From the NCBI GenBank assembly GCA_021234155.1, contig JAJEKV010000005.1, positions 2,121,294 through 2,185,293 of the forward strand: a stretch of 64,000 bases of DNA, read 5' to 3'. Positions within the stretch are counted from its first letter, which is position 1. Every line of letters starts with the position of its first letter. Below, one piece after another: positions 1-64,000 of the stretch. A program made the translations under genes and the position numbers. A model generated the notes under the pieces. That model did no database searches, was not told where the DNA came from, and worked only from the letters and a program-made list of their open reading frames with translations. This stretch comes from Isoetes taiwanensis. Taxonomy: Eukaryota; Streptophyta; Lycopodiopsida; Isoetales; Isoetaceae.

Positions 1-130
1 CAACGGACGGCAACTTCCCTCCGAAATCGGATTCGGCTCGCCAATGGACTCCTAACGCCGACATTGCCCCCGGGGACCAAGTTTCATGGCCAAAAGACCA
101 CCCCTTCTCGAGGTAGCGCCAAACTATCTC
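1..130. repeat. diverged direct repeat, copy A
   Basis: This stretch resembles 1150-1300 in the same orientation. Shared landmarks in order are a run ending in TTCCCTC, a GCTCNNCCAATNGAC block, CGACATTRCCCCCGGGACCAA and a GGCCNAAGACCACCC block. The two copies differ by substitutions and small indels, so the duplication is old. No open reading frame here looks like a gene. The sequence is cut by the window edge, so its full length is unknown. Confidence 0.6.
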
Positions 131-639
131 ATGTCCAACACACTCGTAGTCAATTGGCCTAGGAGGTGGTGCCGAATACTGCAACGTAGGGCGTGAAGTG
201 TTTCTTTTCTTTTGCAAAACTGACCGCGTAACTTGGTCTCTAGGGTAATTTCGGCCTCCCGGACGATGTGGCGAAGTCGAATCGCCATTCCGAAGCTCCG
301 CAATGTCCGAACGACAAAACACTTTGGTTTCTACACGGCCGGGCCGCAGACGCCGCGGTTTGATAAGTTCTCCGGACGGATATTGATTTTTTTTTTGACC
401 TTTATCGGTCTTGCTACCGTGGCCCTTGAACGGCGGATTAAACGGCCGATAGGGGAACCGGTGATCCCGGAGTGTGGTCTTTAGCGCATCGGCTCTCCCG
501 GGAGAGCCGCCAGAAAGGTCGCCTCGAAACTTTTTGTGGCTCGCCTTTGGGGTTCGGACTCTCCCCTAATGAGGCGGCCTTGCAAGGTCCTCGCCTTGTT
601 TGACTTGGGCAAGTGTGCTACCGGCCGCCCAACAACAAA
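131..639. other. no recognisable gene
   Basis: Mixed-composition sequence between two repeats. The short ORFs on both strands have no recognisable domains or splice context. I see nothing further to annotate. Confidence 0.5.
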
Positions 640-975
640 GCCGCCTCGACCGCATTCAATGCAAACACTTTGATCTAAAACCTTGTCCGAAATTTTGAAA
701 ACCGGCATGTACGCTGGCTTATGACTTAAGAAGCCTGCTGACAAAAAAAAATCAGAATTTAATTCCTTACTATGCATTAATTACGAATTTATGAATGTCT
801 TGCTACGCTTCAAACAACAGTCAGCTTAGACCGCTCCAATGCTACCTATTTGATCAGAACTTTATCCGAAATTCTAAAAATTTGCCTGTATGCTGGGATG
901 ACATAGGAAGCCAACCGACAAAAATCAGAATTTAATTCCATACCATGCATTAATTACGAATTTGTGAAGCATGAA
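640..975. repeat. tandem duplication, about 190 bp period
   Basis: The segment 640-797 is repeated with mismatches at 828-975. Both units carry TTTGATC near the start, then CCGAAATT, a GTNNGCTGG block, CCGACAAAAATCAGAATTT or a close variant, and ATGCATTAATTACGAATTT at the end. It is non-coding. Confidence 0.7.
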
Positions 976-1149
976 TGTAAAAGAACGCATAACTAAAAAA
1001 TTCTCGCGATCGAAAAAAGGTGGAATTTTGACAAAAGTGCAACGCGTCGGTCGCGGACATGAGAAAAACATTTCACTAGGATATGCGCGTTGGTGCACGA
1101 TGAAATAGCTCCGAAGTCTTCCGAGCTCACATGCCGCCACAAAAGTTCT

Positions 1150-1300
1150 CTACGGCTGGCCCTCCGCGATGGACGAAAGCAATTTCCCTCTCCAAAACCA
1201 TGATTTGGCTCTTCCAATCGACTTTCGAATATCGACATTACCCCCGGGACCAACTTTCGTGGGCCGAAGACCACCCTTGTTCTCCAAAAGAACAAAGTAC
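1150..1300. repeat. diverged direct repeat, copy B
   Basis: Partner of the repeat at 1-130, about 1.15 kb downstream and in the same orientation. The best-kept stretch is around the CCCCCGGGACCAA block at 1240-1255. Together with the tandem duplication between them, it suggests a rearranged, unrecognised mobile element. Confidence 0.6.
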
Positions 1301-1309
1301 ACTAGACGC

Positions 1310-1540
1310 CCAATCCGACGTCCCGCGACGCCACGCCGCACAAAAAGTGACGACGCCGATGCGACGCGGGTGCACCCGGCGTGACAGATCTGCCACGCCA
1401 CGGTGTCGACGTCGCGACCACACGCCGCATGCGCGACGCGGTCCGGCGACGCGGACGCCGCATTGACGCCGCATGGTCACGTTATTTTTGCGACGCCACG
1501 CCGCACGTAGACGTCGCAAGCCCACGTCGCTAAATGTCCA
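1310..1540. repeat. CpG-rich low-complexity stretch
   Basis: A strikingly CpG-dense stretch built from variants of GACGCCGC and CGACGCCACGCCGCA in an otherwise AT-leaning window. The spacing is irregular, so it is not a clean satellite. No coding frame is convincing. Confidence 0.55.
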
Positions 1541-1560
1541 TTCTCTTGTTGTGAAAGTGA

Positions 1561-2327
1561 AGCGAAGGGGATGGGATGGGAGAAAAAGAAAATAAAAAAA
1601 AAGGTAAAAGGAAAAAAGGAATGTGAAAAGGGGAGGGGGAGATAGAAAAAGGGAAAATGAGGAGGAGGAAAATGGAAAAGGCAAACGTGTAAAAAGGGAA
1701 AAAAAAAAGGCAAAAAGGCAAAAGGGAAAAAAGGGGGGTAAAATGGAAAAATAAAAAGTGGAGGTGAACGAACCAGAAGAGCAAAATAGAAAAAGAAAAA
1801 GAGAAGGAAAAAGGGGAAAATGAGGGGGAAGAGGGAAAAGGTGAAGAAAGGGGAAAAGAGGAGCGAAAAAGAGCATGGGAAAATAGAAGAGAAAAGGGAC
1901 ATGGCAAAAAAGGGAGGAAAAGGGTGATAAAAGGGAAAAACCGAAGGAAAAATGGACATGGAAAAAGGGAAATGGAAAGCGGGAAAAGTAAGGAGGGGGG
2001 AAGGAAAGAAAAAAGGGCACTAGAAAAAAGGAAAGATGAAAGGGCTGGGTAAACGAGGAAAAGGGAAGGGAAAAAAGGGAAAAGGAAAAGATGGGGAGAA
2101 AGAAAGGGAAAAGGAAAAGGAAAGGGGAAGAGGGAAGGAAAAACTTAGAAAAAGGGCATGAGAAAAGGGGAAGAGGGAAATGGGAAAAGGAGGGGGGAAA
2201 GGGGAAAGCAAAAAAAGGGCAACCACACATTGGAGAAAGGGAAAGGGGAAAATAGAAAAGGAAAAATGGGAAAGCAGAAAATAGAAAAGGGAAATAGGAT
2301 GGAATAATGGAAAAAGAAAAAGGTATA
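1561..2327. repeat. polypurine tract (GGGAAA-like), about 770 bp
   Basis: The plus strand is almost pure A/G, dominated by GGGAAA, GGAAAA and AAAAGG words. Long minus-strand ORFs across it would encode only Phe/Pro/Ser/Leu runs and are compositional artefacts. The tract ends exactly where the target-site duplication of the following LTR element begins. Similar tracts lie at 15.4-15.9, 16.5-17.3 and 32.8-33.0 kb, and on the other strand at 24.0-24.9 kb. Confidence 0.9.
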
Positions 2328-2332
2328 TTGGA

Positions 2333-2906
2333 TGTTAGTCCTGTGCCTCCTGGTACAGGACTATTCATGCATACTGACAGACTGTGTCAAGCTCAAGGAT
2401 CCTCGGTCCACGTCGACATCCAAGGCTCCAGAAGACCAAGCAACCGAACCACGCAAATCTAAAGCCTCGTGGTCAACAACAAGAGGCCACTTTCATTGCT
2501 GACGGCCCACCACACAACGCCGGCCAAGCTGGGTGATTCTAGGCACTTCAAGAGGCACCGCCAACATTCCTGCAAATCAGGCCTCCTTCCAGGAGTCGGC
2601 ACCGAGATCAGTCAGAGTGTCTATATTGGGCCCAAGGCCATTGTACTATATATATGAGTAGAGCTAGCACATGAGTTTTTTAGATGAGTTTTGAGTCTTG
2701 TCTCCTTTCAGTTTTCTCTCTATTGTGAGAGCTCATGTATTTTCATCATTGATATCAAGGAAGCTTATCATCTTTTCTCTCATTTGTTCCCCTTTCTTCT
2801 TTTTTCTCTTCTTGCAAATCCAGCGTGACATAGTCCCGGACTCTCTGTTATTAGATCCGGGTCCTCCACGATTTGTCTTCGAGTTCCCGAACCCGGACCC
2901 CAAACA
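2333..2906 (+). repeat. 5' LTR
   Basis: 574 bp, starting TGTTAGTCC and ending CCAAACA. It matches 14457-15044 along its length, including the block GGTCAAGCTCAAGGATCCTC near the start (GTGTCAAGCTC here) and AAGAGGCACCGCCAACATTC in the middle. A TATA-rich motif and a downstream pyrimidine-rich part are conserved in both LTRs. Confidence 0.92.
2645..2656 (+). promoter_or_regulatory. candidate LTR TATA box
   Basis: CTATATATATGAG in the 5' LTR, with an equivalent CTATATATATATGAG at about 14774-14788 in the 3' LTR. Position and conservation fit the core promoter of the retrotransposon, with transcription running rightward. Inferred from sequence only. Confidence 0.5.
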
Positions 2907-2915
2907 CTTGTCGCG

Positions 2916-4700
2916 GTGCGAGATTACGATTTTATCCTACTTTCTTACATCGCCATATACGTGGTAATTTCCATGAGAAGAACTCCCTTTCTCCGGCGGC
3001 CTCTCTTGGAAGCGCCGCATGTTGTCGAAGCTGATTCGCGACATGTATGGATCACTTATGACATAGAGGAGGCCATCTTCGGTCTAGGGCTTTCGATCCA
3101 GCGCCACCCACCCCTCGTGTCGATCTCGTCCAGTTCCATGGCGTGCAAACATTGCTCACAACCTCCGGTCCCCATCACTATAGGGGAGCCTTATCGGGGC
3201 TCAACCTCCTCAACCGTACTTTCACACCTGGAACATGCCTACATCCATCCTCTTAGAGACCATTCCTCTTCCTTCACAACCATCATCTCCCCGGGTGGAG
3301 CCGCGGCTATCCATGTCTCCTTTATGCCTACCTGTGAATATCCTTTCCCACGCTTCCCAATGCTTTCTTCCCGCTTACAACCTTTTACGGATCCTCAAAA
3401 CCAATGCTCCAAATTACTTCTGCTTTCAACCGCAGCCACCCCCTTCATCGTGGTCCTTCAGTACCATGCCACATCCAACTCAACCTCAATTTCCTCACTA
3501 TATCGTTCTGCCCAAATTTCAAAGATTTTCACATCTACCTTTCGGACTCAAACCGACTTATCCCACCTTTGGCAACACGAAAGGCAAACCGTTAGACCAA
3601 AGTGCTCGTGCCCACATGGAAGAATTTGAGGCTCTAGTTGTCCTAAATGGTCATGCGCAACCTCAACCGAAATTCCACATCTTTTCCACCACCGCATGGC
3701 TCTCCTCATCAATGGCTCATGTCCAAGAAAAGCCATTGAAACAAGATGGTCCGAAATGCGACTTTGCTTTTACGTCTCATTACGGACCACCCGGATGATG
3801 ATCAACTTCATCTAAAGCAACTCAATGAACTTCAACAAGAGCCCACGGAGTCCGCCTCGGGATTTTATGGATCGACTTCACATTCTCGCTAAGTAAGCTC
3901 AAGGAGTACCCCACAATAGAGCCGATTTTGGTCCGGTTTCTCCAAGGACTTCCTCCCGCTTATTCGACTCATGATCAATACCAAGGCCCCAAGACTTTGG
4001 AGCGTGCTATTGACCTTGTCAATCACTCCGTCAATGTTTCCTCCCGAGGCGGGCTCTTCAAGAGCTCCCGCTCATTCCACCATGGTTCCACAAACGGTAC
4101 ATTCAGCCTCAACACGCTAATCCACAAATAAGCAAATAAATCTGGTGCCATATTTGCAAATACCAAGGCCATTTGGCAAATGAGTGCAACTCCACCAATG
4201 GCCCGCCTCATTGCAAGCGATGCAACATGTGCAATCATGCCCGCCAAGAGTGCACTCGCACTCATCCCACACCGCTCAAGCAACAAAATGGTCTATCAAG
4301 TGCAAACCACACCTCTCGGAATAATCGCACTATCGCCACCACCACTTCAAGTGCAGCCCACGCAACTCTATCAGCAATGGAGCAACCACGGGGATCCAAC
4401 CAACGCCCTCCTTTTGATCCTTCTAAAGCTCAATGTTATCACCGTCAAGAATGGGGTCATACCACCCGGCGTGTCCTCAACTTCCACAAGTTCGGTACAA
4501 ACTTCCCGGGTAAAAATCCCGGACCACATCGGTCTGCCTCACGGCACTTACCAACTCGGCTTGCTAATGGCAAACAAGGCCCGAGACCAGTTCTTAAGAA
4601 GCCACCAAGAGCCTCAGAATCACGCTATCAACCAGCTCCAAAGACATCAACCTCACCGGATCAACAAGCCCAAGAGGAAATTTTTCGCACTTAATCCTCC
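2916..4700 (+). pseudogene. retrotransposon gag, frameshifted, two zinc knuckles
   Basis: Gag supplies the capsid and nucleocapsid that package element RNA. The best evidence is two consecutive CX2CX4HX4C zinc knuckles in one frame: CHICKYQGHLANEC at 4146-4187 and CKRCNMCNHARQEC at 4212-4253. Upstream, capsid-like stretches can be followed only by changing frame (a 237-residue reading frame at 2916-3629, then others to about 4130), so the gene is broken by indels. The part after the knuckles is rich in Pro, Ser and Thr. Boundaries are approximate. Confidence 0.7.
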
Positions 4701-5199
4701 AAATCCGGCCCGTCAAATTGGGTTGGTTTAGTTTCACGCCGGACAAGGCATCCGTCCCTTGACCATTATTCAATGGCACGCGAACCCGCCTTTGCGGTTG
4801 ACACCATTCCTCATGAGGGGCGAAAAAAGGTTCACTTTGCACGACTTGAAAAGCTCATGCCACATGTCATGCCCAAAGTTCGCCAAAGCATTTTGAACCT
4901 CATGCAAGTCGCCAAGGCGCACATTGGCAAATGTTCATGCCACCACTAGAGCTCAACAAAGACAAGAGACCCTTCAACATCTCAACCTCCACGCTCTCGG
5001 ACATATCCCAATATTGCCGCCGGGGTTGACTTACTCAAAAGTTCTTTGCTTCCACGCACTCCAGCACCCGGTGGAACCAGCAGATCCTTTTCTCATGTGC
5101 CTCTCGAACTTCAAGAGGAGCTCGCCAAGATCAAAATTTCTTTAAGCTTGGCAACCATTTTAAAAACTACGTCACGCTCTCAAGGACCCGCTACCACTC

Positions 5200-5450
5200 C
5201 CAACCTGTTTTAGTTGGGGTCAATACCTCTACACCCGCCTGGTCCATGCCACGGTGGGTAATCGCCAAGTCAACCATGTTCAAATAGATGGAGGTAGCGC
5301 AGTCAATCTCATCACGGATAAACTCGCCAAACAAATGGGCATCACCCAACTCTTTCGTGCCCCATATGACATCAAATTGGCTAATGGCCATATCACACTT
5401 GCGACCTCAAGGCGTCACACCTATTCTTCACATCAACATTGGTGATCTCC
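5200..5450 (+). pseudogene. retroviral-type aspartic protease fragment
   Basis: The segment reads VQIDGGSAVNLIT at about 5278-5316. The catalytic Asp codon is at 5287-5289, in the D-(S/T/G)-G-(S/A) setting of retropepsins, followed by LANGH near 5380 like the usual flap-downstream region. It lies between gag and reverse transcriptase, as expected for Ty3/gypsy. It cleaves the polyprotein in intact elements. The surrounding frame closes within about 60 residues, so this copy is defective. Confidence 0.7.
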
Positions 5451-6280
5451 GGCTTCCCCATGGAATTTGGAGTTTGGAAAGTCCGGTGATCTACTATGAA
5501 ATCTTTGGTAGGCGACCTTTTCTCCGCCGGGGCAAAGAGTATCCATTCTTGGGCCACGGACCGGTTAGTCATCACCGATGGTCATCTCAATGCCACCATG
5601 GACTTGCAAACAAAGCGATCATTTTACGTTGACAATGCGAACCCTCTCTCGGACCGGGATTACGGAAGAAGCTCGGGAATATTTATCAAGTTCAGGCTCC
5701 ACCGAGTGCACCTCTCTCATCCCCTACCCTCAATATCTTTGATCCTTGAGGAGAAATGACTCTTGATCGGGACCAGGTACGTATAGGCTTTGCTTGACCC
5801 CTACCGCTCCTTGCAATCGAATCCAACGCGTTGATCACTTTTCGGATCTTGAACCTCCTCGCAACTCCCCTTCGTTGATGTACACGTTGTCATGAAGCAA
5901 CCTCTACCGGATGAACCTGAAAGCAACCTCTCTTTTCACCACGCAGTGCCAAGCATCCGTTATGCTGCAACCTTTTGCACACATTGTCCAGATAATCAAG
6001 TAATACCCCATATTCGGACTCCTGTCGAGATCGTGGACGCGTCGGCAACAATCAACAACCGGTCCGCATTGCCGCAAATCTTCCGGCTCCTTATCGTATC
6101 AGGCCGCCAAGCCGTTCAAAAAAATTCAAACACATTTTCGCCGGAGTTACAAAGATCTTCGAGGAATCAACAACAGCTTTGGGGAACTCACCATTCCTAC
6201 CAAATCGATGCGACGACCGCTGTAGTAAACGACAGTCATGTGCTCAACCCTAATTACCGATGATCGCCAAGGCGTAAATT
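5450..6280 (+). pseudogene. decayed protease-RT linker
   Basis: Between the protease and the RT core no frame stays open for more than about 120 codons and no motif is clear. Composition matches the coding part of the element, so I read it as decayed pol sequence. Confidence 0.4.
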
Positions 6281-7540
6281 GACAAACTCCTTTGCCGCGG
6301 GTTTGATCTATGAGGTCAAATATTCTCAATGGGTGAGCCCCATCGTCATTGCCCCTTAAGCACAATGGTAAGATCCGGCCCTGCGGTGGACTATCTAAAC
6401 TCAATCGCCCACGGGCGTGATCATTTTCCACTTCCCTTCACGCACCGGATTCGGAAGAAGGGCTGGACATGAGATGTACTCTCTTTATGGATGGTTTTTC
6501 CGCTACAATCAGATCTCAATCAAAGAATCTGATCAACTCAAGACCACTTTCACCACCCCCTGCAGGCACTTTTGCCTACAAGGTGGTTCCTTTTGGATTA
6601 TCCAACTATCCATCAACGTTTCAACGCATCATGCTCTCAGTTTTCATGATTTCATGAAGGAAAATCCCTTCTTGCAAATTTTTCAAGATGACTTCTCGCC
6701 TCTGTTCCATGGCTGACCATTTGGATAAATTGGAACTCGCCTTCGAAATGTGATGAGTCCCGCATTAGTCTCAATCACGAGAAATGCACCTTTTAAGGCA
6801 CCTCGTGTTCTCGTTAGGGCCATGTTGTCGACCAAAGCGGTATCACCACCGATCCCTTAAAATCGGTTGTGTGCTCAAGGCTCAAGCACCCGGCTAATAT
6901 CAAGGAGACACTCTTTCACGGGTAAGGTCAATTATTACTCCACCTTCATACCCGGATCGGCAGCCATTGCGCATCCCATTCATAAACTCATCGGGTGATC
7001 TTAATCCACCGGGCTTGGAATTCCTGCGGAAGCTGCTTTCCAACAATTTGAAGCTTTTGCTTACTCGGGCATCGGTTCTTGTTCCTCCTCAATGGGACAA
7101 GCCCTTTCATGTTCATGTCGATGTCTCCGGCGTTTTGCTATTGAGCTGTTCTTTCTCAAGAATATGATGCGACACTAACAAACCAAACCGCTACGCCACC
7201 GAAAACTCAATTCTCTTTGGCGCGAACTATTCTCGCCACGGAGCGTGAAGCTTTGGGTCTCATTTTCTCGTGTCCAACGCTTCCGCTCATTACCTTTTGG
7301 CAGTCAAATCAAGTTCTTTGTGGACCACCAAGCACTACTCTATTTGATCAACAAGTCCACGCCCACGGGCGCGTTGCTCGTTGGGTCCTTCTTCTCCAAG
7401 AATTTGCTCCTTTTGAAATCGTTCATAAGGCCGGCAAATCTCATGTCGTTCGGGATTATCTTTCACGCATCCACACGGATGATCCCTCCCACCACCGAGT
7501 CTCCACGCCTTTCCCGATGCTCGGCTCTTTTTAGTCACGG
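6280..7540 (+). pseudogene. reverse transcriptase and RNase H, broken
   Basis: RT copies the element RNA to DNA and RNase H removes the RNA strand. Visible RT parts are TTFTTPAGTFAYKVVPFGL followed by SNYPSTFQRIM at about 6542-6633, and an active-site-like FQDD at 6684-6692 where YxDD is expected. LNHEKCTF follows at about 6770. RNase H traces are PFHVHVDVSG near 7110, then a stretch ending HKAGKSHVVRDYLSRI at about 7425-7472, resembling the usual HxxGxxNxxADxLSR end of Ty3/gypsy RNase H. At least four frame changes are needed to read through. The FQDD change plus frameshifts make it inactive. Confidence 0.8.
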
Positions 7541-7559
7541 CCACACCACATTGGTTTCA

Positions 7560-8350
7560 TGATTTTCAGCGGTACCTCCTCACGTGTGCTCTTCCACCGA
7601 AGACGAGGCGCCTCTCTCCGCCTTAGCGACAATCCTGTCGCCATCAATTTCTCTGAGGTCCGCGGACTACACCATGGTTGCGGGACATCTCTACAAAAGG
7701 GTAAGGACACCATCCTTCGGCCATTTGTTCTACCTCATGAAGTTCCGGATATTGTTCGAGAAGCTCATCAAGGGCTCGGTGGTGGTCATTTTCATGGTGA
7801 CACCACGACGCAAAAAATCCTTCTCGCGGGTATTATTGGCCCACGCTCTTCAAAGATGCTCCACGCCCCACGCCCATACGTGTGACGCTTGCCCGGGTGG
7901 GGGCGCCCCACGGCCCGTGGCGCTCTTCCCTTGACGCCGGTCGCCACCACTTCCCTTCAAAGAATGGGGAATGGACTTTGTGGGACCTATAGATCCTCCC
8001 CGGCACACCCTGCGTTCCGATACATTCGTTCTCACTGACTCACGCCACCAAATGGGCGGAAGCTTGTGCACTTCCGCACAACACCGCAGCAAAGCGGCCT
8101 AGAGTCCTCTATCAACAAGTTATCACGCTGATTCTACCGCCCCTTACCTGAGATGGTCGGTGACCGTGGTGTTCATTTCATCAATCATACTATCAAGGAG
8201 CCGACGGATTATCTCCTCATACATCATCACAAGAGCACACCTTACTATCCTCAAGGTAATGGTTTGGCAGAAGCACCAACAAAACGGTCACCATTCTCAA
8301 GAAAATTTGTGACGCTTCCCGCATTGCATTAAGGGACAAAACTTCCCAAT
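7560..8350 (+). pseudogene. integrase, N-terminal and core parts, interrupted
   Basis: Integrase inserts the cDNA into the genome. Zinc-binding remains are REAHQGLGGGHFHGDTTTQK at about 7758-7817 and CDAC near 7884. Core motifs are GMDFVG (Asp codon 7974-7976), GDRGVHF (Asp codon 8162-8164) and TPYYPQGNGLAEA at about 8240-8277, which carries the catalytic Glu. These are the three DDE-type residues, spread over different frames. At 8350, in the middle of the conserved segment after the Glu, the gene is cut by a nested TIR element and resumes at 10049. Confidence 0.8.
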
Positions 8351-10048
8351 GGGTGTAAATATGGTAATGCTACCCAAAAAAAGCCAAAGCACTTAGCACC
8401 CTAAAGCACTTAAAGCACTTGGTTGCGCGACGGCCAAAAGTCATGCCGTAAATGCTTCCTGCACATACTTTGTTCTCGGCTAAGTTAGATTAATAATTAT
8501 CACCTCACGATACTCTCAATCTTTGCATTTTGATGCCGTGTAATGTCAAATTTTTTTTTTTTTTCTTTGAGATACATTACATGGCGGTTTCGATGTTGGA
8601 TTGGTTTCAATAGAGTATGGAGAAAGTTAGAGAGAAAATAACAAACAAAGAAGACTGGTTGTCCGCTTCAAAAGAAGTAATGGAATTGCAAGGATAAAAC
8701 TAAGAAGTAATGGAATTGCATGAATAGTATTAAGATTGTTTTAATGAGACGAATTGCAAGAATGTATTAAGATTGCTTTGATACAAAAGGATCTCAAAAC
8801 TCACGATTAACAAAGCTTGATCAATAATGTAAATGACGAAATGTGAATGCACGCAAGACTACTCACAACAATATAGAACAACAATGATCATATAAAAGAC
8901 AATGTTACTATTAGTGAAAATTGACCAACTTTGAGAGGTCATTTCTCCCGCATCCAAGCTCAGATTTAATTGATTTAAACTGCAAGAGAAAGGCCATAGT
9001 GTCTACTTTTAGATGCAGATAAAATCATCAAAAATTATTCATTAAAACTCAAGATATCAAATTCTGAGTTTTGGTATATTCTGTGACAAAAATCAGAACA
9101 CAGTAACAAAAATCAGAACTTTGAGAGACTGTTTCTCACTCCTCATAGCTCAGATTTGAGTGATTTAAATTGCAAGAGAAAGTCTAAGTGTCTAGTTTTA
9201 AATGCATGTGAGATCACTCAAAACCGATCAGCACCACTCAAGATATTAAAGTCTGAATTTTGTATATTCTTGTGACATCAATTTCTGCACCCATCAAATA
9301 GAAAATCAGCCAAGTTTGAGAGGCTATTTCTCACTCCTCAGAGATCGGTTTGTGTGATTTTGATTGCAAAAGAAAGAGACCCGAAGTATACTTCTAGATC
9401 AAAAATGAAATCGCTCCAAATAGATTGGTAGAACTCAAGATATCAATGTCTGAGTGTGCTCGTCAATTTTCCCATTTGGGGAAAAAAATAACGTAGATCT
9501 AGGATACAACATTAGAGATACATAATACATTGAAAGAATGGAACAAAAATACTCTTAAGAAAAACAAAGAATAATCAGATTGTCTCTTCTCACTTGATTT
9601 GAATCCTAAAAAAGCTTCTTCCTGTTAAATGGATGCTTTCAAGAGAGCTGCCCACAATTCAATCTCCAATGCAACGAGATTGAATTATCAATCTAAATCA
9701 AATTGCAATAAAACATTGTTAATTCACCTATGATTTCTATGCCGATTTGAACTCTAATTTGTGTTCTTATCTTTGCATTGAAAAGAGAAACTCCATCAAT
9801 CTTGTCCCGCCAATGGAGTTCCCGCCCTTGAAGATCCTCGTCGTGATCCTTACCATTTCTGGAGATCTCCCAATCGCGGGATCATCCATCTCATCGATCC
9901 TTACCTCCACGGAATGATCCATCCTATTTCTGGAGTAACAACCCCCCGAGGTCGTTGAATGAAAAAGCACTCGAGGGTAAAGCACCTAAAGCACTTAAAG
10001 CACTTGTCCGGACAGTGCTTTTTGGGTAGCATTACCATATTTACACCC
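8351..10048. mobile_element. nested 1.7 kb non-autonomous TIR element
   Basis: A 1,698-bp insertion splits integrase. Its ends are perfect 30-bp terminal inverted repeats: 8351-8380 starts GGGTGTAAATATGGTAATGC and its reverse complement occupies 10019-10048. Just inside both ends, in direct rather than inverted orientation, lie copies of TAAAGCACTTAAAGCACTT. The interior has no coding potential and contains three diverged tandem units. No clear target-site duplication is visible, so superfamily assignment is open. It behaves like a large MITE needing a transposase from elsewhere. It is younger than its host retrotransposon. Confidence 0.88.
8927..9465. repeat. three diverged tandem units, about 190 bp
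   Basis: Units begin near 8927, 9112 and 9310. Each has CAANTTTGAGAGGN, then TTTCTCNCNCNTC, a GANTTNNATTGCAAGAGAAAG-like block and GATCACTC or a variant near the end. They make up the middle of the nested TIR element and are non-coding. The period and drift suggest old satellite-like expansion within the element. Confidence 0.65.
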
Positions 10049-10553
10049 CACTGTCCTTTGGGCCTACAATACTTGTTTCAAGATTGCTACTGGTCACACT
10101 CCTTTTAAATTGGTTTATGGTCAGGAAGCTCTCATGCCGTTTGAATACATCCTTCCGACACTCCGTTTTCAACTGGCTACTGCTCATAATCCACCAGCTG
10201 CACTCAAAGAAAGGGTCTATCAATTAGAACAGTTGGATGAACTTCGACGGGATGCTTATATTCGTGTTCTTCATGGACAACAGTTGCAAAAATCTTTACA
10301 TGACAAACGTCTGAAGACAAAAACATTCAAAGAAGGCGATTTGGTTCTTCTTTATGATTCCAGGTACAAAAATTTTCCGGGTAAACTCAAGTTTCGTTGG
10401 CTTGGCCCTTATCAAATTGTTCAAGTGGTTAGACCAAGCGTTTTCCAACTGGCTGAGTTAGATGGTACTCCATTACCTACATTGGTTAATGGTTTTCGTC
10501 TCAAAGCATTTCATCACACAGAAAGTGAACATCAACAAACAGAGATTCATTAA
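10049..10553 (+). pseudogene. integrase C-terminal part, open frame
   Basis: Continuation of the integrase cut at 8350. The frame is open from 10049, reading PTVLWAYNTCFKIATGHTPF and then VYGQEALMPFEY, and stays open to the stop at 10551-10553. The GPY signature of gypsy integrases is present as KFRWLGPYQIV at about 10391-10423, followed by a short beta-rich tail. It is the best-preserved coding piece of the element, whereas all upstream domains are frameshifted. As a fragment separated from its catalytic core by 1.7 kb it is not functional. Confidence 0.85.
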
Positions 10554-13500
10554 GCAAACATCACGAGAAAGTGACTAGAAAGGCGGTATATTATATTATA
10601 GTGGAGATTTTACAAAATGTGGGCGCAGACCAATATTTCCGCTATGGGCGCCCTATATACAAAAAAAAGGCTCGAGCCCTATTTACTAAGTCCTAAGAGG
10701 AAAAACCCTCTACTCGGGTTCGGGCGGTAGTGATGCGAGGAGATGGTAGAGGTTACTCCCGGATCCCAGCGAAGGTGCGTAACCACCTCCATCCCGCTGG
10801 TCTTCGGTCGGGATGTTCAGCCATCCCTGCACACCAGCGTCCATTCGAATGCCCGCGGTTGTGGCGGTGCGAGAATCCGCACAATTCATCTTGCAAGTGA
10901 TCCACTCGGCGGTTAGTGGGCATCGTGCGGTCTTCGTTCAAGCCGGCGCGACCATGCCGCGCCATCCGGATGCCTTCGTTTCTCTCGGTTAGTCTTATAT
11001 AGCCAACCCGAGGAACTCCTTGTCGGCGTGGACCAATCCGAGAAATCGCCAACGTGTTTTGCAATGCAAAATTGTTTCTAAAATAAGAATCTTTTCTCCG
11101 CCGCATATCTAGCCATGGTACCTTCCTCGACACATTCCTTTTAATGATATCCCACTTTGAGTTGCCAGACGTTGAATGCCATTCCTTCTTTTCACGCCCG
11201 TCGAACATTAATGTGTGTCCTTTGCCACACATCGGCCCGATCCTTCTTTCCGTCTCATCCTCACCGTTCATTGCTTCTCCTCCCTACGTTTTTGGGACTT
11301 AGCCAAATTTTTGCCTCTCAACACCCTTCTTGGCATCTTTTGACCTTTGGCACCATCAGCGGTTCGGTTTAGCACTCTTCATACCTCTTAGCCTCGGTTT
11401 GTTAGCCCTAAAACAAACCTTTTTCGTTCCTCTGCGCCTTTGTCCTCCGTGCTTTCGACTTTTAGATCTTCGCCTTTGGAATCACTCTTAGTTTTACGCC
11501 CATCGTTACCATGGCTGCCCAAGATTTTCTACACTTCAAGCTACCGCTCCCAAGGATCCGGCCCTTTTTGCATCACGTCGCCTTCTTGGCGCCCACTTTC
11601 CGTGAAGCCCTTGTTGGCCCAAATAAAGAAGTCGCTGAACGACACCAGCTTTATGAATTCTCTCAAATGGAACTTCCGGCTCCAAATCTGACCGGTTAGG
11701 CGGTTCATCGCCAATATCGTTAACGACCCATAAAGGCTACACCGCTTTGTGGTCGATGGCACCACCATTTCGTTGACTCAACATTTGATTTCTGAGGTAT
11801 TTCATATTCCCTTGCACCCCTTGTGTATCATGGTCTGCGCTATACAGGGATCTCGATGTCCGCGAGTTTGGTGCACACGCTTATCATGCCAATGTCCATC
11901 GCCCGACCAATATCGACAAGCCTCACGAAACCTTTGTTAAATTTCTGTGGCGGAAATTCCTTGGGTATTCTATCAAGAACACCCATATCAATAAGCCTTT
12001 CTATAACCCGGTCCTCAACGCTACACACTCCAAACACCACATAGATTGGCCCCAAATGATGTTCTATCGTCTTCTCCAAGAAATGGACCGCCTTGGGTAC
12101 CACTTCCATTTCAAGTTTTACGTGGGGAGGCCACTTTCAAGCCCTCATCCGTCATTACTTCCCTCCCACACCACCAAATTCTCATAATTCCACTCAAGCT
12201 CCCTTCCAATCACTCACCAAGTTGGCACTTCACGCCTGCCTTCCACCGGTCATGTCCACAGTCACCCCATGTCACTTGTCTCCTCCTCCGCTACACCCAT
12301 CCACTTCACACCATTTTTCCCAAACATCCCAAACCAGTGCAAAGACAAAGCTCCACCACCACAACACCCTCGCCGGGTTGTTGTATCAAGACGGCCAGGA
12401 TGCTCAAGCCTGCTTTGCTCTCAAGCTACAAGAATCCCAAGACGGCTTCTTATGAGCCGGGTTCAACGGGCACTAGAGGCCTGACATGCGGTACACCAGA
12501 CCTTCAAGCCGCAATCGCCCAAGTTGCAACTTTGAGGCCAAACTTCAAGACAAGCATGAAGCTCTCTACACGTGCTCATGCGGATCTCAAAAGTGCACAA
12601 GCTCAAGTCAGCCAACTAGCGGATCAACAGGGCTCGGCTCCGAATTCAGACTTTATTGGAGCACAACAAGTCCAAAGCCGCCTCCGAACCAAGGACGCAG
12701 ATATTGCTAAACTCAATGCCTTGTACTTAACTGCGTGAAAAATTTCAGCACTCAAGTTCAAAACTTTCGGCCAAAGACGGACGCTCAAAGTCAGCCTCCT
12801 TGACGGCTCGCCTTTTCACCGGACCTCTCGGCTCACCTCTCTTCAAGATCGACTACGGAGGTGCGTAAACGAAGATACCGGATGACGCCGGAGATTGCCG
12901 TGCTTTGTCTCAATACTCCGGAAATCCTCCTCCCAGTCAACACTTCGGGGAACGGGTCCGTGACCCACCACGCCGCTTTGCTTGAAAGGGAAAACCGGAT
13001 CCGAGATCTTGAACAACAAATTGCGAAGCTATTCGGGCCTGGCGATGAGGCTCGTTAAAACTTGACGCCTATACGCCATTCTTCACGCATGCTCGCTGAC
13101 TTCCCGTTCCCTCCTGCTATCAATGCGATTATGTGGTTGCTCGGCGCCACCTCTTCCTTTCGGTGGCATGCGATGGCCTGTGGATATTCCCACGAAAGTC
13201 ACGATTTTCTTGGATTTGGCCGAACTCCCATTGAAGACAAAGGGTTGTGTCGTGCCCTTGTGGTCTTTGATCTCATACAATCGTGCCCGATCCGGACTTT
13301 ATCACCTTCAGAGTGGTTCAGCCCATGGCTTACATATTTCATGATTTCTATCTAGGTGATACAATGGAAAACTTTGGAAATGGGCCACGCCCGCTTTTCA
13401 TGGTGACCCCACGTGCAATGGGTGCTTCAAGATAACAATCCATATCTTGCGGATCCTCTCCGGACCCAAACTCTTCATCGAGGAGTACATGCCCGAGGCT

Positions 13501-14456
13501 TGCCAATCATTTATCTCTCGGGTAAGCCCGAGGCTGCAACAAATCGGGAAGTATCTAGGACATCCCGGATCTTCCCTATGCACAAATTTATATGCAAAGA
13601 CCTCGCGGTTACAATCGATTACAAGCTCATTGGATAGCAAGACGGTCCCCACGGGATGGGATAGCCCTCCGTCAACTCTCAGCTCTTCTCTTTGGGATCG
13701 TTGGTGTCGGGCTCTTGATCCGGATCTTGTCGGTCCAATTCAGGGAGACCGCCAGCAACCCACGCCCACAGGCATGGTTCCTTCTCCCTATGCTTCCCCG
13801 GGCGTACCTCCACGCCCGGGTTCGACTTCTGATTGGCGCCTTCCTTTTTGGACCAAGGTCATGGATGGTCATGCGGGATGGACACCACCTCGATCTCGAC
13901 GGATCTCCTGGGTGGGATCCACGCTTTGTTCGCCGCCACATTGGGAAGAAGGTGCCACTCGACACCACCACCAATTGGATCTACATTGCTAATGAGCGTG
14001 GTTGGCAAACGCCAGCGGATGCGCTTCTTCATGGTCTTGACACCTTCTTGCAAAATGCCTCCACCTCACCTCATCCTTCGTCCATCTTCAAAGCGGGATT
14101 TTGCGCTGCTCTCAAATGCATTTTGCTAAGCTCCTTAAATCGGCAAATCCCCATTTTTCATCCGCAATCCGAATGCGGTGCCTTTGGCCTTCGGACTGTC
14201 TCCTCATGGAATGTCGGTACATTTCTTCGCGCCTGCCACCCCCTTTGAAGACATGGTGCGCTCTCGCTTTCTTGATGATGATCCTGCCCCGCCCAAAACA
14301 CTCCTCAAGCTCTTCAATCCGCCAGGGATCTCATAAGCCGATTACCATAATGGTGCCCGTCCTCACTCCGTGAGGATCACTTTCAGACGGATGGCTTCCC
14401 GCCATCCCGAAACTCCTCCCTTTTCTTCACTTTCGGAGTGTCGTTTGGTGGGGGAG
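10554..14456 (+). pseudogene. 3.9 kb accessory region between integrase and 3' LTR, degraded
   Basis: Ty3/gypsy elements usually end soon after integrase, but here 3.9 kb follows before the polypurine tract. Plus-strand frames give several protein-like pieces: MAAQDFLHFKLPLPRIRPFL from 11511; VVDGTTISLTQHLISEVFHI from about 11749, similar in style to the plant 'transposon protein' regions found in some retrotransposons; DWPQMMFYRLLQEMDRLG around 12040-12095; Gln/Ala/Lys-rich coiled-coil-like text at about 12490-12730 and 12980-13057; and a last piece at about 13960-14130 containing ANERGWQTPADALLHGLDTF. They need many frame changes. I interpret it as one or more degraded accessory ORFs. Function is unknown and no envelope-like transmembrane or signal segment is obvious. 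Confidence 0.55.
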
Positions 14457-15044
14457 TGTTAGTCCCAGTGCCTCCCCGTACAGGGACTATTCATGCATCT
14501 GACAGACCAGGTCAAGCTCAAGGATCCTCGATCGACCCGCCGGTCGGACATCCAAGGCTCCCTTGAAGACCAAGCGGCCGGACCATACCGGTCAAAGCCT
14601 GTGGCCGCCGTCAACAAGAGGCCCGCCGGACAAGTGGCGGTAGATCGGAATCAGTCCGGCGTGATTCTAGGCACTTCAAGAGGCACCGCCAACATTCACC
14701 GTAAATCAGGCCTCCTTCCGAGAGTCGGCGCCAAGATCGGTCGAGTGTCTATATTGAGCCCAAGGCCATTGTACTATATATATATGAGTAGAGCTAGCAC
14801 ATGAGTTTTTTAGATGAGTTTTGAGTCTTGTCTCCTTTCAGTTTTCTCTCTATTGTGAGAGCTCATGTATTTTCATCATTGATATCAAGGAAGCTTATCA
14901 TCTTTCTCTCATTTGTTCTGTTTTCTTCTTTTTCTTCTCTTCTTGCAAATCCCGCGTGACATAGTCCCCCGGACTCTCCTGTTAGATCCACGGGTCCTCA
15001 CAGAGGGCTGTCTTCCAGGAGTTCCCGAACCCAGACCCCAAACA
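14457..15044 (+). repeat. 3' LTR
   Basis: 588 bp, beginning TGTTAGTCC and ending CCAAACA. It is preceded by the purine run GGTGGGGGAG (14447-14456) and followed by TTGGA, the target-site duplication. It differs from the 5' LTR by scattered substitutions and small indels, giving a means to date the insertion. Confidence 0.92.
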
Positions 15045-15230
15045 TTGGAAAATGTAAAAAGGAAAGAGGGGCAAGGGGAAAATAGAAAAAAAAAAGTAGA
15101 CAAAGGCAAAAGGAAAAAGGAAAGGTAAGGGAAAGTGGAAAATATGGTCAAACGCTCTTGATTATCTAATTTTAAAAATGTGAATCCATTTAACAATTTC
15201 TCCAGTATATCATTTACTGTTCCTAGCTAT

Positions 15231-15258
15231 GCCCAGCAACGCTGGGCAACTTAACTAG
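15231..15258 (+). mobile_element. candidate Helitron 3' terminus
   Basis: A perfect 7-bp stem, GCCCAGC-AAC-GCTGGGC (15231-15247), is followed seven bases later by CTAG (15255-15258) and then T. A short GC-rich hairpin a few bases before CTRR, with T following, is the textbook 3' end of plant Helitrons. The 5' end (TC after A) has not been located, and no RepHel protein is present. Related hairpins occur at 23.56-23.71 kb. Confidence 0.45.
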
Positions 15259-15429
15259 TCTAAAATAATATAAAACATATATGGCATTAGAATTTATATA
15301 TCTTATATTATAAAAATATAGCGTGTGCCTTCCATGGAGACCTAAATCGAATAGTTGAGGATTTGATTGACCAATGGTGAAGATGACATCTTGACTGTTG
15401 CTTCAATAAGATTCACTCAATCCGACAGT
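15259..15429 (+). repeat. dispersed module, copy 1
   Basis: This AT-rich stretch matches, in reverse orientation, the one at about 24950-25070. Shared landmarks are ATCTTATATTATAA, CCTAAATCG, GAGGATTTGATTGACCAATG and GCTTCAAT. In both places the module is followed on the same relative side by a long GGGAAA-type purine tract, so module and tract probably belong to one repeat family. Confidence 0.65.
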
Positions 15430-15932
15430 GAAGGGGTGAAAAGGGAAAGGGAAAAGGGAAAAGAGAGGGAAAATGGAGGAAAAGGGAAAAGGGAGGGGGA
15501 AAGGGAAAAAGGGCAAAAGGAAAGGGAGAAAGAAAAAAGGGGACATAAAAAAATAAAAAATAGAAAATAGAAAAAGGGAAAAGAAGAAAATAGAAAAAGG
15601 AAGGGGAAAAGTGAGAAAAGAAAAAGAAAAAGTGGGGAAGGAAAAAAGGGAAAGGGAAGAAGAAAATGAAAAAAGAGAAGGCAAAAAGGCTGAAGGAAAA
15701 GGGAAAAGGGAAGGCAAAAGGGTGGAAAAGGGAAGGAAAAAAAGTGAAGAAAAGGGAAGGGAAAAGGGCATAGCAAAAGGGAAAGGGAGGGAAATGGAAG
15801 GAAAAAAAGGGAAAAGAGAAAGGGTTGGGCGAGGTGGAAAAAGGGCGATTGGGAAAAGGGAAAGGGAAAATGGAAGGTGAAAGGGAAGCAAAGGAAAGGA
15901 AAGAGAAGGGAAGGAAGGAAGGAAGGAAAAAT
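15430..15932. repeat. polypurine tract
   Basis: About 500 bp of A/G on the plus strand, ending in a short (GGAA)n microsatellite at 15907-15930. Open frames across it are compositional. Confidence 0.9.
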
Positions 15933-15934
15933 TT

Positions 15935-16110
15935 TTAACGTCCACGGAACCCAATCGGGTTATGGGACCAAGTACATAAGGGATCAAGTCCTGACCAAGT
16001 CCAAATAAGAACATGGGCTGAAGTCCCAAACCAAAGCACAACGTGAGCTAGAACACAACCATCATGACCCGGATTAAAACCACCCGGGAAAAAACCGCTG
16101 CCAGATGACT
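15935..16110 (+). repeat. dispersed repeat with GTCCACGG...GGGAC start, copy 1
   Basis: Starts after (GGAA)n with TTTTTAACGTCCACGGAACC and ends near GAAAAAACCGCTGCCAG. A second, shorter copy is at 16571-16705, also preceded by (GGAA)n, and an ending-only copy is at 49440-49535. The family is not identified; the ends may be those of a small retroposon. Confidence 0.55.
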
Positions 16111-16490
16111 ATGGTCGCCACCGATCCAAAATCCATGCCGTTGCTCGTGCAACAAGCATATACCTTCATACCTCCAGCAGACAAGGCTTCACCAAGCAGT
16201 TCCGAACCGTAACCTCTTCACAACGGGAGTCGGAAAACAGGCGCCCCAACGCCAATCGCCCGACTGCTGGAAGGCGGCGCCGTAAAACCGCCGTGAAATC
16301 GCCCATCGGAGGTGCCTCACCTATCGCCAAAGGCGCCCGGCACTTCGTGTATGCACGCAGCGACATCCACTCGAGCACACACAGGTCGCCATCCTTCATC
16401 GCCCATCGCCCAACGCCATCCATCATCGACTCGGGCAGGCCTCGTGACAAATACTCAGGCGGGCGCCAGCGCCCCAGCGCTAAAGGCAAG
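16111..16490. other. GC-richer spacer, no gene
   Basis: Contains repeated words such as ATCGCCCATCG and GGCGCC, but no frame with a recognisable domain. It lies between two copies of the dispersed repeat. Confidence 0.4.
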
Positions 16491-16570
16491 GGCCCAAGGG
16501 GAGGAAAGGAAAAAGATAAAAGGAAAAAGAGAAGGTGAAAAAGAGGAAGGAAGGAAGGAAGGAAGGAAGG

Positions 16571-16705
16571 TATTTTTATCGTCCACGGAGACCAATCGGT
16601 CTATGGGACCCAATACAAAAGCGCAGCAAGCGGATTACTACCCGGATTAAAAAACCCTCGCCCCGAAGGGTTTTCGAGGAAAAAACCGTGGCAGCAATTA
16701 GCCTA
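16571..16705 (+). repeat. dispersed repeat, copy 2
   Basis: TATTTTTATCGTCCACGGAG start, then GGTCTATGGGACC, and a conserved block with GGATTAAAAAACC, the hairpin CCCTCGCCCCGAAGGG, TTTTCGAGGAAAAA and a final CCGTGGCAG. The hairpin block recurs almost identically at about 49489-49530. Confidence 0.65.
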
Positions 16706-16734
16706 CTGACAAACTGTTCTAATATACAAAATGC

Positions 16735-17348
16735 AAAGAGTGGGAAAATGAGGAAAAGGGAGGGGGAAAAGGGGAACAAGAAAAGGATGGAGAGCAAAGA
16801 ATGGAAAAAGAGGAAGAGAGGAAGGGGAAAAGTGCATGAGAAAAAAGGGAAGAGGGAAAGGGTGAGGAAAAAGAAAAAAGGAAGGGAAAAAGAGCATGTG
16901 AAAGGGGAAAAAAAAAGAGAAAAGGGAAAAGTGGAAGAGGGAAAGGCGGAGGAGGATGGGGAAAAAAGAAAAGGAGCATATAAAAAATGTGGAGAAATTC
17001 GAATGTAAAGGGAAGAAGGGTACGGAGAAAAGTGAAAGGGTAGAAAAGGGGAGGGAAAGGGAAAAAAATGGAAGCGAAAAAGGGGGAAGGGAAGGGAAAA
17101 AAAGCACGCGGGAACGAGGAGAGGGAAATGAAAAAAGAGAAGGGAAAAAGAGCACAGGATAAAGTGAAAGAGCACGAAAAGGTGTAGAAAAGAGAAGAAA
17201 AAAGGGCATGGAAAAAGCGAAAGAGAAAAGGAAAAGAAAGGGAAAAGGAAAGGAAAAAATGAGACGGGCGGGAAAAACATGAAAAGAGAAGAGAAAAAGC
17301 CTATTAGAAAAAGGGAAAGGAAAGGGAAAGGGAAAGGGAAAAAGGGAT
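16735..17348. repeat. polypurine tract
   Basis: About 600 bp of A/G-dominated sequence on the plus strand, ending in a small GATGAT repeat. Frames are compositional only. Confidence 0.9.
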
Positions 17349-18190
17349 GATGATGATGATGGTAAGTTCTATCCAGGTGTGGATGCAGTGATGAATTTGA
17401 CATTGACACTCTAAGTTTGAGTTAGATCATTAAAGTTTTGCTTCTTTTCAAGACTATGCTGAAGTAACTATTGCTTTAGAAGGGTGTTAAGATAGGCCGG
17501 TGCTTTGACCTGTCCCAGCCAGGAGAAGCTCTATGTGAGATTTCTATAATCCATTGTCTCCAAAATGGCTACCTGTAGTATTAGGGGATGGGAGGCCCCT
17601 GATATATGCGCTTATGGCTCTAGGGGTGACAAGACCACGAGGGCTAGATATATATGAGTTAGTTTTAGCACTTCGATCCTAGGGCAGTTTTGCACGAGGT
17701 GATGGTTAGAGAAGAGGTAGAGCAAAGGCTCCCATAGTACCTGGCTGTCACTTGAAGCTGCTATTTCCGGGAAGAAGCTTCATCAGGATCATGAGTAAGA
17801 ATTGATGCCTTGCCAAGGCTGTTCTGCTGCCAGTAGTGATTGGAATTGTTTCCTAGAGTTTGGACTTACAGTGCAATAGCTTAGGGCCGATTTTTTTTTA
17901 GGTTAGTGGGGGATGATGGTGGTTACATAAGTAGCTGATTGTAGGAAATTGAGGAATTATCTTCCATAGTACTTGGTTGTTGGGAAGAGGCTGTGGCCAT
18001 TGCTATAGTACTTTCTGGAAAAGTGGTGGCCCCCATAGTACTAATGAGCAAGGAAGAGGTTGAGAGACCTCCAATAAAGTACTGCATTAGCTGGTTGTGT
18101 ATCTTTCTGTGCTCTTCACTAAATGGGTGAATAAGGGCTTATGTACCATTTATTTATCAATAAAAATTTCTTACCCTCAAAAAAAAAGGG
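17349..18190 (+). repeat. possible polyadenylated retroposon remnant
   Basis: The stretch ends with TTATCAATAAAAATTTCTTACCCTC followed directly by an A-run at 18178-18187. The A-tail with a nearby AATAAA-like signal suggests a retroposed transcript or LINE/SINE 3' end. The phrase 'ATAGTAC' with nearby GG/TT recurs several times through 17.5-18.1 kb. No protein domain is recognisable and the 5' end is not defined. Confidence 0.3.
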
Positions 18191-18254
18191 GGAAGGGAAA
18201 GGGAGGGAGAAGGCTAAAGAAAAGAAAACAGGGAGAAAGGGAAAAAGATAATGT

Positions 18255-18350
18255 ATTGGAAAAATAAGAAAACAAGGTGCTGTGCACAGAGGGTTGCCCT
18301 CTGATGCCCTGAGGGTAAAGTGGCTTAAATCAAACCGTGAAGTTATATCT
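18255..18350 (-). repeat. dispersed repeat, copy 1 (inverted relative to 31.75 kb)
   Basis: The reverse complement contains TTTGATTTAAGCCACTTTAC, an AGAGGGCAACCCTCT palindrome and CAGCACCTTGTTTTC. The same series occurs on the plus strand at about 31747-31840. The GAGGGCAACCCTC palindrome at its centre is notable. Probably a piece of a transposable element. Confidence 0.65.
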
Positions 18351-18399
18351 TCACAATCTATATTTAAATCAAAATTTCTACTTCCAACCCCACACGATA

Positions 18400-20150
18400 T
18401 GTGCCATCTCAATATTTGAATTGAACTAGATCCCTACCATACTCTTATAATCAGTTTAAAGATCCTGTATCTTCATCTACGAGCCCCTCGATGGAATTGT
18501 GTATGTAACTGAGTAGTTGAGTGTTCTAGAAATGTTTAAACGTGTTTTATGTAGCAAACACATACAATTGTCCCTTTTGGCAGCACAACATCTAGAAATA
18601 GGCTGATGCAAACGGGGGGAGGTGATTAGTTACAGCAATTCAAAATTGTGCTAGTTCTACGGTGAGAGTTTGGGCAGCACTCCCAGAATGTATTTAGCAA
18701 ACTAGTTGCATTTGTAAAATTGGTATTTTTTAATCTTTCTTTTTTCTCGGAGTTGATTGCTAGTTCCTTAGGTATATAGATTAGTTTGGTAGCAATGGAA
18801 CAAGCAACGTAGAGTAAGCAACTAAATCCATTATAGCACATTCATACTGCTATTTTGAAAGCCTATACATTATAAATTATTTGACAAAATAGGCAATTTC
18901 GCTTGATATGGAAGAGCCAGGCCCAAGTTACACAAAATTGCCTAACTTGGTCCATTCTCTAACGTAATAGTTGGGAACATGCTATTTAGTTTAAGACCCC
19001 AGTAATAAGAAGAAGCTTTATAGAATTGTTGCAATTCAAAAATGTTTTTAGCAAAATTATTTCTATTTTGAAAAGCTTAGGAACATCTCCTATTGTATGA
19101 CCTGAGCGAGGGTTTGCCACCCTAGGGGCAACCCAAAAAGGGAGAACTGAACAGCTAGTACATGAATCTTCTAGAACTTTAATGCTAGTGGCCAAGGAGA
19201 CCAACTCAATGATTAAGTAATGGAACCATCAACACTTTCATCTCAAATGTTAATGGTTGCAAGGATACAAATGATTGCTAGAATATATACTTACAAAAGA
19301 TAAGATGAGACAAAGCAAGATTGAAGATTGCCTCGTCCTGGAAGGCAATGCCAAAACAAAAAGGCATATCAACCAAAGAGAGAATTGTAGATTTCTAAAT
19401 ACATATTTCATGACCACCTTATTCTTATCTGAAAGTCCTCCTAGATGGACCAAGCCGCATCATCCAATTTTTGCATAAATCAACTTCTGTTGCATGCTTT
19501 TAAAACTTTGATAAGTACTTGGTTTCTTTGCATTTATGCAAAAATCGCTAAAGCTTCATTATTACTATGATGCTGCACACTATTAAATATGTTGCACGTC
19601 CTGCACATGTCCTGCATTAGCCAGACCAGAGTTGGCATAGAAATGCATCATACAATCAACAAGTAACACGTGAGGTGGAAATCCAATTTAAATACAAGCA
19701 GATAATCAGTTTAAGACAACAAGGATGCACAGAAGCTCTACTTATAAGAAAATGGACATGGGCATTTTTGATATGTAACCTAGCTGTGCAGATGCTTGCA
19801 GTCTAGAATAGCAGAAATGAGGTAGCAAAGTTTTCATAAACTGACTAGAAAATAATCGAAAGACTGGTCTCAAAAGAATTTTATACATTTTATAGAGAGC
19901 CACATGATAATATGGCAAATGTGCCATGAATAACATCTTTCTTGTTCATCAATCAACACACCTCCATGCCTTCTCAGAAGGCATTCCTATTTTTGGTACA
20001 CTTGTAATCTTCTTTGCAACATAATTTCCTCAAAAGACAACACCATTCAAGGGTTTCCTTCTGACAATCAATGTTACCTTCCTTTGAACCCTGGCGCTAG
20101 AAAAAAGGTTGATATGGTACAAGACAATACTTCTAGAACACAGCCGCTGT
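18400..20150. other. AT-rich intergenic stretch
   Basis: No coding region was recognised on either strand. It contains one copy of the GGGTTTGCC...GGCAACCC palindrome (19107-19143). The remainder looks like unique or strongly decayed sequence. Confidence 0.5.
19107..19143 (+). repeat. palindromic repeat GGGTTTGCC-CCCTAGG-GGCAACCC, copy 1
   Basis: CGAGGGTTTGCCACCCTAGG followed by GGCAACCCAAAAAGGG. Two further copies lie at 23420-23456 (same orientation) and 25076-25110 (inverted), where they form the inner ends of long inverted arms. The core can form a hairpin. Confidence 0.75.
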
Positions 20151-20157
20151 GGTCCTT

Positions 20158-20925
20158 TTACATCTTTTTCTTTCTTCCAGCAAGAATCCTGGATATTTGC
20201 AATCCTCTACTAAATGCTTGATTAAATAGTAAGCGCATTTGAAACTCAGATACAAAGGAAAACCAAGCAAGGATGGCAACTGGGGTAAAAAGGACTAAAA
20301 TTCATATGCTTGAGCAAGAGATTTTACATTGTCTCAAGTGTTGAAACACATAAGTAATGGTCTTGCTGCAAGACTAACCTGTTGATTGTAATTTCAGTCA
20401 GACTGCACATTGCATACTTAATCAAATGACATGGCTCTATAATACCTGCAATAATATCTAGCCTGTTGGCATGAATGCAAGAATGCTGACAAAAAGGTCA
20501 TCGAGAGTTAAATCGACCACCATAAAAAGAATAATTATGATTGAAACAAATCCAACAAACTGCAGTGCAGAGCCTTTAGTAATCTGAACATCAGCCAAAG
20601 GTCACCACTGAATCTTTTTCTGCCCATTGAGACAATCTACATATGCAAAGATAAGCTCAATCTCAGAAAATTACAAAAGATACAAAAAACAAATAATAGC
20701 ACATGACAAAAAATACAACCTTCAACACAATGAGCACAACCCCAACAACGAGCCAGGAGAGACCATAAATCTGCAAGACAATGATGATTCAAAGCTCAAT
20801 TAATTGATAAAAATCCATGGCAATACCAAACAGATTTCATGCTTACAGTTAAACTCTTATGGCCGTTTGCAACATGCAAATGGTAAACAAGTCCATATTG
20901 GTACAGAAGAAAATGAATATTCAGT
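20158..20925 (-). pseudogene. callose synthase (1,3-beta-glucan synthase) 3' fragment
   Basis: Callose synthases are large plasma-membrane enzymes making 1,3-beta-glucan. Four C-terminal exons with GT-AG borders are readable. Exon 20847-20925 includes LYQYGLVYHLHVANGHKSL. Exon 20720-20770 encodes exactly IYGLSWLVVGVVLIVLK. Exon 20446-20636 starts IVSMGRKRFSGDLWLMFRLL and continues after a frame change with GFVSIIIILF and FVSILAFMPTG. Exon 20158-20378 ends SRGLQISRILAGRKKKM and a stop. Damage: a 5-bp tandem duplication (TGCAGTGCAG at 20561-20570) shifts the frame, an expected Trp after MPTG reads TAG, the expected Trp before DNVKSLAQAYE reads TGA, and a small deletion follows that segment. The catalytic part of the protein is absent. 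Introns are kept, so it is a DNA-level fragment, not a processed copy. Confidence 0.87.
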
Positions 20926-20929
20926 ATAC

Positions 20930-21425
20930 AACAGCACCATTTGCAGATGGGCTATAGGCAATGTAAATAATTAACAGCATGAGCAGCTCTATTCATGGCT
21001 CCTAGAATATAAACGGTAATTTTTGGCAAACTTTCCATGCCAAACTACAAATCCTCTACACCAGGGCCCTGTACGCACTATTGTTATCGATCATTTCTTA
21101 CATGGAGGATAGAAGCATGTAACCCTTGGATATGTCTTGACCACATGGTTTAACCGTTGAATGTATGCTAACCTCCTCGATTAAGCCAAAGTCTCCGAAA
21201 TTTGGCATTGTAACTCCTTAACTTAATCGACGAAGCATGTATTCCTCCGGCTTGTTAAGAATAAAGCCAAGTATTACCTTCCTAAAATTCAACTCGAAAG
21301 AGGAGGCATTGTTGTTTTTGCACTTCCAAATCCACTAAATTTAGGTGTCCATCTAACATAAGGAGTACATTCTCCTGGGTCACAAAGCAAAGACGAAATA
21401 GTGGAGTAGCTTACATATAAAGCGA
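20930..21425. other. spacer between gene fragments
   Basis: No further callose synthase exon or other domain could be found on the minus strand here; nothing is seen on the plus strand. Confidence 0.45.
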
Positions 21426-21429
21426 AAAG

Positions 21430-22330
21430 AAAAATATTGAAAAATTAACCCGCTTTTTCAATCGGGAGCAAAACTTGGTTCGATGATCGAAACCCATGCT
21501 CAAGAAGTCGATATAAAAGCAGTTGAGAATAATGCCCTCTTCAACCAAGCTCATACATGCGAATGCAAGTAAGAATAGCACTAAATGTCATTTCATTTGG
21601 CCTAATGGCATTAGCTTGCATTTCCTCGAAAACTCTTGTGCGTGACCAAGCACGCAAAAGCCATCTTGAGCATATCCCGCGAATCATTGTATTCCATGTC
21701 AATGCATCTCGATTTTTTACTATGTCAAAACCCTTACATGCTTCATTCAAGCTTCCACAATTCACATACATATCAACAAGTGCATTTTGTACAATGACAT
21801 GCGATTGGCATTCAGCCTCAACAATTTGTTCGTGGACTTGTGCGCCCGCCTCCAAAGCTCCTACACGCCACAAGCCTTCAAGATCTTTGGAATATGTAAA
21901 CTTATCTAACAACACGCCATGATGCTGCATATTTTCAAAGCATTTTAGCTCTAGGTAGCCTTTGCCATGTTGTGCATATCCTGCAATAAGAATATTCCAC
22001 ACAACCACGTCTTTTTGTGGCAGTCCGTCAAAAACTCTGTTGGCCTCATCCAAGTTACTTTTCACCTTTTGCATACATATCAATAAGGGCACAACTACTG
22101 AGATCGAATTGCAACCTTGCCTCAATTATTTGCACATGGATCCATCTGCCCCACAGATGCATCTTGTCTTCTTTGATATTCTTAAAATGCTCAAAAATGT
22201 CATTTGCCGAGCAAAGTAGAATGTCTTGCACTCTTCAATCAATTTTCATCCCCAAACTTGCCATGACTCTTCTCACCAAACAACAACTTCTGTTAGCATA
22301 AGTCCTAGAAGATCGCTTCCAAATTCACCA
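21430..22330 (-). pseudogene. pentatricopeptide repeat (PPR) protein fragment
   Basis: PPR proteins bind organellar RNA. On the minus strand an open stretch (22125 to 21541) contains two clear PPR-style units: VVVWNILIAGYAQHGKGYLE at about 22012-21953 and LTWNTMIRGICSRWLLRAWS, followed by ...FEEMQANAIRPNEMTFSAIL. Between them is ALVDMYVNCGSLNEA, the typical S-type connector of plant PLS-class PPR proteins. Upstream, GRWIHVQIIEARLQFD and SCALIDMYAK are in another frame, and downstream MSLVEEG needs a further shift at about 21560. So at least two indels break it. No complete start, stop or E/DYW tail is visible. It is one of three minus-strand gene fragments in a row. Confidence 0.83.
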
Positions 22331-22559
22331 AAATTTGCCGAAGTTTTTTCTTGCTGTAACTACTTCTTCAAGTACGTAATTCAGCTGTTTTTTCAACCTC
22401 CATATTTCAAGATTTGTTGGAATGGGAATCAACCCCCGCAAGTAAGAATGTCGGGAAAATTTAACAGAGAACTGTAAGTCTCAACATTGAGTTTAGGCGT
22501 TACCTAGCTGCAGGGAAGCTAGTTTAATTTACTGGGCCTTACCAAAAGCAGTCCTAGAG

Positions 22560-23310
22560 AACACAAAAGTTCAAAAACCTGCTTCCCTTTCTCATAGCTA
22601 CTTCCAAAGGCGTGTGAGATATCACATCCGCAGCTTCACGCATTTGAGCTGCTCTAAAACCTCAATTTCTCCTCAAACCCCTGTTTCTCAATAGCCCGCT
22701 CCCAATTTTCAACCATCTCCAAGGTGCACTCTTGCCATGGCATCCACCATAGCCTAAGAAAAGGAAAAAAATATGGGAGTAAAAGGATGATCCTCCGTAA
22801 GAATAACTTAGAAGCCAAATGAATAAGTAAAACCTCCGGAAATAATCCTCCGTGAAGAATAGAAGAGAAATTAATACCTTAAGTTTCTCTCATGAAACGC
22901 CTGGAGACAATTAAATCTTCTTTGTGTCCAGTCCTCACCCCTCCTCCTAATATACCATTTCGATTACAACATCAATAGCTTTCCGCTGAAGAAGTCCCCG
23001 CCAAATCCCGACTTTTTCTTCTGAGAGCACTTCCCTAACCAAATCCGGGTCCTGTATAACCACCCTTGACTCATCACCCATCCATATTAGATAATTTTTT
23101 CCGTAGGTTTTAGAGTAGAGTTTCAAATCAGGCAGGAAGTGGACGACAATATCATGAGTGATTTCGTGGAAATCCTGGTCGAGAGCTTTTGCCTTCATGT
23201 CCAAAATTTGCAACAGATTTCCAAGTATGGGAAGAGTTGGAGCTCCTGTGATGCCCTGCCGGAGAAAAGAAGCTCTGATGGCTCGAGGGGTGAGGAGATA
23301 ATGGTCGAAC
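22560..23310 (-). pseudogene. cytochrome P450 5' fragment (CYP72-clan-like)
   Basis: P450s are ER-bound heme monooxygenases. On the minus strand the first piece (about 23310 to 22944) reads FLRQGITGAPTLPILGNL, the Pro-rich hinge region, then HEITHDIVVHFLPDLKLYS, KTYGKNYLIWMGDESRVVI and DPDLVREVL, a pattern typical of the CYP72 clan. A second exon (22753 to about 22560, after a TTTTCTTAG acceptor) reads MVENWERAIEKQGFEEK and then, after shifts, FGSSYEKGKQVFE. Stops and frame changes occur in exon 2, and the I-helix, ExxR and heme Cys regions are missing. The membrane anchor side is cut at about 23302, where the inverted-arm repeat starts. Therefore a fragment. Confidence 0.82.
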
Positions 23311-23456
23311 GGGGCTGGATGACCGAGAGTTTACAGGCAGCAGCCAGTTTAGAGCAGTCACCAGCATATGCTAGGCATATGCCGGCATATACCTGGATAT
23401 GCCCACATACCCACATAAACGAGGGTTTGCCCCCCTAGGGGCAACCCAAAAAGGGG
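23302..23456 (+). repeat. left arm of a long inverted repeat
   Basis: About 155 bp matching 25076-25229 in reverse complement. Shared from the outside in: TGGTCGA, GATGACCGAGAGTTTACA, ATGCTAGGCATATGCYGGCA, CTGGATATGCCCACATACCC, ACATAAACGAGGGTTTGCC and GGGGCAACCCAAAAAGGG. The outer edge overlaps the broken end of the P450 fragment. Confidence 0.85.
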
Positions 23457-23559
23457 AAAGGAAAAAGGAAAGTGTGTAGGATAATGAGGAAAAGGGGAAA
23501 CACGGGATAGAGCAAAAAGAAAAGGGAAGGAAAAGGGTATTAAGTGCACAAAAACCTTT

Positions 23560-23710
23560 TATAGCTCAGCAACACTGGGCTTGGTTTCTATTATATTGAT
23601 TTATGAAAAAAAGTCTGGGCTGAATATGTTTCCGTCCACACAGCTTTCCAACTTATGCCCAACGACGCTGGGCACCATGGTTCCCAACTTATGCCCGACA
23701 ACGCTGGGCA
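23560..23710 (+). repeat. three GCCCA...TGGGC hairpins in a row
   Basis: Hairpin words are GCTCAGCAACACTGGGC (about 23562), GCCCAACGACGCTGGGC (about 23647) and GCCCGACAACGCTGGGC (about 23692). The last two are preceded by ACTTAT and followed by ACCAT. They are relatives of the hairpin at 15231. The final one is followed by ATTATTAGT, a weak match to a Helitron CTRR-T end. Confidence 0.6.
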
Positions 23711-23719
23711 CCATTATTA

Positions 23720-23974
23720 GTAACATTTAAATCCATATCCATTGGCCTTAAATAAATTCGAAATTTGAAATTAAAATGGAAGGGGCGGGGAATTTTGTAC
23801 ATACCTTTGAAAAAGAAGAGATTTAGGACAATGTTCTAAAGGTTCAAACTATATCATCTGGCTGGCTGGCCGACTGGCTCCAGTCCCCGCAGGGCCCCAA
23901 GTGATAGAATATGTAGAAGCACCTCCTACCAATGTACATATAAAGTTAAACACCCTCATATTATATGTATACTC
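23720..23974. other. spacer inside the inverted-arm element
   Basis: AT-rich sequence with a short tandem CTGGCTGGCCGACTGGCTCC near 23861. A GTACATACCTTT block near 23800 recurs at about 32130. No coding region. Confidence 0.4.
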
Positions 23975-24935
23975 TTTCTTCACCCTTTCTCTTTTCCCCT
24001 TTTTTCACGCCCTTTCCTTTTTTCTCTTTTTCTCGTTCCCTTTTCCCAATTTCTCTTTTTCCCTTTTCCCCCTCTCTTTTCCTTTTTACTTTTCTTTTTC
24101 CCATAGACTTTGCAACCTTTTCTTATTTTCCCTTACCTTTTTCTCTTTTTCTCACCTTTACTTCTTACCCTTCTCATGATTGCTCTTTTTCCGTTCCCCC
24201 TCGCCTATTCTATTCCTTTTCTATTTTCTTTTATCTTTCCATTTTCCTTTTCTCCTTCTCTTTCCTTTTTCCTCTTACCTTTCCTTTATTCCTTTTCCTT
24301 TTTCCTTTTCCCTTTTTCCTTTTCCCCTTTCATCGTTTTCCTTTTCCCTTCCCCTCTTCCTTTTCCCTTTTCCCTTTCATCGTTTTTTCCTTTTCCCTTC
24401 CCTCTTCCTTTTCCCCTTTCATCGTTTTTTCCTTTTCCTTCCCCTCTTCCTTTTCCCTTTTCCCTTTTCCCTTTCATCGTTTTCCTTTTTCCCTTTTCCC
24501 TTTTCCCTTTTCCCTTTTCCCTTTCATCGTTTTCCCTTTTCCTTCCCCTTTTCCCTTTTCCCTTTTCGCTTTTCCCTTTTCCCTTTTCCCTTTCATCATT
24601 TTTTTCCTTTTCCCTTTCCCTTTTCCGTTTCCCTTTTCCCTTTTCCATTTCATCGTTTTTCCTTTTCCCGTCCCCTTTTCCTTTCCCTTTTCCTTTTCCC
24701 TTTTCCCTTTTCCTTTCATCTTTTTTCCTTTTCCCTTCCCTTTTCCTTTTCCCTTTTTCCCTTTCATCGTTTCCCTTTCCCTTTCATCGTTTTCCTTTTC
24801 CTTCCCTTTTCCGTTTCCTTTTCCTTTTCCCTTTCCTTTTCCTTTTCCCTTTTCCCTTTTCCCTTTTCCCTTTTCCTTTTCCTTTTCCTTTTTCCTTTTT
24901 CCTTTTTCCTTTTTCCTTTTCCCTTTCAAATTGAA
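23975..24935. repeat. polypyrimidine tract with CATCG-punctuated minisatellite
   Basis: About 960 bp of C/T on the plus strand, mainly CCTTTTCCC words. From about 24325 to 24800 the run is punctuated by CCTTTCATCGTTTTCC at intervals of roughly 40-65 bp, so part of it is a minisatellite. The frames of 260-325 codons across it encode only Phe/Pro/Ser/Leu and are artefacts. Confidence 0.9.
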
Positions 24936-24949
24936 GCCATAGTCAAGAT

Positions 24950-25070
24950 GAAATTTTAGTTGAAGACACGCACACATCATCTCCACCATTGGTCAATCAA
25001 ATCCTCGACCGTCCGATTTAGGGTGCGGTCCATTACACAACATTATAATATAAGATGTATGAATTTAAAT
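24950..25070 (-). repeat. dispersed module, copy 2
   Basis: Reverse complement of the module at 15259-15429, sharing GAGGATTTGATTGACCAATG, CCTAAATCG and ATCTTATATTATAA. As in copy 1, the long purine tract (here read on the minus strand) lies directly downstream. Confidence 0.65.
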
Positions 25071-25075
25071 ACTTT

Positions 25076-25229
25076 CCCTTTTTGGGTTGCCCCTAGGGGG
25101 CAAACCCTCGTTTATGTGGGTATGTGGGCATATCCAGAAATATGCCAGCATATGCCTAGCATATCTTGGGTGATTGCTCAAAGGCGGCGCACATTGTAAA
25201 CTCTCGGTCATCGAATTTTCGGTCGACCA
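25076..25229 (-). repeat. right arm of the long inverted repeat
   Basis: Reverse-complement partner of 23302-23456. The inner end is the GGGTTGCCCCTAGGGGGCAAACCC palindrome in halves, and the outer end includes CTCTCGGTCATC and GGTCGACC. The arms enclose 1.6 kb holding hairpins, the pyrimidine tract and the dispersed module. Confidence 0.85.
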
Positions 25230-25735
25230 CATTTGCCGCCCAAACCCCTTCAGACTCCGGCTTCGGCTATGGCTATGCCGCTCGCCGCCTTCTCATTTTA
25301 ATAGCCACGAGCCTTTGGTATACCTCCACTCTCGTGGCAAACCTGTTTTCGAGCAGGCCAGCGACCAGGGCAGAAATCCGCTCTCCTCCAAATGGCCATG
25401 GCCTGGCAAATCAGCCCGATTTAACATGGCAGATAAACATTAGCAGCAAATCGGCCAATCCCTCCTCCTTTTGATTTTCCAGGTCCAGTCTTCACACAAA
25501 TGGGGTTTTCTGGCAAAGAATAGACCTAGCTTGGCTATGGCATGGCCAAATCGGCATGATTAGGCTCGATTCTACTCCTTCCTCGTCTCTATTTTGTTCT
25601 TTACAGGTTAAGCTTTAAGCCCAAGGGGGTTTTCTGTGGAGAACAGGCCGAAATCGTAACTGGCTTAGGGTAAGATCACAGCAAATGCAACTCAAAAACG
25701 ATTTGAGTCAATAACAGTCCAATATCGCTCCGGAC
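25230..25735. other. region upstream of the Tim17-family gene
   Basis: No coding region recognised. It may hold promoter and 5' UTR of the downstream gene; no distinct TATA box or CpG feature stands out. Confidence 0.35.
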
Positions 25736-27111
25736 ATGGCGGAGCGTCGTCCCAAGCGCCCCACTCCGCCAGAGGTTCCTCTAGACCCCAAGGTGAGTTC
25801 CATATGCTGGAAATATATGAGATTGTATATCCTCTGATTTTTTCTTTTTCTTTTTGCACTGCTCGTTTTTTCCCTAGATGGCAGCCCTGAAGCCCGAACT
25901 TGAAGAATGGGGAAGTAGAACGTTATGCGGCATTCTAGCAGGCATGCTTTATGGAGGTTGTAAAGAAGCATAAGACTCAGGGGTATGTCTTTCTAACTAT
26001 CTATGAGGATTTCTGTTTCATATATTGCATTATTACAAGAAATGCTCCACGTTCACTAGTCTCTTCTCGAATCCTGTTATAATGTATGTCTTCAAAAAGT
26101 GCAATTGTAACCTGGTATCTGCATGTTATATAAATTCCATATTACTGTGGTTCAATATGGAAGCTGTTCAAATGGAAACAATCTTTTTTCGAGATTCTAT
26201 TGCCATTGCTTGTGCATAATTTCCTAAATTATAGTGGAAATAATCCAGATATTAGCTCAGCAAAAGCTTGAGTAGTTCTATCTCTTACTTCATAACAAAA
26301 TTAGCAGAATCTTACTTCGTAACAAACTTAGCAGAAAGTCATGTTGTCCTGTCCAAACCTGCTTGATTATTTCATTGTGGGAGAGGAAAGTGCATAACAA
26401 GCCTCAATTCCCTCGAATATCATACACATGCAGGATAACACACAATATATTTGTCTTGCTTGTGCAGAAGGAGGAAAGGTCACTTTTACCATCACAGGCA
26501 GGCAGTAAGGATTGGCCAGAACGACAAAAGCTTTTGAAGGACATGGCAGAAGCACGAGTGTTCGCATCACAAAGGGAACTGTTTTGGGAGGTTTTAAATT
26601 GGGAGCATTTACTGCTCTGTTTTGTGGCATACAACAAGGTCTTGGCATCCATAGAGGCATGCGTGATACAACTAACACTGTTGCAGCAGCAACTATTACA
26701 GCTGTTATCTTTGGCCTTGCATGTGAGTTGCAACACAGGATGTGTACTTTTTAATTGGTGGCGGATATCTTTTTCTTCTGTGAGGACAGCTGGGTGGAGT
26801 CAGGTATGATATTGACCTAACAGACCTTGCCATATAAACAGCACCAGGATCTTTGAAGCGGCGGGCAAGTACAGCAGCATTAGGTGCTTTTCTTGGAGCA
26901 GCATTCTCTCTGCCTTTAGGTATGGTCTTTTACATTTGGTAATATCAAGCTTGCTTTCAGTTTTTAGTTTTGCTGTGTCCTAACTGTGGCACATTGACGC
27001 GATGTTTGGTAGCATTTTTATTTGCCACCACTAATTGTTCTTGCAGGGCAGTGTGTACATAACCTGATTCATCCAAGAAGACAGCATGAAAGTGCTGTGA
27101 CTGTGAAATAA
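25736..27111 (+). pseudogene. Tim17/Tim22/Tim23-family protein gene, five exons, frame disrupted
   Basis: Family members are small membrane proteins of mitochondria or plastids (protein import or complex assembly). Exons: 25736-25792 (MAERRPKRPTPPEVPLDPK, donor GTGAGT), 25878-25982 (EEWGSRTLCGILAGMLYGG), 26468-26722, 26842-26919 (PGSLKRRASTAALGAFLGAA) and 27047-27111, ending ESAVTVK and TAA. Exon 3 carries the core signature ITKGTVLGGFKLGAFTAL...AAATITAVIFGLA, with Gly-rich helices as in the family. All borders are GT-AG. Two problems: exon 2 has an in-frame TAA at 25971-25973 just before its donor, and in exon 3 the core frame differs by an indel near 26555 from the better upstream frame (ERQKLLKDMAEAR). 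Either it is a recent pseudogene, a splice choice is wrong, or the assembly has indels. TIMMDC1-like identity is a guess. Confidence 0.7.
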
Positions 27112-27797
27112 TCGTTGTACAGTGATCAACAGATTTTGTTGAGATGCACTTGTTAGTCACTATAGATAAGTTGGGAACCGCAATAACATTGGAAAAAAGA
27201 ACTGGATGTTCAAACAGACAAAGCATTGAGATAACACAGGCTTATTACGAAGTTGAATATGCTTGGTGTCAATATAGTTGAACATGATACTTTTGAAGTC
27301 AGCCTTAGCAAGTGATTAAGCACATTTTTACATGTTCTATTTATTTGCCACAATTGTTATGCAGTATTTTCTATTTCCGAAGCTGCATAATATCTCTGCC
27401 ACCTCGCGGTAAACCCATTGGGATGATGACCAGAAATTGTGTATAGATGCAAGGAAATTTCAACATCAAATACATTTAGGTTCACTTATGCATGAACATC
27501 TCAAAACAAATGTGTTCCTCCATTATTATTATGCCAAATCTAGTTAGTTAGGTCTAATTTCCTAAGGTTTATGGTACGGATTTGTTTGCGGTTGGGTGTC
27601 AATTCTTGGGATTACTGCTTAGAAGTCATTTTCTATTGTGGAAATCGAAGGCCGAAGTTTCAAAGGTTGAACATTGGCGCTTCTGGTCGCCTTTGCTAGC
27701 ACATTCTTGGTTTTTGGATGTCCGATTCCAGGAATTGTGTTCTAAGGTAAGTTTGGGCGCTGTGTTGTAGGGGTGAATCTTTGATTGTCCTTGTTGA
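27112..27797. other. intergenic, no gene
   Basis: 3' flank of the Tim17-family gene and left flank of an LTR element. No domain recognised. Confidence 0.5.
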
Positions 27798-27802
27798 GGG
27801 AT

Positions 27803-28412
27803 TGTTGACCGGGATTTTGGCACCCGGTCAACATAAGAAAGGAGGGGGCGTGAAGGCGTATTTGTAACCTAAGGGCCTAGATTTATAAGGGCCTTTGGGA
27901 TGTTTATTACAATTATTTTAAATGGCTAAGATAAAAAGGTGAAAATAGAAGGCTAAGATGAAGGGGCATAAATCAAAGGTTGAGATGAAGAGGTTGGAAT
28001 GGAAGGCTAAGATGAAGGGGCAAAAATCAATGGTTGAGATGAAGAGGTTGGAATGGAAGGTGGAGATTATGAGGTGCTTAGTATTTAAAATTTTTGAGGA
28101 ACACGAGGTCCTCCTCTCCCCCTGATCCACGATTCTTGAGAGGGTTCAGAGACCTCTCTTGATCATGGATTCAGAGGCCCTCCATGTTTCAGAGGCATGG
28201 AGGGCTATTTACATTGTATTTCCTTCTTTTGTTCTTATAGATTGAAGATTATTTTGGGCCCAAGATTTTTCTCTATTTCTTGCCTCTGTCTAATCCATTC
28301 TGTTTTGCATTGTAGCAGCCCTCTCATTCTTTATCTTGCAGCATCAAAATTTGATCTTGATTCTTGCCTCTTGAGGCCACTTGTTGGGGATTGTGGGGAA
28401 AATCCGTCAACA
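27803..28412 (+). repeat. 5' LTR of the non-autonomous element
   Basis: 610 bp. The first 31 bases are a hairpin (TTGACCGGG ... CCCGGTCAA). Inside are repeated GGCTAAGATGAAGGGG and GGTTGAGATGAAGAGG words at 27950-28070. Confidence 0.92.
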
Positions 28413-29924
28413 AAATGGAGGTTCTGCCGAGATATAATCTTCCCCAAGATCATTGTTGATGCTGCTTTTATTCTGCCATTTTTTATCAATCTATTTCTTT
28501 TCATCGCTTTGCCATCCATCCGTCACTCTTCTCTTGTTCACTGTCCAGTCTGAGAAAATGCCATGGTGGGACAGTTTCAATTGTTTGTAAGCAAAACAAG
28601 ACTCGGCTGCATCCAGTCCATGCTTTGCTATATCTCCAGTCCTTTACACCCATTTTATTTTTGCTCCACTTCTTGCATTCTGCACAGTCCCTGTACTTCA
28701 AATTCAAAAATCGTGTTAAAATCTTTTCTGGCCGAAACCTGCAGATCGAAGTCTACTATATGAAGATGCTGGGAAGAGATCTTACGAAAAGGAGAGGATG
28801 TAACAGATAGGATGCCTGCTGCTTGAAGATGCTGCAGAAAGAAGAAAAAGAAGATGCTGCGAAAAGAAGACTTCTTGGTTTATTTTTTGGAAGAGCCAGC
28901 AAGAGCCAGCCCTCCATATATTACTGCTTTATCTTCTGTTGCTGCCCTTTATACAACAAAAGTTTCCCTTGCATTCTGCCTGCAAAAAAGACCATATCCA
29001 AAAGCTCTGCAAAAGATTTTTTTATGCAAAAAGAAGGGCTTTAGCTGCGCCATTTCTCACCATAGCCTTGTTCTTGTTTCTGCAAGAAAGAAGAAAAGAT
29101 CAAGCAAGAAAAGTGCTGCTGGAAGAAGAAGATATTTCAGAGATATTTTTTGCTGCTACAGACTAGACCAGCCTTGTTTTTGCATCCAAAATGTTCTTTT
29201 CTTCTGCCATATCCATCTGCTAAGTTATTTGCACACTGAGCCTCATGTTTGCTGTTGCCTGTAGTCACCAGATCTGCAGAAGAAAGAAAGTCACCGGATC
29301 TGCAGAAGAAAGAAAGTAAGGAGCAAACAATATGCATGCCATCTCTGTGCTTTGGCGCCTCCTGCAAGAAGAAGAGAAGCAATCATAAGGAAAAAGAATA
29401 ACCGCCATTGCCTCCTGTTCGCTGCCGCCCAAAAAATTTTCTTTGTCATTTTTTTCCACGCTCATCCTTTTGCCCTTTTCCTTTGTTTTGTCCTTCGCCA
29501 CTTTTTTTATTTTGTCTTTCCTATCTATCTTTCTTTGTATTTGTTTTTTTAACCACCCTTTTTAGTTTCTTGACACATTTGCTTAAACACCGTTTACCAC
29601 TTTTTGCCATATTTGCCTTTTCTTACCCACTCTTTATCCACGTTTATGGCCACATGCTATATTTTGTTTCTTGCCCTTAAATGGCCCCACGTTTATATCT
29701 TAACCTATTATTACCTTCCTTGATTTGCATTCTTGATATAATTTGCACCTTCAGACATTTTGTTTGGGCGTGCCCATCTCTCTAAGACCATTGCCCTATG
29801 CATTTAAGCTGTACCCCAAGGCCAAACTTATCATTACTCTTCTATATCTTTCTCATGGCACATATCATTATGGTGTTGTTACATAGTATAGATGTATGCT
29901 TATGTACACACTAGAAGTTATATT

Positions 29925-30250
29925 TTGGTGTTGGAGTACACCCTAAAACCTCTAAATATTATTATTATTCTATGGTGTTGGAGTACACCCTAAAACCTCC
30001 AAAGTTTTATTATCATTCTATGGTGTTGGAGTACACCCTAAAACCTCCAAATATTATTATTATTCTATGGTGTTGGAGTACACCCTAAAACCTCCAAAGT
30101 TTTATTATCATTCTATGGTGTTGGAGTACACCCTAAAACCTCCAAAGTTTTATTATCATTCTATGGTGTTGGAGTACACCCTAAAACCTCCAAATATTAT
30201 TATTATTCTATGGTGTTGGAGTACACCCTAAAAACCTCCAAATCATTGTA
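29925..30250 (+). repeat. 48-bp tandem array, seven copies
   Basis: Unit starts TATGGTGTTGGAGTACACCC and continues TAAAACCTCCAAA followed by one of two endings, TATTATTATTATTC or GTTTTATTATCATTC. Seven units are readable, the last one partial. The two endings alternate irregularly, indicating higher-order duplication. It lies just before the 3' LTR. Confidence 0.92.
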
Positions 30251-30319
30251 CTCAAATGGAGAAGAAGAAGATGAAGCATTTGGGCCGAGGGGACCGGCCC
30301 ATTTTTTGTTTGGGCGAGA

Positions 30320-30939
30320 TGTTGACCGGGATTTTGGCACCCGGTCAACATAAGAAAGGAGGGGGCGTGAAGGCGTATTTGTAACCTAAGGGCCTAGATT
30401 TATAAGGGCCTTTGGGATGTTTATTACAATTATTTTAAATGGCTAAGATAAAAAGGTGAAAATAGAAGGCTAAGATGAAGGGGCATAAATCAAAGGTTGA
30501 GATGAAGAGGTTGGAATGGAAGGCTAAGATGAAAGGGCAGAAATCAATGGTTGAGATGAAGAGGTTGGAATGGAAGGTGGAGATTATCAGGTGCTTAATA
30601 TTTAAAATTTTTGAGGAACACGAGTTCCTCCTCTCCCCCTGATCCACGATTCTTGAGAGGGTTCAGAGACCTCTCTTGATCATGGATTCAGAGGCCCTCC
30701 ATGTTTCAGAGGCATGGAAGGCTATTTACATTGTATTTCCTTCTTTTGTTCTTATAGATTGAAGATTATTTTGGGCCCAAGATTTTTCTCTATTTCTTGC
30801 CTCTGTCCAATCCATTCTAATCCATTCTGTTTTGCATTGTAGCAGTCCTCTCATTCTTTATCTTGCAGCATCAAAATTTGATTTTGATTCTTGCCTCTTG
30901 AGGCCACTTGTTGGGGATTGTGGGGAAAATCCGTCAACA
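30320..30939 (+). repeat. 3' LTR of the non-autonomous element
   Basis: 620 bp, near-identical to 27803-28412 except for a few substitutions and a small duplication (AATCCATTCT repeated near 30805-30830). Followed by GGGAT. Confidence 0.92.
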
Positions 30940-30944
30940 GGGAT

Positions 30945-32755
30945 GGTTCGTGCTTTTTGAGACCTACTTTTGCTTCTAGGGTCAATTCTTGGTAATATGG
31001 TTTGGATTTTGGGCAGGGCTATCAAGTCAAATATTTGTTGCAAATTTCATTCTTCAAGGAAAGGTATTTCAACATCTTTGTCTATTGAAAACCATCTTGT
31101 TGCAAGGGAGTTTTTTTTTGTGTTTTCTACTTTTGAGCTCCAACCTCTTACATCAAAACGAAATCATACGAATTTGGAAGTGTACATTCCAGTATAGTAC
31201 TTGAAGAATATGCTATTATTCACAACATGAATGCCTAAGCTAAGCAAAATGCATTGGACCTCTATCATTACCCGATAAAGTCTTGGCAATTTGCTTAAAT
31301 GTGTGCCAATATTGACTCTTGTTCTTATTCTTAACTTAAACGTTTTGGAACGCCCAATCTTATCATTCCTCGCCATATCTCATTTTAAAAAGTTTGGCAT
31401 TCTCTAGTCTCATTATGTACATGGTTCTTGAAATAAACAAGATTGTTTGGAAGTATAATGTGTTTAACAAGTGTTGCCTTATGCAGGTTGCACCGATTTC
31501 TCAGGGGTTCCCTTCCTTGACTTAATTCCCAAAAAGCCCTTCGTATGTTTAAAATTCCCAAAATGCCCTTAAATTTTAAATATTTTCCCAAATAGCCCCG
31601 TACATTTTATAGTTCTGAAATTCGTGTGTTCTTTATTTCACAGGTTGCTAAACTCTTTAGCTGCATTTTGGAAGATGTAGTTCGTTGGCTACAGAGGATT
31701 TCGTTTCTAAATGTTCGGGTTATGGTTTTGAATTGATTGTCAAAATATGACTTTGAACTATGATTTAAGCCACTTCACCCTCCGGCCATGGAGGGCAACC
31801 CTCCGTGCGCAGCACCTTGTTTCTATAGTTTTTTTTAATATATTATTGCACCTTGTAATACCCCTTTTTTGAACTTAGATTTTTTAATATATTATCATCT
31901 TATTAAATAAATATTCCATGTGCTAACAAAGATTCACCTATAAGGTCAAAATAATGTGGGACATGTGAACGTACCAGCACACATATTGCAACTTGAGAGA
32001 GATTCGGTAGACGTATAAAAAGACATATTACCTAGCCAGTTCGAACATAATTTTTTTTAATGTATTATTTTTATTTATCATTGCCCCCCCGCTTTTTTTT
32101 TCCGCCCATGCTTGAAATTTGAAATTTGGTACATACCTTTTGGGCCTTTTCGTTTTGGGCATGGTTTTGGGCATGGTTGTATGCTTCTGTGTAACACCTC
32201 ACCTCCATCTCTGTAATTCTCCACATCCAACGTTGTAATCCTGGTTCAAATCTTCCCTATGTTAGTGCAAATCCGAGCTCTCTCAGCATCGATACAAATA
32301 CACTTCTTGAATTTCAACTAGAGAGAAAAATATATTACCGTGTAACACGAGACATAACAGGGGATGTAAGTCAAGGGGATTTACGAGCTTCTTCCAGCTC
32401 CCAGCCACAAATGTCTTTGCATGTGTGATCCGGGTAAAAAGATCTGAGTGTATAAGATAGAAAAACCACCGGAATTGAGCTGAATCTTGGAAGAAACAGA
32501 AGCTGCCATGCGAGATTGAAGAGTCTGGCCAATCCTAAGAACAGGGTAGCCGATCTTTGCCGCGGGCCATTGTGGCCATGCCTCTGCCAGATCAAAACTG
32601 AAATTAGCTTTATTTTGAAGGAAGATGGAGTATTGCAAAGGAGCTTCTACCTTCAAAGCTTCTTACCAGGACAAGCCGGTGGACATCGAAAGCTTTTTTT
32701 GCAGTCAGATTTTTCTTTGATAAAATAAGAATAACATTTGCATACGACAATCCGA
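30945..32755. other. intergenic, with one dispersed repeat
   Basis: No gene recognised. The repeat shared with 18.3 kb lies at 31745-31840. The minus-strand frames at 32371-32656 have no recognisable domain. Confidence 0.45.
31745..31840 (+). repeat. dispersed repeat, copy 2
   Basis: Plus-strand match of the reverse complement of 18255-18350, including ATGATTTAAGCCACTTCACC, GGAGGGCAACCCTCC and CAGCACCTTGTTTC. Confidence 0.65.
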
Positions 32756-33012
32756 GAAAATGAAGGGGGGTGGTGGAGAAAGAACAGTAGGAAGGAAGGG
32801 GAGACAGGAGGTAGGGAGGGAGGGGAAAGGCAAAGGAGCACGAGGAGGGCAAAAGGGAAAAGGGGAGGGGTCAGCAAATGGGGAGGGGGAGGGGCAGGAC
32901 ATGGCGAAGAGGAGGAGGGGCAAAGGGGGAGAGCAAAGAGGCAAAAGGGGTGGGATATGGAGAGGGGCAAAAGGGGGAACATGACAAAAGAAGGGAGGGA
33001 GGAGGGGTTCCA
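32756..33012. repeat. polypurine tract, G-rich
   Basis: A/G tract of about 250 bp, richer in G (GGGAGGGG, GGAGGGGCA) than the others. Frames in it are compositional. Confidence 0.85.
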
Positions 33013-33550
33013 TGGCTAAACAACCATTTGACAATTAATAAATGTAATTAATTAAATAATATAATTAAATCACCTAATAATATAATATAATTAATTAAAC
33101 AAGAGATTTTTTTTCTCGCCTCATGAGGCGAGAATGGGCAGGATCCTGTAAAATACAACATCGAATGTCTCATAGGACAGTTTTTAAGTATATATCAAAT
33201 GTTTATCAAAGCGACATGATTTTAAACGAGATGGGTTGAAGGATAGGGAAGACAACTCTTTTATTGACGAACTACCCAGAAACCATGATAGACTGTGGAG
33301 CTGAAACGAAGAACATCTTCCCAACTCCGTCGATCCGCCCTGCTGCGGCCCCATTTCCATTTCAGCCCTTGCATATTCGCCTTATTCATCCATCCATATG
33401 GTGCTGGCGACAGTGGCGACAGAGGAGCAATGATTCAATGGCAACTTATTTTTTGTTTGCACGACTCTCATTTTCAGTCTGAGTCCCAAATTTTGAGATT
33501 TGACCCACTTTAATTAAATGCGACTTTTATATTCTATGTAGTGATCTTCA

Positions 33551-35900
33551 TTAGGCAGAGGGTTTCTTTTTACCCTGACTCCTCAGGTTTAAGGCAGGGC
33601 TATTATCAGAAAATTGCACCACTCTGGTTCCCTTCTTCCTGGTATAGGGAGTATAAAACTTGTCTTCATTATCACCTATCCACTTATCATCAGGCCCAAT
33701 ATTTTCCTTCCCTATGACAAGTTTAGCGGATAGAATCTGGCCAGATGGACTTATTGGCCTATTGATTTGTTTCAGAGGGTCAATTACTAGGCCACCTGGA
33801 GACGAAACATCCTGTTGACTGCGGTTGACCAATCCCTGGCCATTTGGACTTATAGGGCCTTTGGCTAGGTTCCTGGCATCACCCTTCCTTGGTGGGGTAT
33901 AAAATTCATCTTTCTTATCCCTCCCTACATCAGAAGCCTCAATATCCAATCTGATATCAGATATTCTATTGGAAGTCAAGACTTGAACCTGTGGGCTTAT
34001 TGGTCTATTGGTCGGATTGACCAAACCAATTACCAGGCCACATGGTTCCAGGAAATCTTGCTGACTGTTATACCTTGGCCATTTGGACTTATAAGGTCAT
34101 TGGTTAAGCTTCTATTTTTTGGAGAAAATCTTAACTCCTCAATTCCTTTGTTAGAATCTACATCCCCATTATCAAAATCCATGGAAGATCTCGTGAAGAA
34201 TTTGTACCGCCCATCACCTTTAGCAGGGGGGCATAGTTCTGCAGGAGTGTTAGGAACACACTCTTTTGCCATATCCTCCTGCTTCTCCATGAGATTCAAA
34301 AGAATGTCATGCATCCCCACACTACCTTGCTGCAAATACGTTGACCTGTTCATGTTGCTCCTTGAGAGTATCAGGGGTCTCAGGAGATCTGAAATCTATT
34401 TTAGTGGGGCTGATATGAGCTTCTCCTCCCCTGGAAGACTCCCCTTTGAATATCTTAGTTCCTCTCTTGGAGACATCCAAGTCTGAGGATTCAGAATAGC
34501 TATTTATTAGAGGAATACCTGTTTCACTTATAACTAGAGCATTACTCCCTAATAAGTGTGCTGGATTAATGAGCAAACTGTCAGGTTGGACCAAGTCTTT
34601 CCCTTTCCTGTGGTCCTTCAGAGTTTCATTTGGATTGACCAGGACCTTATCTTTTTTTAACATTTTTGCATGCTCATTTTTCTTTCTCCATTCTTTTCTG
34701 AGTTTACTTACCTCTTGTTTCTTTTGTTCCACCTTTCCTTTTCTTTCTGTGGCTTTCTGTTTTCTAGCCTTTTTATAAGCACTTCCATTTTTATTTTTCC
34801 TTTTTGGTTTCAATGGAGTCCAACCTTTTGAGGCTTTTGTAGGCAAGTCCTTTATTGTTTCAGGAATTTGTTTATTTATACTCGTCTTGTTGACCCATTT
34901 TCCTTGACAACCCCTCCCCCCCCCCATGAAGTTTCAGACCGCCAAATACTATAGGCAATAGGAAGGCCATTCCAGACCAATTTCAGAGTTTTGTCACCTC
35001 CAAAATAATCCTTGTAAACCAACTCCTTGGGAATGTCCTTCAGGATATCCAGTTGAATCCATATTTTAGGAGCTCTTTCCAGAATAGCTTCCCAACCAAT
35101 ATATTCCCCTATCCCTGAGAATAAATCTTTAAAGATTTCCTCATGCCAGTACATGGGACTGAGATCCTGTATCGAGCAAGATGCCAGATGGAACAATTGT
35201 TTGAGATCATTGAGGTCAAACTTTGCATTCCATTTCTGAAAATAGAATTGCGACTTTGCTTTAAAGATAGTTCCCTGCTTCAGTAGAAATTGCACAGACT
35301 GTGCATTACCACACTCAACAACAAAAAAAGGAAAATCAAGCCAAAACATCTGATGTCTAGACTTTTCTCCATTTTAGCCAGCTCCATTCTGATTGAAGAA
35401 AGTCAGACACCTTCGTGTGTTATACACCCAATCACTGCTTTCGTCTCAAGTTCCTTAAGTCTATTGATGCTTTAAAGAAGGAATACCTCGAAATTCAGGC
35501 TTGGTTCTCTGCCGAGATGGTTTATGATCGCCTCCTCATTCCTGCACCTTCTGCCATGCTGGGGATCAACCAATCTCCACAGACAAAAAAGACTTTCTGT
35601 TACCCTCTGCATTCCCTGTCAAAATCCGGACCATTTCAATAATATGATTCTAGATTGGAAGTGACAACTGCCCAAAACGTACTGCCATAGCTTTCCCTAA
35701 ATCCTGATTTTCATGTCCAATATCGAGAACTGTCCCCTGTTTTGTCATATTTTCCCCTGCACCATGGCCATCAGTGGCTGCACTCTTGGTTCCCTGATTC
35801 GGCTGCAAGGCCCCCCTAATGGGCCCACTTTCCATACCTCTATAACACTGTTCATTCGACTTCACAGTTCTACCCTAGAAGACGCTACTACAAGCGCCAT
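33551..35900 (-). pseudogene. LINE ORF1-like (DUF4283-type) remains
   Basis: Plant L1-type LINE ORF1 proteins bind element RNA. On the minus strand, 35349-34876 reads a DUF4283-style order: FLLKQGTIFKAKSQFYFQKW, then SIQDLSPMYWHEEIFKDLF and RAPKIWIQLDILKDIPKELV. Downstream in other frames come a Lys/Glu-rich part (34927-34322) and a part with internal repeats (34353-33551), where ISPNGQG-like and FYTP-like motifs recur three to four times. Upstream, 35865-35650 may be the N-terminus. A C-run at 34911-34924 sits at one frame change and could be an assembly artefact. No endonuclease or reverse transcriptase ORF2 follows on the minus strand, so the element is incomplete. Confidence 0.5.
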
Positions 35901-37193
35901 TCTCTTTTTTGGGTCTAAACACCGACCCCACAAAAAAAAAAAAAAAAAAAGAAGCAATTCTTTAAACATTGTACCCAATTCAATTATGGCCAGCTAAAAT
36001 GCTACGAAATATGAATGGGCGAAAACTTAGCAAAATTTGCTTCTAGAAGAATGCCTCTACAGCTATAAGCATTTTGAACAGTGTTCGGTTGCTAGCCATT
36101 GAGCATGGTAAACTGATTTTTCTTCCTTCTTTTCTTTGTTGTTTTACCTTTACAGTGAAGATCCAGTATCTCCAGTAGACCAAGCATCTATAGGAGCAAA
36201 CAATATGCCGCAAATCTGTACATATCTATTTCTAGTATAACTTACCGACATCACTATTGCTATTCTTCTGCTTTGATTTCTAGAATCCCACTGACTCAAG
36301 CCTGCTGCAAAACTGACCTATACTGGGTCGCTACAATCCTGGCTTGGCCGATCTGGCCAGTCCTCTGCAATATGATAGCCACTCCAATTCTATCTTGGAC
36401 AATTCTAGTCTATCTGCCCAATTCTAGATGTTGTGCGCTCCTCTTTATTCGGCTCTTCTACCTCGCTTCCAAGGTTTTGTCTTATGTTTGCTGTACTGGA
36501 AGCCCTATTTACAAGTTGATTCACTCAGATATCTATTTTGTATTGCTAGAGCTCAAGAATAAGCCCCATTAAACAACAGCTTTGTAATTTCTGTGGCATT
36601 AAACACTGAATTTGATGAAAGTTTTGTTTGCTTGAACCATATGCATGGTTGATCTCTCAAAAGAGGAGGCAAATGCAAGCTCATCAGCGGTCATAGAGTT
36701 AATAAGGGCTTCTTAAATACTGCTCTTTCTTTTTCCATTTCTTTTTCCTATTCCATTTCTTTTCTTGCAGAGATTAATGCGAGCCCAATTTTCAAGTTGC
36801 ACTGAGGATGATAATATCTGTAGCCAGATTTCTTTTTTTAAATGTTATGTGTTCTTTTACGAACAATTTGAGATTGATATATTTAAAGATGGTCTTTATC
36901 TTCACGATTTCAAGTCTAAAATAGTGATTTGTCTTAGGTATCCATTTCAGCTTTTTTAGAGTTGTATTTAAATCATAGACTTAACAAAGATAGAGTGGAA
37001 TAAAATCCCATTTGACTCAAGGTTATGTAATGTATTTGAATCTCTTGAAAATTGTATGATTTTGTTGGTCATGATACAAATACAATTTAATCTTCTATAA
37101 TAAAATGCTAGAAAACATTTAGATTGGTCTATGTGCTCTAAATTGCATTTCCACTTTGTGCAACATTAACAAGCCTGAGGAAACAATACAAAC
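35901..37193. other. intergenic, no gene
   Basis: Includes a 19-base A-run at about 35932-35950 and AT-rich sequence. Nothing codes recognisably. It ends at the candidate target-site duplication of the next element. Confidence 0.5.
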
Positions 37194-37218
37194 AACAAGA
37201 TTGCGTATTAAACGGGAG
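37194..37218 (+). repeat. left terminal inverted repeat
   Basis: AACAAGATTGC-GT-ATTAAACGGGAG, matched in reverse complement by 45601-45625 with three differences. A second AAACGAGAGC follows 10 bases further in, echoing the hairpin of the right end. Confidence 0.65.
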
Positions 37219-37554
37219 CAAATCATTGAAACGAGAGCAAAAGGAATATTCCGCAAAGATTCCCTTTTTTTTTACGAAAAAGGGGGTAAAATGAGGTTAA
37301 AAAAAAAAAAAAAGATGCATGAAATTCTATTTTGACCCCCGAAATGACTAAATTTTTTTTTTTTTTTTTTGAAGGAATTGACTTTTTAAAGTGTCACTTT
37401 TCTTAGCAAAAAGAATGTTCTTAAAGTATGTTTTAAGAGAGAAACTCTAATTTCAGAGGATAAAATATTTAACAAAAAATTGAAGTAAGTCCAGAATTGA
37501 AACCAGTAGTATTCTCAAAATTTGAAGATAGAATCTTCATATTCACATCAAAAT

Positions 37555-40500
37555 TTACTGATCTTTTTCTAAGACTTCGGTTATGTGCAAAAGTGTGAGG
37601 AGTGATGAGAGAGGATCCGGGGCGTCCTCATGTTCATTTATGCCATCGTCATCACCTTCACTTCTTTCAACATCACTCGAGGAAGTGCTTGAGTTATCTT
37701 CCTCATCACTATCAACAGGCGGGTGAAGCATTGTCACCACCTTCTTCATCATCTTCTTCATAATTACAAGCTTTTTTTAAGCAAATTGGTAGTCTTAAAA
37801 GCGTAGACGATTGTCGATTTCAATTTAAAATCATAGCACAATATAGTCCGTCATTAAGGTTCAACTTCGTCCCCTACAACCCACCTTCTTGGACTTTCTC
37901 CCTTTTTCCTTGGCTTCTCATTTCTAACTCATATCTACCTTCAAAGCATTTTTCTCGGCGTGTTGCAAGCCAATGAATCTTGAGTTTAGTGACTAAGCCT
38001 TCCTCCTTGACCATGTCAAGCACTTTTGCTATCCAGGCGATTCCGACCTTTGTCATCCTCCTCGGTCGGAAGAGCAATTAGCATACCTTTGGTAATTTCG
38101 TGATATTACCTTGGGGCTCATTCCTCGTCTTGGTCCGAGGTACATGACTTCGGTCCTCCTCGTCTTCTACCAGTGCAAATGTAGCAACTTGCTTGGACCT
38201 GCTTGGTGCCGGGTTGATGGAAGGTGTTAGGCCATTGAAATGGTTCTTACAACTGCCTTAGAGCTATGTTTTGTACAACAATTTTCTGTTAGAAAGAAAT
38301 TACTCCACCACATCCGATCTTCTTCTAAGAAGTACTTAAAGCCTGAGGAAATTCCATTTTCAATGGCTTTTAAGGATGACTCGGGGTACTTTTTCTTTTC
38401 CTTGGACTCCTTAGGATTTTTGAGAGGAAGTTGCTCAGCACGTTCTATGAAGGAAGTGTGGAATATATTTAAGAAGCGTAATCCCTCGGGCGGACTCCGG
38501 TCCTTGGTTGTGGTATACTTCTTCCCTGAAGCTTTGGCCATCCTTCAAAGTAGAACTTGATATGATGTTGAAAGGTGAGATCATTCAACTTGTTCACGCG
38601 GCTTGTTCTCTGTTTGAACGTTGAGAAAAACAAACTCTCTGAAATCAGCGATCTCTTTAAGAAGATCGACCAATTTGGAGTAGGAGTGTAAGAATCTTCA
38701 ATAATTTGAACTAAAGAAGGAAGACGAAGAAAGCCTTCTTCCTTCTAAAGGCGCCTTAAAATCTGGCTGAACATTTGGTCAATCGATCATGAGTGTGGCC
38801 TACAAGTAAGAAAACCGAAGCTTCACTTTTCTAAAGATCCCTAGCTCCACTAACATGGCACAAAGACGCAAAAGAGTGTTTGATTCTTGTTCTCCCTTGT
38901 AGTATTGTCAAGTTGCAGATAAAGCACTGGTGGTAATTGCTCTTGCTCGCACAGGACCTTGTTAAGAATTGTAATTGTGAGGTTGGGGTCACCATGCAAG
39001 TTTGGATACGTCAAAAAAACTTTGCACCTTAGACTTCCTTTGAAGACCATAGCTCCTACAAGGTGGACCTTAACAAAACATTCCTCCGCACATCTTTAGG
39101 AATGTTCAAGAAATGTGGTAGAGTTGTTTTTTTTTTTGTCCATTCCATCAATCACAAAGAGACATGTATTGCAGTGGACGTTCAAGAGCTTTTTTTCTAT
39201 GCTTGGCAAGCTTTCTTCTCTCTGCTTGTTGTTCACGATGTCTGGCAAGGTTCTGTTGCACAATATCTGTAGAAGAAATCAGGTCAAAGCATTTTCTCTA
39301 AAACAAGTGAGAGATTGGAGAACATGAACTTACTTCTTTCGACCTCTGTCTTTGCAGTTTCTCGTTGACTCTTTAATTACGCACCTCGAGCAAGCAGACA
39401 TTCTATGTTTTCTAGGAATTTTCACAAGACCGAATTCACTTTTCCACGATCACGGTGAAGTGTGTGAGTAAGAGATGTCTTTGAAGCTGAGTGCAAGTCT
39501 CTTTGTACTCATTAAAAACATCTTTTTGGTGATGTTATCGGTTAAATGATACATGTTCTTTGTTAGGTAGCTTCTCACATGTTCTCTAAAATATTTCTCC
39601 ATCCGGACACAAAGCTTAAGGGCATGCATGGTTACAACTCTTCTTGGTCCACAATGATCATCGATTCTTTGGATTTTTGTCCGATCTTTTGTGTATTCTA
39701 GACATTCTTGTGGACCCTAAGCGGTGGACAACCATAAAACATTTCGGCAAACTTCTTGACGGTTAATGTAGTGCAAGAAGGTGTTCTGTGTCGGTCTTAC
39801 ATGATAAGCTAAGTAGGCATTCCAGTGCGCCAATGTCATGGAACCTGTAGTTGTCTCTAACCGCCGTAATTTAGCCATGTTAAGTCTGTTGATGCAACCC
39901 AATGAGCAGCATTTAGTTCTCAAAAGTCTCCTCATTTTCTCTTTCATCCATAAGATTTCTTCTTCTTTGAGGAGCAAGCCCTCAAACCAAAATCCACCTT
40001 GAATTTCTTTTGAAGATTGGCTTGAGAACATGTAATCTCTTTGTTCCTCGTTGGTGTCTTCATCTTCCTGATGAAACTTCTACTGGGGTGACTTCCTCTG
40101 TCACCGGTGGTGTGCTTGTAGAGGAAAACAGACCACGTGAAGTTGTTCCCGGAATAGGCGGGGTACAAATGTTAAAGGGTGGTGATGGCCCATAAGAGGT
40201 TGTGGCATCACCGTTCTTGTACCATCTTGAAAAGGAGTTCTTGCAAACATCTCCTTTAGAGCGGACTGGAATTCCAGAATCCATGTGTCACAACCCTTGT
40301 TGTGTGAAGAGGAGTGCATCTTTGGAGCTTCGTCCTCATTTGTAGTGAAGTCCCGGTGAGAGAAATTGTAGTGAATCTCCACGGTCTTACGTGTTTTCTG
40401 TGGTTCCTTGTATGTTTGCACGAAGGAGGCGAAACTACAAAAGGGGGTAGCTTGTTCTTGAGCACCCTTTGTTGTGGAGCTTCAGGAGTCCCGGGATGGA

Positions 40501-40779
40501 GCAAAGGGTGGTGGCAGCCCGCTCCAACTAGTGGTGATTCTTTGGAAGGAGATGCCGGGTGGCCGCCTCTGAGGACTTGGTGGCGGTTGGAAGGGTGGTG
40601 GAAGTCTGATACGGCCGGACTCCTCGGTGTGTCTTCGAAAGCAAGAACGATGAAGCGAGGTAGGAGCCTGAGAATTCCGGTCTTGAAGAAACGACGTTGG
40701 TCCCAAGCGTGTCCTCAGAACCAGACGAGCTTGAGACAACGAAAGGTGGTGGAAGTTTGTTGACGAAGCGGTTTGTCAT
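37555..40779 (-). pseudogene. transposase-like protein, DUF7869-type motifs, frame-damaged
   Basis: Read on the minus strand, the pieces give a family pattern I associate with DUF7869, found in mobile-element-like genes of many eukaryotes. In order: start 40779 with a low-complexity N-terminus where NKLPPPFVVS-like text occurs twice; a Cys segment KCCSLGCINRLNMAKLRRLE (about 39920); HRMSACSRC (about 39390); Ala/Lys/Glu helix with HREQQAERRK; VIDGMDKKK with Asp at 39147-39149; GDPNLTITILNKVL; LYLQLDNTTRENKNQ with Asp at 38907-38909; GIFRKVKLRFSYL then VGHTHD at 38786-38803; a tail with WIAKVLDMV and an acidic C-terminus ending at 37555. Three acidic sites fit a DDE/D-type nuclease core (inference). 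At least six frame shifts or stops, so inactive here. Confidence 0.6.
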
Positions 40780-41115
40780 CTTAAGAACTGCAAAACAGTG
40801 TAGAGTTTAGATAATGTTTCTCTCTTTAGTTGAGCTTTTCTTATTCCGTATCACAAGCCCGCCTACTAAAAGTAGAACTTCCTGCAACAATTAAGCGAAA
40901 GGCAAACTAAAAGCTATTCCCGAATACACTAGAGCAGAACAGTAAGGCCAAACGTATTCCACTTCACATAGAAAACGAGCAAGACGGAATGGACACCTTT
41001 AAAAGGAAATTTTGGCGCCTTCAGTTGCGTATTCCAGTCTCTGAGCTGAAGTCGCCAGCGCCAGCGCCTTCGAATATAATATTCAGAGCTGTATTCCGAT
41101 ACTCATAGAGAAAAC
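40780..41115. promoter_or_regulatory. candidate divergent promoter region
   Basis: About 340 bp between the two oppositely oriented modules. It holds several half copies of the TATTCCG/GAATAC motif (for example near 40850, 40917, 41088) and no coding sequence. Transcription in both directions from here is inferred from gene layout only. Confidence 0.4.
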
Positions 41116-41164
41116 ATGGAGAGGTGAGTAAGAAAGTACAAGGTACAATCATTTGTGTGTCTGT

Positions 41165-41480
41165 TTCTTATTCCGGAATACATTTACCTTCCTCGAAGGC
41201 GAGTATGTCCTCGGACACACATTCGCCTTCCCTCGGCGAAAGTGTATTCCGGGAGGGGAAGGCGAAAGTGTATTCGGAATACACTTTCGCCTTTCGAAGG
41301 CGAATGTGTATTCCGGAATACACTTTCGCCTTCGAGAGAAGGCGTAAGTGTATTCCTAATACACTTCGGGCCAGAGAAGGCGAAAGTGTATTCCTCGACT
41401 TCACTTTGAAAGGAAAGTGTATTCTCGAATACACGTTAAGCCTTCCTCAAAGGCGAAAGTGTATTAGAATCACACATTCG
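41165..41480. repeat. palindrome cluster 1 (GTGTATTCCGGAATACAC family)
   Basis: At least eight nested palindromes. The best are a perfect 35-base palindrome at 41259-41293 (GGCGAAAGTGTATTC arm) and a 40-base one with a single mismatched pair at 41295-41334 centred on TTCCGGAA. A second word, AAGGCGAA/TTCGCCTT, extends most arms. They could fold into strong hairpins in DNA or RNA. They lie inside the putative first intron of the plus-strand gene. Confidence 0.9.
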
Positions 41481-43434
41481 GTGTTCTTTTGTTTTGTAAG
41501 TTTGTTTTTCCGGGTGATTTTTGTAGTGACTTTAGGTGTTTTTTCTGCTTTTTAAAACTTGTTTAGACCTGTTTTTTGTCAAGATTGCGTGTTGTTTTGG
41601 CATTTTGGTCCTCTTTTTTGCCCTTTGTTTTTCCCTTTTCGCAAGACATTTTGTATTCGGAATAGTTTTTGCCACTTGCTTTCTCTACAAGATCGTGTTT
41701 ACACACAATTTTACCTGCATAAGAAGGCGGCAAGAAACAACACAAGAGAACCGTTAAAATCCCAACGAAACCGCACACCCACAGAGAAGGGTTGAGGAGA
41801 CATCTGCGCCGCCATCTACGGCTTTCAAACTCAATGGTTTTTACAAGGGGTACCACGGAAAGTACAAAGACACTTACTTTCCTACATGTCCGTCTTGAGT
41901 GCCGAGCAAAAAGGTACGATGAGAGGGAATTTGTTTGCATGGGCACCATCCAAATTGCGGAGTGAAGTAGCCGGGAGTCCGCCCAATGAGGGAGACTGCC
42001 TTTTCTCCACATCCCAAGGCTTTTTATTCATGTTGATGAATCCTATTTTAGAGTGGCGAAAGTAAATCCTCGCCCTTCCGTATACAAGTATGTTGCTCAC
42101 TACATCAGCAAAGAGGTCGCCGCCATCATCAACTATGTTCGGCACAACGAAAGCTTAAGACTTCCCCACAGCCGAGTCCGGTGCCGAGGAAGAGGATGAG
42201 CAAATCGAGCCCGAAGCAGTTCCTCATCACAACTGGGAGTCCATCACAACCGGGCCAGGCCACCGCACCACCACCACCAAAGAAGCTGACAGGGACAATT
42301 GTCGCTAAAGAGCCTAAAAAAGCAGACGGCCTTAATTGCGGCAGAGGATATTTCCGAGGAACCTAAGAAGAAGAAGGGAAGGGTAAAGCACCTGGTGTTG
42401 CTATAAAGGAAAAAAGTTGACAAGACAAATTGAAAAGATGGAAGAGATTAACCTCGCACAAGTTTGTGCAAGGTGTAATTTATTTGCCACCACTTCAATG
42501 AAGCTTCCACCAAAAAATGAAGCGGGTGAAAGGCCACTTCAGGTTCGCAAAATTTATGCCGATCACTTAAGGAACCCGAAAGACGAATAAGGAGCAATCC
42601 AAATGCTCATGTGGCCCCAATAGTTGTCCTTGTTGGCCGTGGAAGAGTGCAAAACCCCCTGGGACTATGATGAGAAAAAACAGAGACCTACACTCACTAC
42701 GCCTTGGGAGGCAATCACAGCCTTTTAAGGCAAGAAGGCAACTTTATAAAGAGAAGAAGAACCCGAGGTACCTCTCCGATCCTCTCTTTCTTGCCAAGCT
42801 TGTGGTCTTACCGATGAAGAAGCGAAAATCGCTGCAACACCCACAATGCCGCGACAAATCTAATATAAACTAAAGATGAGCTTCGTCGACAAGATCCGGT
42901 TCATGCACAGGGAGTACGTAATATTCAAGGAAAAGTACGGTGAGGACCTGAAGAAGCCAGCATTTTCCTTGGAGCTTAAGGAGGCGTGTGCTATTGAATG
43001 CTGCCTGAAATATGACGAGGCCAACAAAAGGCAGTCTCTCATTGGCCACGACAACTGGTTCCAGTTAGCTTTTAGAGATGGCAAGGTAAGCACAAAATGT
43101 ATTCCAGAATAGCAAATCAACTATTTAACGTGAATCTTCTTGAACAGATTTGGGAACTCCAGGACCAGATATTTACAATGTTCGAGCGAGGGGAGTTAAA
43201 GAGCAAGGGAAAGGAGACAGCTAAGAAAAAGCTCGACGCACCCAAAAAGAAAATGACCATTACCGTCACATGGGAAATGCGGGGCTTCTCCGACCGCGGA
43301 GCTTCTCGAGCGAAATCTCCAAAAAAAGTTGTTGATAAGGAGTTTAGCCTAGAAGAAATGTCAAAGGAATTACACAAGTAAGTTTTCTGACACAAACATT
43401 AGTTATTGCATGTTAGATTCCCAAAAACATCGGC

Positions 43435-43640
43435 GTGGCTAGTGTATTCCAGAATACACATGCCTTTCTTTACACGGGCAATGTGTATTCCGGAATACAC
43501 ATTGCTTGTCTCTAGAAAGGCATTGTGTATTCGAATACACATTGCCCGTGAAGGAAGGCATGTGTATTTCGGAATACACATTGCTCCTCCTCAATGTTGG
43601 CCCCGTATTCGAATACGGATGCGCCCCTTTTAGAGAAGCA
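43435..43640. repeat. palindrome cluster 2
   Basis: Five or more copies of GTGTATTCCRGAATACAC or TGTATTCGAATACA with arms extended by GGCAATG/CATTGCC. It lies right after an exon donor (GTAAGT at about 43379), that is, inside another intron of the same gene. Single copies occur in the other introns at about 43094, 43706, 44468 and 44512. Confidence 0.88.
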
Positions 43641-45579
43641 ATGTGTTTGTCCCGTAATAGAACTATTTTACGCATATTGTTTGGGTAGCATCACAAGTTA
43701 ACGGTTTGTATTCCGTATACAATTAGCTTGACTTGTATTTGTTTTTCTTTTTACGTTGCCTTCATTCTTTTCGTTTAAACTCATTGTTTCCTTTAACGCC
43801 TTTTGACCAAAAAACGCCATAACATGTCAAACATGTTTGATGGAGCAGCCTAAACGCCGACACATGGGAAAGGTGCAAGGAACTCTACCCAATTGCCACA
43901 TCCGACGAGCATTGTCCAATATTCACCAAATTTTGAGGGTCGGGTAATTACACTTAGAATTCCTTCTCTCACTTTACAAACGATCTCTTGACAGTTGTTG
44001 TTTTGTTTTTCTTAGAGCAAAAAGAAAAATAAAGACCTACCCGAGGGCTTTTTGTGAATTTGGTTAGAACAAAGACGGGAAGAGAGGTCGTTATCGAAAG
44101 AAGAACTGCTTGAGCCGTAACCATCCGACTACGAGAGATTCTCGCATGTTTGATCAAAACAATTTATATTCAATCATTCATGGTGATTGCAACGAACCTT
44201 GTCTGAAACGGTTAAGCCACGAGGACTTTACTTTGGTTATTGCTGATCTTCCTATGGGTTTAAGCTTAAAGACAAAGATATCGATTACCAGCCCTTCAAA
44301 TTTTTTCAGAGTTTAATGCTTTTATTGAAGGAATTAAGCAGATCTCAACGGCCAAACATTGGCGTTTAGTTACGCTCCATTCGAGCATGCATGCGGCTTG
44401 GTGGAATCAGCTTTCAAAAATCACTTTGGTTCTCCATTCAGTGAGATATGAAAACCTTTGTGCGGTAAGTCTTATTCCGAATACAATTACTTTTCTCTTT
44501 AATAACGTAGTGTGTATTCCGGAATAGTATTTCCTCGCTTTCGGTTTTTCAAGTGTTTTCTTGTTTTTTGCTAATATCACTTTTATATGCTTCACTAGGT
44601 ACAAAATCGAACATCAACTACCATGGTGGAGGACCAAGGTTGCTCGAAGGTAGAGTACCTTCATGTAGCTTATTGGAGTTTTGATGGGAAGAGGACCATG
44701 GATCACTTTTAACACCTTTGTCAAAACTTTTCAAACGCCCTAGAGTTTCCAGCAGTCTTACGAAATTGCAGGGACCCAAGTGCACAAGGCGTGATTGTGA
44801 ATCACTACCGTAAACCACAAAAGCTCATCAACCATCTCCGGACATGTTCTCGGCCCGTGAGATTGGGTACTTGATGCTTTCCTCGTTCCCGTACTACTAT
44901 CGCATGTGCACTTAAGAAGGGCCGCGAACCGTGGTAGCCGCGGATATTGATAAGGAGGTCGCAGGCATTTTGTGAAGATGAGATCGGGCTGCCTTTACCT
45001 ACTTTTACCGTGATGAAAATCGGGGAGTTAGGGGCCAAGTCTTCATCCGATTATGCTAAACTAACGCCCTCGAGAGATACACCTCCATTCTCCACTCCAC
45101 TAGACGATGAGGGCAACCTTTGCAGAGCTTAAAGAAGTAGCTTTAGCTACCATTCCGTAGAACAAGGAGGATACAAAACTCAAGTCCCCAAAAAAGGAGA
45201 AGATAGAAACGTAAGGACCCAGATGGCGAGAGCAAAGAAAAGAATGAGGAGGACTATGATGTAGATCTTTGACTCATCAGATATTAAAATTATCATTATT
45301 TATTACAATGAATCTTCAATATTGATGTACAACAATTTATTAAAAACATAGTACTTTTTTTTCCTTTCTATTCTGGTGCTTGTTTTTTGTAATGCTTTCA
45401 GTCTCTTCAAGTCTATGCCTAAATTTTGCTATTTTTATGATTTGTGTTTCATAAGTACAAAGTTTTCGTCTAATAATGGGCCAAAATGGCATGAAAAAAA
45501 ATGCAAACCTCTAGAAATTCTTAACAACTATCAAAAAAGGCTTATTTTAGAAACTTGGTGTTTTTTTAAAGGGAATCTT

Positions 45580-45625
45580 TGAAACGGGAGTGATGCAACA
45601 CTCCCGTTTAATTTGCAATCGTGTT
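45580..45625 (-). repeat. right terminal inverted repeat with internal hairpin
   Basis: 45601-45625 is the inverted partner of the left end. GAAACGGGAGTG-ATGCAA-CACTCCCGTTT at 45580-45608 is a perfect stem that includes the inner part of the TIR. Confidence 0.65.
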
Positions 45626-45629
45626 AAAC

Positions 45630-48600
45630 CTTGCAAGTAGACTGTTTTTAGCTTAACAAATTCGTCTGAAAATTGTTACTAAGCAAGTATTTCACCACTA
45701 AACCTTGAATTTTAAGAGTGTCCAACCACACGAATATGGAACCAAAGAAATGTTCGCGGCGGCCAAGGCCGCCGCGATAAATTTCTTGTACTCTAAAAAA
45801 CATAGCAGCTGTCACATACTTTGCCATACAGAGTAGGAGGTGTATCATACAACTTGCTTGAGAAAGTATTGGCACCAGCAACATTATTTTCCATGCTTTG
45901 TTACCTTGTTATCAATAGGTAGAGATATGTTGTAGTTGTTATATATCTAATTTGCAACCAGTTTATATCTAATTTGCAACCAGTTGTTAAAAGATTCATG
46001 TTGCACCCTTTAATACTTTACATATGGAATGAGTAGTCGTATGGCACATGGAAATCAAGTGGCTGACCAGTTAACCACTTGAGTACCAGAGTTACTATCC
46101 CCTAAAGTTTAGCAAGTATACATGATAATTTCAAACATTATACTTGATAATTTCAGAAGCAAATAATTGCTATGAAACATTATATTTGATAATTGCTGAT
46201 AAGAATTATCAGTTCCAAAAGCAGATGACTGCTATAGATAGAGTTTAAGATTACCCTTACTAATACTATTGAGTCTTAAATCATGCTTGCAAATACCTCA
46301 AGCATGCACCAAAATTTAGGTAAAGGTTTAGTCATCTGTTTATTTTTAGTGCAGCATATCATAAGTAGCAACACAAAGGATTAAACTCAAGGTAAAATAC
46401 AACAAAAACTAGAAGCGTCCAATAGGCTTCAATCATCATTCTCAGTCTGCCATGGCTGCAGACACAATAATAAGGGTCAGCATTCTCAGTCTGACATGGC
46501 TACAGAAGCAATAATAAGGACCAAAGAAATCATAGAAAAATTCAATGACAATCAAGGACCCTATTGTCTTATCGCCATCCGATTTTGAGCCAAAACTCAA
46601 AATTTTAATGGACTTGTGTTCGTTATAATGTGCCGATCACATGGGCGTGAAGATTTGCGGGGGCTGAAGTCCAGCTGCCCCGCACTGAATAAATTTTTCC
46701 CATAGGTGTTCACATAGGGCTGACCCGATTTTTCCCAGCAGATGATTTTAGAAAGAATGGGAGGCACCGCTTTTCAGCCACAATAAAATCGGCTGTGAAT
46801 CGACCACTCTGTGAATCAAGTAATCAAGTAATCGGCTGTGAAATCGACCACGCTGTGAAAATCAGCTGTGAATCGACCTGATGAAGAAGCCGATTATTTC
46901 TTTCCAGGGTTATTCTTGATTCTTCTATTGCAGATTTCATAAGAGTATCGTTCATGCCCATTCTCGGCCTCTTGGAAATGGAAAAAAAAATATATACTCC
47001 AATTGTAATAATCGCTTATAGCAAAAGAAATCTCTGCCTTGCAAATGAAATGAAAAGAAAGAATGGGAGGAATAGGAGTGGAATGGGAGGAATAGGAGCG
47101 GAATGAATAGAAATGGCAGGAGCGGAATCCAGACCAGAAACAAATCGAGCAAGATGGATTCAGCCTTCACAAGAACAGATTCAGCATTTTCGATTCATTT
47201 GTAATCCATTCCCGCAATTACAGCTGCCCGGATTCCTGCAGTCAGCTTGATGGGTTCATGTGAATTGATTTTGCTGCCCTGCTGAATTCTCCCAGCTGAG
47301 TAAGCCCTGATTCGGCCGAGCCCAAAATTCAGGCTCAGCTCGTGCGCCATGAAGGGCGCGATGCTGAATAGAAGTTTTTAAGCGGCTGAAATTTGCTACA
47401 GCGTTGTATCAACGCAGACTAATTTTAGTCCCATGTGAACGGCCCATAAGTTGTGTTTGCTGCAAGACGAAACAGAGAAGTGGGAAGGGTCGAATCATGT
47501 TTAAGAATACTGTGTTTGTTTGTAAGATCATAAGCTTTCAAAAACGTTGAACGAGATATTTTTTGCAATAAATTATGCACAATCTGTGGAGACCGAGGGT
47601 TGTACAGAGTAGCCGTAAAAATCAAGGTCCATCGATTAAAGCCCTCGTTATCTAGAGCAGAAATTTCAGAGCAGAATCAGAGAGAAAACATTGCTTTTAA
47701 AGACTACTTATGCAGAAATTTCAGAACATAATCAGATAAATGACATTGCTCAGGGAAAATTGTGCTCCACCTTACCAGTTAGAAGCACGAAATATCAGAG
47801 GCTCGGCTGCTCTGTTTGGCTTAGAAGCCCAAAGCTCCACAAGCAAAAGCTGCTGAAAAAATCTTTTAGATTCTTTGGCCGAGAATGAATAGTACTAGGT
47901 GTCCTTGTCATGCCGTAGTAAAGGGCATGAAAAGAAGCAGCATAGCACCTGACATTCCCAAAAATCCATAGAGAAGAATGAAGCAAATGGAATTGCATAA
48001 CAGGACCACAGATAGATGTGAAGAAGCTGGGTAGAAAAAATTGGCTCACAGTACACTTTATAGATCAAGGGATGAACCTCCTCTTGGAGATGCTCATGAA
48101 CATGCGAAGTTATCTAATATTTTAATACGCTAAGATGGAGCTGCTTGAATCCCAATGGCAATATGATACGAAGCTTCCCTCAAATATGCAATCTCTTAAG
48201 TTTTTCAGGCACCTGCTCATCCTATAAGGGGAGGTGCCCGTCATTGGTTAGGGGGCACCCATTTGGTGGCACCAATGCGTCCGCCAAAGTTTTTGTTCGG
48301 CGAAGGTTTATGCCCTATTTTCCACGTAAGCGGACTCCATGTGAGCATCCAGGAGCCATCTTGGCACATTTGTTGTGCCATCGTGGAGAACTTTTCGACA
48401 TCAGATGGAGCGGGAGACGGACATCATATGGCGCGTTTCTTGGCTCTGGAGGTGATGACATAACCCTAATCGTTTTTGTGGAGGCGCCCAAATGGTGCTC
48501 ATGCAGTCCTTGATGGCACGCGGCAAAAATTGGTTAGAGCTTCTTCCCTCTCCTTCATTTCTGCATGGTTTTCCCTCCTAACCTATGATTTCTCATAGTA

Positions 48601-50815
48601 TTAAGCACAGTTGCAGGATTAGGCAGCAGTGAAAATTTTAGTGGCCCCGGCGGGCCATTTGGCCACAAATTATAGGTTCGGGCAAAATGCGACGGCCGAC
48701 TTGAGTAGGATGCCGTACCTATGGACTACCTGCAGATTCGCCATTTCGTGGCACTTTATTGCCTATTACGACATTAGAATGGCCAATTAGATGTTTGCTA
48801 ATTGGAGTGGTATCGACTTTGGGGCCAATTTAGTCCCAAGTGAGAACTAGATATCCTTATGGAATGGCCATTTAGGCCACTTGGCCAAATCATGTAATGC
48901 CTTAAGTTCGCCAAATCTTAACTCATTAAGAGGCTCCCTCATAAATTCATCACTTATGGGGGGCCAACATTATTACAAATTTTTATTCCTAAATACAATA
49001 GAATAGAATAGAATTATTGTCCCTTGTGCCCTAAGGCCCCTGGACTGATGTAGCATGGGCGAGTTCCCAGAAGGGCGCTACTAGCACATCAGGCTGGTAT
49101 ATTGTAGCCTTTTCTGAAAGCTTTTCTTGGTTTCTTTTAGTACCGGCACCCCGCTTATATTTGGCTTTGTGGCCATGCGAGAATGCTTCGCTATTAACAG
49201 CTTTGAGTTGTACACATTGTGGATTCCATTGTCCCACCTTTAATAGTGGGTCAAATTATGAACCCTCAGCTTTTGGTGCACCAGAACTCGAATTTGGAGT
49301 TAGAACACCAGCTGGCGGGTTGTACCCGCTCTATCCTGGTGGTCGGTCGGAGGTTCCTCACTGTCCCGACATTTAGCTCCTTTCCTTTTTCTACAATTAT
49401 TGTGCATAGTCTTGGTGCCCAATAGTGGTGCCCAACAGCAACAAAGCCGCACTGACCAGGGCTACATTAGTGACGCCGATTACTATCAGGATTAAAAAAC
49501 CCCGCCCCGAAGGGTTTTCGAGGAAAAACCTTAATGGTAATGGGCTCATTAATGCACAGTATTATTATCAGATCCTTTTTCCATCATTCTGGATTTTGAA
49601 ATTTTCCCGCTGCTACATCATTTTTCCAACTGTCAACTAGAGATAATCCTCTTTTGGAAAATAAAATGTCGAGGCACTTTTCAATCCTCTTTACGAAGAC
49701 TCCGGCATCCGATTTCCAAATTTTCCTACCAGCAATCTGTGCCTTATTGAAATACATGGGGTATGAATTCAAATTCATACAACATGTAACTTAAGCACAT
49801 TTATATAGGGTAGCGACTTTTTTATGTTTGGGCAACTAGCTCTATATTTAATAAGAATTTAGCTAAAAATCTTCATTTGAGCTATACATTATTAGATATT
49901 TGGTTGAAAAATCGCCAATTGGGTTGCAGCCACATTAGAAAAAAAATAGGAAAAATGGCCAGTTTAGGCTATACTTTTGGGGGCATATTTTAGAAGGAAT
50001 GGCCAATTCATTATACTTATACAAAATTATAGGCCCCTTAAAATTTTCCCTGTTAGGCAGCTAAGAGCCCTTCATTTGACGGATCTCTGACATGGAAACA
50101 TTATGGCCATGGATTTTTATGAAGCATCTATTCTTCTTCTAATTCATGGTTCAATGCATTTAATTTGAAGGCTAAGATGGATTTGTGAGCTCGGATCATT
50201 GATATGGCAGCTTCTAATCCCTAGATTTTTCATTTCTGATAACCTCATGGATGAATCTGCCCGAATATAAATAGAACCACTGTTTAGGGTTCTTTCACAG
50301 TTCTTCCTATTCATCCAATTTGCAATACCATGAATGAATGAAATTGCAGAGCATTCATATCGCACTCTACAGGCGCTTGGCCTGAATGTAGCACGACTAT
50401 GCTTAAATTGGACGCCTTCAGTGGATTGAACTGTAACTGGAGAGTCTGCTTGGTCCATGTTTTTCTTAATCTAGCCTCTCTTACAGTCTTACTAACGACC
50501 CAGAGAGACTATCCAATACAATGAGGAGATCGTATGCCTTCAATTAAAAAAAAAAAGACAATGAGGAGATCTGAGATCTCTCAAATAATGACTAAGTATG
50601 CTTAAAATAAAAGGAAGAGCAATCTAGGTATAATTTGTGTCATGATAAATAACCGTTTGCATTGTTCGTATGGTGCATGTCCAACTCCAGGTTACGACAT
50701 CAATGTGTCATGAAATTTGCATAATTTTGGCTGGTATTTTTTGCCTGGAAAATATTTCACATGTAAACAACTTATTCTAATTTAAGCTAGCAAAAAACAG
50801 AGAATAAGAACTCAC
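45630..50815. other. 5 kb intergenic stretch with small repeats
   Basis: No convincing gene. Small tandem duplications: TATATCTAATTTGCAACCAG twice at 45943-45985; a CATTCTCAGTCTG...AATAATAAGG unit twice at 46436-46517; CTGTGAATCGACC-type words at 46790-46880; GGGAGGAATAGGAGYGGAAT twice near 47066-47104. A repeat shared with 16.6 kb lies at 49440-49535. Everything else looks like decayed intergenic DNA. Confidence 0.45.
49440..49535 (+). repeat. dispersed repeat, copy 3 (ending only)
   Basis: Carries GGATTAAAAAACCCCGCCCC, GAAGGGTTTTCGAGGAAAAA and CC, nearly identical to 16646-16690. The start of the repeat (GTCCACGG) is missing here. Confidence 0.65.
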
Positions 50816-51044
50816 CATGGTTAGTCATCCTCAACGTCAATTCCTCAAATAGTTTTTGGCGCTCTTCAGGCCCAAATTTCAATAATTTGTTATATGTAGC
50901 GTCTACCCATTGGCGGCCTTCTATTTCGCCGTCTTCTCCTTGGTTTAGGGTATCATCACTTTCGACTTCAGTATCATCATACAGGATGAGTTGGTATCTC
51001 AAAAAACGTAAGACATTGCATATCTCAGAGAAGCTTAATCGCAA
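50816..51044 (-). CDS. probable downstream exon of the kinase gene
   Basis: On the minus strand the frame reads SFSEICNVLRFLRYQLILYD, then EGRQWVDATYNKLLKFGPEE and ELTLRMTNHG, and ends at a good donor, CATG|GTGAGTTC (donor GT at 50815-50814). The RPxFSEIC-LR pattern is how plant protein kinase domains end, and the kinase exon to the right stops just short of it at NHDANLRPRNKKQ|GTGGG. The acceptor is unclear because a poly-T retroposon tail lies within a few bases of the exon start. Further exons to the left were not found. Confidence 0.55.
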
Positions 51045-51140
51045 TTTTTTTTTTTTTTTTTTTTTGAAAGTAAGAAGTTTTTGTATTGATCAGATAGGAA
51101 AAATTACAATACAAAGATCCCTTATGGATCAGATATAATT
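51045..51140 (-). mobile_element. LINE/SINE 3' tail with poly-A, in kinase intron
   Basis: A 22-base T-run (about 51044-51065) followed by GAAAGTAAGAAGTTTTTGTA, TTGATCAGATAGG and AAAAATTACAATACAAAGAT is the reverse complement of a typical plant non-LTR retroelement 3' end plus poly-A. It inserted on the minus strand next to the acceptor side of the intron. The 5' limit is unknown. Confidence 0.6.
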
Positions 51141-52073
51141 TAAGCACAAATGATCTCATATAGATCCGAAATCATATCTGCAGCTACAGTATATATAAGT
51201 CTTCTCTCAACCTCTTCTTCTGTTTAACAACAGAATACTACAGGAGCAAAATACTCATTTTCCAGAAACTGCAGATAAATCTTGAATGCTCTAAAACAAC
51301 CTTCTGCAAAAGTAGAGATGAAGAGAAAAAGAGACAAAGAGTAATCTGAGCAGACTCCCGCACTGCTCAAAGAAGGCACATGTGCTTCAATCTTGAATCA
51401 ATTATACGATTGATACCAAATGAGAAGTTAAAAGAGATGTCTTTGATTGTTGGGATGTGCCACCCCACCCTAGGAAAAAGCTAGACACCCGCCAAAACCA
51501 GCCAAAGCTCTCTCCAAAGCCCGGTTCATAATATCCGGTCTTGATATGGAAGCCCTGGGCCCGACACAATCAAATCCCTAGCTCGGCAATCTCAAAGTAA
51601 TCTGTCATCTTGTTTCAAATCCATAGAATAATGATCAAAGAACTTACTCTGCCCTCTTCCAAGAAAACATTCTAAATCTTTCTGCTAGCAAGAAAGAGCA
51701 GGAGGAGAGGGAAAATCCATCTGCTTGAAAGATCTGGGAAATTAAGACTATGATGCTAAATTCAAGAACTGTTTTTCTAACCAAGAATGCAAAGATTCTA
51801 CTCCACCTTATGAGCCTAATTTGCTCTTTCGGTGTGTTTATGCAATAGAAGACGGCTGCATCTTGCATCTGTCTAAGCTAAAAATGTAATGAAACGAATG
51901 AATGGCAAAGATCTTGCATAAGCATAAAACAGAATGCTTCTTTAGAAGCATAGAGTAGAAAGACCACGTTAGTGGCTTGGCAGCATACCCTGGTGAGAAC
52001 CGTCACAAATTGTTCCCAAATGAAACATCAACCGAAGAAACCAGAAAACTCACATGTAGACGGCAAACCCTTG

Positions 52074-53936
52074 CTAGCCCCCACATGCTGAAAGATCCCT
52101 GTTATGCTGCAGCAGTGCCGGATTGAGAGGGAGGGACGGTCCCCCTCTCACAGCCGCCCTAGCCGCTAACGGAAGCGGAGGCGGAGGCGCTGCCAAGAAC
52201 GAACATCCCACCTGCTTCTTATTTCTTGGTCGCAAATTAGCATCGTGGTTCAAGCAGCTTAGTACTAAAGGTTTGAAATACAAATAACCTGTGCCCAATT
52301 CTTCCAACTGCTTTTTATAACCCGTGCCCAATCCTTTCACGATCAATTGCTTTTCACGCTCATATGGTTTACTAATATCACCACATAAGATATTCACAAA
52401 TGTTACCCCAAAAGAGTAGACGTCAATATTCCTATTGTAATGACCATATTCATCATTATCTGACTTCAATTCCGGTGCCATGAATAACATTGTACCTCGC
52501 AAATTTGTGTTAGCCCTCCTAGTATCAAATGACTCTTTGGATATTCCAAAATCTGCTAGCTTGGCAACAACGAATTGTGGAGACCAAGAAGAATCCAATG
52601 AAGTATTCAGTAAAATATTGGAAGGTTTTAGATCCCTGTGCACTATGTCAATATCATGTAGATATGACATTGCCTTAGCAACCTGATGCATGATATCTAA
52701 TGCCACAAGCACTTCAAGTGGTCTTCCATGAGGTCTTAGGTCAGTATCTAGCAACTCCATAAGCATTGATCCATGAGGTCTTAGGTCAGTATCTAGCAAC
52801 TCCATAAGCATTGATGTGTCAGGATAGCCTATGACTTTAACAATATTAGGATGGGAAACTTGAGAAAGCACTTTTTGTTCAGCATCCCTATCTCCCTCGC
52901 GAAAAAACGTTTTTAGTGCTAGTACCTCACCCATCCATTCAACCTCCTCTACCATACCATAAGAACCCCTGCCTATGTCTCTCTTGCTGGTGATACCATG
53001 AGAATTTATGAACGTGGGCTGATTTCCACCTGTCCCATATTTACTATTCAAACATCCCAACAACAACAATCGATCATTCGGCATTTTAAGAGTCTCGAGT
53101 GCGTGTTCCTTCAGATGTTTGAGGTCTTCAGAGGCATTAATTTTTAGTGCTTCTGAGCTAGCCAGTTCAAAATCAATGCTCATATCTGGTGTTCCCAAAA
53201 TGGATACTATAAAATTAAGCAAGCTGTCTAGGTCCTTGTGAATCCAAATAAGTTCGGTGCTTATTTCGCCCAAAAGAGCCCGACGTTTCCAATTTTCCTT
53301 TTCACAAGAGCGTAGGAGGCGTAATCCAGTCTCGAGACAATGGACCAAATCTACCATAGCCGAGCTACATACCCAAATGTCATGATGTTGAGCCTCTAGA
53401 TTCTTCCACTCTCTTAGATACTCAACTACTTTATGCATACATTCAGTGAGAGAAGCACATTGTTTGGGATTAATGAATACCTCTGTTGTATCTAATTCTG
53501 AGCAGATTTTAAGGCCCTGCTGGCATGCAGCTATGAAAAGAGCAGAACTTCTTGTTTTAACATCAGTTGAAATACTTACATTTGGTAGTAACTTACAGAT
53601 ACCATCCGCAATTGTGGTGGATCCCTTTGCAATATCACTGATAATTCTCTCCAATTCATCTGGGTCAAGATTATCACATGCCTCTATAAGATTTGCGGCT
53701 ATTTTTAAATTACTTACTCCCCTTCTGGTATCACATGCCTCTATAAGATTTGCGGCTATTGTCAAACTTGCTCCCCTTCTGGTATGACATGCCTCTATAA
53801 GATTTTCGGTATCACATGAATTTTTGGTATCACAGCATGCCGCTATAAGATTTACGGCTATTGTCGAAACTACCCTTCTGAATTTTGATTCTGGTTGATT
53901 TGCATCTATTGTAGGCTTCGGAAACATGAAACCCAT
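52074..53936 (-). CDS. plant protein kinase with N-terminal helical region
   Basis: The longest real coding exon of the window. The kinase domain has GRGSYGMV (residues 322-329), ALK with Lys342, HRD at 433-435 in IVHRDLKPSNILL, ADFG at 461-464 and MAPE at 486-489, so all catalytic residues are present; Ser/Thr specificity is likely. Residues 376-390 are an exact-type tandem copy of 391-405 (MLMELLDTDLRPHG twice), a 45-bp in-frame duplication inside the hinge region. Residues 30-90 contain three degenerate NLIEACDTRRG units. Residues 130-290 look helical, as in cytosolic kinases with a four-helix-bundle-like N-terminus. No signal peptide or membrane segment. Splicing at Q575 (52212) is likely, so the Pro/Ala-rich end to 52074 is probably intron read-through. 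Start chosen as first ATG; a short upstream frame overlaps it. Confidence 0.9.
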   Translation of the reverse strand: MGFMFPKPTIDANQPESKFRRVVSTIAVNLIAACCDTKNSCDTENLIEACHTRRGASLTIAANLIEACDTRRGVSNLKIAANLIEACDNLDPDELERIISDIAKGSTTIADGICKLLPNVSISTDVKTRSSALFIAACQQGLKICSELDTTEVFINPKQCASLTECMHKVVEYLREWKNLEAQHHDIWVCSSAMVDLVHCLETGLRLLRSCEKENWKRRALLGEISTELIWIHKDLDSLLNFIVSILGTPDMSIDFELASSEALKINASEDLKHLKEHALETLKMPNDRLLLLGCLNSKYGTGGNQPTFINSHGITSKRDIGRGSYGMVEEVEWMGEVLALKTFFREGDRDAEQKVLSQVSHPNIVKVIGYPDTSMLMELLDTDLRPHGSMLMELLDTDLRPHGRPLEVLVALDIMHQVAKAMSYLHDIDIVHRDLKPSNILLNTSLDSSWSPQFVVAKLADFGISKESFDTRRANTNLRGTMLFMAPELKSDNDEYGHYNRNIDVYSFGVTFVNILCGDISKPYEREKQLIVKGLGTGYKKQLEELGTGYLYFKPLVLSCLNHDANLRPRNKKQVGCSFLAAPPPPLPLAARAAVRGGPSLPLNPALLQHNRDLSACGG

Positions 53937-54084
53937 TTTGGTAGTTGATCTGGTTGACTTGTATGAAGAGCTGTGGCAGATCTAGTGATTGTGCAAATGC
54001 GGAAGTCCTTTTTGGATTGCAAGTCTTTGAGAATCTGAGTGCAGTATACTTTTCGGATGGCCGTAATACTTTTCCTTCTCCCAC

Positions 54085-57000
54085 CAGATTTGCGAAATTT
54101 CTAACTTAGCTCAAATTTCAATCAAGGGAAAGGGCCGGCCGTCTACTAAAATTCATTAACTTTAAGTGAAAATAATTTCATCACATCCCCCTCGTTGACT
54201 TCCAATAAACTCAAACTTTATAAAATTTCACACGATCAACAGTTGACAATTGTTATATTAAAAGCATTTAAGCCGTGGATATGAGCGTAAATTCCGGAAT
54301 ATTCCAAATCCATGGTTGACAATCATTTCAAAACTAAAACGACTTAAAAAATTGAATAGAAAACAACCATTGACTAGCACACTCAAAAACGTGTGCTGAG
54401 ATTATCTTGCTGACTACTGTGCCAAATAATCGCAGGTACAACCTGCTTGCTTGCCGACATGTTTTAAATTAGCATGAACTTCCATAGTTGCACGCTGAGA
54501 AGAAGAACGTGGGAAGAGAAATACAAAACAAGCTAAGAGGAATCGAATCTCTCGGCCACATGGGCTTCACCAGAAGCTTCTCCGAAGAACCATAATACCC
54601 CCTCAATAGCTCACTGAAGCCGAACAACTTCTCAAAAATGGATGGAATCGCTTAGGGGCAGGTCCCATTAAAGACGTGGCAAATTCCATTTGCGAATGCG
54701 ACAAACGGCGGAGACGAATTCGTATTGACAGAGAACGCTTTTTGTAGGGTTTGAGAAGGCTCCGCTTCAGACCATCAACTGCTACGACTGCATGATCTTG
54801 CTACAGTGCAGTCTTGCCGGATGATGAAGACCATATGACCACCGAGGCACTTGGACGATGCACACTCGCCAAGATAAGTTTAAAAGATATTTTCTGTTGT
54901 AGGTTTTTCTTGCTCGAAGTAGAAATTTATGCAGACAGTTGGAAGGATATTTTCTGTATGTAACATCTAAACTAGTTGTAAAGAATGTAAGTTGACAACT
55001 TGTCTTCACCACACATGAGCAGCATGACCTATCTTCCTTTGAAACCCTTTAATATGCCTAAAGTAATATGCCCTCATCAAGAATATACATGCTCACATAT
55101 TTTAAGGTTGGTTTTGAGGACTTGGCAGCATTTTCATGCTTGATCTGAATGTAGGATCAGGATGGGCACAGAGCAATGCCAAAGAAAACATAACAATCAT
55201 CTGCTCCTCATCATATTCTGATTCAGACCTCAGGTCTGCAACTCTAAGTTGTAAGAAATCAGTCCCCCTGCCACATCTTCACTATCTTACATCCCTGATT
55301 CTAGTCTAGAAAATAATATATTGAAAACAAATGTTGATTCAAGCTCCCATTTGACATGTATCATATGCTAGAACCAGCTTCTAATGCCCATGATGCTGGA
55401 ATTAACGTCACTGCCACTTCAGTTCCATCATCAGGCAATATCCCTTCATAAAAAACATCCAAATAATCCTTTCTCAAGCACTAGGCCCTTACGAAACCAT
55501 TTGGTGGCTTTGCTCAAATCCCATAGCTGAATTTTGAGGATGAACTATTATCCTCCTTGTCCAAATCCTGCTCCACTTGGCATTAGTGGCCATTCATTTT
55601 GGAGGTGTAATAATTTTTTAGCATAACATTATGGCTGGAAGTTTTGCACTAGGGCCTTTGGATTTCTGTTAAACACACAGAGGATAGTCTTGTTATCAAT
55701 ATTGGAGATCAATTACAGATAAAAGCACATGCAATACCTGAATTTTTGGAATGATTAAAGCAAATAAGTTTACAGATTTTATTTTATAGCACATAAACAA
55801 TAAGTTCGTGAATTTTATCTTATAGTATAAGAAAATATTTGATTTGTGGAGACTTTTTGAGATCTAAAAAGATCTTTTTTGGGTCTTGCAGATGCGAACA
55901 AAAGGAAAGGACCAAAGTGTGGAGCATAGAGTTATTGTGAGCACTGGTGCAACTAGAATTTCAGTTGTCTTCTTTTCCAGTCCACCTTTGGATGTTTTAG
56001 TTGCTCCACTGGATGAATTAGTAGACATCCTGCTATGTGCAGGCTATTAGATTATGCCAAGAGTCTACTGCACAGCAGGATTGGTGGAAAATTTATTTCC
56101 ATACTATACTCTCAAAATCAGGAAAGCTGAAGCATAAACAGTGATTAGTTTTTCCTGCTCTCTGCTACTAAATATGCAGGGAATAAAATATGTTCATATT
56201 TGTTGACCTTCATGTGACCTTTTCAGTTATTAATTGCCATATGAAGTAAGGGGCATAAAATATGAGGTCATGGAGATTGTTGTTAAAAGATATGATGAAC
56301 TTTATTTAAAAGAAAATTGAGTTTCTTCATGGCAGCCTTCAATGGCCACCCTGGTATTCTAGGGGGTTGCCACCTCAGCCCTGGTGGTACCAGTACCCCC
56401 CTCCACTTTGAGACCTTATGAATTGAGGTGGCACTACCAAATTGGCAACCAAATAAGTTTTCCATATAGGTAATCTTGTTCGGCACGTTGCCATATCACA
56501 TCATAGCCATTGAAATTGTTTACATGGTTGTGGTTTTAGTTTTGCCCTTAAGTGTGCAGCCAATGGGCACCCTCCCCTAGCTACCTGCCGCTGCCACATC
56601 TCAACCTCGCTGCCACAGATCCAAGCAAGGACCCAAAGCAAGAATCCCACACCAAAGTAAGAATTCGTGTTTGAACCCACCAAAACCTCAGGCTTTCCTA
56701 AGGCTTTTCTCGGAGGACAAAACACTGCAACGAGCTTTTGTCGCTGCATCTGCAAGAAAGAATAAACAAGCAGAACAAGCTGAAGAATTATAAAACGCCG
56801 GACTTCCGACACAAAAAAAAAACACTGTAGCCTTAGTCGGCTGCACAAATTCGGCTGGATCTGGCGATTCCTCCATCTGTCCGCCGCCCACGCCAATCCA
56901 CTTGCTAAGTAAACTCGAATTGGAAAGTACGATGTAAACCCTACTAAGGAGCTCCAGGAAATCTTCAGACTCAAAGGATGCCGCATGTACAAAAACTAAA

Positions 57001-58105
57001 AACTGGTAATTTTGGCAAATCTTCATCTGTCCGTCGCTTCACAGCAAGCCGTACACCCTGTTAACCCCAAGAGAGGACGACAGGCTTTGCCTTGCAAAAA
57101 TAAAAAGCACTTTCATTAAGCGAGGTGTTAAAAATTGCCTCGTCCATACAAAGGAAAGAAAGGAAAGAAATGGCAGCTAAAAAACACTCCCAAAATGCCA
57201 CAAACGTACCAAGAAAATACATACTTCCCCAACAATCTTAGGTCAATTTTTTGAATAAATACCCTTAACCACAGGCCCTCGAAAGTTATTTTAATCCAAC
57301 CATCCCCAACCGTTGGATCCTGACTGGGTTATATCCCATAATCCTTGGAATATTCGTTTTCATAAAATATCCTATGGATTATTAACAGTAATCTTCGGAA
57401 TATACTTTTTTTTGGAGAATATTCTATGTTGCGAAAACACTGTGTGGTTGTTCCGGACTCTACTATGTTATATTCTCTGTGTTTCGGCAAAACTACCGTG
57501 CTCTGCCATAGCCAGAAAGAGCAGAAAAGGGCAAGGATCACAATCTAGAAATCTATTCTCTGTGTTCCGGTAAAAAAACTGTGCTCTACCATAGCCAGAA
57601 AGAGCAGAAAGGGGGAAGGATCACAACCTAGAAAACAGGGCAGGTTTGAGGTAGAAAGAAGAAAACCGATCAAAAAAGGAGAAATCCGAGCTTATTTCGA
57701 CAGCCCACATGAAGATCTAGGCGGGATTCATGAAATAGGTAGTCCAAATTTGCATAGGCATGGATTGTGGAGAATCAGCAGAGCATGTGGGGGACCATTT
57801 CAACTCTGTTGAGGATTTTTAGCAGCAAAAATGGCCGGAAAATAACGACACCAGAAGAAAACTCTTAGAGCATACCTTCTTCGGGAAAGCTGAGGAGACC
57901 CTATAATCATCCAACTCCGGCACAACCATCTTCATATACTACGGCTTATTACAGAGATTATACACTTTGAACACTTAAGACTATACCTGGAGCGCTACTT
58001 ACAGAGAAAATGGCCGATCGGTTCTTCAAGTCCATTTTGCACAGCCCATCTTACTATGGCGAAAAATTGCAAGACAAATGGTAGAAACCTTCTTTCTCGA
58101 GCCTG
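54085..58105. other. 4 kb intergenic stretch, upstream of the kinase gene
   Basis: Includes the kinase promoter side. I see no gene. The minus-strand frames at 56501-57026 have no recognisable domain. A tandem duplication is listed separately. Confidence 0.45.
57470..57640. repeat. tandem duplication, about 85 bp unit
   Basis: TCTCTGTGTTTCGGCAAAAC... CATAGCCAGAAAGAGCAGAA ...GGATCACAATCTAGAAA occurs at 57474-57552 and again, with small changes, at 57559-57636. Non-coding. Confidence 0.85.
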
Positions 58106-58109
58106 TGGT

Positions 58110-58230
58110 TAAGGGAGGTCAACCTCCTCCTCTTGGGGGCCATGCAAAATAACCCTCTCAGCCTGCCGGCCTCGAGGGTTATTTCGCATAACCCCCTCGA
58201 GGAGGAGCTTAACCTCCTCTTAACGCCTTA
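58110..58230. repeat. nested inverted repeats, MITE-like
   Basis: Outer arms GGTTAAGGGAGGTCAACCTC and GAGGAGGAGCTTAACCTCCT surround a perfect 11-bp stem, AAATAACCCTC / GAGGGTTATTT (about 58147-58185). GAGGAGG/CCTCCTC words recur in both orientations. Small fold-back element; no target duplication identified. Confidence 0.6.
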
Positions 58231-58261
58231 AAAACAAAATGGGGAACCTTATATATAATAA

Positions 58262-58290
58262 CAGATTATTTTAATACTCCTGGGCCACAT
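58262..58290 (+). repeat. short repeat shared with 63.3 kb
   Basis: GATTATTTTAATACTCCTGG and GCCACAT here match GATTATTTTGATACTCCTGG and GCCACAT at 63301-63328, same orientation, on opposite sides of the LTR element. Confidence 0.6.
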
Positions 58291-58432
58291 ATGAGTCACT
58301 AAGGGACAAACTCTATATCTATCTCAAAGGTATGTAATAAACAGGAGGTTGGAATTACTGTTAGATTACGCTTGTTTCATAACGTGTAAACTTCTCTGAC
58401 ATTGGCATAGTGGCGCCGCTAAGCTCTCCCCT

Positions 58433-58552
58433 GTTTTGTTCATTATTTCAGCGCCTGAGTTGCAGCCCGTGGCTATGACGATCTCAGAAGCCTATTTTGT
58501 TCATTATTTCAGCGCCTGAGTTGCAGCTCGTGGCCCTGCTTTCTCACGATTC
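58433..58552. repeat. tandem duplication, about 60 bp unit
   Basis: TTTTGTTCATTATTTCAGCG, CCTGAGTTGCAGCYCGTGGC occurs at about 58434-58474 and 58495-58535. Confidence 0.85.
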
Positions 58553-59291
58553 ATGGATTTTATCTAAGATCCGGCCTTGCTTCAGTTATAGGTTTATCTG
58601 CAGAAGACGTTGGACCATGAGAACCTAGCATATATTTTAGTTCATGGCTTCCTTGCGCTTTGGTTCAAGCTCCAGCAACCGGTTTGAAGGTCGCCGAAAT
58701 TGGCTATGCCGTCCAAAACAGGGGCATCATGCTCTGGGGCAGAGACTGAAAATAAATTCGCCTGCCACTGCAATATCGTGCTTTGAATATCAAAGTGAGC
58801 TATCTTTTTGCCATGTCTGATGCCATTTGTATGCTTTAATCTGACAAATGGACTGTATTAAAGGTTTGCTTCTTCTGTCTCTGTTTGCTTTTGAAGCTTT
58901 TTTTTTAAGATCCATGAGTCTTGTGGTCTTCTTTTCATGTAAAGGACGGAGTATGTATATTATAACATGGTTTCTGGCTTAAATCCGGCAGACAGTGCAT
59001 AGCCATAGATATCTAGGTTTGATTCCCAGGCGAATGCCATAGCTGTATCCGGCAAGGAAACAGTCTCCGCCATAGCCATTCATGTACGTAATTTCAACCC
59101 CCCGTCTATTACGCACGAGAAAATGTCCCTCTAGGGTTTTCAGGGGGCAATCTGCTCGCGCGCCACCTCACAGATTTCCCATGGGAAAACCCTTGGGGGG
59201 TATTTTCCCTTATGCATTTCCTACATAATTTAATTAGCATGGAGCAGTATACAACCAACCATGGTTTTTAGCCGAAAAATGTGGAGAAGTC

Positions 59292-59602
59292 TGTTAGAGC
59301 CTGAACTCTAACCAAGCAAGAAGGATGAAAAACCCACTAATACAAGCTCAATCTATGAGATCAAGGCAATGCACAAGACAAAGAACCATCATCTCCATAG
59401 CTAGATCAAGAAAATAATCTCCCTCAATACACCGTCTCTCTGTTCTTCTCCCTCTGCTCAGATAATACAGTAGTGATAATGGCTCCATAATGCATACGTG
59501 CAAATATCCTGCACGCGTGCATGCGCGTATATCACTCTATATACGGTATATGATGAGTGTGGTGAGTGGTGACAAGTGTGGTGAGTGGTGACGACCCCAA
59601 CA
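59292..59602 (-). repeat. 3' LTR (left) of the deleted gypsy element
   Basis: 311 bp, reading TGTTAGAGCC to CCCCAACA on the plus strand. Matches the right copy with only a few changes. Contains ATATACGGTATATGATGAG and GTGGTGAGTGGTGACAAGTG tandem words. Confidence 0.93.
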
Positions 59603-59996
59603 GTGGCGACCACAGTGGGAAAATGTGCCACTCCGTGGCGGAGAACCCACAACAAAACAAACTCATATGGTCCTTGGGACATGTCCCCAAATGACACATT
59701 TACACCCTCCTCAAATCCAAATGACTAATACAAACAAACTGGTCCAAAATGACAGTGACGAAACAGAGTCTTTGTAACTATGGCAAACTTTGAAAGCTGG
59801 TATCTTGAGTTCCAGAATTCCGTTTGACCTGCACCATAGCTCGTTGGATTCGTATCGCCGAAATGCATCTTTTGATGTAGGATATATGAAGTATTATGGA
59901 ACTGTCACCACCTGTTTTTACAGAAAAAATGACCTGCTGTAACCCAAAAATTCTCCACAATTCTCTGTAATTGGAGCTATGCCAAATCTGAATTCC

Positions 59997-61244
59997 TTAG
60001 AAAAGCATTTCTCTTTCAAAATAGGGCCTGAGATCCTTGCCATTTCTGGGATTAGGCAACAATTCCCCTTCTAGAGTCATCAAATAGAAAGCCCCACCTG
60101 GTACCTCTTTATCAATCAGAAATGGGCCTTCCCATGGGCTTTGAAATTTGGATAGATGCTTCTTAGTGGTCCTGCACAACACCAATTGCCCTTCCTCAAA
60201 TGGATTGACAACCTGTAACTTGTCTTTGATAAGCTTTACTTTCTGTTTATGCCTCATATTGAAGTCTGCTGCTTCTTGTCTCATCTCTTGCAATTGCAGC
60301 AAATCATCCATCCTATTATGCACTTGATTTGGAGTTGGAACTTCTCCTAAATTCTCATAATAAGGTATCCACAAATGAACACAAAGGAATGTCCAAATGA
60401 ATAGGCATCACAGCTTGCACTCCATAAACCAATTCAAATGGTGTAAATCCTGTAACCAACTTGTAAGTACACCTGAAACTCCATAAGGCACCTGTCAAGG
60501 CTTCATGCCAATTTCTTTGATTATCCTTCACTGTTTTGGCCAAGATAGCTTTCAGAATTTTGTTCGTAGACTCAGCTTGGCCATTGCCCTGTGGATAATA
60601 AGCAGAAGCTTGCACATGTTGAACACCAATCTTTTCTGTTAACTGAGCTACTACTTTTCCCATGAAATGACTCCCCCGATCAGACAAAAGAATGGTTGGA
60701 ACACCAAACCGAGAAATCAGCTTACTGTGGTATTTTCTGTAGCATGCTTTGCTGGAATTGCTTCTACCCACTTTGTAAACATACATGTGGCTGCCAAGAT
60801 ATACTTATGACATTTGGAAGATGGAGGATTGATAGGCCCAATGTAATCCAATCCCCACATATGAAATGGACCAACGCTCAAAATAGGATGGAATGGCATA
60901 TTATTATGGCCTGTTAACTGCTTATGCCTTTGACACTTCTCACATTTGCTAACAAAGTATCTAGTATCCTTGTAAAGAGTTGGCCAATAATATCCCCAAT
61001 GAAGGATCTTCCAAGCTGTGGTTCTGGCTGCAAAATGCCCCTGACAATCATGTGCTTGCTGCAACAAATCATGAGTTTGTTGACCAACAACACATCTTAA
61101 TAAGAGACCTTCCATAGTCCTCTTATAAAGAATAGCTTCATGCACCACATAACCAGCTGCTTGTACTCTAAGAGCATGCTTTTGTTGCTTTGAAAATGAT
61201 GAAGGATAAGTCTGATCTTGCAAATACCTGTGATATGTTGGCAT
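59997..61244 (-). pseudogene. integrase of the deleted gypsy element
   Basis: The minus strand carries the HHCC zinc domain (HDCQGHFAARTTAWKILHWG, then CEKCQRHK), the core with WGLDYIGPINPP, LLSDRGSHFMGK and YYPQGNGQAESTNK, which supply the two Asp and the Glu, and a C-terminal part at 60374-59997 with QLVLCRTTKKHLSKFQSPWE and GPF. The parts occupy three frames, with breaks near 60780-60720 and 60370-60355, so one or two indels inactivate it. Catalytic residues themselves are intact. Confidence 0.88.
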
Positions 61245-61848
61245 ACCAAAGATCCAATCGCCTCAATGAACCCTTGTAATACTCCATTATCCTCAAAATG
61301 CTATTTGCTGGTTCTTTTTCCTCTTCTATTTCAGCACCACTACTCAAATAGGCACTTGGATTATGAGCTCCTTGAACCATCTTAACATACTTCAACTCAA
61401 ATTCTTGTATGATAAGAGCCCATCTTGTAAACTTAGGATCTTGGACAGTCTTGTTGTAAATGCATGGCAACGGGTTCACATCCATATGAATGTAAACATA
61501 ATTTGTACATTTGTTTTAATTCCATTGTGAAGGAAGAAGATAATGTCTAAATTTGTTCAAGGCCCACTTCAATGCTAACCCAAGATGCTCCACATGAGTC
61601 CATTTCTGTTCTTGTGGAGTTAACAACCTGCTAGCATAGTAATTGACATCATAATGCTTTTGCTGATTTTTCTGACATAGTGTGACAGCCAAAGCTTGCT
61701 CCCAAACTGTAAAGAATAAATGAAATGGCTCACTCATTCTTGGAGGAATCAGCAAAGTTCTCTCTTTCAATTGTCCAAGGCACCATTCAAATGCTTCCTG
61801 AGTGTCCTCCTTCCATCTAAAATTCTGCCCTTGTTTCATACAATCCAC
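61168..61848 (-). pseudogene. RNase H region of the deleted gypsy element
   Basis: Minus-strand frame 61848-61516 reads EAFEWCLGQLKERTLLIPPR and YYASRLLTPQEQKWTHVEHL, the typical start of the gypsy RNase H. The first catalytic position usually seen as DAS is TVW here. A second frame (61485-61168) continues with YNKTVQDPKFTRWALIIQEF, the usual connection toward integrase. An in-frame stop near 61516 separates them. Confidence 0.8.
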
Positions 61849-61892
61849 AAGTGGTTGGTTACTTTGAGTAAAAATTATGCAAATACCTCCTA

Positions 61893-62768
61893 CTAAAACC
61901 GCCGGAGTTGGCCATATAAGCTTCTCACTTGGGATACATTTGTAGGTGGTTTGACCTTCTCCAAGGCTGCAATCTTACCATGATCCACTTGTAATCCCTT
62001 TTCTGAAACATAATTGCCCAATAGTTTTCCTCCTCTAGTGAAGAAACTACACTTAGCAGGATTCAAACTTATACCATACAGCCGGCATCTTTCAAAAACT
62101 TTTCTGAGATGATCCAAGTGATCCTTTCTTGGATTAGAAAATACTGTTAAGTCATCTATAAAGACTCTCAAAAAGTCTAAAATATCGTGAAAAACATATG
62201 TCATAGCTCTCTGAAATGTGGCTGGAGCATTTGTGAGGCCAAAAGGTAATACCTTGTAAGCATAGATGCCAAAAGGTGTTCGAAAAGCTGTCATTGCTTG
62301 ATGTGGTGGATAGATTTGGATCTGATTATATCCTGAGTACCCATCCAAGAAAGAATAGGCCTGATTTCCTGCAACAATATCCAATAAAGTGTCTATGAAT
62401 GGTGTAGGAAAATGATCTCTTTTGGTAGCTTTATTGAGATCCCTGTAATCAATGCATACTCGGATTGAGTTATTTGGCTTTCTCACTGGGACAATAGAAC
62501 TGATCCAATCTGAATTTGGCACTAGTACAATAAATCCCGCCTCTAAAAGCTTCATAACTTCAACCTTTACTTACTCCTCTATTGCTGGACTCATTCTCCG
62601 TTGAGCTTGTTGGACTGGTTTTGATCCTTGTTTCAAATCAATAGTATGAACCACAACCTCCGGTAGAATGCCTTTCAATTCTTTGTAATTTCTTGCCAAA
62701 ACATCCCTGAATTCTCTTAACAAAGATATCAAATCACGTTCCTCATCTTGAGCCTGAACTCTAACCAA
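61893..62768 (-). pseudogene. reverse transcriptase of the deleted gypsy element
   Basis: Minus-strand frame 62555-61893, 220 codons, intact over the RT core: VPVRKPNNSIRVCIDYRDLN, FLDGYSGYNQI, KVLPFGLTNAPATFQRAM and FIDDLTVFSNP, the YxDD active site as FIDD. LNPAKCSFF follows. Just upstream, in the frame 62768-62571, lies the preceding linker FRDVLARNYKELKGILPEVV, separated by one stop at 62571. The first few codons of that frame already belong to the LTR junction. The RT is the best-kept domain of this copy. Confidence 0.9.
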
Positions 62769-63058
62769 GCAAGAAGGATGAAAACCCCACTAATACAAGC
62801 TCAATCTATCAGATCAAGGCAATGCACAAGACAAAGAACCATCATCTCCATAGCTAGATCAAGAAAATAATCTCCCTCAATACACCGTCTCTCTGTTCTT
62901 CTCCCTCTGCTCAGATAATACAGTGGTGATAATAATGGCTCCATAATGCATACGTGCAAATATCCTGCACGCGTGCATGCGCGTATATCACTCTATATAC
63001 GGTATATGATGAGTGTGGTGAGTGGTGACAAGTGTGATGAGTGGTGACAACCCCAACA
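62750..63058 (-). repeat. 5' LTR (right), truncated at its inner end
   Basis: About 309 bp matching the left LTR from GAGCCTGAAC to CCCCAACA. The inner TGTTA is replaced by pol sequence. Followed by AAGTC. Confidence 0.92.
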
Positions 63059-63063
63059 AAGTC

Positions 63064-64000
63064 CATGGTTTTTGATCGAGAAACTTTCTAAGAATTTTTT
63101 TATATATCAAAAATTCTTGATTTTTACTACCCCTTTTTGTTCAAGAACATCCTCTTTCTACTAATATTTCCCGTAGGATACATACACCCTTGTTCAACAA
63201 TTCCTTGTTGCAATAAATATACCTCATTGTTTTCCAGTTCCGCGGTTCCTCAATGGGGGATTTTTTGGGACTTTTGAACACTTGTTGTGTAAGTAATAAC
63301 GATTATTTTGATACTCCTGGGCCACATGGGATTATTACTTGAATATTTTGCATCGCTATTCTGCAGAGGCTAAAAAGAGATGCCTTTGTTTTTACCTCCA
63401 ACATGTGTTGGAAGTCAAATATCAGTTTGTATGCATTGGATCATGCTAGTGCCTTCCATCTAGTGCAACTTCCAACGCCGTTGAAAGTCTACCAAAAATG
63501 ACTCATGTGCTCTTCAACTTTAGCATTACTTCATTTGGCCACCTTTTATGTAGTGTATCTTCTAACTTCCAACACGTGTTAAGAGCTTAACAATGCTAGT
63601 AACTCCCATGAGTTTAACCTCTAACACATTGGCTAGAAACTTCCATATAGAGTAACTTCCAACATACATACATATCATAGATGTAGGACCTTCTTTTTCA
63701 AACTTTCTTCTTAAGTAACTTCCAACATGTGTTGAAAGTTAAACTTTTTGTATTTTAGTGCTAGTAGACTTTATGTGTATCATGCCTTTGTCATTGTTTT
63801 CTCAATGCTCCCATGTTGTTATCTTCCTACACGTGTTGGAATTTAAACATGTTTTATATGTCCTTTCTATAAAATTAATGAGCAACTTCTTTCTATTCTC
63901 TTTATTTTTCCAGAATGTCTAATTCTTTTGTGTATGCAGGAATCATATTCTTTCTTGTTCTTTCCTAGCCCATATGAGATGCAAAGCTGTATTGATGTGC
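63064..64000. repeat. non-coding stretch with spaced CTTCCAACACGTGTTGGAAG-like palindromes
   Basis: No gene seen. Degenerate copies of the palindrome occur near 63396, 63470, 63562, 63655, 63717 and 63826, roughly 60-110 bp apart. Most keep CTTCCAAC and several keep the CACGTG-like centre. The window ends before the array does. Confidence 0.5.

Follow-up and report, generated by a model that had tools for sequence, protein, structure and literature searches.

A complete DNA transposon of Isoetes taiwanensis pairing a DUF7869 transposase with a ParB-like DNA methyltransferase gene and palindrome arrays

The stretch of DNA that was analysed (the window, 64,000 nucleotides of the Isoetes taiwanensis genome) contains a region in which a transposase gene and a gene resembling bacterial DNA methyltransferases lie between inverted ends. 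This raises the question whether both genes belong to one mobile element, and what such a methyltransferase might do for it. The terminal inverted repeats (TIRs) are identical at 22 of 25 positions (Table 1), and chance was ruled out as their origin, as 0 of 40 shuffles of both 2-kb end regions reached 22 matches and the best shuffle had 19. The hairpin at the right end has a folding energy of -18.1 kcal/mol, and equal energy was found in all 19 copies compared, the window copy included. Both features had been claimed in a preliminary description of the locus and were confirmed, as was its central claim that a eukaryotic TIR transposon joins a DUF7869 transposase with its own ParB-methylase-like partner. 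The transposase is encoded on the minus strand and the ParB-like N6/N4 DNA methyltransferase (ParB-MTase) on the plus strand, in divergent orientation. The region is a complete DNA transposon, of which the genome contains numerous further copies. Rfam yielded 0 matches at its gathering thresholds.

Table 1. Positions of the features of the transposon within the window (TSD, target site duplication).
Feature	Position	Strand	Remarks
Whole transposon copy	37194..45625	.	8432 bp; basis TIRs and TSD, ends common to other copies
Left TSD, AAAC	37190..37193	.	4 bp
Right TSD, AAAC	45626..45629	.	4 bp
Left TIR	37194..37218	+	25 bp
Right TIR	45601..45625	-	25 bp
Hairpin, right end	45582..45609	.	11-bp stem, overlaps right TIR
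Transposase gene	37560..40806	-	from ORF maps; approximate limits, without evident intron; reading frames broken in this assembly
DUF7869 profile match	38553..39080	-	PF25273, E 1.7e-25; coordinates from matched residues
VIDGMD, putative first catalytic D	39138..39155	-	string in 16/19 copies
LQLDN, putative second catalytic D	38904..38918	-	string in 7/19 copies
GHTHD, putative third catalytic residue	38786..38800	-	string in 19/19 copies
Palindrome array, GTGTATTCCGGAATACAC type	41164..41480	.	between the divergent genes
ParB-like and DNA methyltransferase gene	41790..45272	+	several putative introns; limits approximate
ParB-like domain and helical region after it	42530..43085	+	P0001-P0004, E 4.9e-35 to 2.1e-34
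LGGNHS	42704-42721	+	within ParB-like domain
Putative short intron, GT..AG	43086..43147	+	homologues P0001-P0004 read straight through this point
Putative intron 2	43378..43850	+	GTAAGT donor, where P0001-P0004 also end; 3' limit approximate
Second palindrome array	43442-43584		in intron 2 of the ParB-MTase gene
Methyltransferase, first part	44068..44464	+	HGDC 44179-44190, motif IV 44242-44259
Third listed intron, putative	44465..44598	+	more palindrome sites inside; P0005 homology starts after the same junction
Methyltransferase, second part	44599..45272	+	motif I: DWVLDAF 44861-44881, then TTIACALKKGR 44893-44925

The survey of further copies covered the window's own genome (1.66 Gb), from which 20 copies were picked via the left 1.2 kb of the element. 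Eighteen of them are of full length (8253-8559 bp) and carry both modules between the same ends, with differing flanks. One further copy, L018, is without the accessory block yet keeps both ends, and the remaining one was covered only in part. An exact 4-bp TSD was present in 16 of the 19 other copies with both ends covered, and likewise in the window copy, and its sequence varies between copies (AATA, AAAT, ACTC, TGCT and others). With the left 1207 bp as query, 38 of the 40 scored matches (the best 40 of 1726 candidates) begin at position 1, one at 2 and one at 39, and with the right 726 bp all 40 scored matches (the best 40 of 1496) stop at the final query base; the window copy is included in both sets. 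The outcome that the preliminary description had named as contrary, i.e., modules lying apart or the TIR match missing elsewhere, was absent from the copies examined, the deletion derivative L018 excepted.

The divergent gene pair is retained in most copies read, and also in other families. At distances below 12 kb, 19 of 20 pairs of MTase and DUF7869 were divergent, as were all 15 pairs of ParB and DUF7869 (chance expectations 0.33 and 0.18 pairs, respectively). When MTase loci were sampled at even steps down the list, the transposase was at the predicted place in nine of 15, all nine divergent, and was not found within the 2.4 kb inspected at the other six. No DUF7869 was detected in the 6.2 kb upstream of L029, the locus with the lowest identity among the 150 scored MTase loci. 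Nested insertions are contained in L030 and L031.

DUF7869 is the only Pfam name for the transposase; the match given in Table 1 was obtained in one read-through frame, and E was 2.9e-31 on hand-joined frames. VIDGMD, LQLDN and GHTHD follow each other in the order described before and mark a DDD-type candidate, the catalytic roles being assigned from sequence. At the LQLDN site, the remaining 12 of 19 copies deviate by small indels or changes. The literature search found no mention of DUF7869, and no relative of its core was found in viral contigs. TSDs are 3 bp long in CACTA, 8 bp in hAT and 9 bp in Mutator elements, and these groups were ruled out by the 4-bp TSD. Kolobok and piggyBac, for which a TTAA TSD is described (PMC9587614), were ruled out by the variable TSDs. 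The Sola superfamily, as described in PMC10741241, has a 4-bp TSD, TIRs, a DDD transposase and mostly a length of 2-9 kb; it occurs in moss and is uncommon in flowering plants. Based on TSD, TIRs and a length within this range, the element is probably a Sola-like 8.4-kb cut-and-paste DNA transposon.

For the plus-strand gene, the ParB assignment is weaker than the methyltransferase assignment. The homologues P0005-P0007 match PF01555 (N6_N4_Mtase) with E 1e-16, 5.2e-18 and 6.1e-16, and these proteins as well as copy L028 exceed the Pfam cut-off; the window's own joined frames are under it (E 0.0048). Motif IV (DLPYGF) lies ahead of motif I (LDAFSGSGTT), as in CcrM and other beta-class adenine methyltransferases, and CcrM is the best NCBIfam match of P0006 (E 1.7e-12, under its equivalog cut-off). 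Unlike in CcrM, a ParB-like domain precedes the methyltransferase, and the gene is eukaryotic and has putative introns. The order LGGNHS, HGDC, ADLPMG had been proposed for this module; the order stood, and ADLPMG itself turned out to be a frame-shifted reading. DLPYGF is present in some frame in 17 of 19 copies, and the window lacks it in any single frame. Bacterial and archaeal contigs contained no relative of P0006.

Pfam gave no ParB match, and P0001 and P0003 matched no ParB profile. A segment of L028 matched the TIGR03764 ParB profile with E 1.1e-4 (21.9 bits, far under the cut-off of 143.75), and in PHROGs one weak ParB match (E 0.046) was outranked by a family without known function (E 0.0042). 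Because no profile match was above a curated cut-off, the domain is named ParB-like only. ParB/sulfiredoxin-like domains have a PIVV strand, GGNH and GLTDEEA..HN in this order, and the same order is present in the window aligned with P0001-P0004. The predicted structure of P0001 was of no use (pLDDT 33.5), solved structures gave no relevant match, and no relative of P0001 or P0006 was found in viral contigs. A first protein search, with low-complexity stretches included in the query, gave 0 matches among 7994 candidates scored.

The preliminary description had regarded the window copy as dead, which is unsafe. No fewer than 160 of its 196 short indels lie within 2 nt of sites where two or more of 16 other copies have short indels too (background 22% of positions), and indels as well as substitutions cluster near CHG. 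Homopolymer runs were ruled out as the cause, with 13 of 48 one-base deletions in runs of at least 3 versus 20% of bases. Plain decay as the sole source was ruled out by the recurrent indel sites and the CHG clustering, which suggest that the broken frames are assembly error, at least in part. Decay may still be a part-cause, because CHG substitutions are also expected from deamination.

New in this analysis are arrays of the palindrome GTGTATTCCGGAATACAC, which were present in all copies examined, between the genes and in introns. In 19 copies (159,690 bp) 407 half-sites were counted (16-30 per copy), in contrast to 0 in the flanks of 18 copies (28,742 bp), and the deduced ParB-MTase exons are free of them. 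Among 174 spacings below 130 bp, 110 are 38-44 bp, and 72 of those are 41-42 bp. A second family, in L031 (75-77% DNA identity), has 12 half-sites, most of them between the genes and in an intron, with nearest spacings of 29 and 41-43 bp. The MTase locus L029 has no palindrome array, and a search of viral contigs by palindrome gave no relative. The arrays are candidate sites of the element's own accessory protein.

Between two subfamilies, dN/dS was 0.19-0.39 for both genes (approximate Fisher p 2.7e-11 for ParB, 0.042 for MTase and 0.008 for the transposase). The array, the N-terminal part, the ParB exon and the intron array differ together between these subfamilies, and the outer parts differ less (two copies). 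Array and DNA-binding exon might thus move between subfamilies as one cassette, an idea resting on one event.

The kind of element is already known, because ParB-methyltransferase accessory genes have been published for algal transposons (PMC12477816). Sola1-1_Ec32 of the brown alga Ectocarpus is likewise a DNA transposon in which the transposase and an accessory gene, the latter for a ParB-like and N4C/N6A methyltransferase protein, occupy opposite strands, and this protein was suggested to bind the transposon that encodes it and to modify it (PMC12477816); similar proteins of green and red algal transposons, i.e., from other hosts, are reported by Iyer 2011 and Petroll 2025 (as cited in PMC12477816). 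A partner marking its own transposon is therefore not new as an idea. Sola1-1_Ec32, likened here by description, differs in its host, its length of 21.5 kb and its protein of 1104 aa, and palindrome arrays are not mentioned in the accessible part of PMC12477816. In Arabidopsis, VANC of VANDAL21 has an anti-silencing effect via methylation loss (PMC5735166). There, too, dense and copy-number-variable arrays of an element-specific short motif occupy upstream regions and introns, and the array adjoins the gene for the element-encoded motif-binding protein, binding being predicted in the present case (PMC5735166). Unlike the palindromes, the VANC motif copies all have one orientation, and the string "palindrom" is absent from the main text of PMC5735166.

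The preferred reading, with a probability of about 0.6, is a cut-and-paste transposon whose accessory protein binds and methylates its own palindrome arrays. The transposase would cut at the TIRs, and the accessory protein would bind the arrays through its ParB-like domain and methylate adenine (or cytosine at N4) within these sites or close by. In this way it would mark the promoter and introns of the element itself. The likeliest purpose would be to oppose silencing by the host, or to adjust the expression and timing of transposition. The dN/dS values and the layout of the arrays are compatible with a partner that marks or protects the element. Tentatively, this might be a self-recognition system of bacterial type, in which the ParB-methyltransferase would read helically phased palindromes in promoter and introns and write adenine or N4-cytosine methylation, keeping the element active despite 5-methylcytosine silencing. 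Array and DNA-binding exon would then be one cassette. The system as a whole would parallel VANC by convergence, a covalent mark replacing demethylation.

It is rather doubtful that the palindromes have nothing to do with the ParB-like protein and instead represent sites for host factors, DNA that forms hairpins or a small RNA source. The fold of the single-stranded array is much better than that of shuffled sequences (z -14.2), but good folding is expected of any close inverted copies; and, while the variable array size and the L029 gene without an array would fit such independence, the preferred 41-42 bp spacing and the divergence of array and ParB exon as a block argue against it. A role of the ParB-MTase as transposition cofactor instead of anti-silencing factor, with methylation marking newly replicated copies or the array serving as internal enhancer for synapsis, comparable to the timing of IS10 by Dam methylation, is unlikely. 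It would have the same anatomy, including the pairing with a transposase, and the CcrM match of P0006 would suit it; the arrays, however, lie between genes and in introns rather than at the ends.

That the accessory gene is a passenger acquired by chance is very improbable, given that dN/dS is below 1 and that the divergent layout is repeated in other families, although L018 has kept its ends without the block and, according to PMC12477816, no function is known for most accessory genes of the giant transposons of Ectocarpus. Two unrelated nested elements or an assembly artefact can practically be dismissed: nested insertions do occur in L030 and L031, but nesting by chance was ruled out by the 18 of 20 full-length copies with both modules and differing flanks.

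If the preferred reading is true, a DNA methyltransferase of bacterial type, encoded by a transposon, is present at no fewer than 150 scored places of a land plant genome, accompanied by its probable target sites, and there are some 3000 unscored candidates besides. The disputed sequence-directed role of adenine methylation in plants would be testable at once, and so would the disputed self-marking by transposons. For assays of binding and methylation, the palindrome provides an exact 18-bp probe; the whole-genome count of exact palindromes, irrespective of location, was 2585, and that of the reversed control was 0.

The element and its architecture are well established, as is its repetition in the genome (1.66 Gb in 1110 contigs). 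As claimed in the preliminary description, it has inverted 25-base ends, in which 22 bases match. None of 40 shuffles reached this value. A 4-bp direct repeat without mismatch, AAAC, borders the element on both sides. The hairpin described inside the right end was found as well; it has an 11-bp stem, and its energy is identical in all 19 copies compared, the window's included. With the left 1207 bp as the query, 38 of the 40 matches scored (of 1726 candidates, the window among the 40) began at query base 1, and with the right 726 bp all 40 scored matches (of 1496 candidates) finished at the last base of the query. Twenty further copies were fetched, i.e., rows 2-20 and row 22 of the left-end list, leaving out row 21. 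They are the best left-end matches, so the sample leans to young or similar copies; the ParB side had no role in their selection. Eighteen of the 20 are full-length (8253-8559 bp) and hold both modules within the same ends, which bears out the proposed joining. The fetched stretch of copy L025 stops short of the right end, and copy L018 is a deletion derivative: about 4 kb are gone, among them the palindrome array and the block of the ParB-MTase gene; both ends and the transposase region remain. Of the 19 copies fetched to both ends, 16 have an exact 4-bp target site duplication (TSD); L018, L021 (3 of 4 bases) and L024 do not. The right end, invariant over its last 56 bp, may have been kept by selection for mobility in trans.

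The two genes were also searched for separately, and in each case only the top of the ranking was scored (MTase, 150 of 3184 candidates; DUF7869, 150 of 9902; ParB, 83 of 3063). MTase and DUF7869 matches formed 20 pairs within 12 kb, versus 0.33 expected; 19 of the 20 were divergent, and 15 of these were spaced 5.1-6.1 kb. All 15 ParB-DUF7869 pairs within this distance were divergent, versus 0.18 pairs expected. A fairer sample was every tenth MTase match (n = 15), for which 2.4 kb were fetched at the predicted place of the transposase: it was found there in nine cases, always divergent, and was absent from the 2.4 kb in six. Three further MTase loci, L029, L030 and L031, were chosen by hand (9.9 kb each). 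The transposase was present in L031. It was absent from the L030 stretch, which is split by an insertion and whose upstream edge falls inside the ParB gene. L029, the lowest-identity ParB-MTase locus of the 150 scored (63% to the MTase homologue P0006), has no DUF7869 in the 6.2 kb upstream, a single GTGTATTC and no palindrome array; it may be a gene that stands alone or that the host has adopted.

The minus-strand gene matched Pfam DUF7869 (E 1.7e-25) and carries VIDGMD, LQLDN and GHTHD in that order, in agreement with the preliminary description. The three motifs would form a DDD-like set of putative catalytic residues; small indels or changes precede the second D in 12 of 19 copies. All 150 DUF7869 places scored in this genome (the best of the 9902 candidates) were over the Pfam cut-off, and none was found in 14 control genomes. 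In its 4-bp TSD and its length of 8.4 kb the element fits the description of Sola transposons in PMC10741241, which makes it a candidate member.

For the plus-strand gene, the protein search with an initial composite, its frames joined by hand, gave no match. Cleaner composites matched the homologues P0001-P0004 in the ParB-like half, with E 4.9e-35 to 2.1e-34 and 35-36% identity across 47-48% of the query, and P0005-P0007 in the MTase half, with E 3.5e-50 to 2.1e-39 and 61-76% across 43-51%. The methylase part of the proposed ParB-methylase module was upheld: the N6_N4_Mtase profile was over the cut-off in P0005-P0007 and, in copy L028, in one frame taken without joining (E 3.8e-17); for the joined frames of the window itself the value was E 0.0048 only. 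DLPYGF (motif IV) is present in 17 of 19 copies and stands before motif I, the order of beta-class methyltransferases. The best NCBIfam match of P0006 was CcrM, under the cut-off of that family. The ParB part fared less well: the name would follow from motif order and a weak profile match of an L028 segment (TIGR03764, E 1.1e-4), and neither a Pfam ParB match to the plus gene nor a ParB profile match in P0001 and P0003 was found. All of P0001-P0004 stop at the same residue, the one after which a GTAAGT donor follows the exon in the window, suggesting that this intron is old. P0005 comes from a 901-bp ENA contig and is 92.7% identical to L030:8822-9190, so close kin are present in some public record.

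All 19 occurrences of GTGTATTC in the 64-kb window lie within the element (shuffles: mean 1.04, largest 5). Across 19 copies 407 half-sites were counted in 159,690 bp, 16-30 per copy, and none in the flanks (28,742 bp from 18 copies). They are placed between the divergent genes and in the inferred introns. The transposase gene holds one in each copy, and the inferred ParB-MTase exons of the 19 copies are free of them. Genome-wide, GTGTATTCCGGAATACAC occurs 2585 times and its reversed control 0 times. Of 174 spacings below 130 bp, 110 were 38-44 bp and 72 were 41-42 bp, i.e., about four turns of B-DNA. L031, which represents a second family (75-77% DNA identity to the window element), has 12 half-sites, most of them again in the intron or in the space that separates the genes, and its nearest palindromes are 29 and 41-43 bp apart when weaker sites are left out. 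As a single strand the array folds with a z of -14.2, as any repeated inverted copies would.

The most economical reading, to which we assign a probability of about 0.6, is that the accessory ParB-MTase protein would bind the palindrome arrays of its own element and methylate the element's DNA. The nearest functional likeness would be VANC21, which binds motifs arrayed densely in the introns and upstream regions of the transposon that encodes it (PMC5735166). In Ectocarpus a ParB and methyltransferase gene lies opposite a Sola1 transposase, according to PMC12477816, which cites green and red algal cases; among the papers listed in the literature searches there was no land-plant transposon with such a gene.

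A second subfamily consists of copies L024 and L028, which have 445 differences in common. Compared with the majority of the other copies, their dN/dS was 0.22-0.31 in two transposase segments, 0.19-0.22 in the ParB exon and 0.39 in the last MTase exon (approximate Fisher p for the common differences 0.008, 2.7e-11 and 0.042, respectively). The shared differences amount to 5-15% per 300 bp in one block, versus 0.7-3.8% to its left and 1.7-3.4% to its right, with the exceptions of 7.3% in the window at 44,694 and 0 in the final 32-base window. The array and the putative DNA-binding half thus appear to have changed together, once.

The element had been called a dead copy. Reading frames were indeed broken in the copies examined, with frames of 200-441 codons retained in L028 and others, but in this assembly broken frames are doubtful evidence that the copy is dead. 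In this copy and 16 others, short indels were enriched 2.4 times near CHG (48% of events versus 20% of positions), and 160 of the 196 short indels of the window copy lie at most 2 nt from indel sites of at least two of the 16 (versus 22% of positions). The copies with recurring sites sit in different flanks. The recurring indels are likely in part base-calling errors at methylated cytosines. Decay, deamination and commonly inherited indels are other possible sources of this pattern; short indels also cluster near CG, and substitutions near both CHG and CG. A systematic assembly error at methylated cytosines would bear on all pseudogene calls in this genome.

Coordinates of the features (window positions unless a locus is named)
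Feature	Position	Observation
Low-complexity tracts	1241-2386, 15406-17421, 23950-24992	long, purine- or pyrimidine-rich, strong strand skew
Tandem array	29926-30243	48-bp unit, 6.7 copies, 94% matches
Element	37194-45625	
Codons directly before the D of LQLDN (putative second catalytic residue)	38904-38918	indel hot spot
High-difference block	~40,500-44,100	array, N-terminal part, ParB exon, intron array
Inferred intron	43086-43147	62 bp, contains palindrome-like GTATTCCAGAATA; P0001-P0004 continue through without gap
Right end, last 56 bp	45570-45625	no difference among 17 copies (56-bp windows average 5.8%; first 56 bp 2.0%; one internal window also invariant)
Open frame, minus strand	52077-53981	635 codons, protein kinase-like by eye; perfect 45-bp tandem duplication
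ParB-MTase locus with open MTase frame	L029:6228-9073	

Gypsy-like and PPR-like frames were also identified by eye in the window and are compatible with a land plant.
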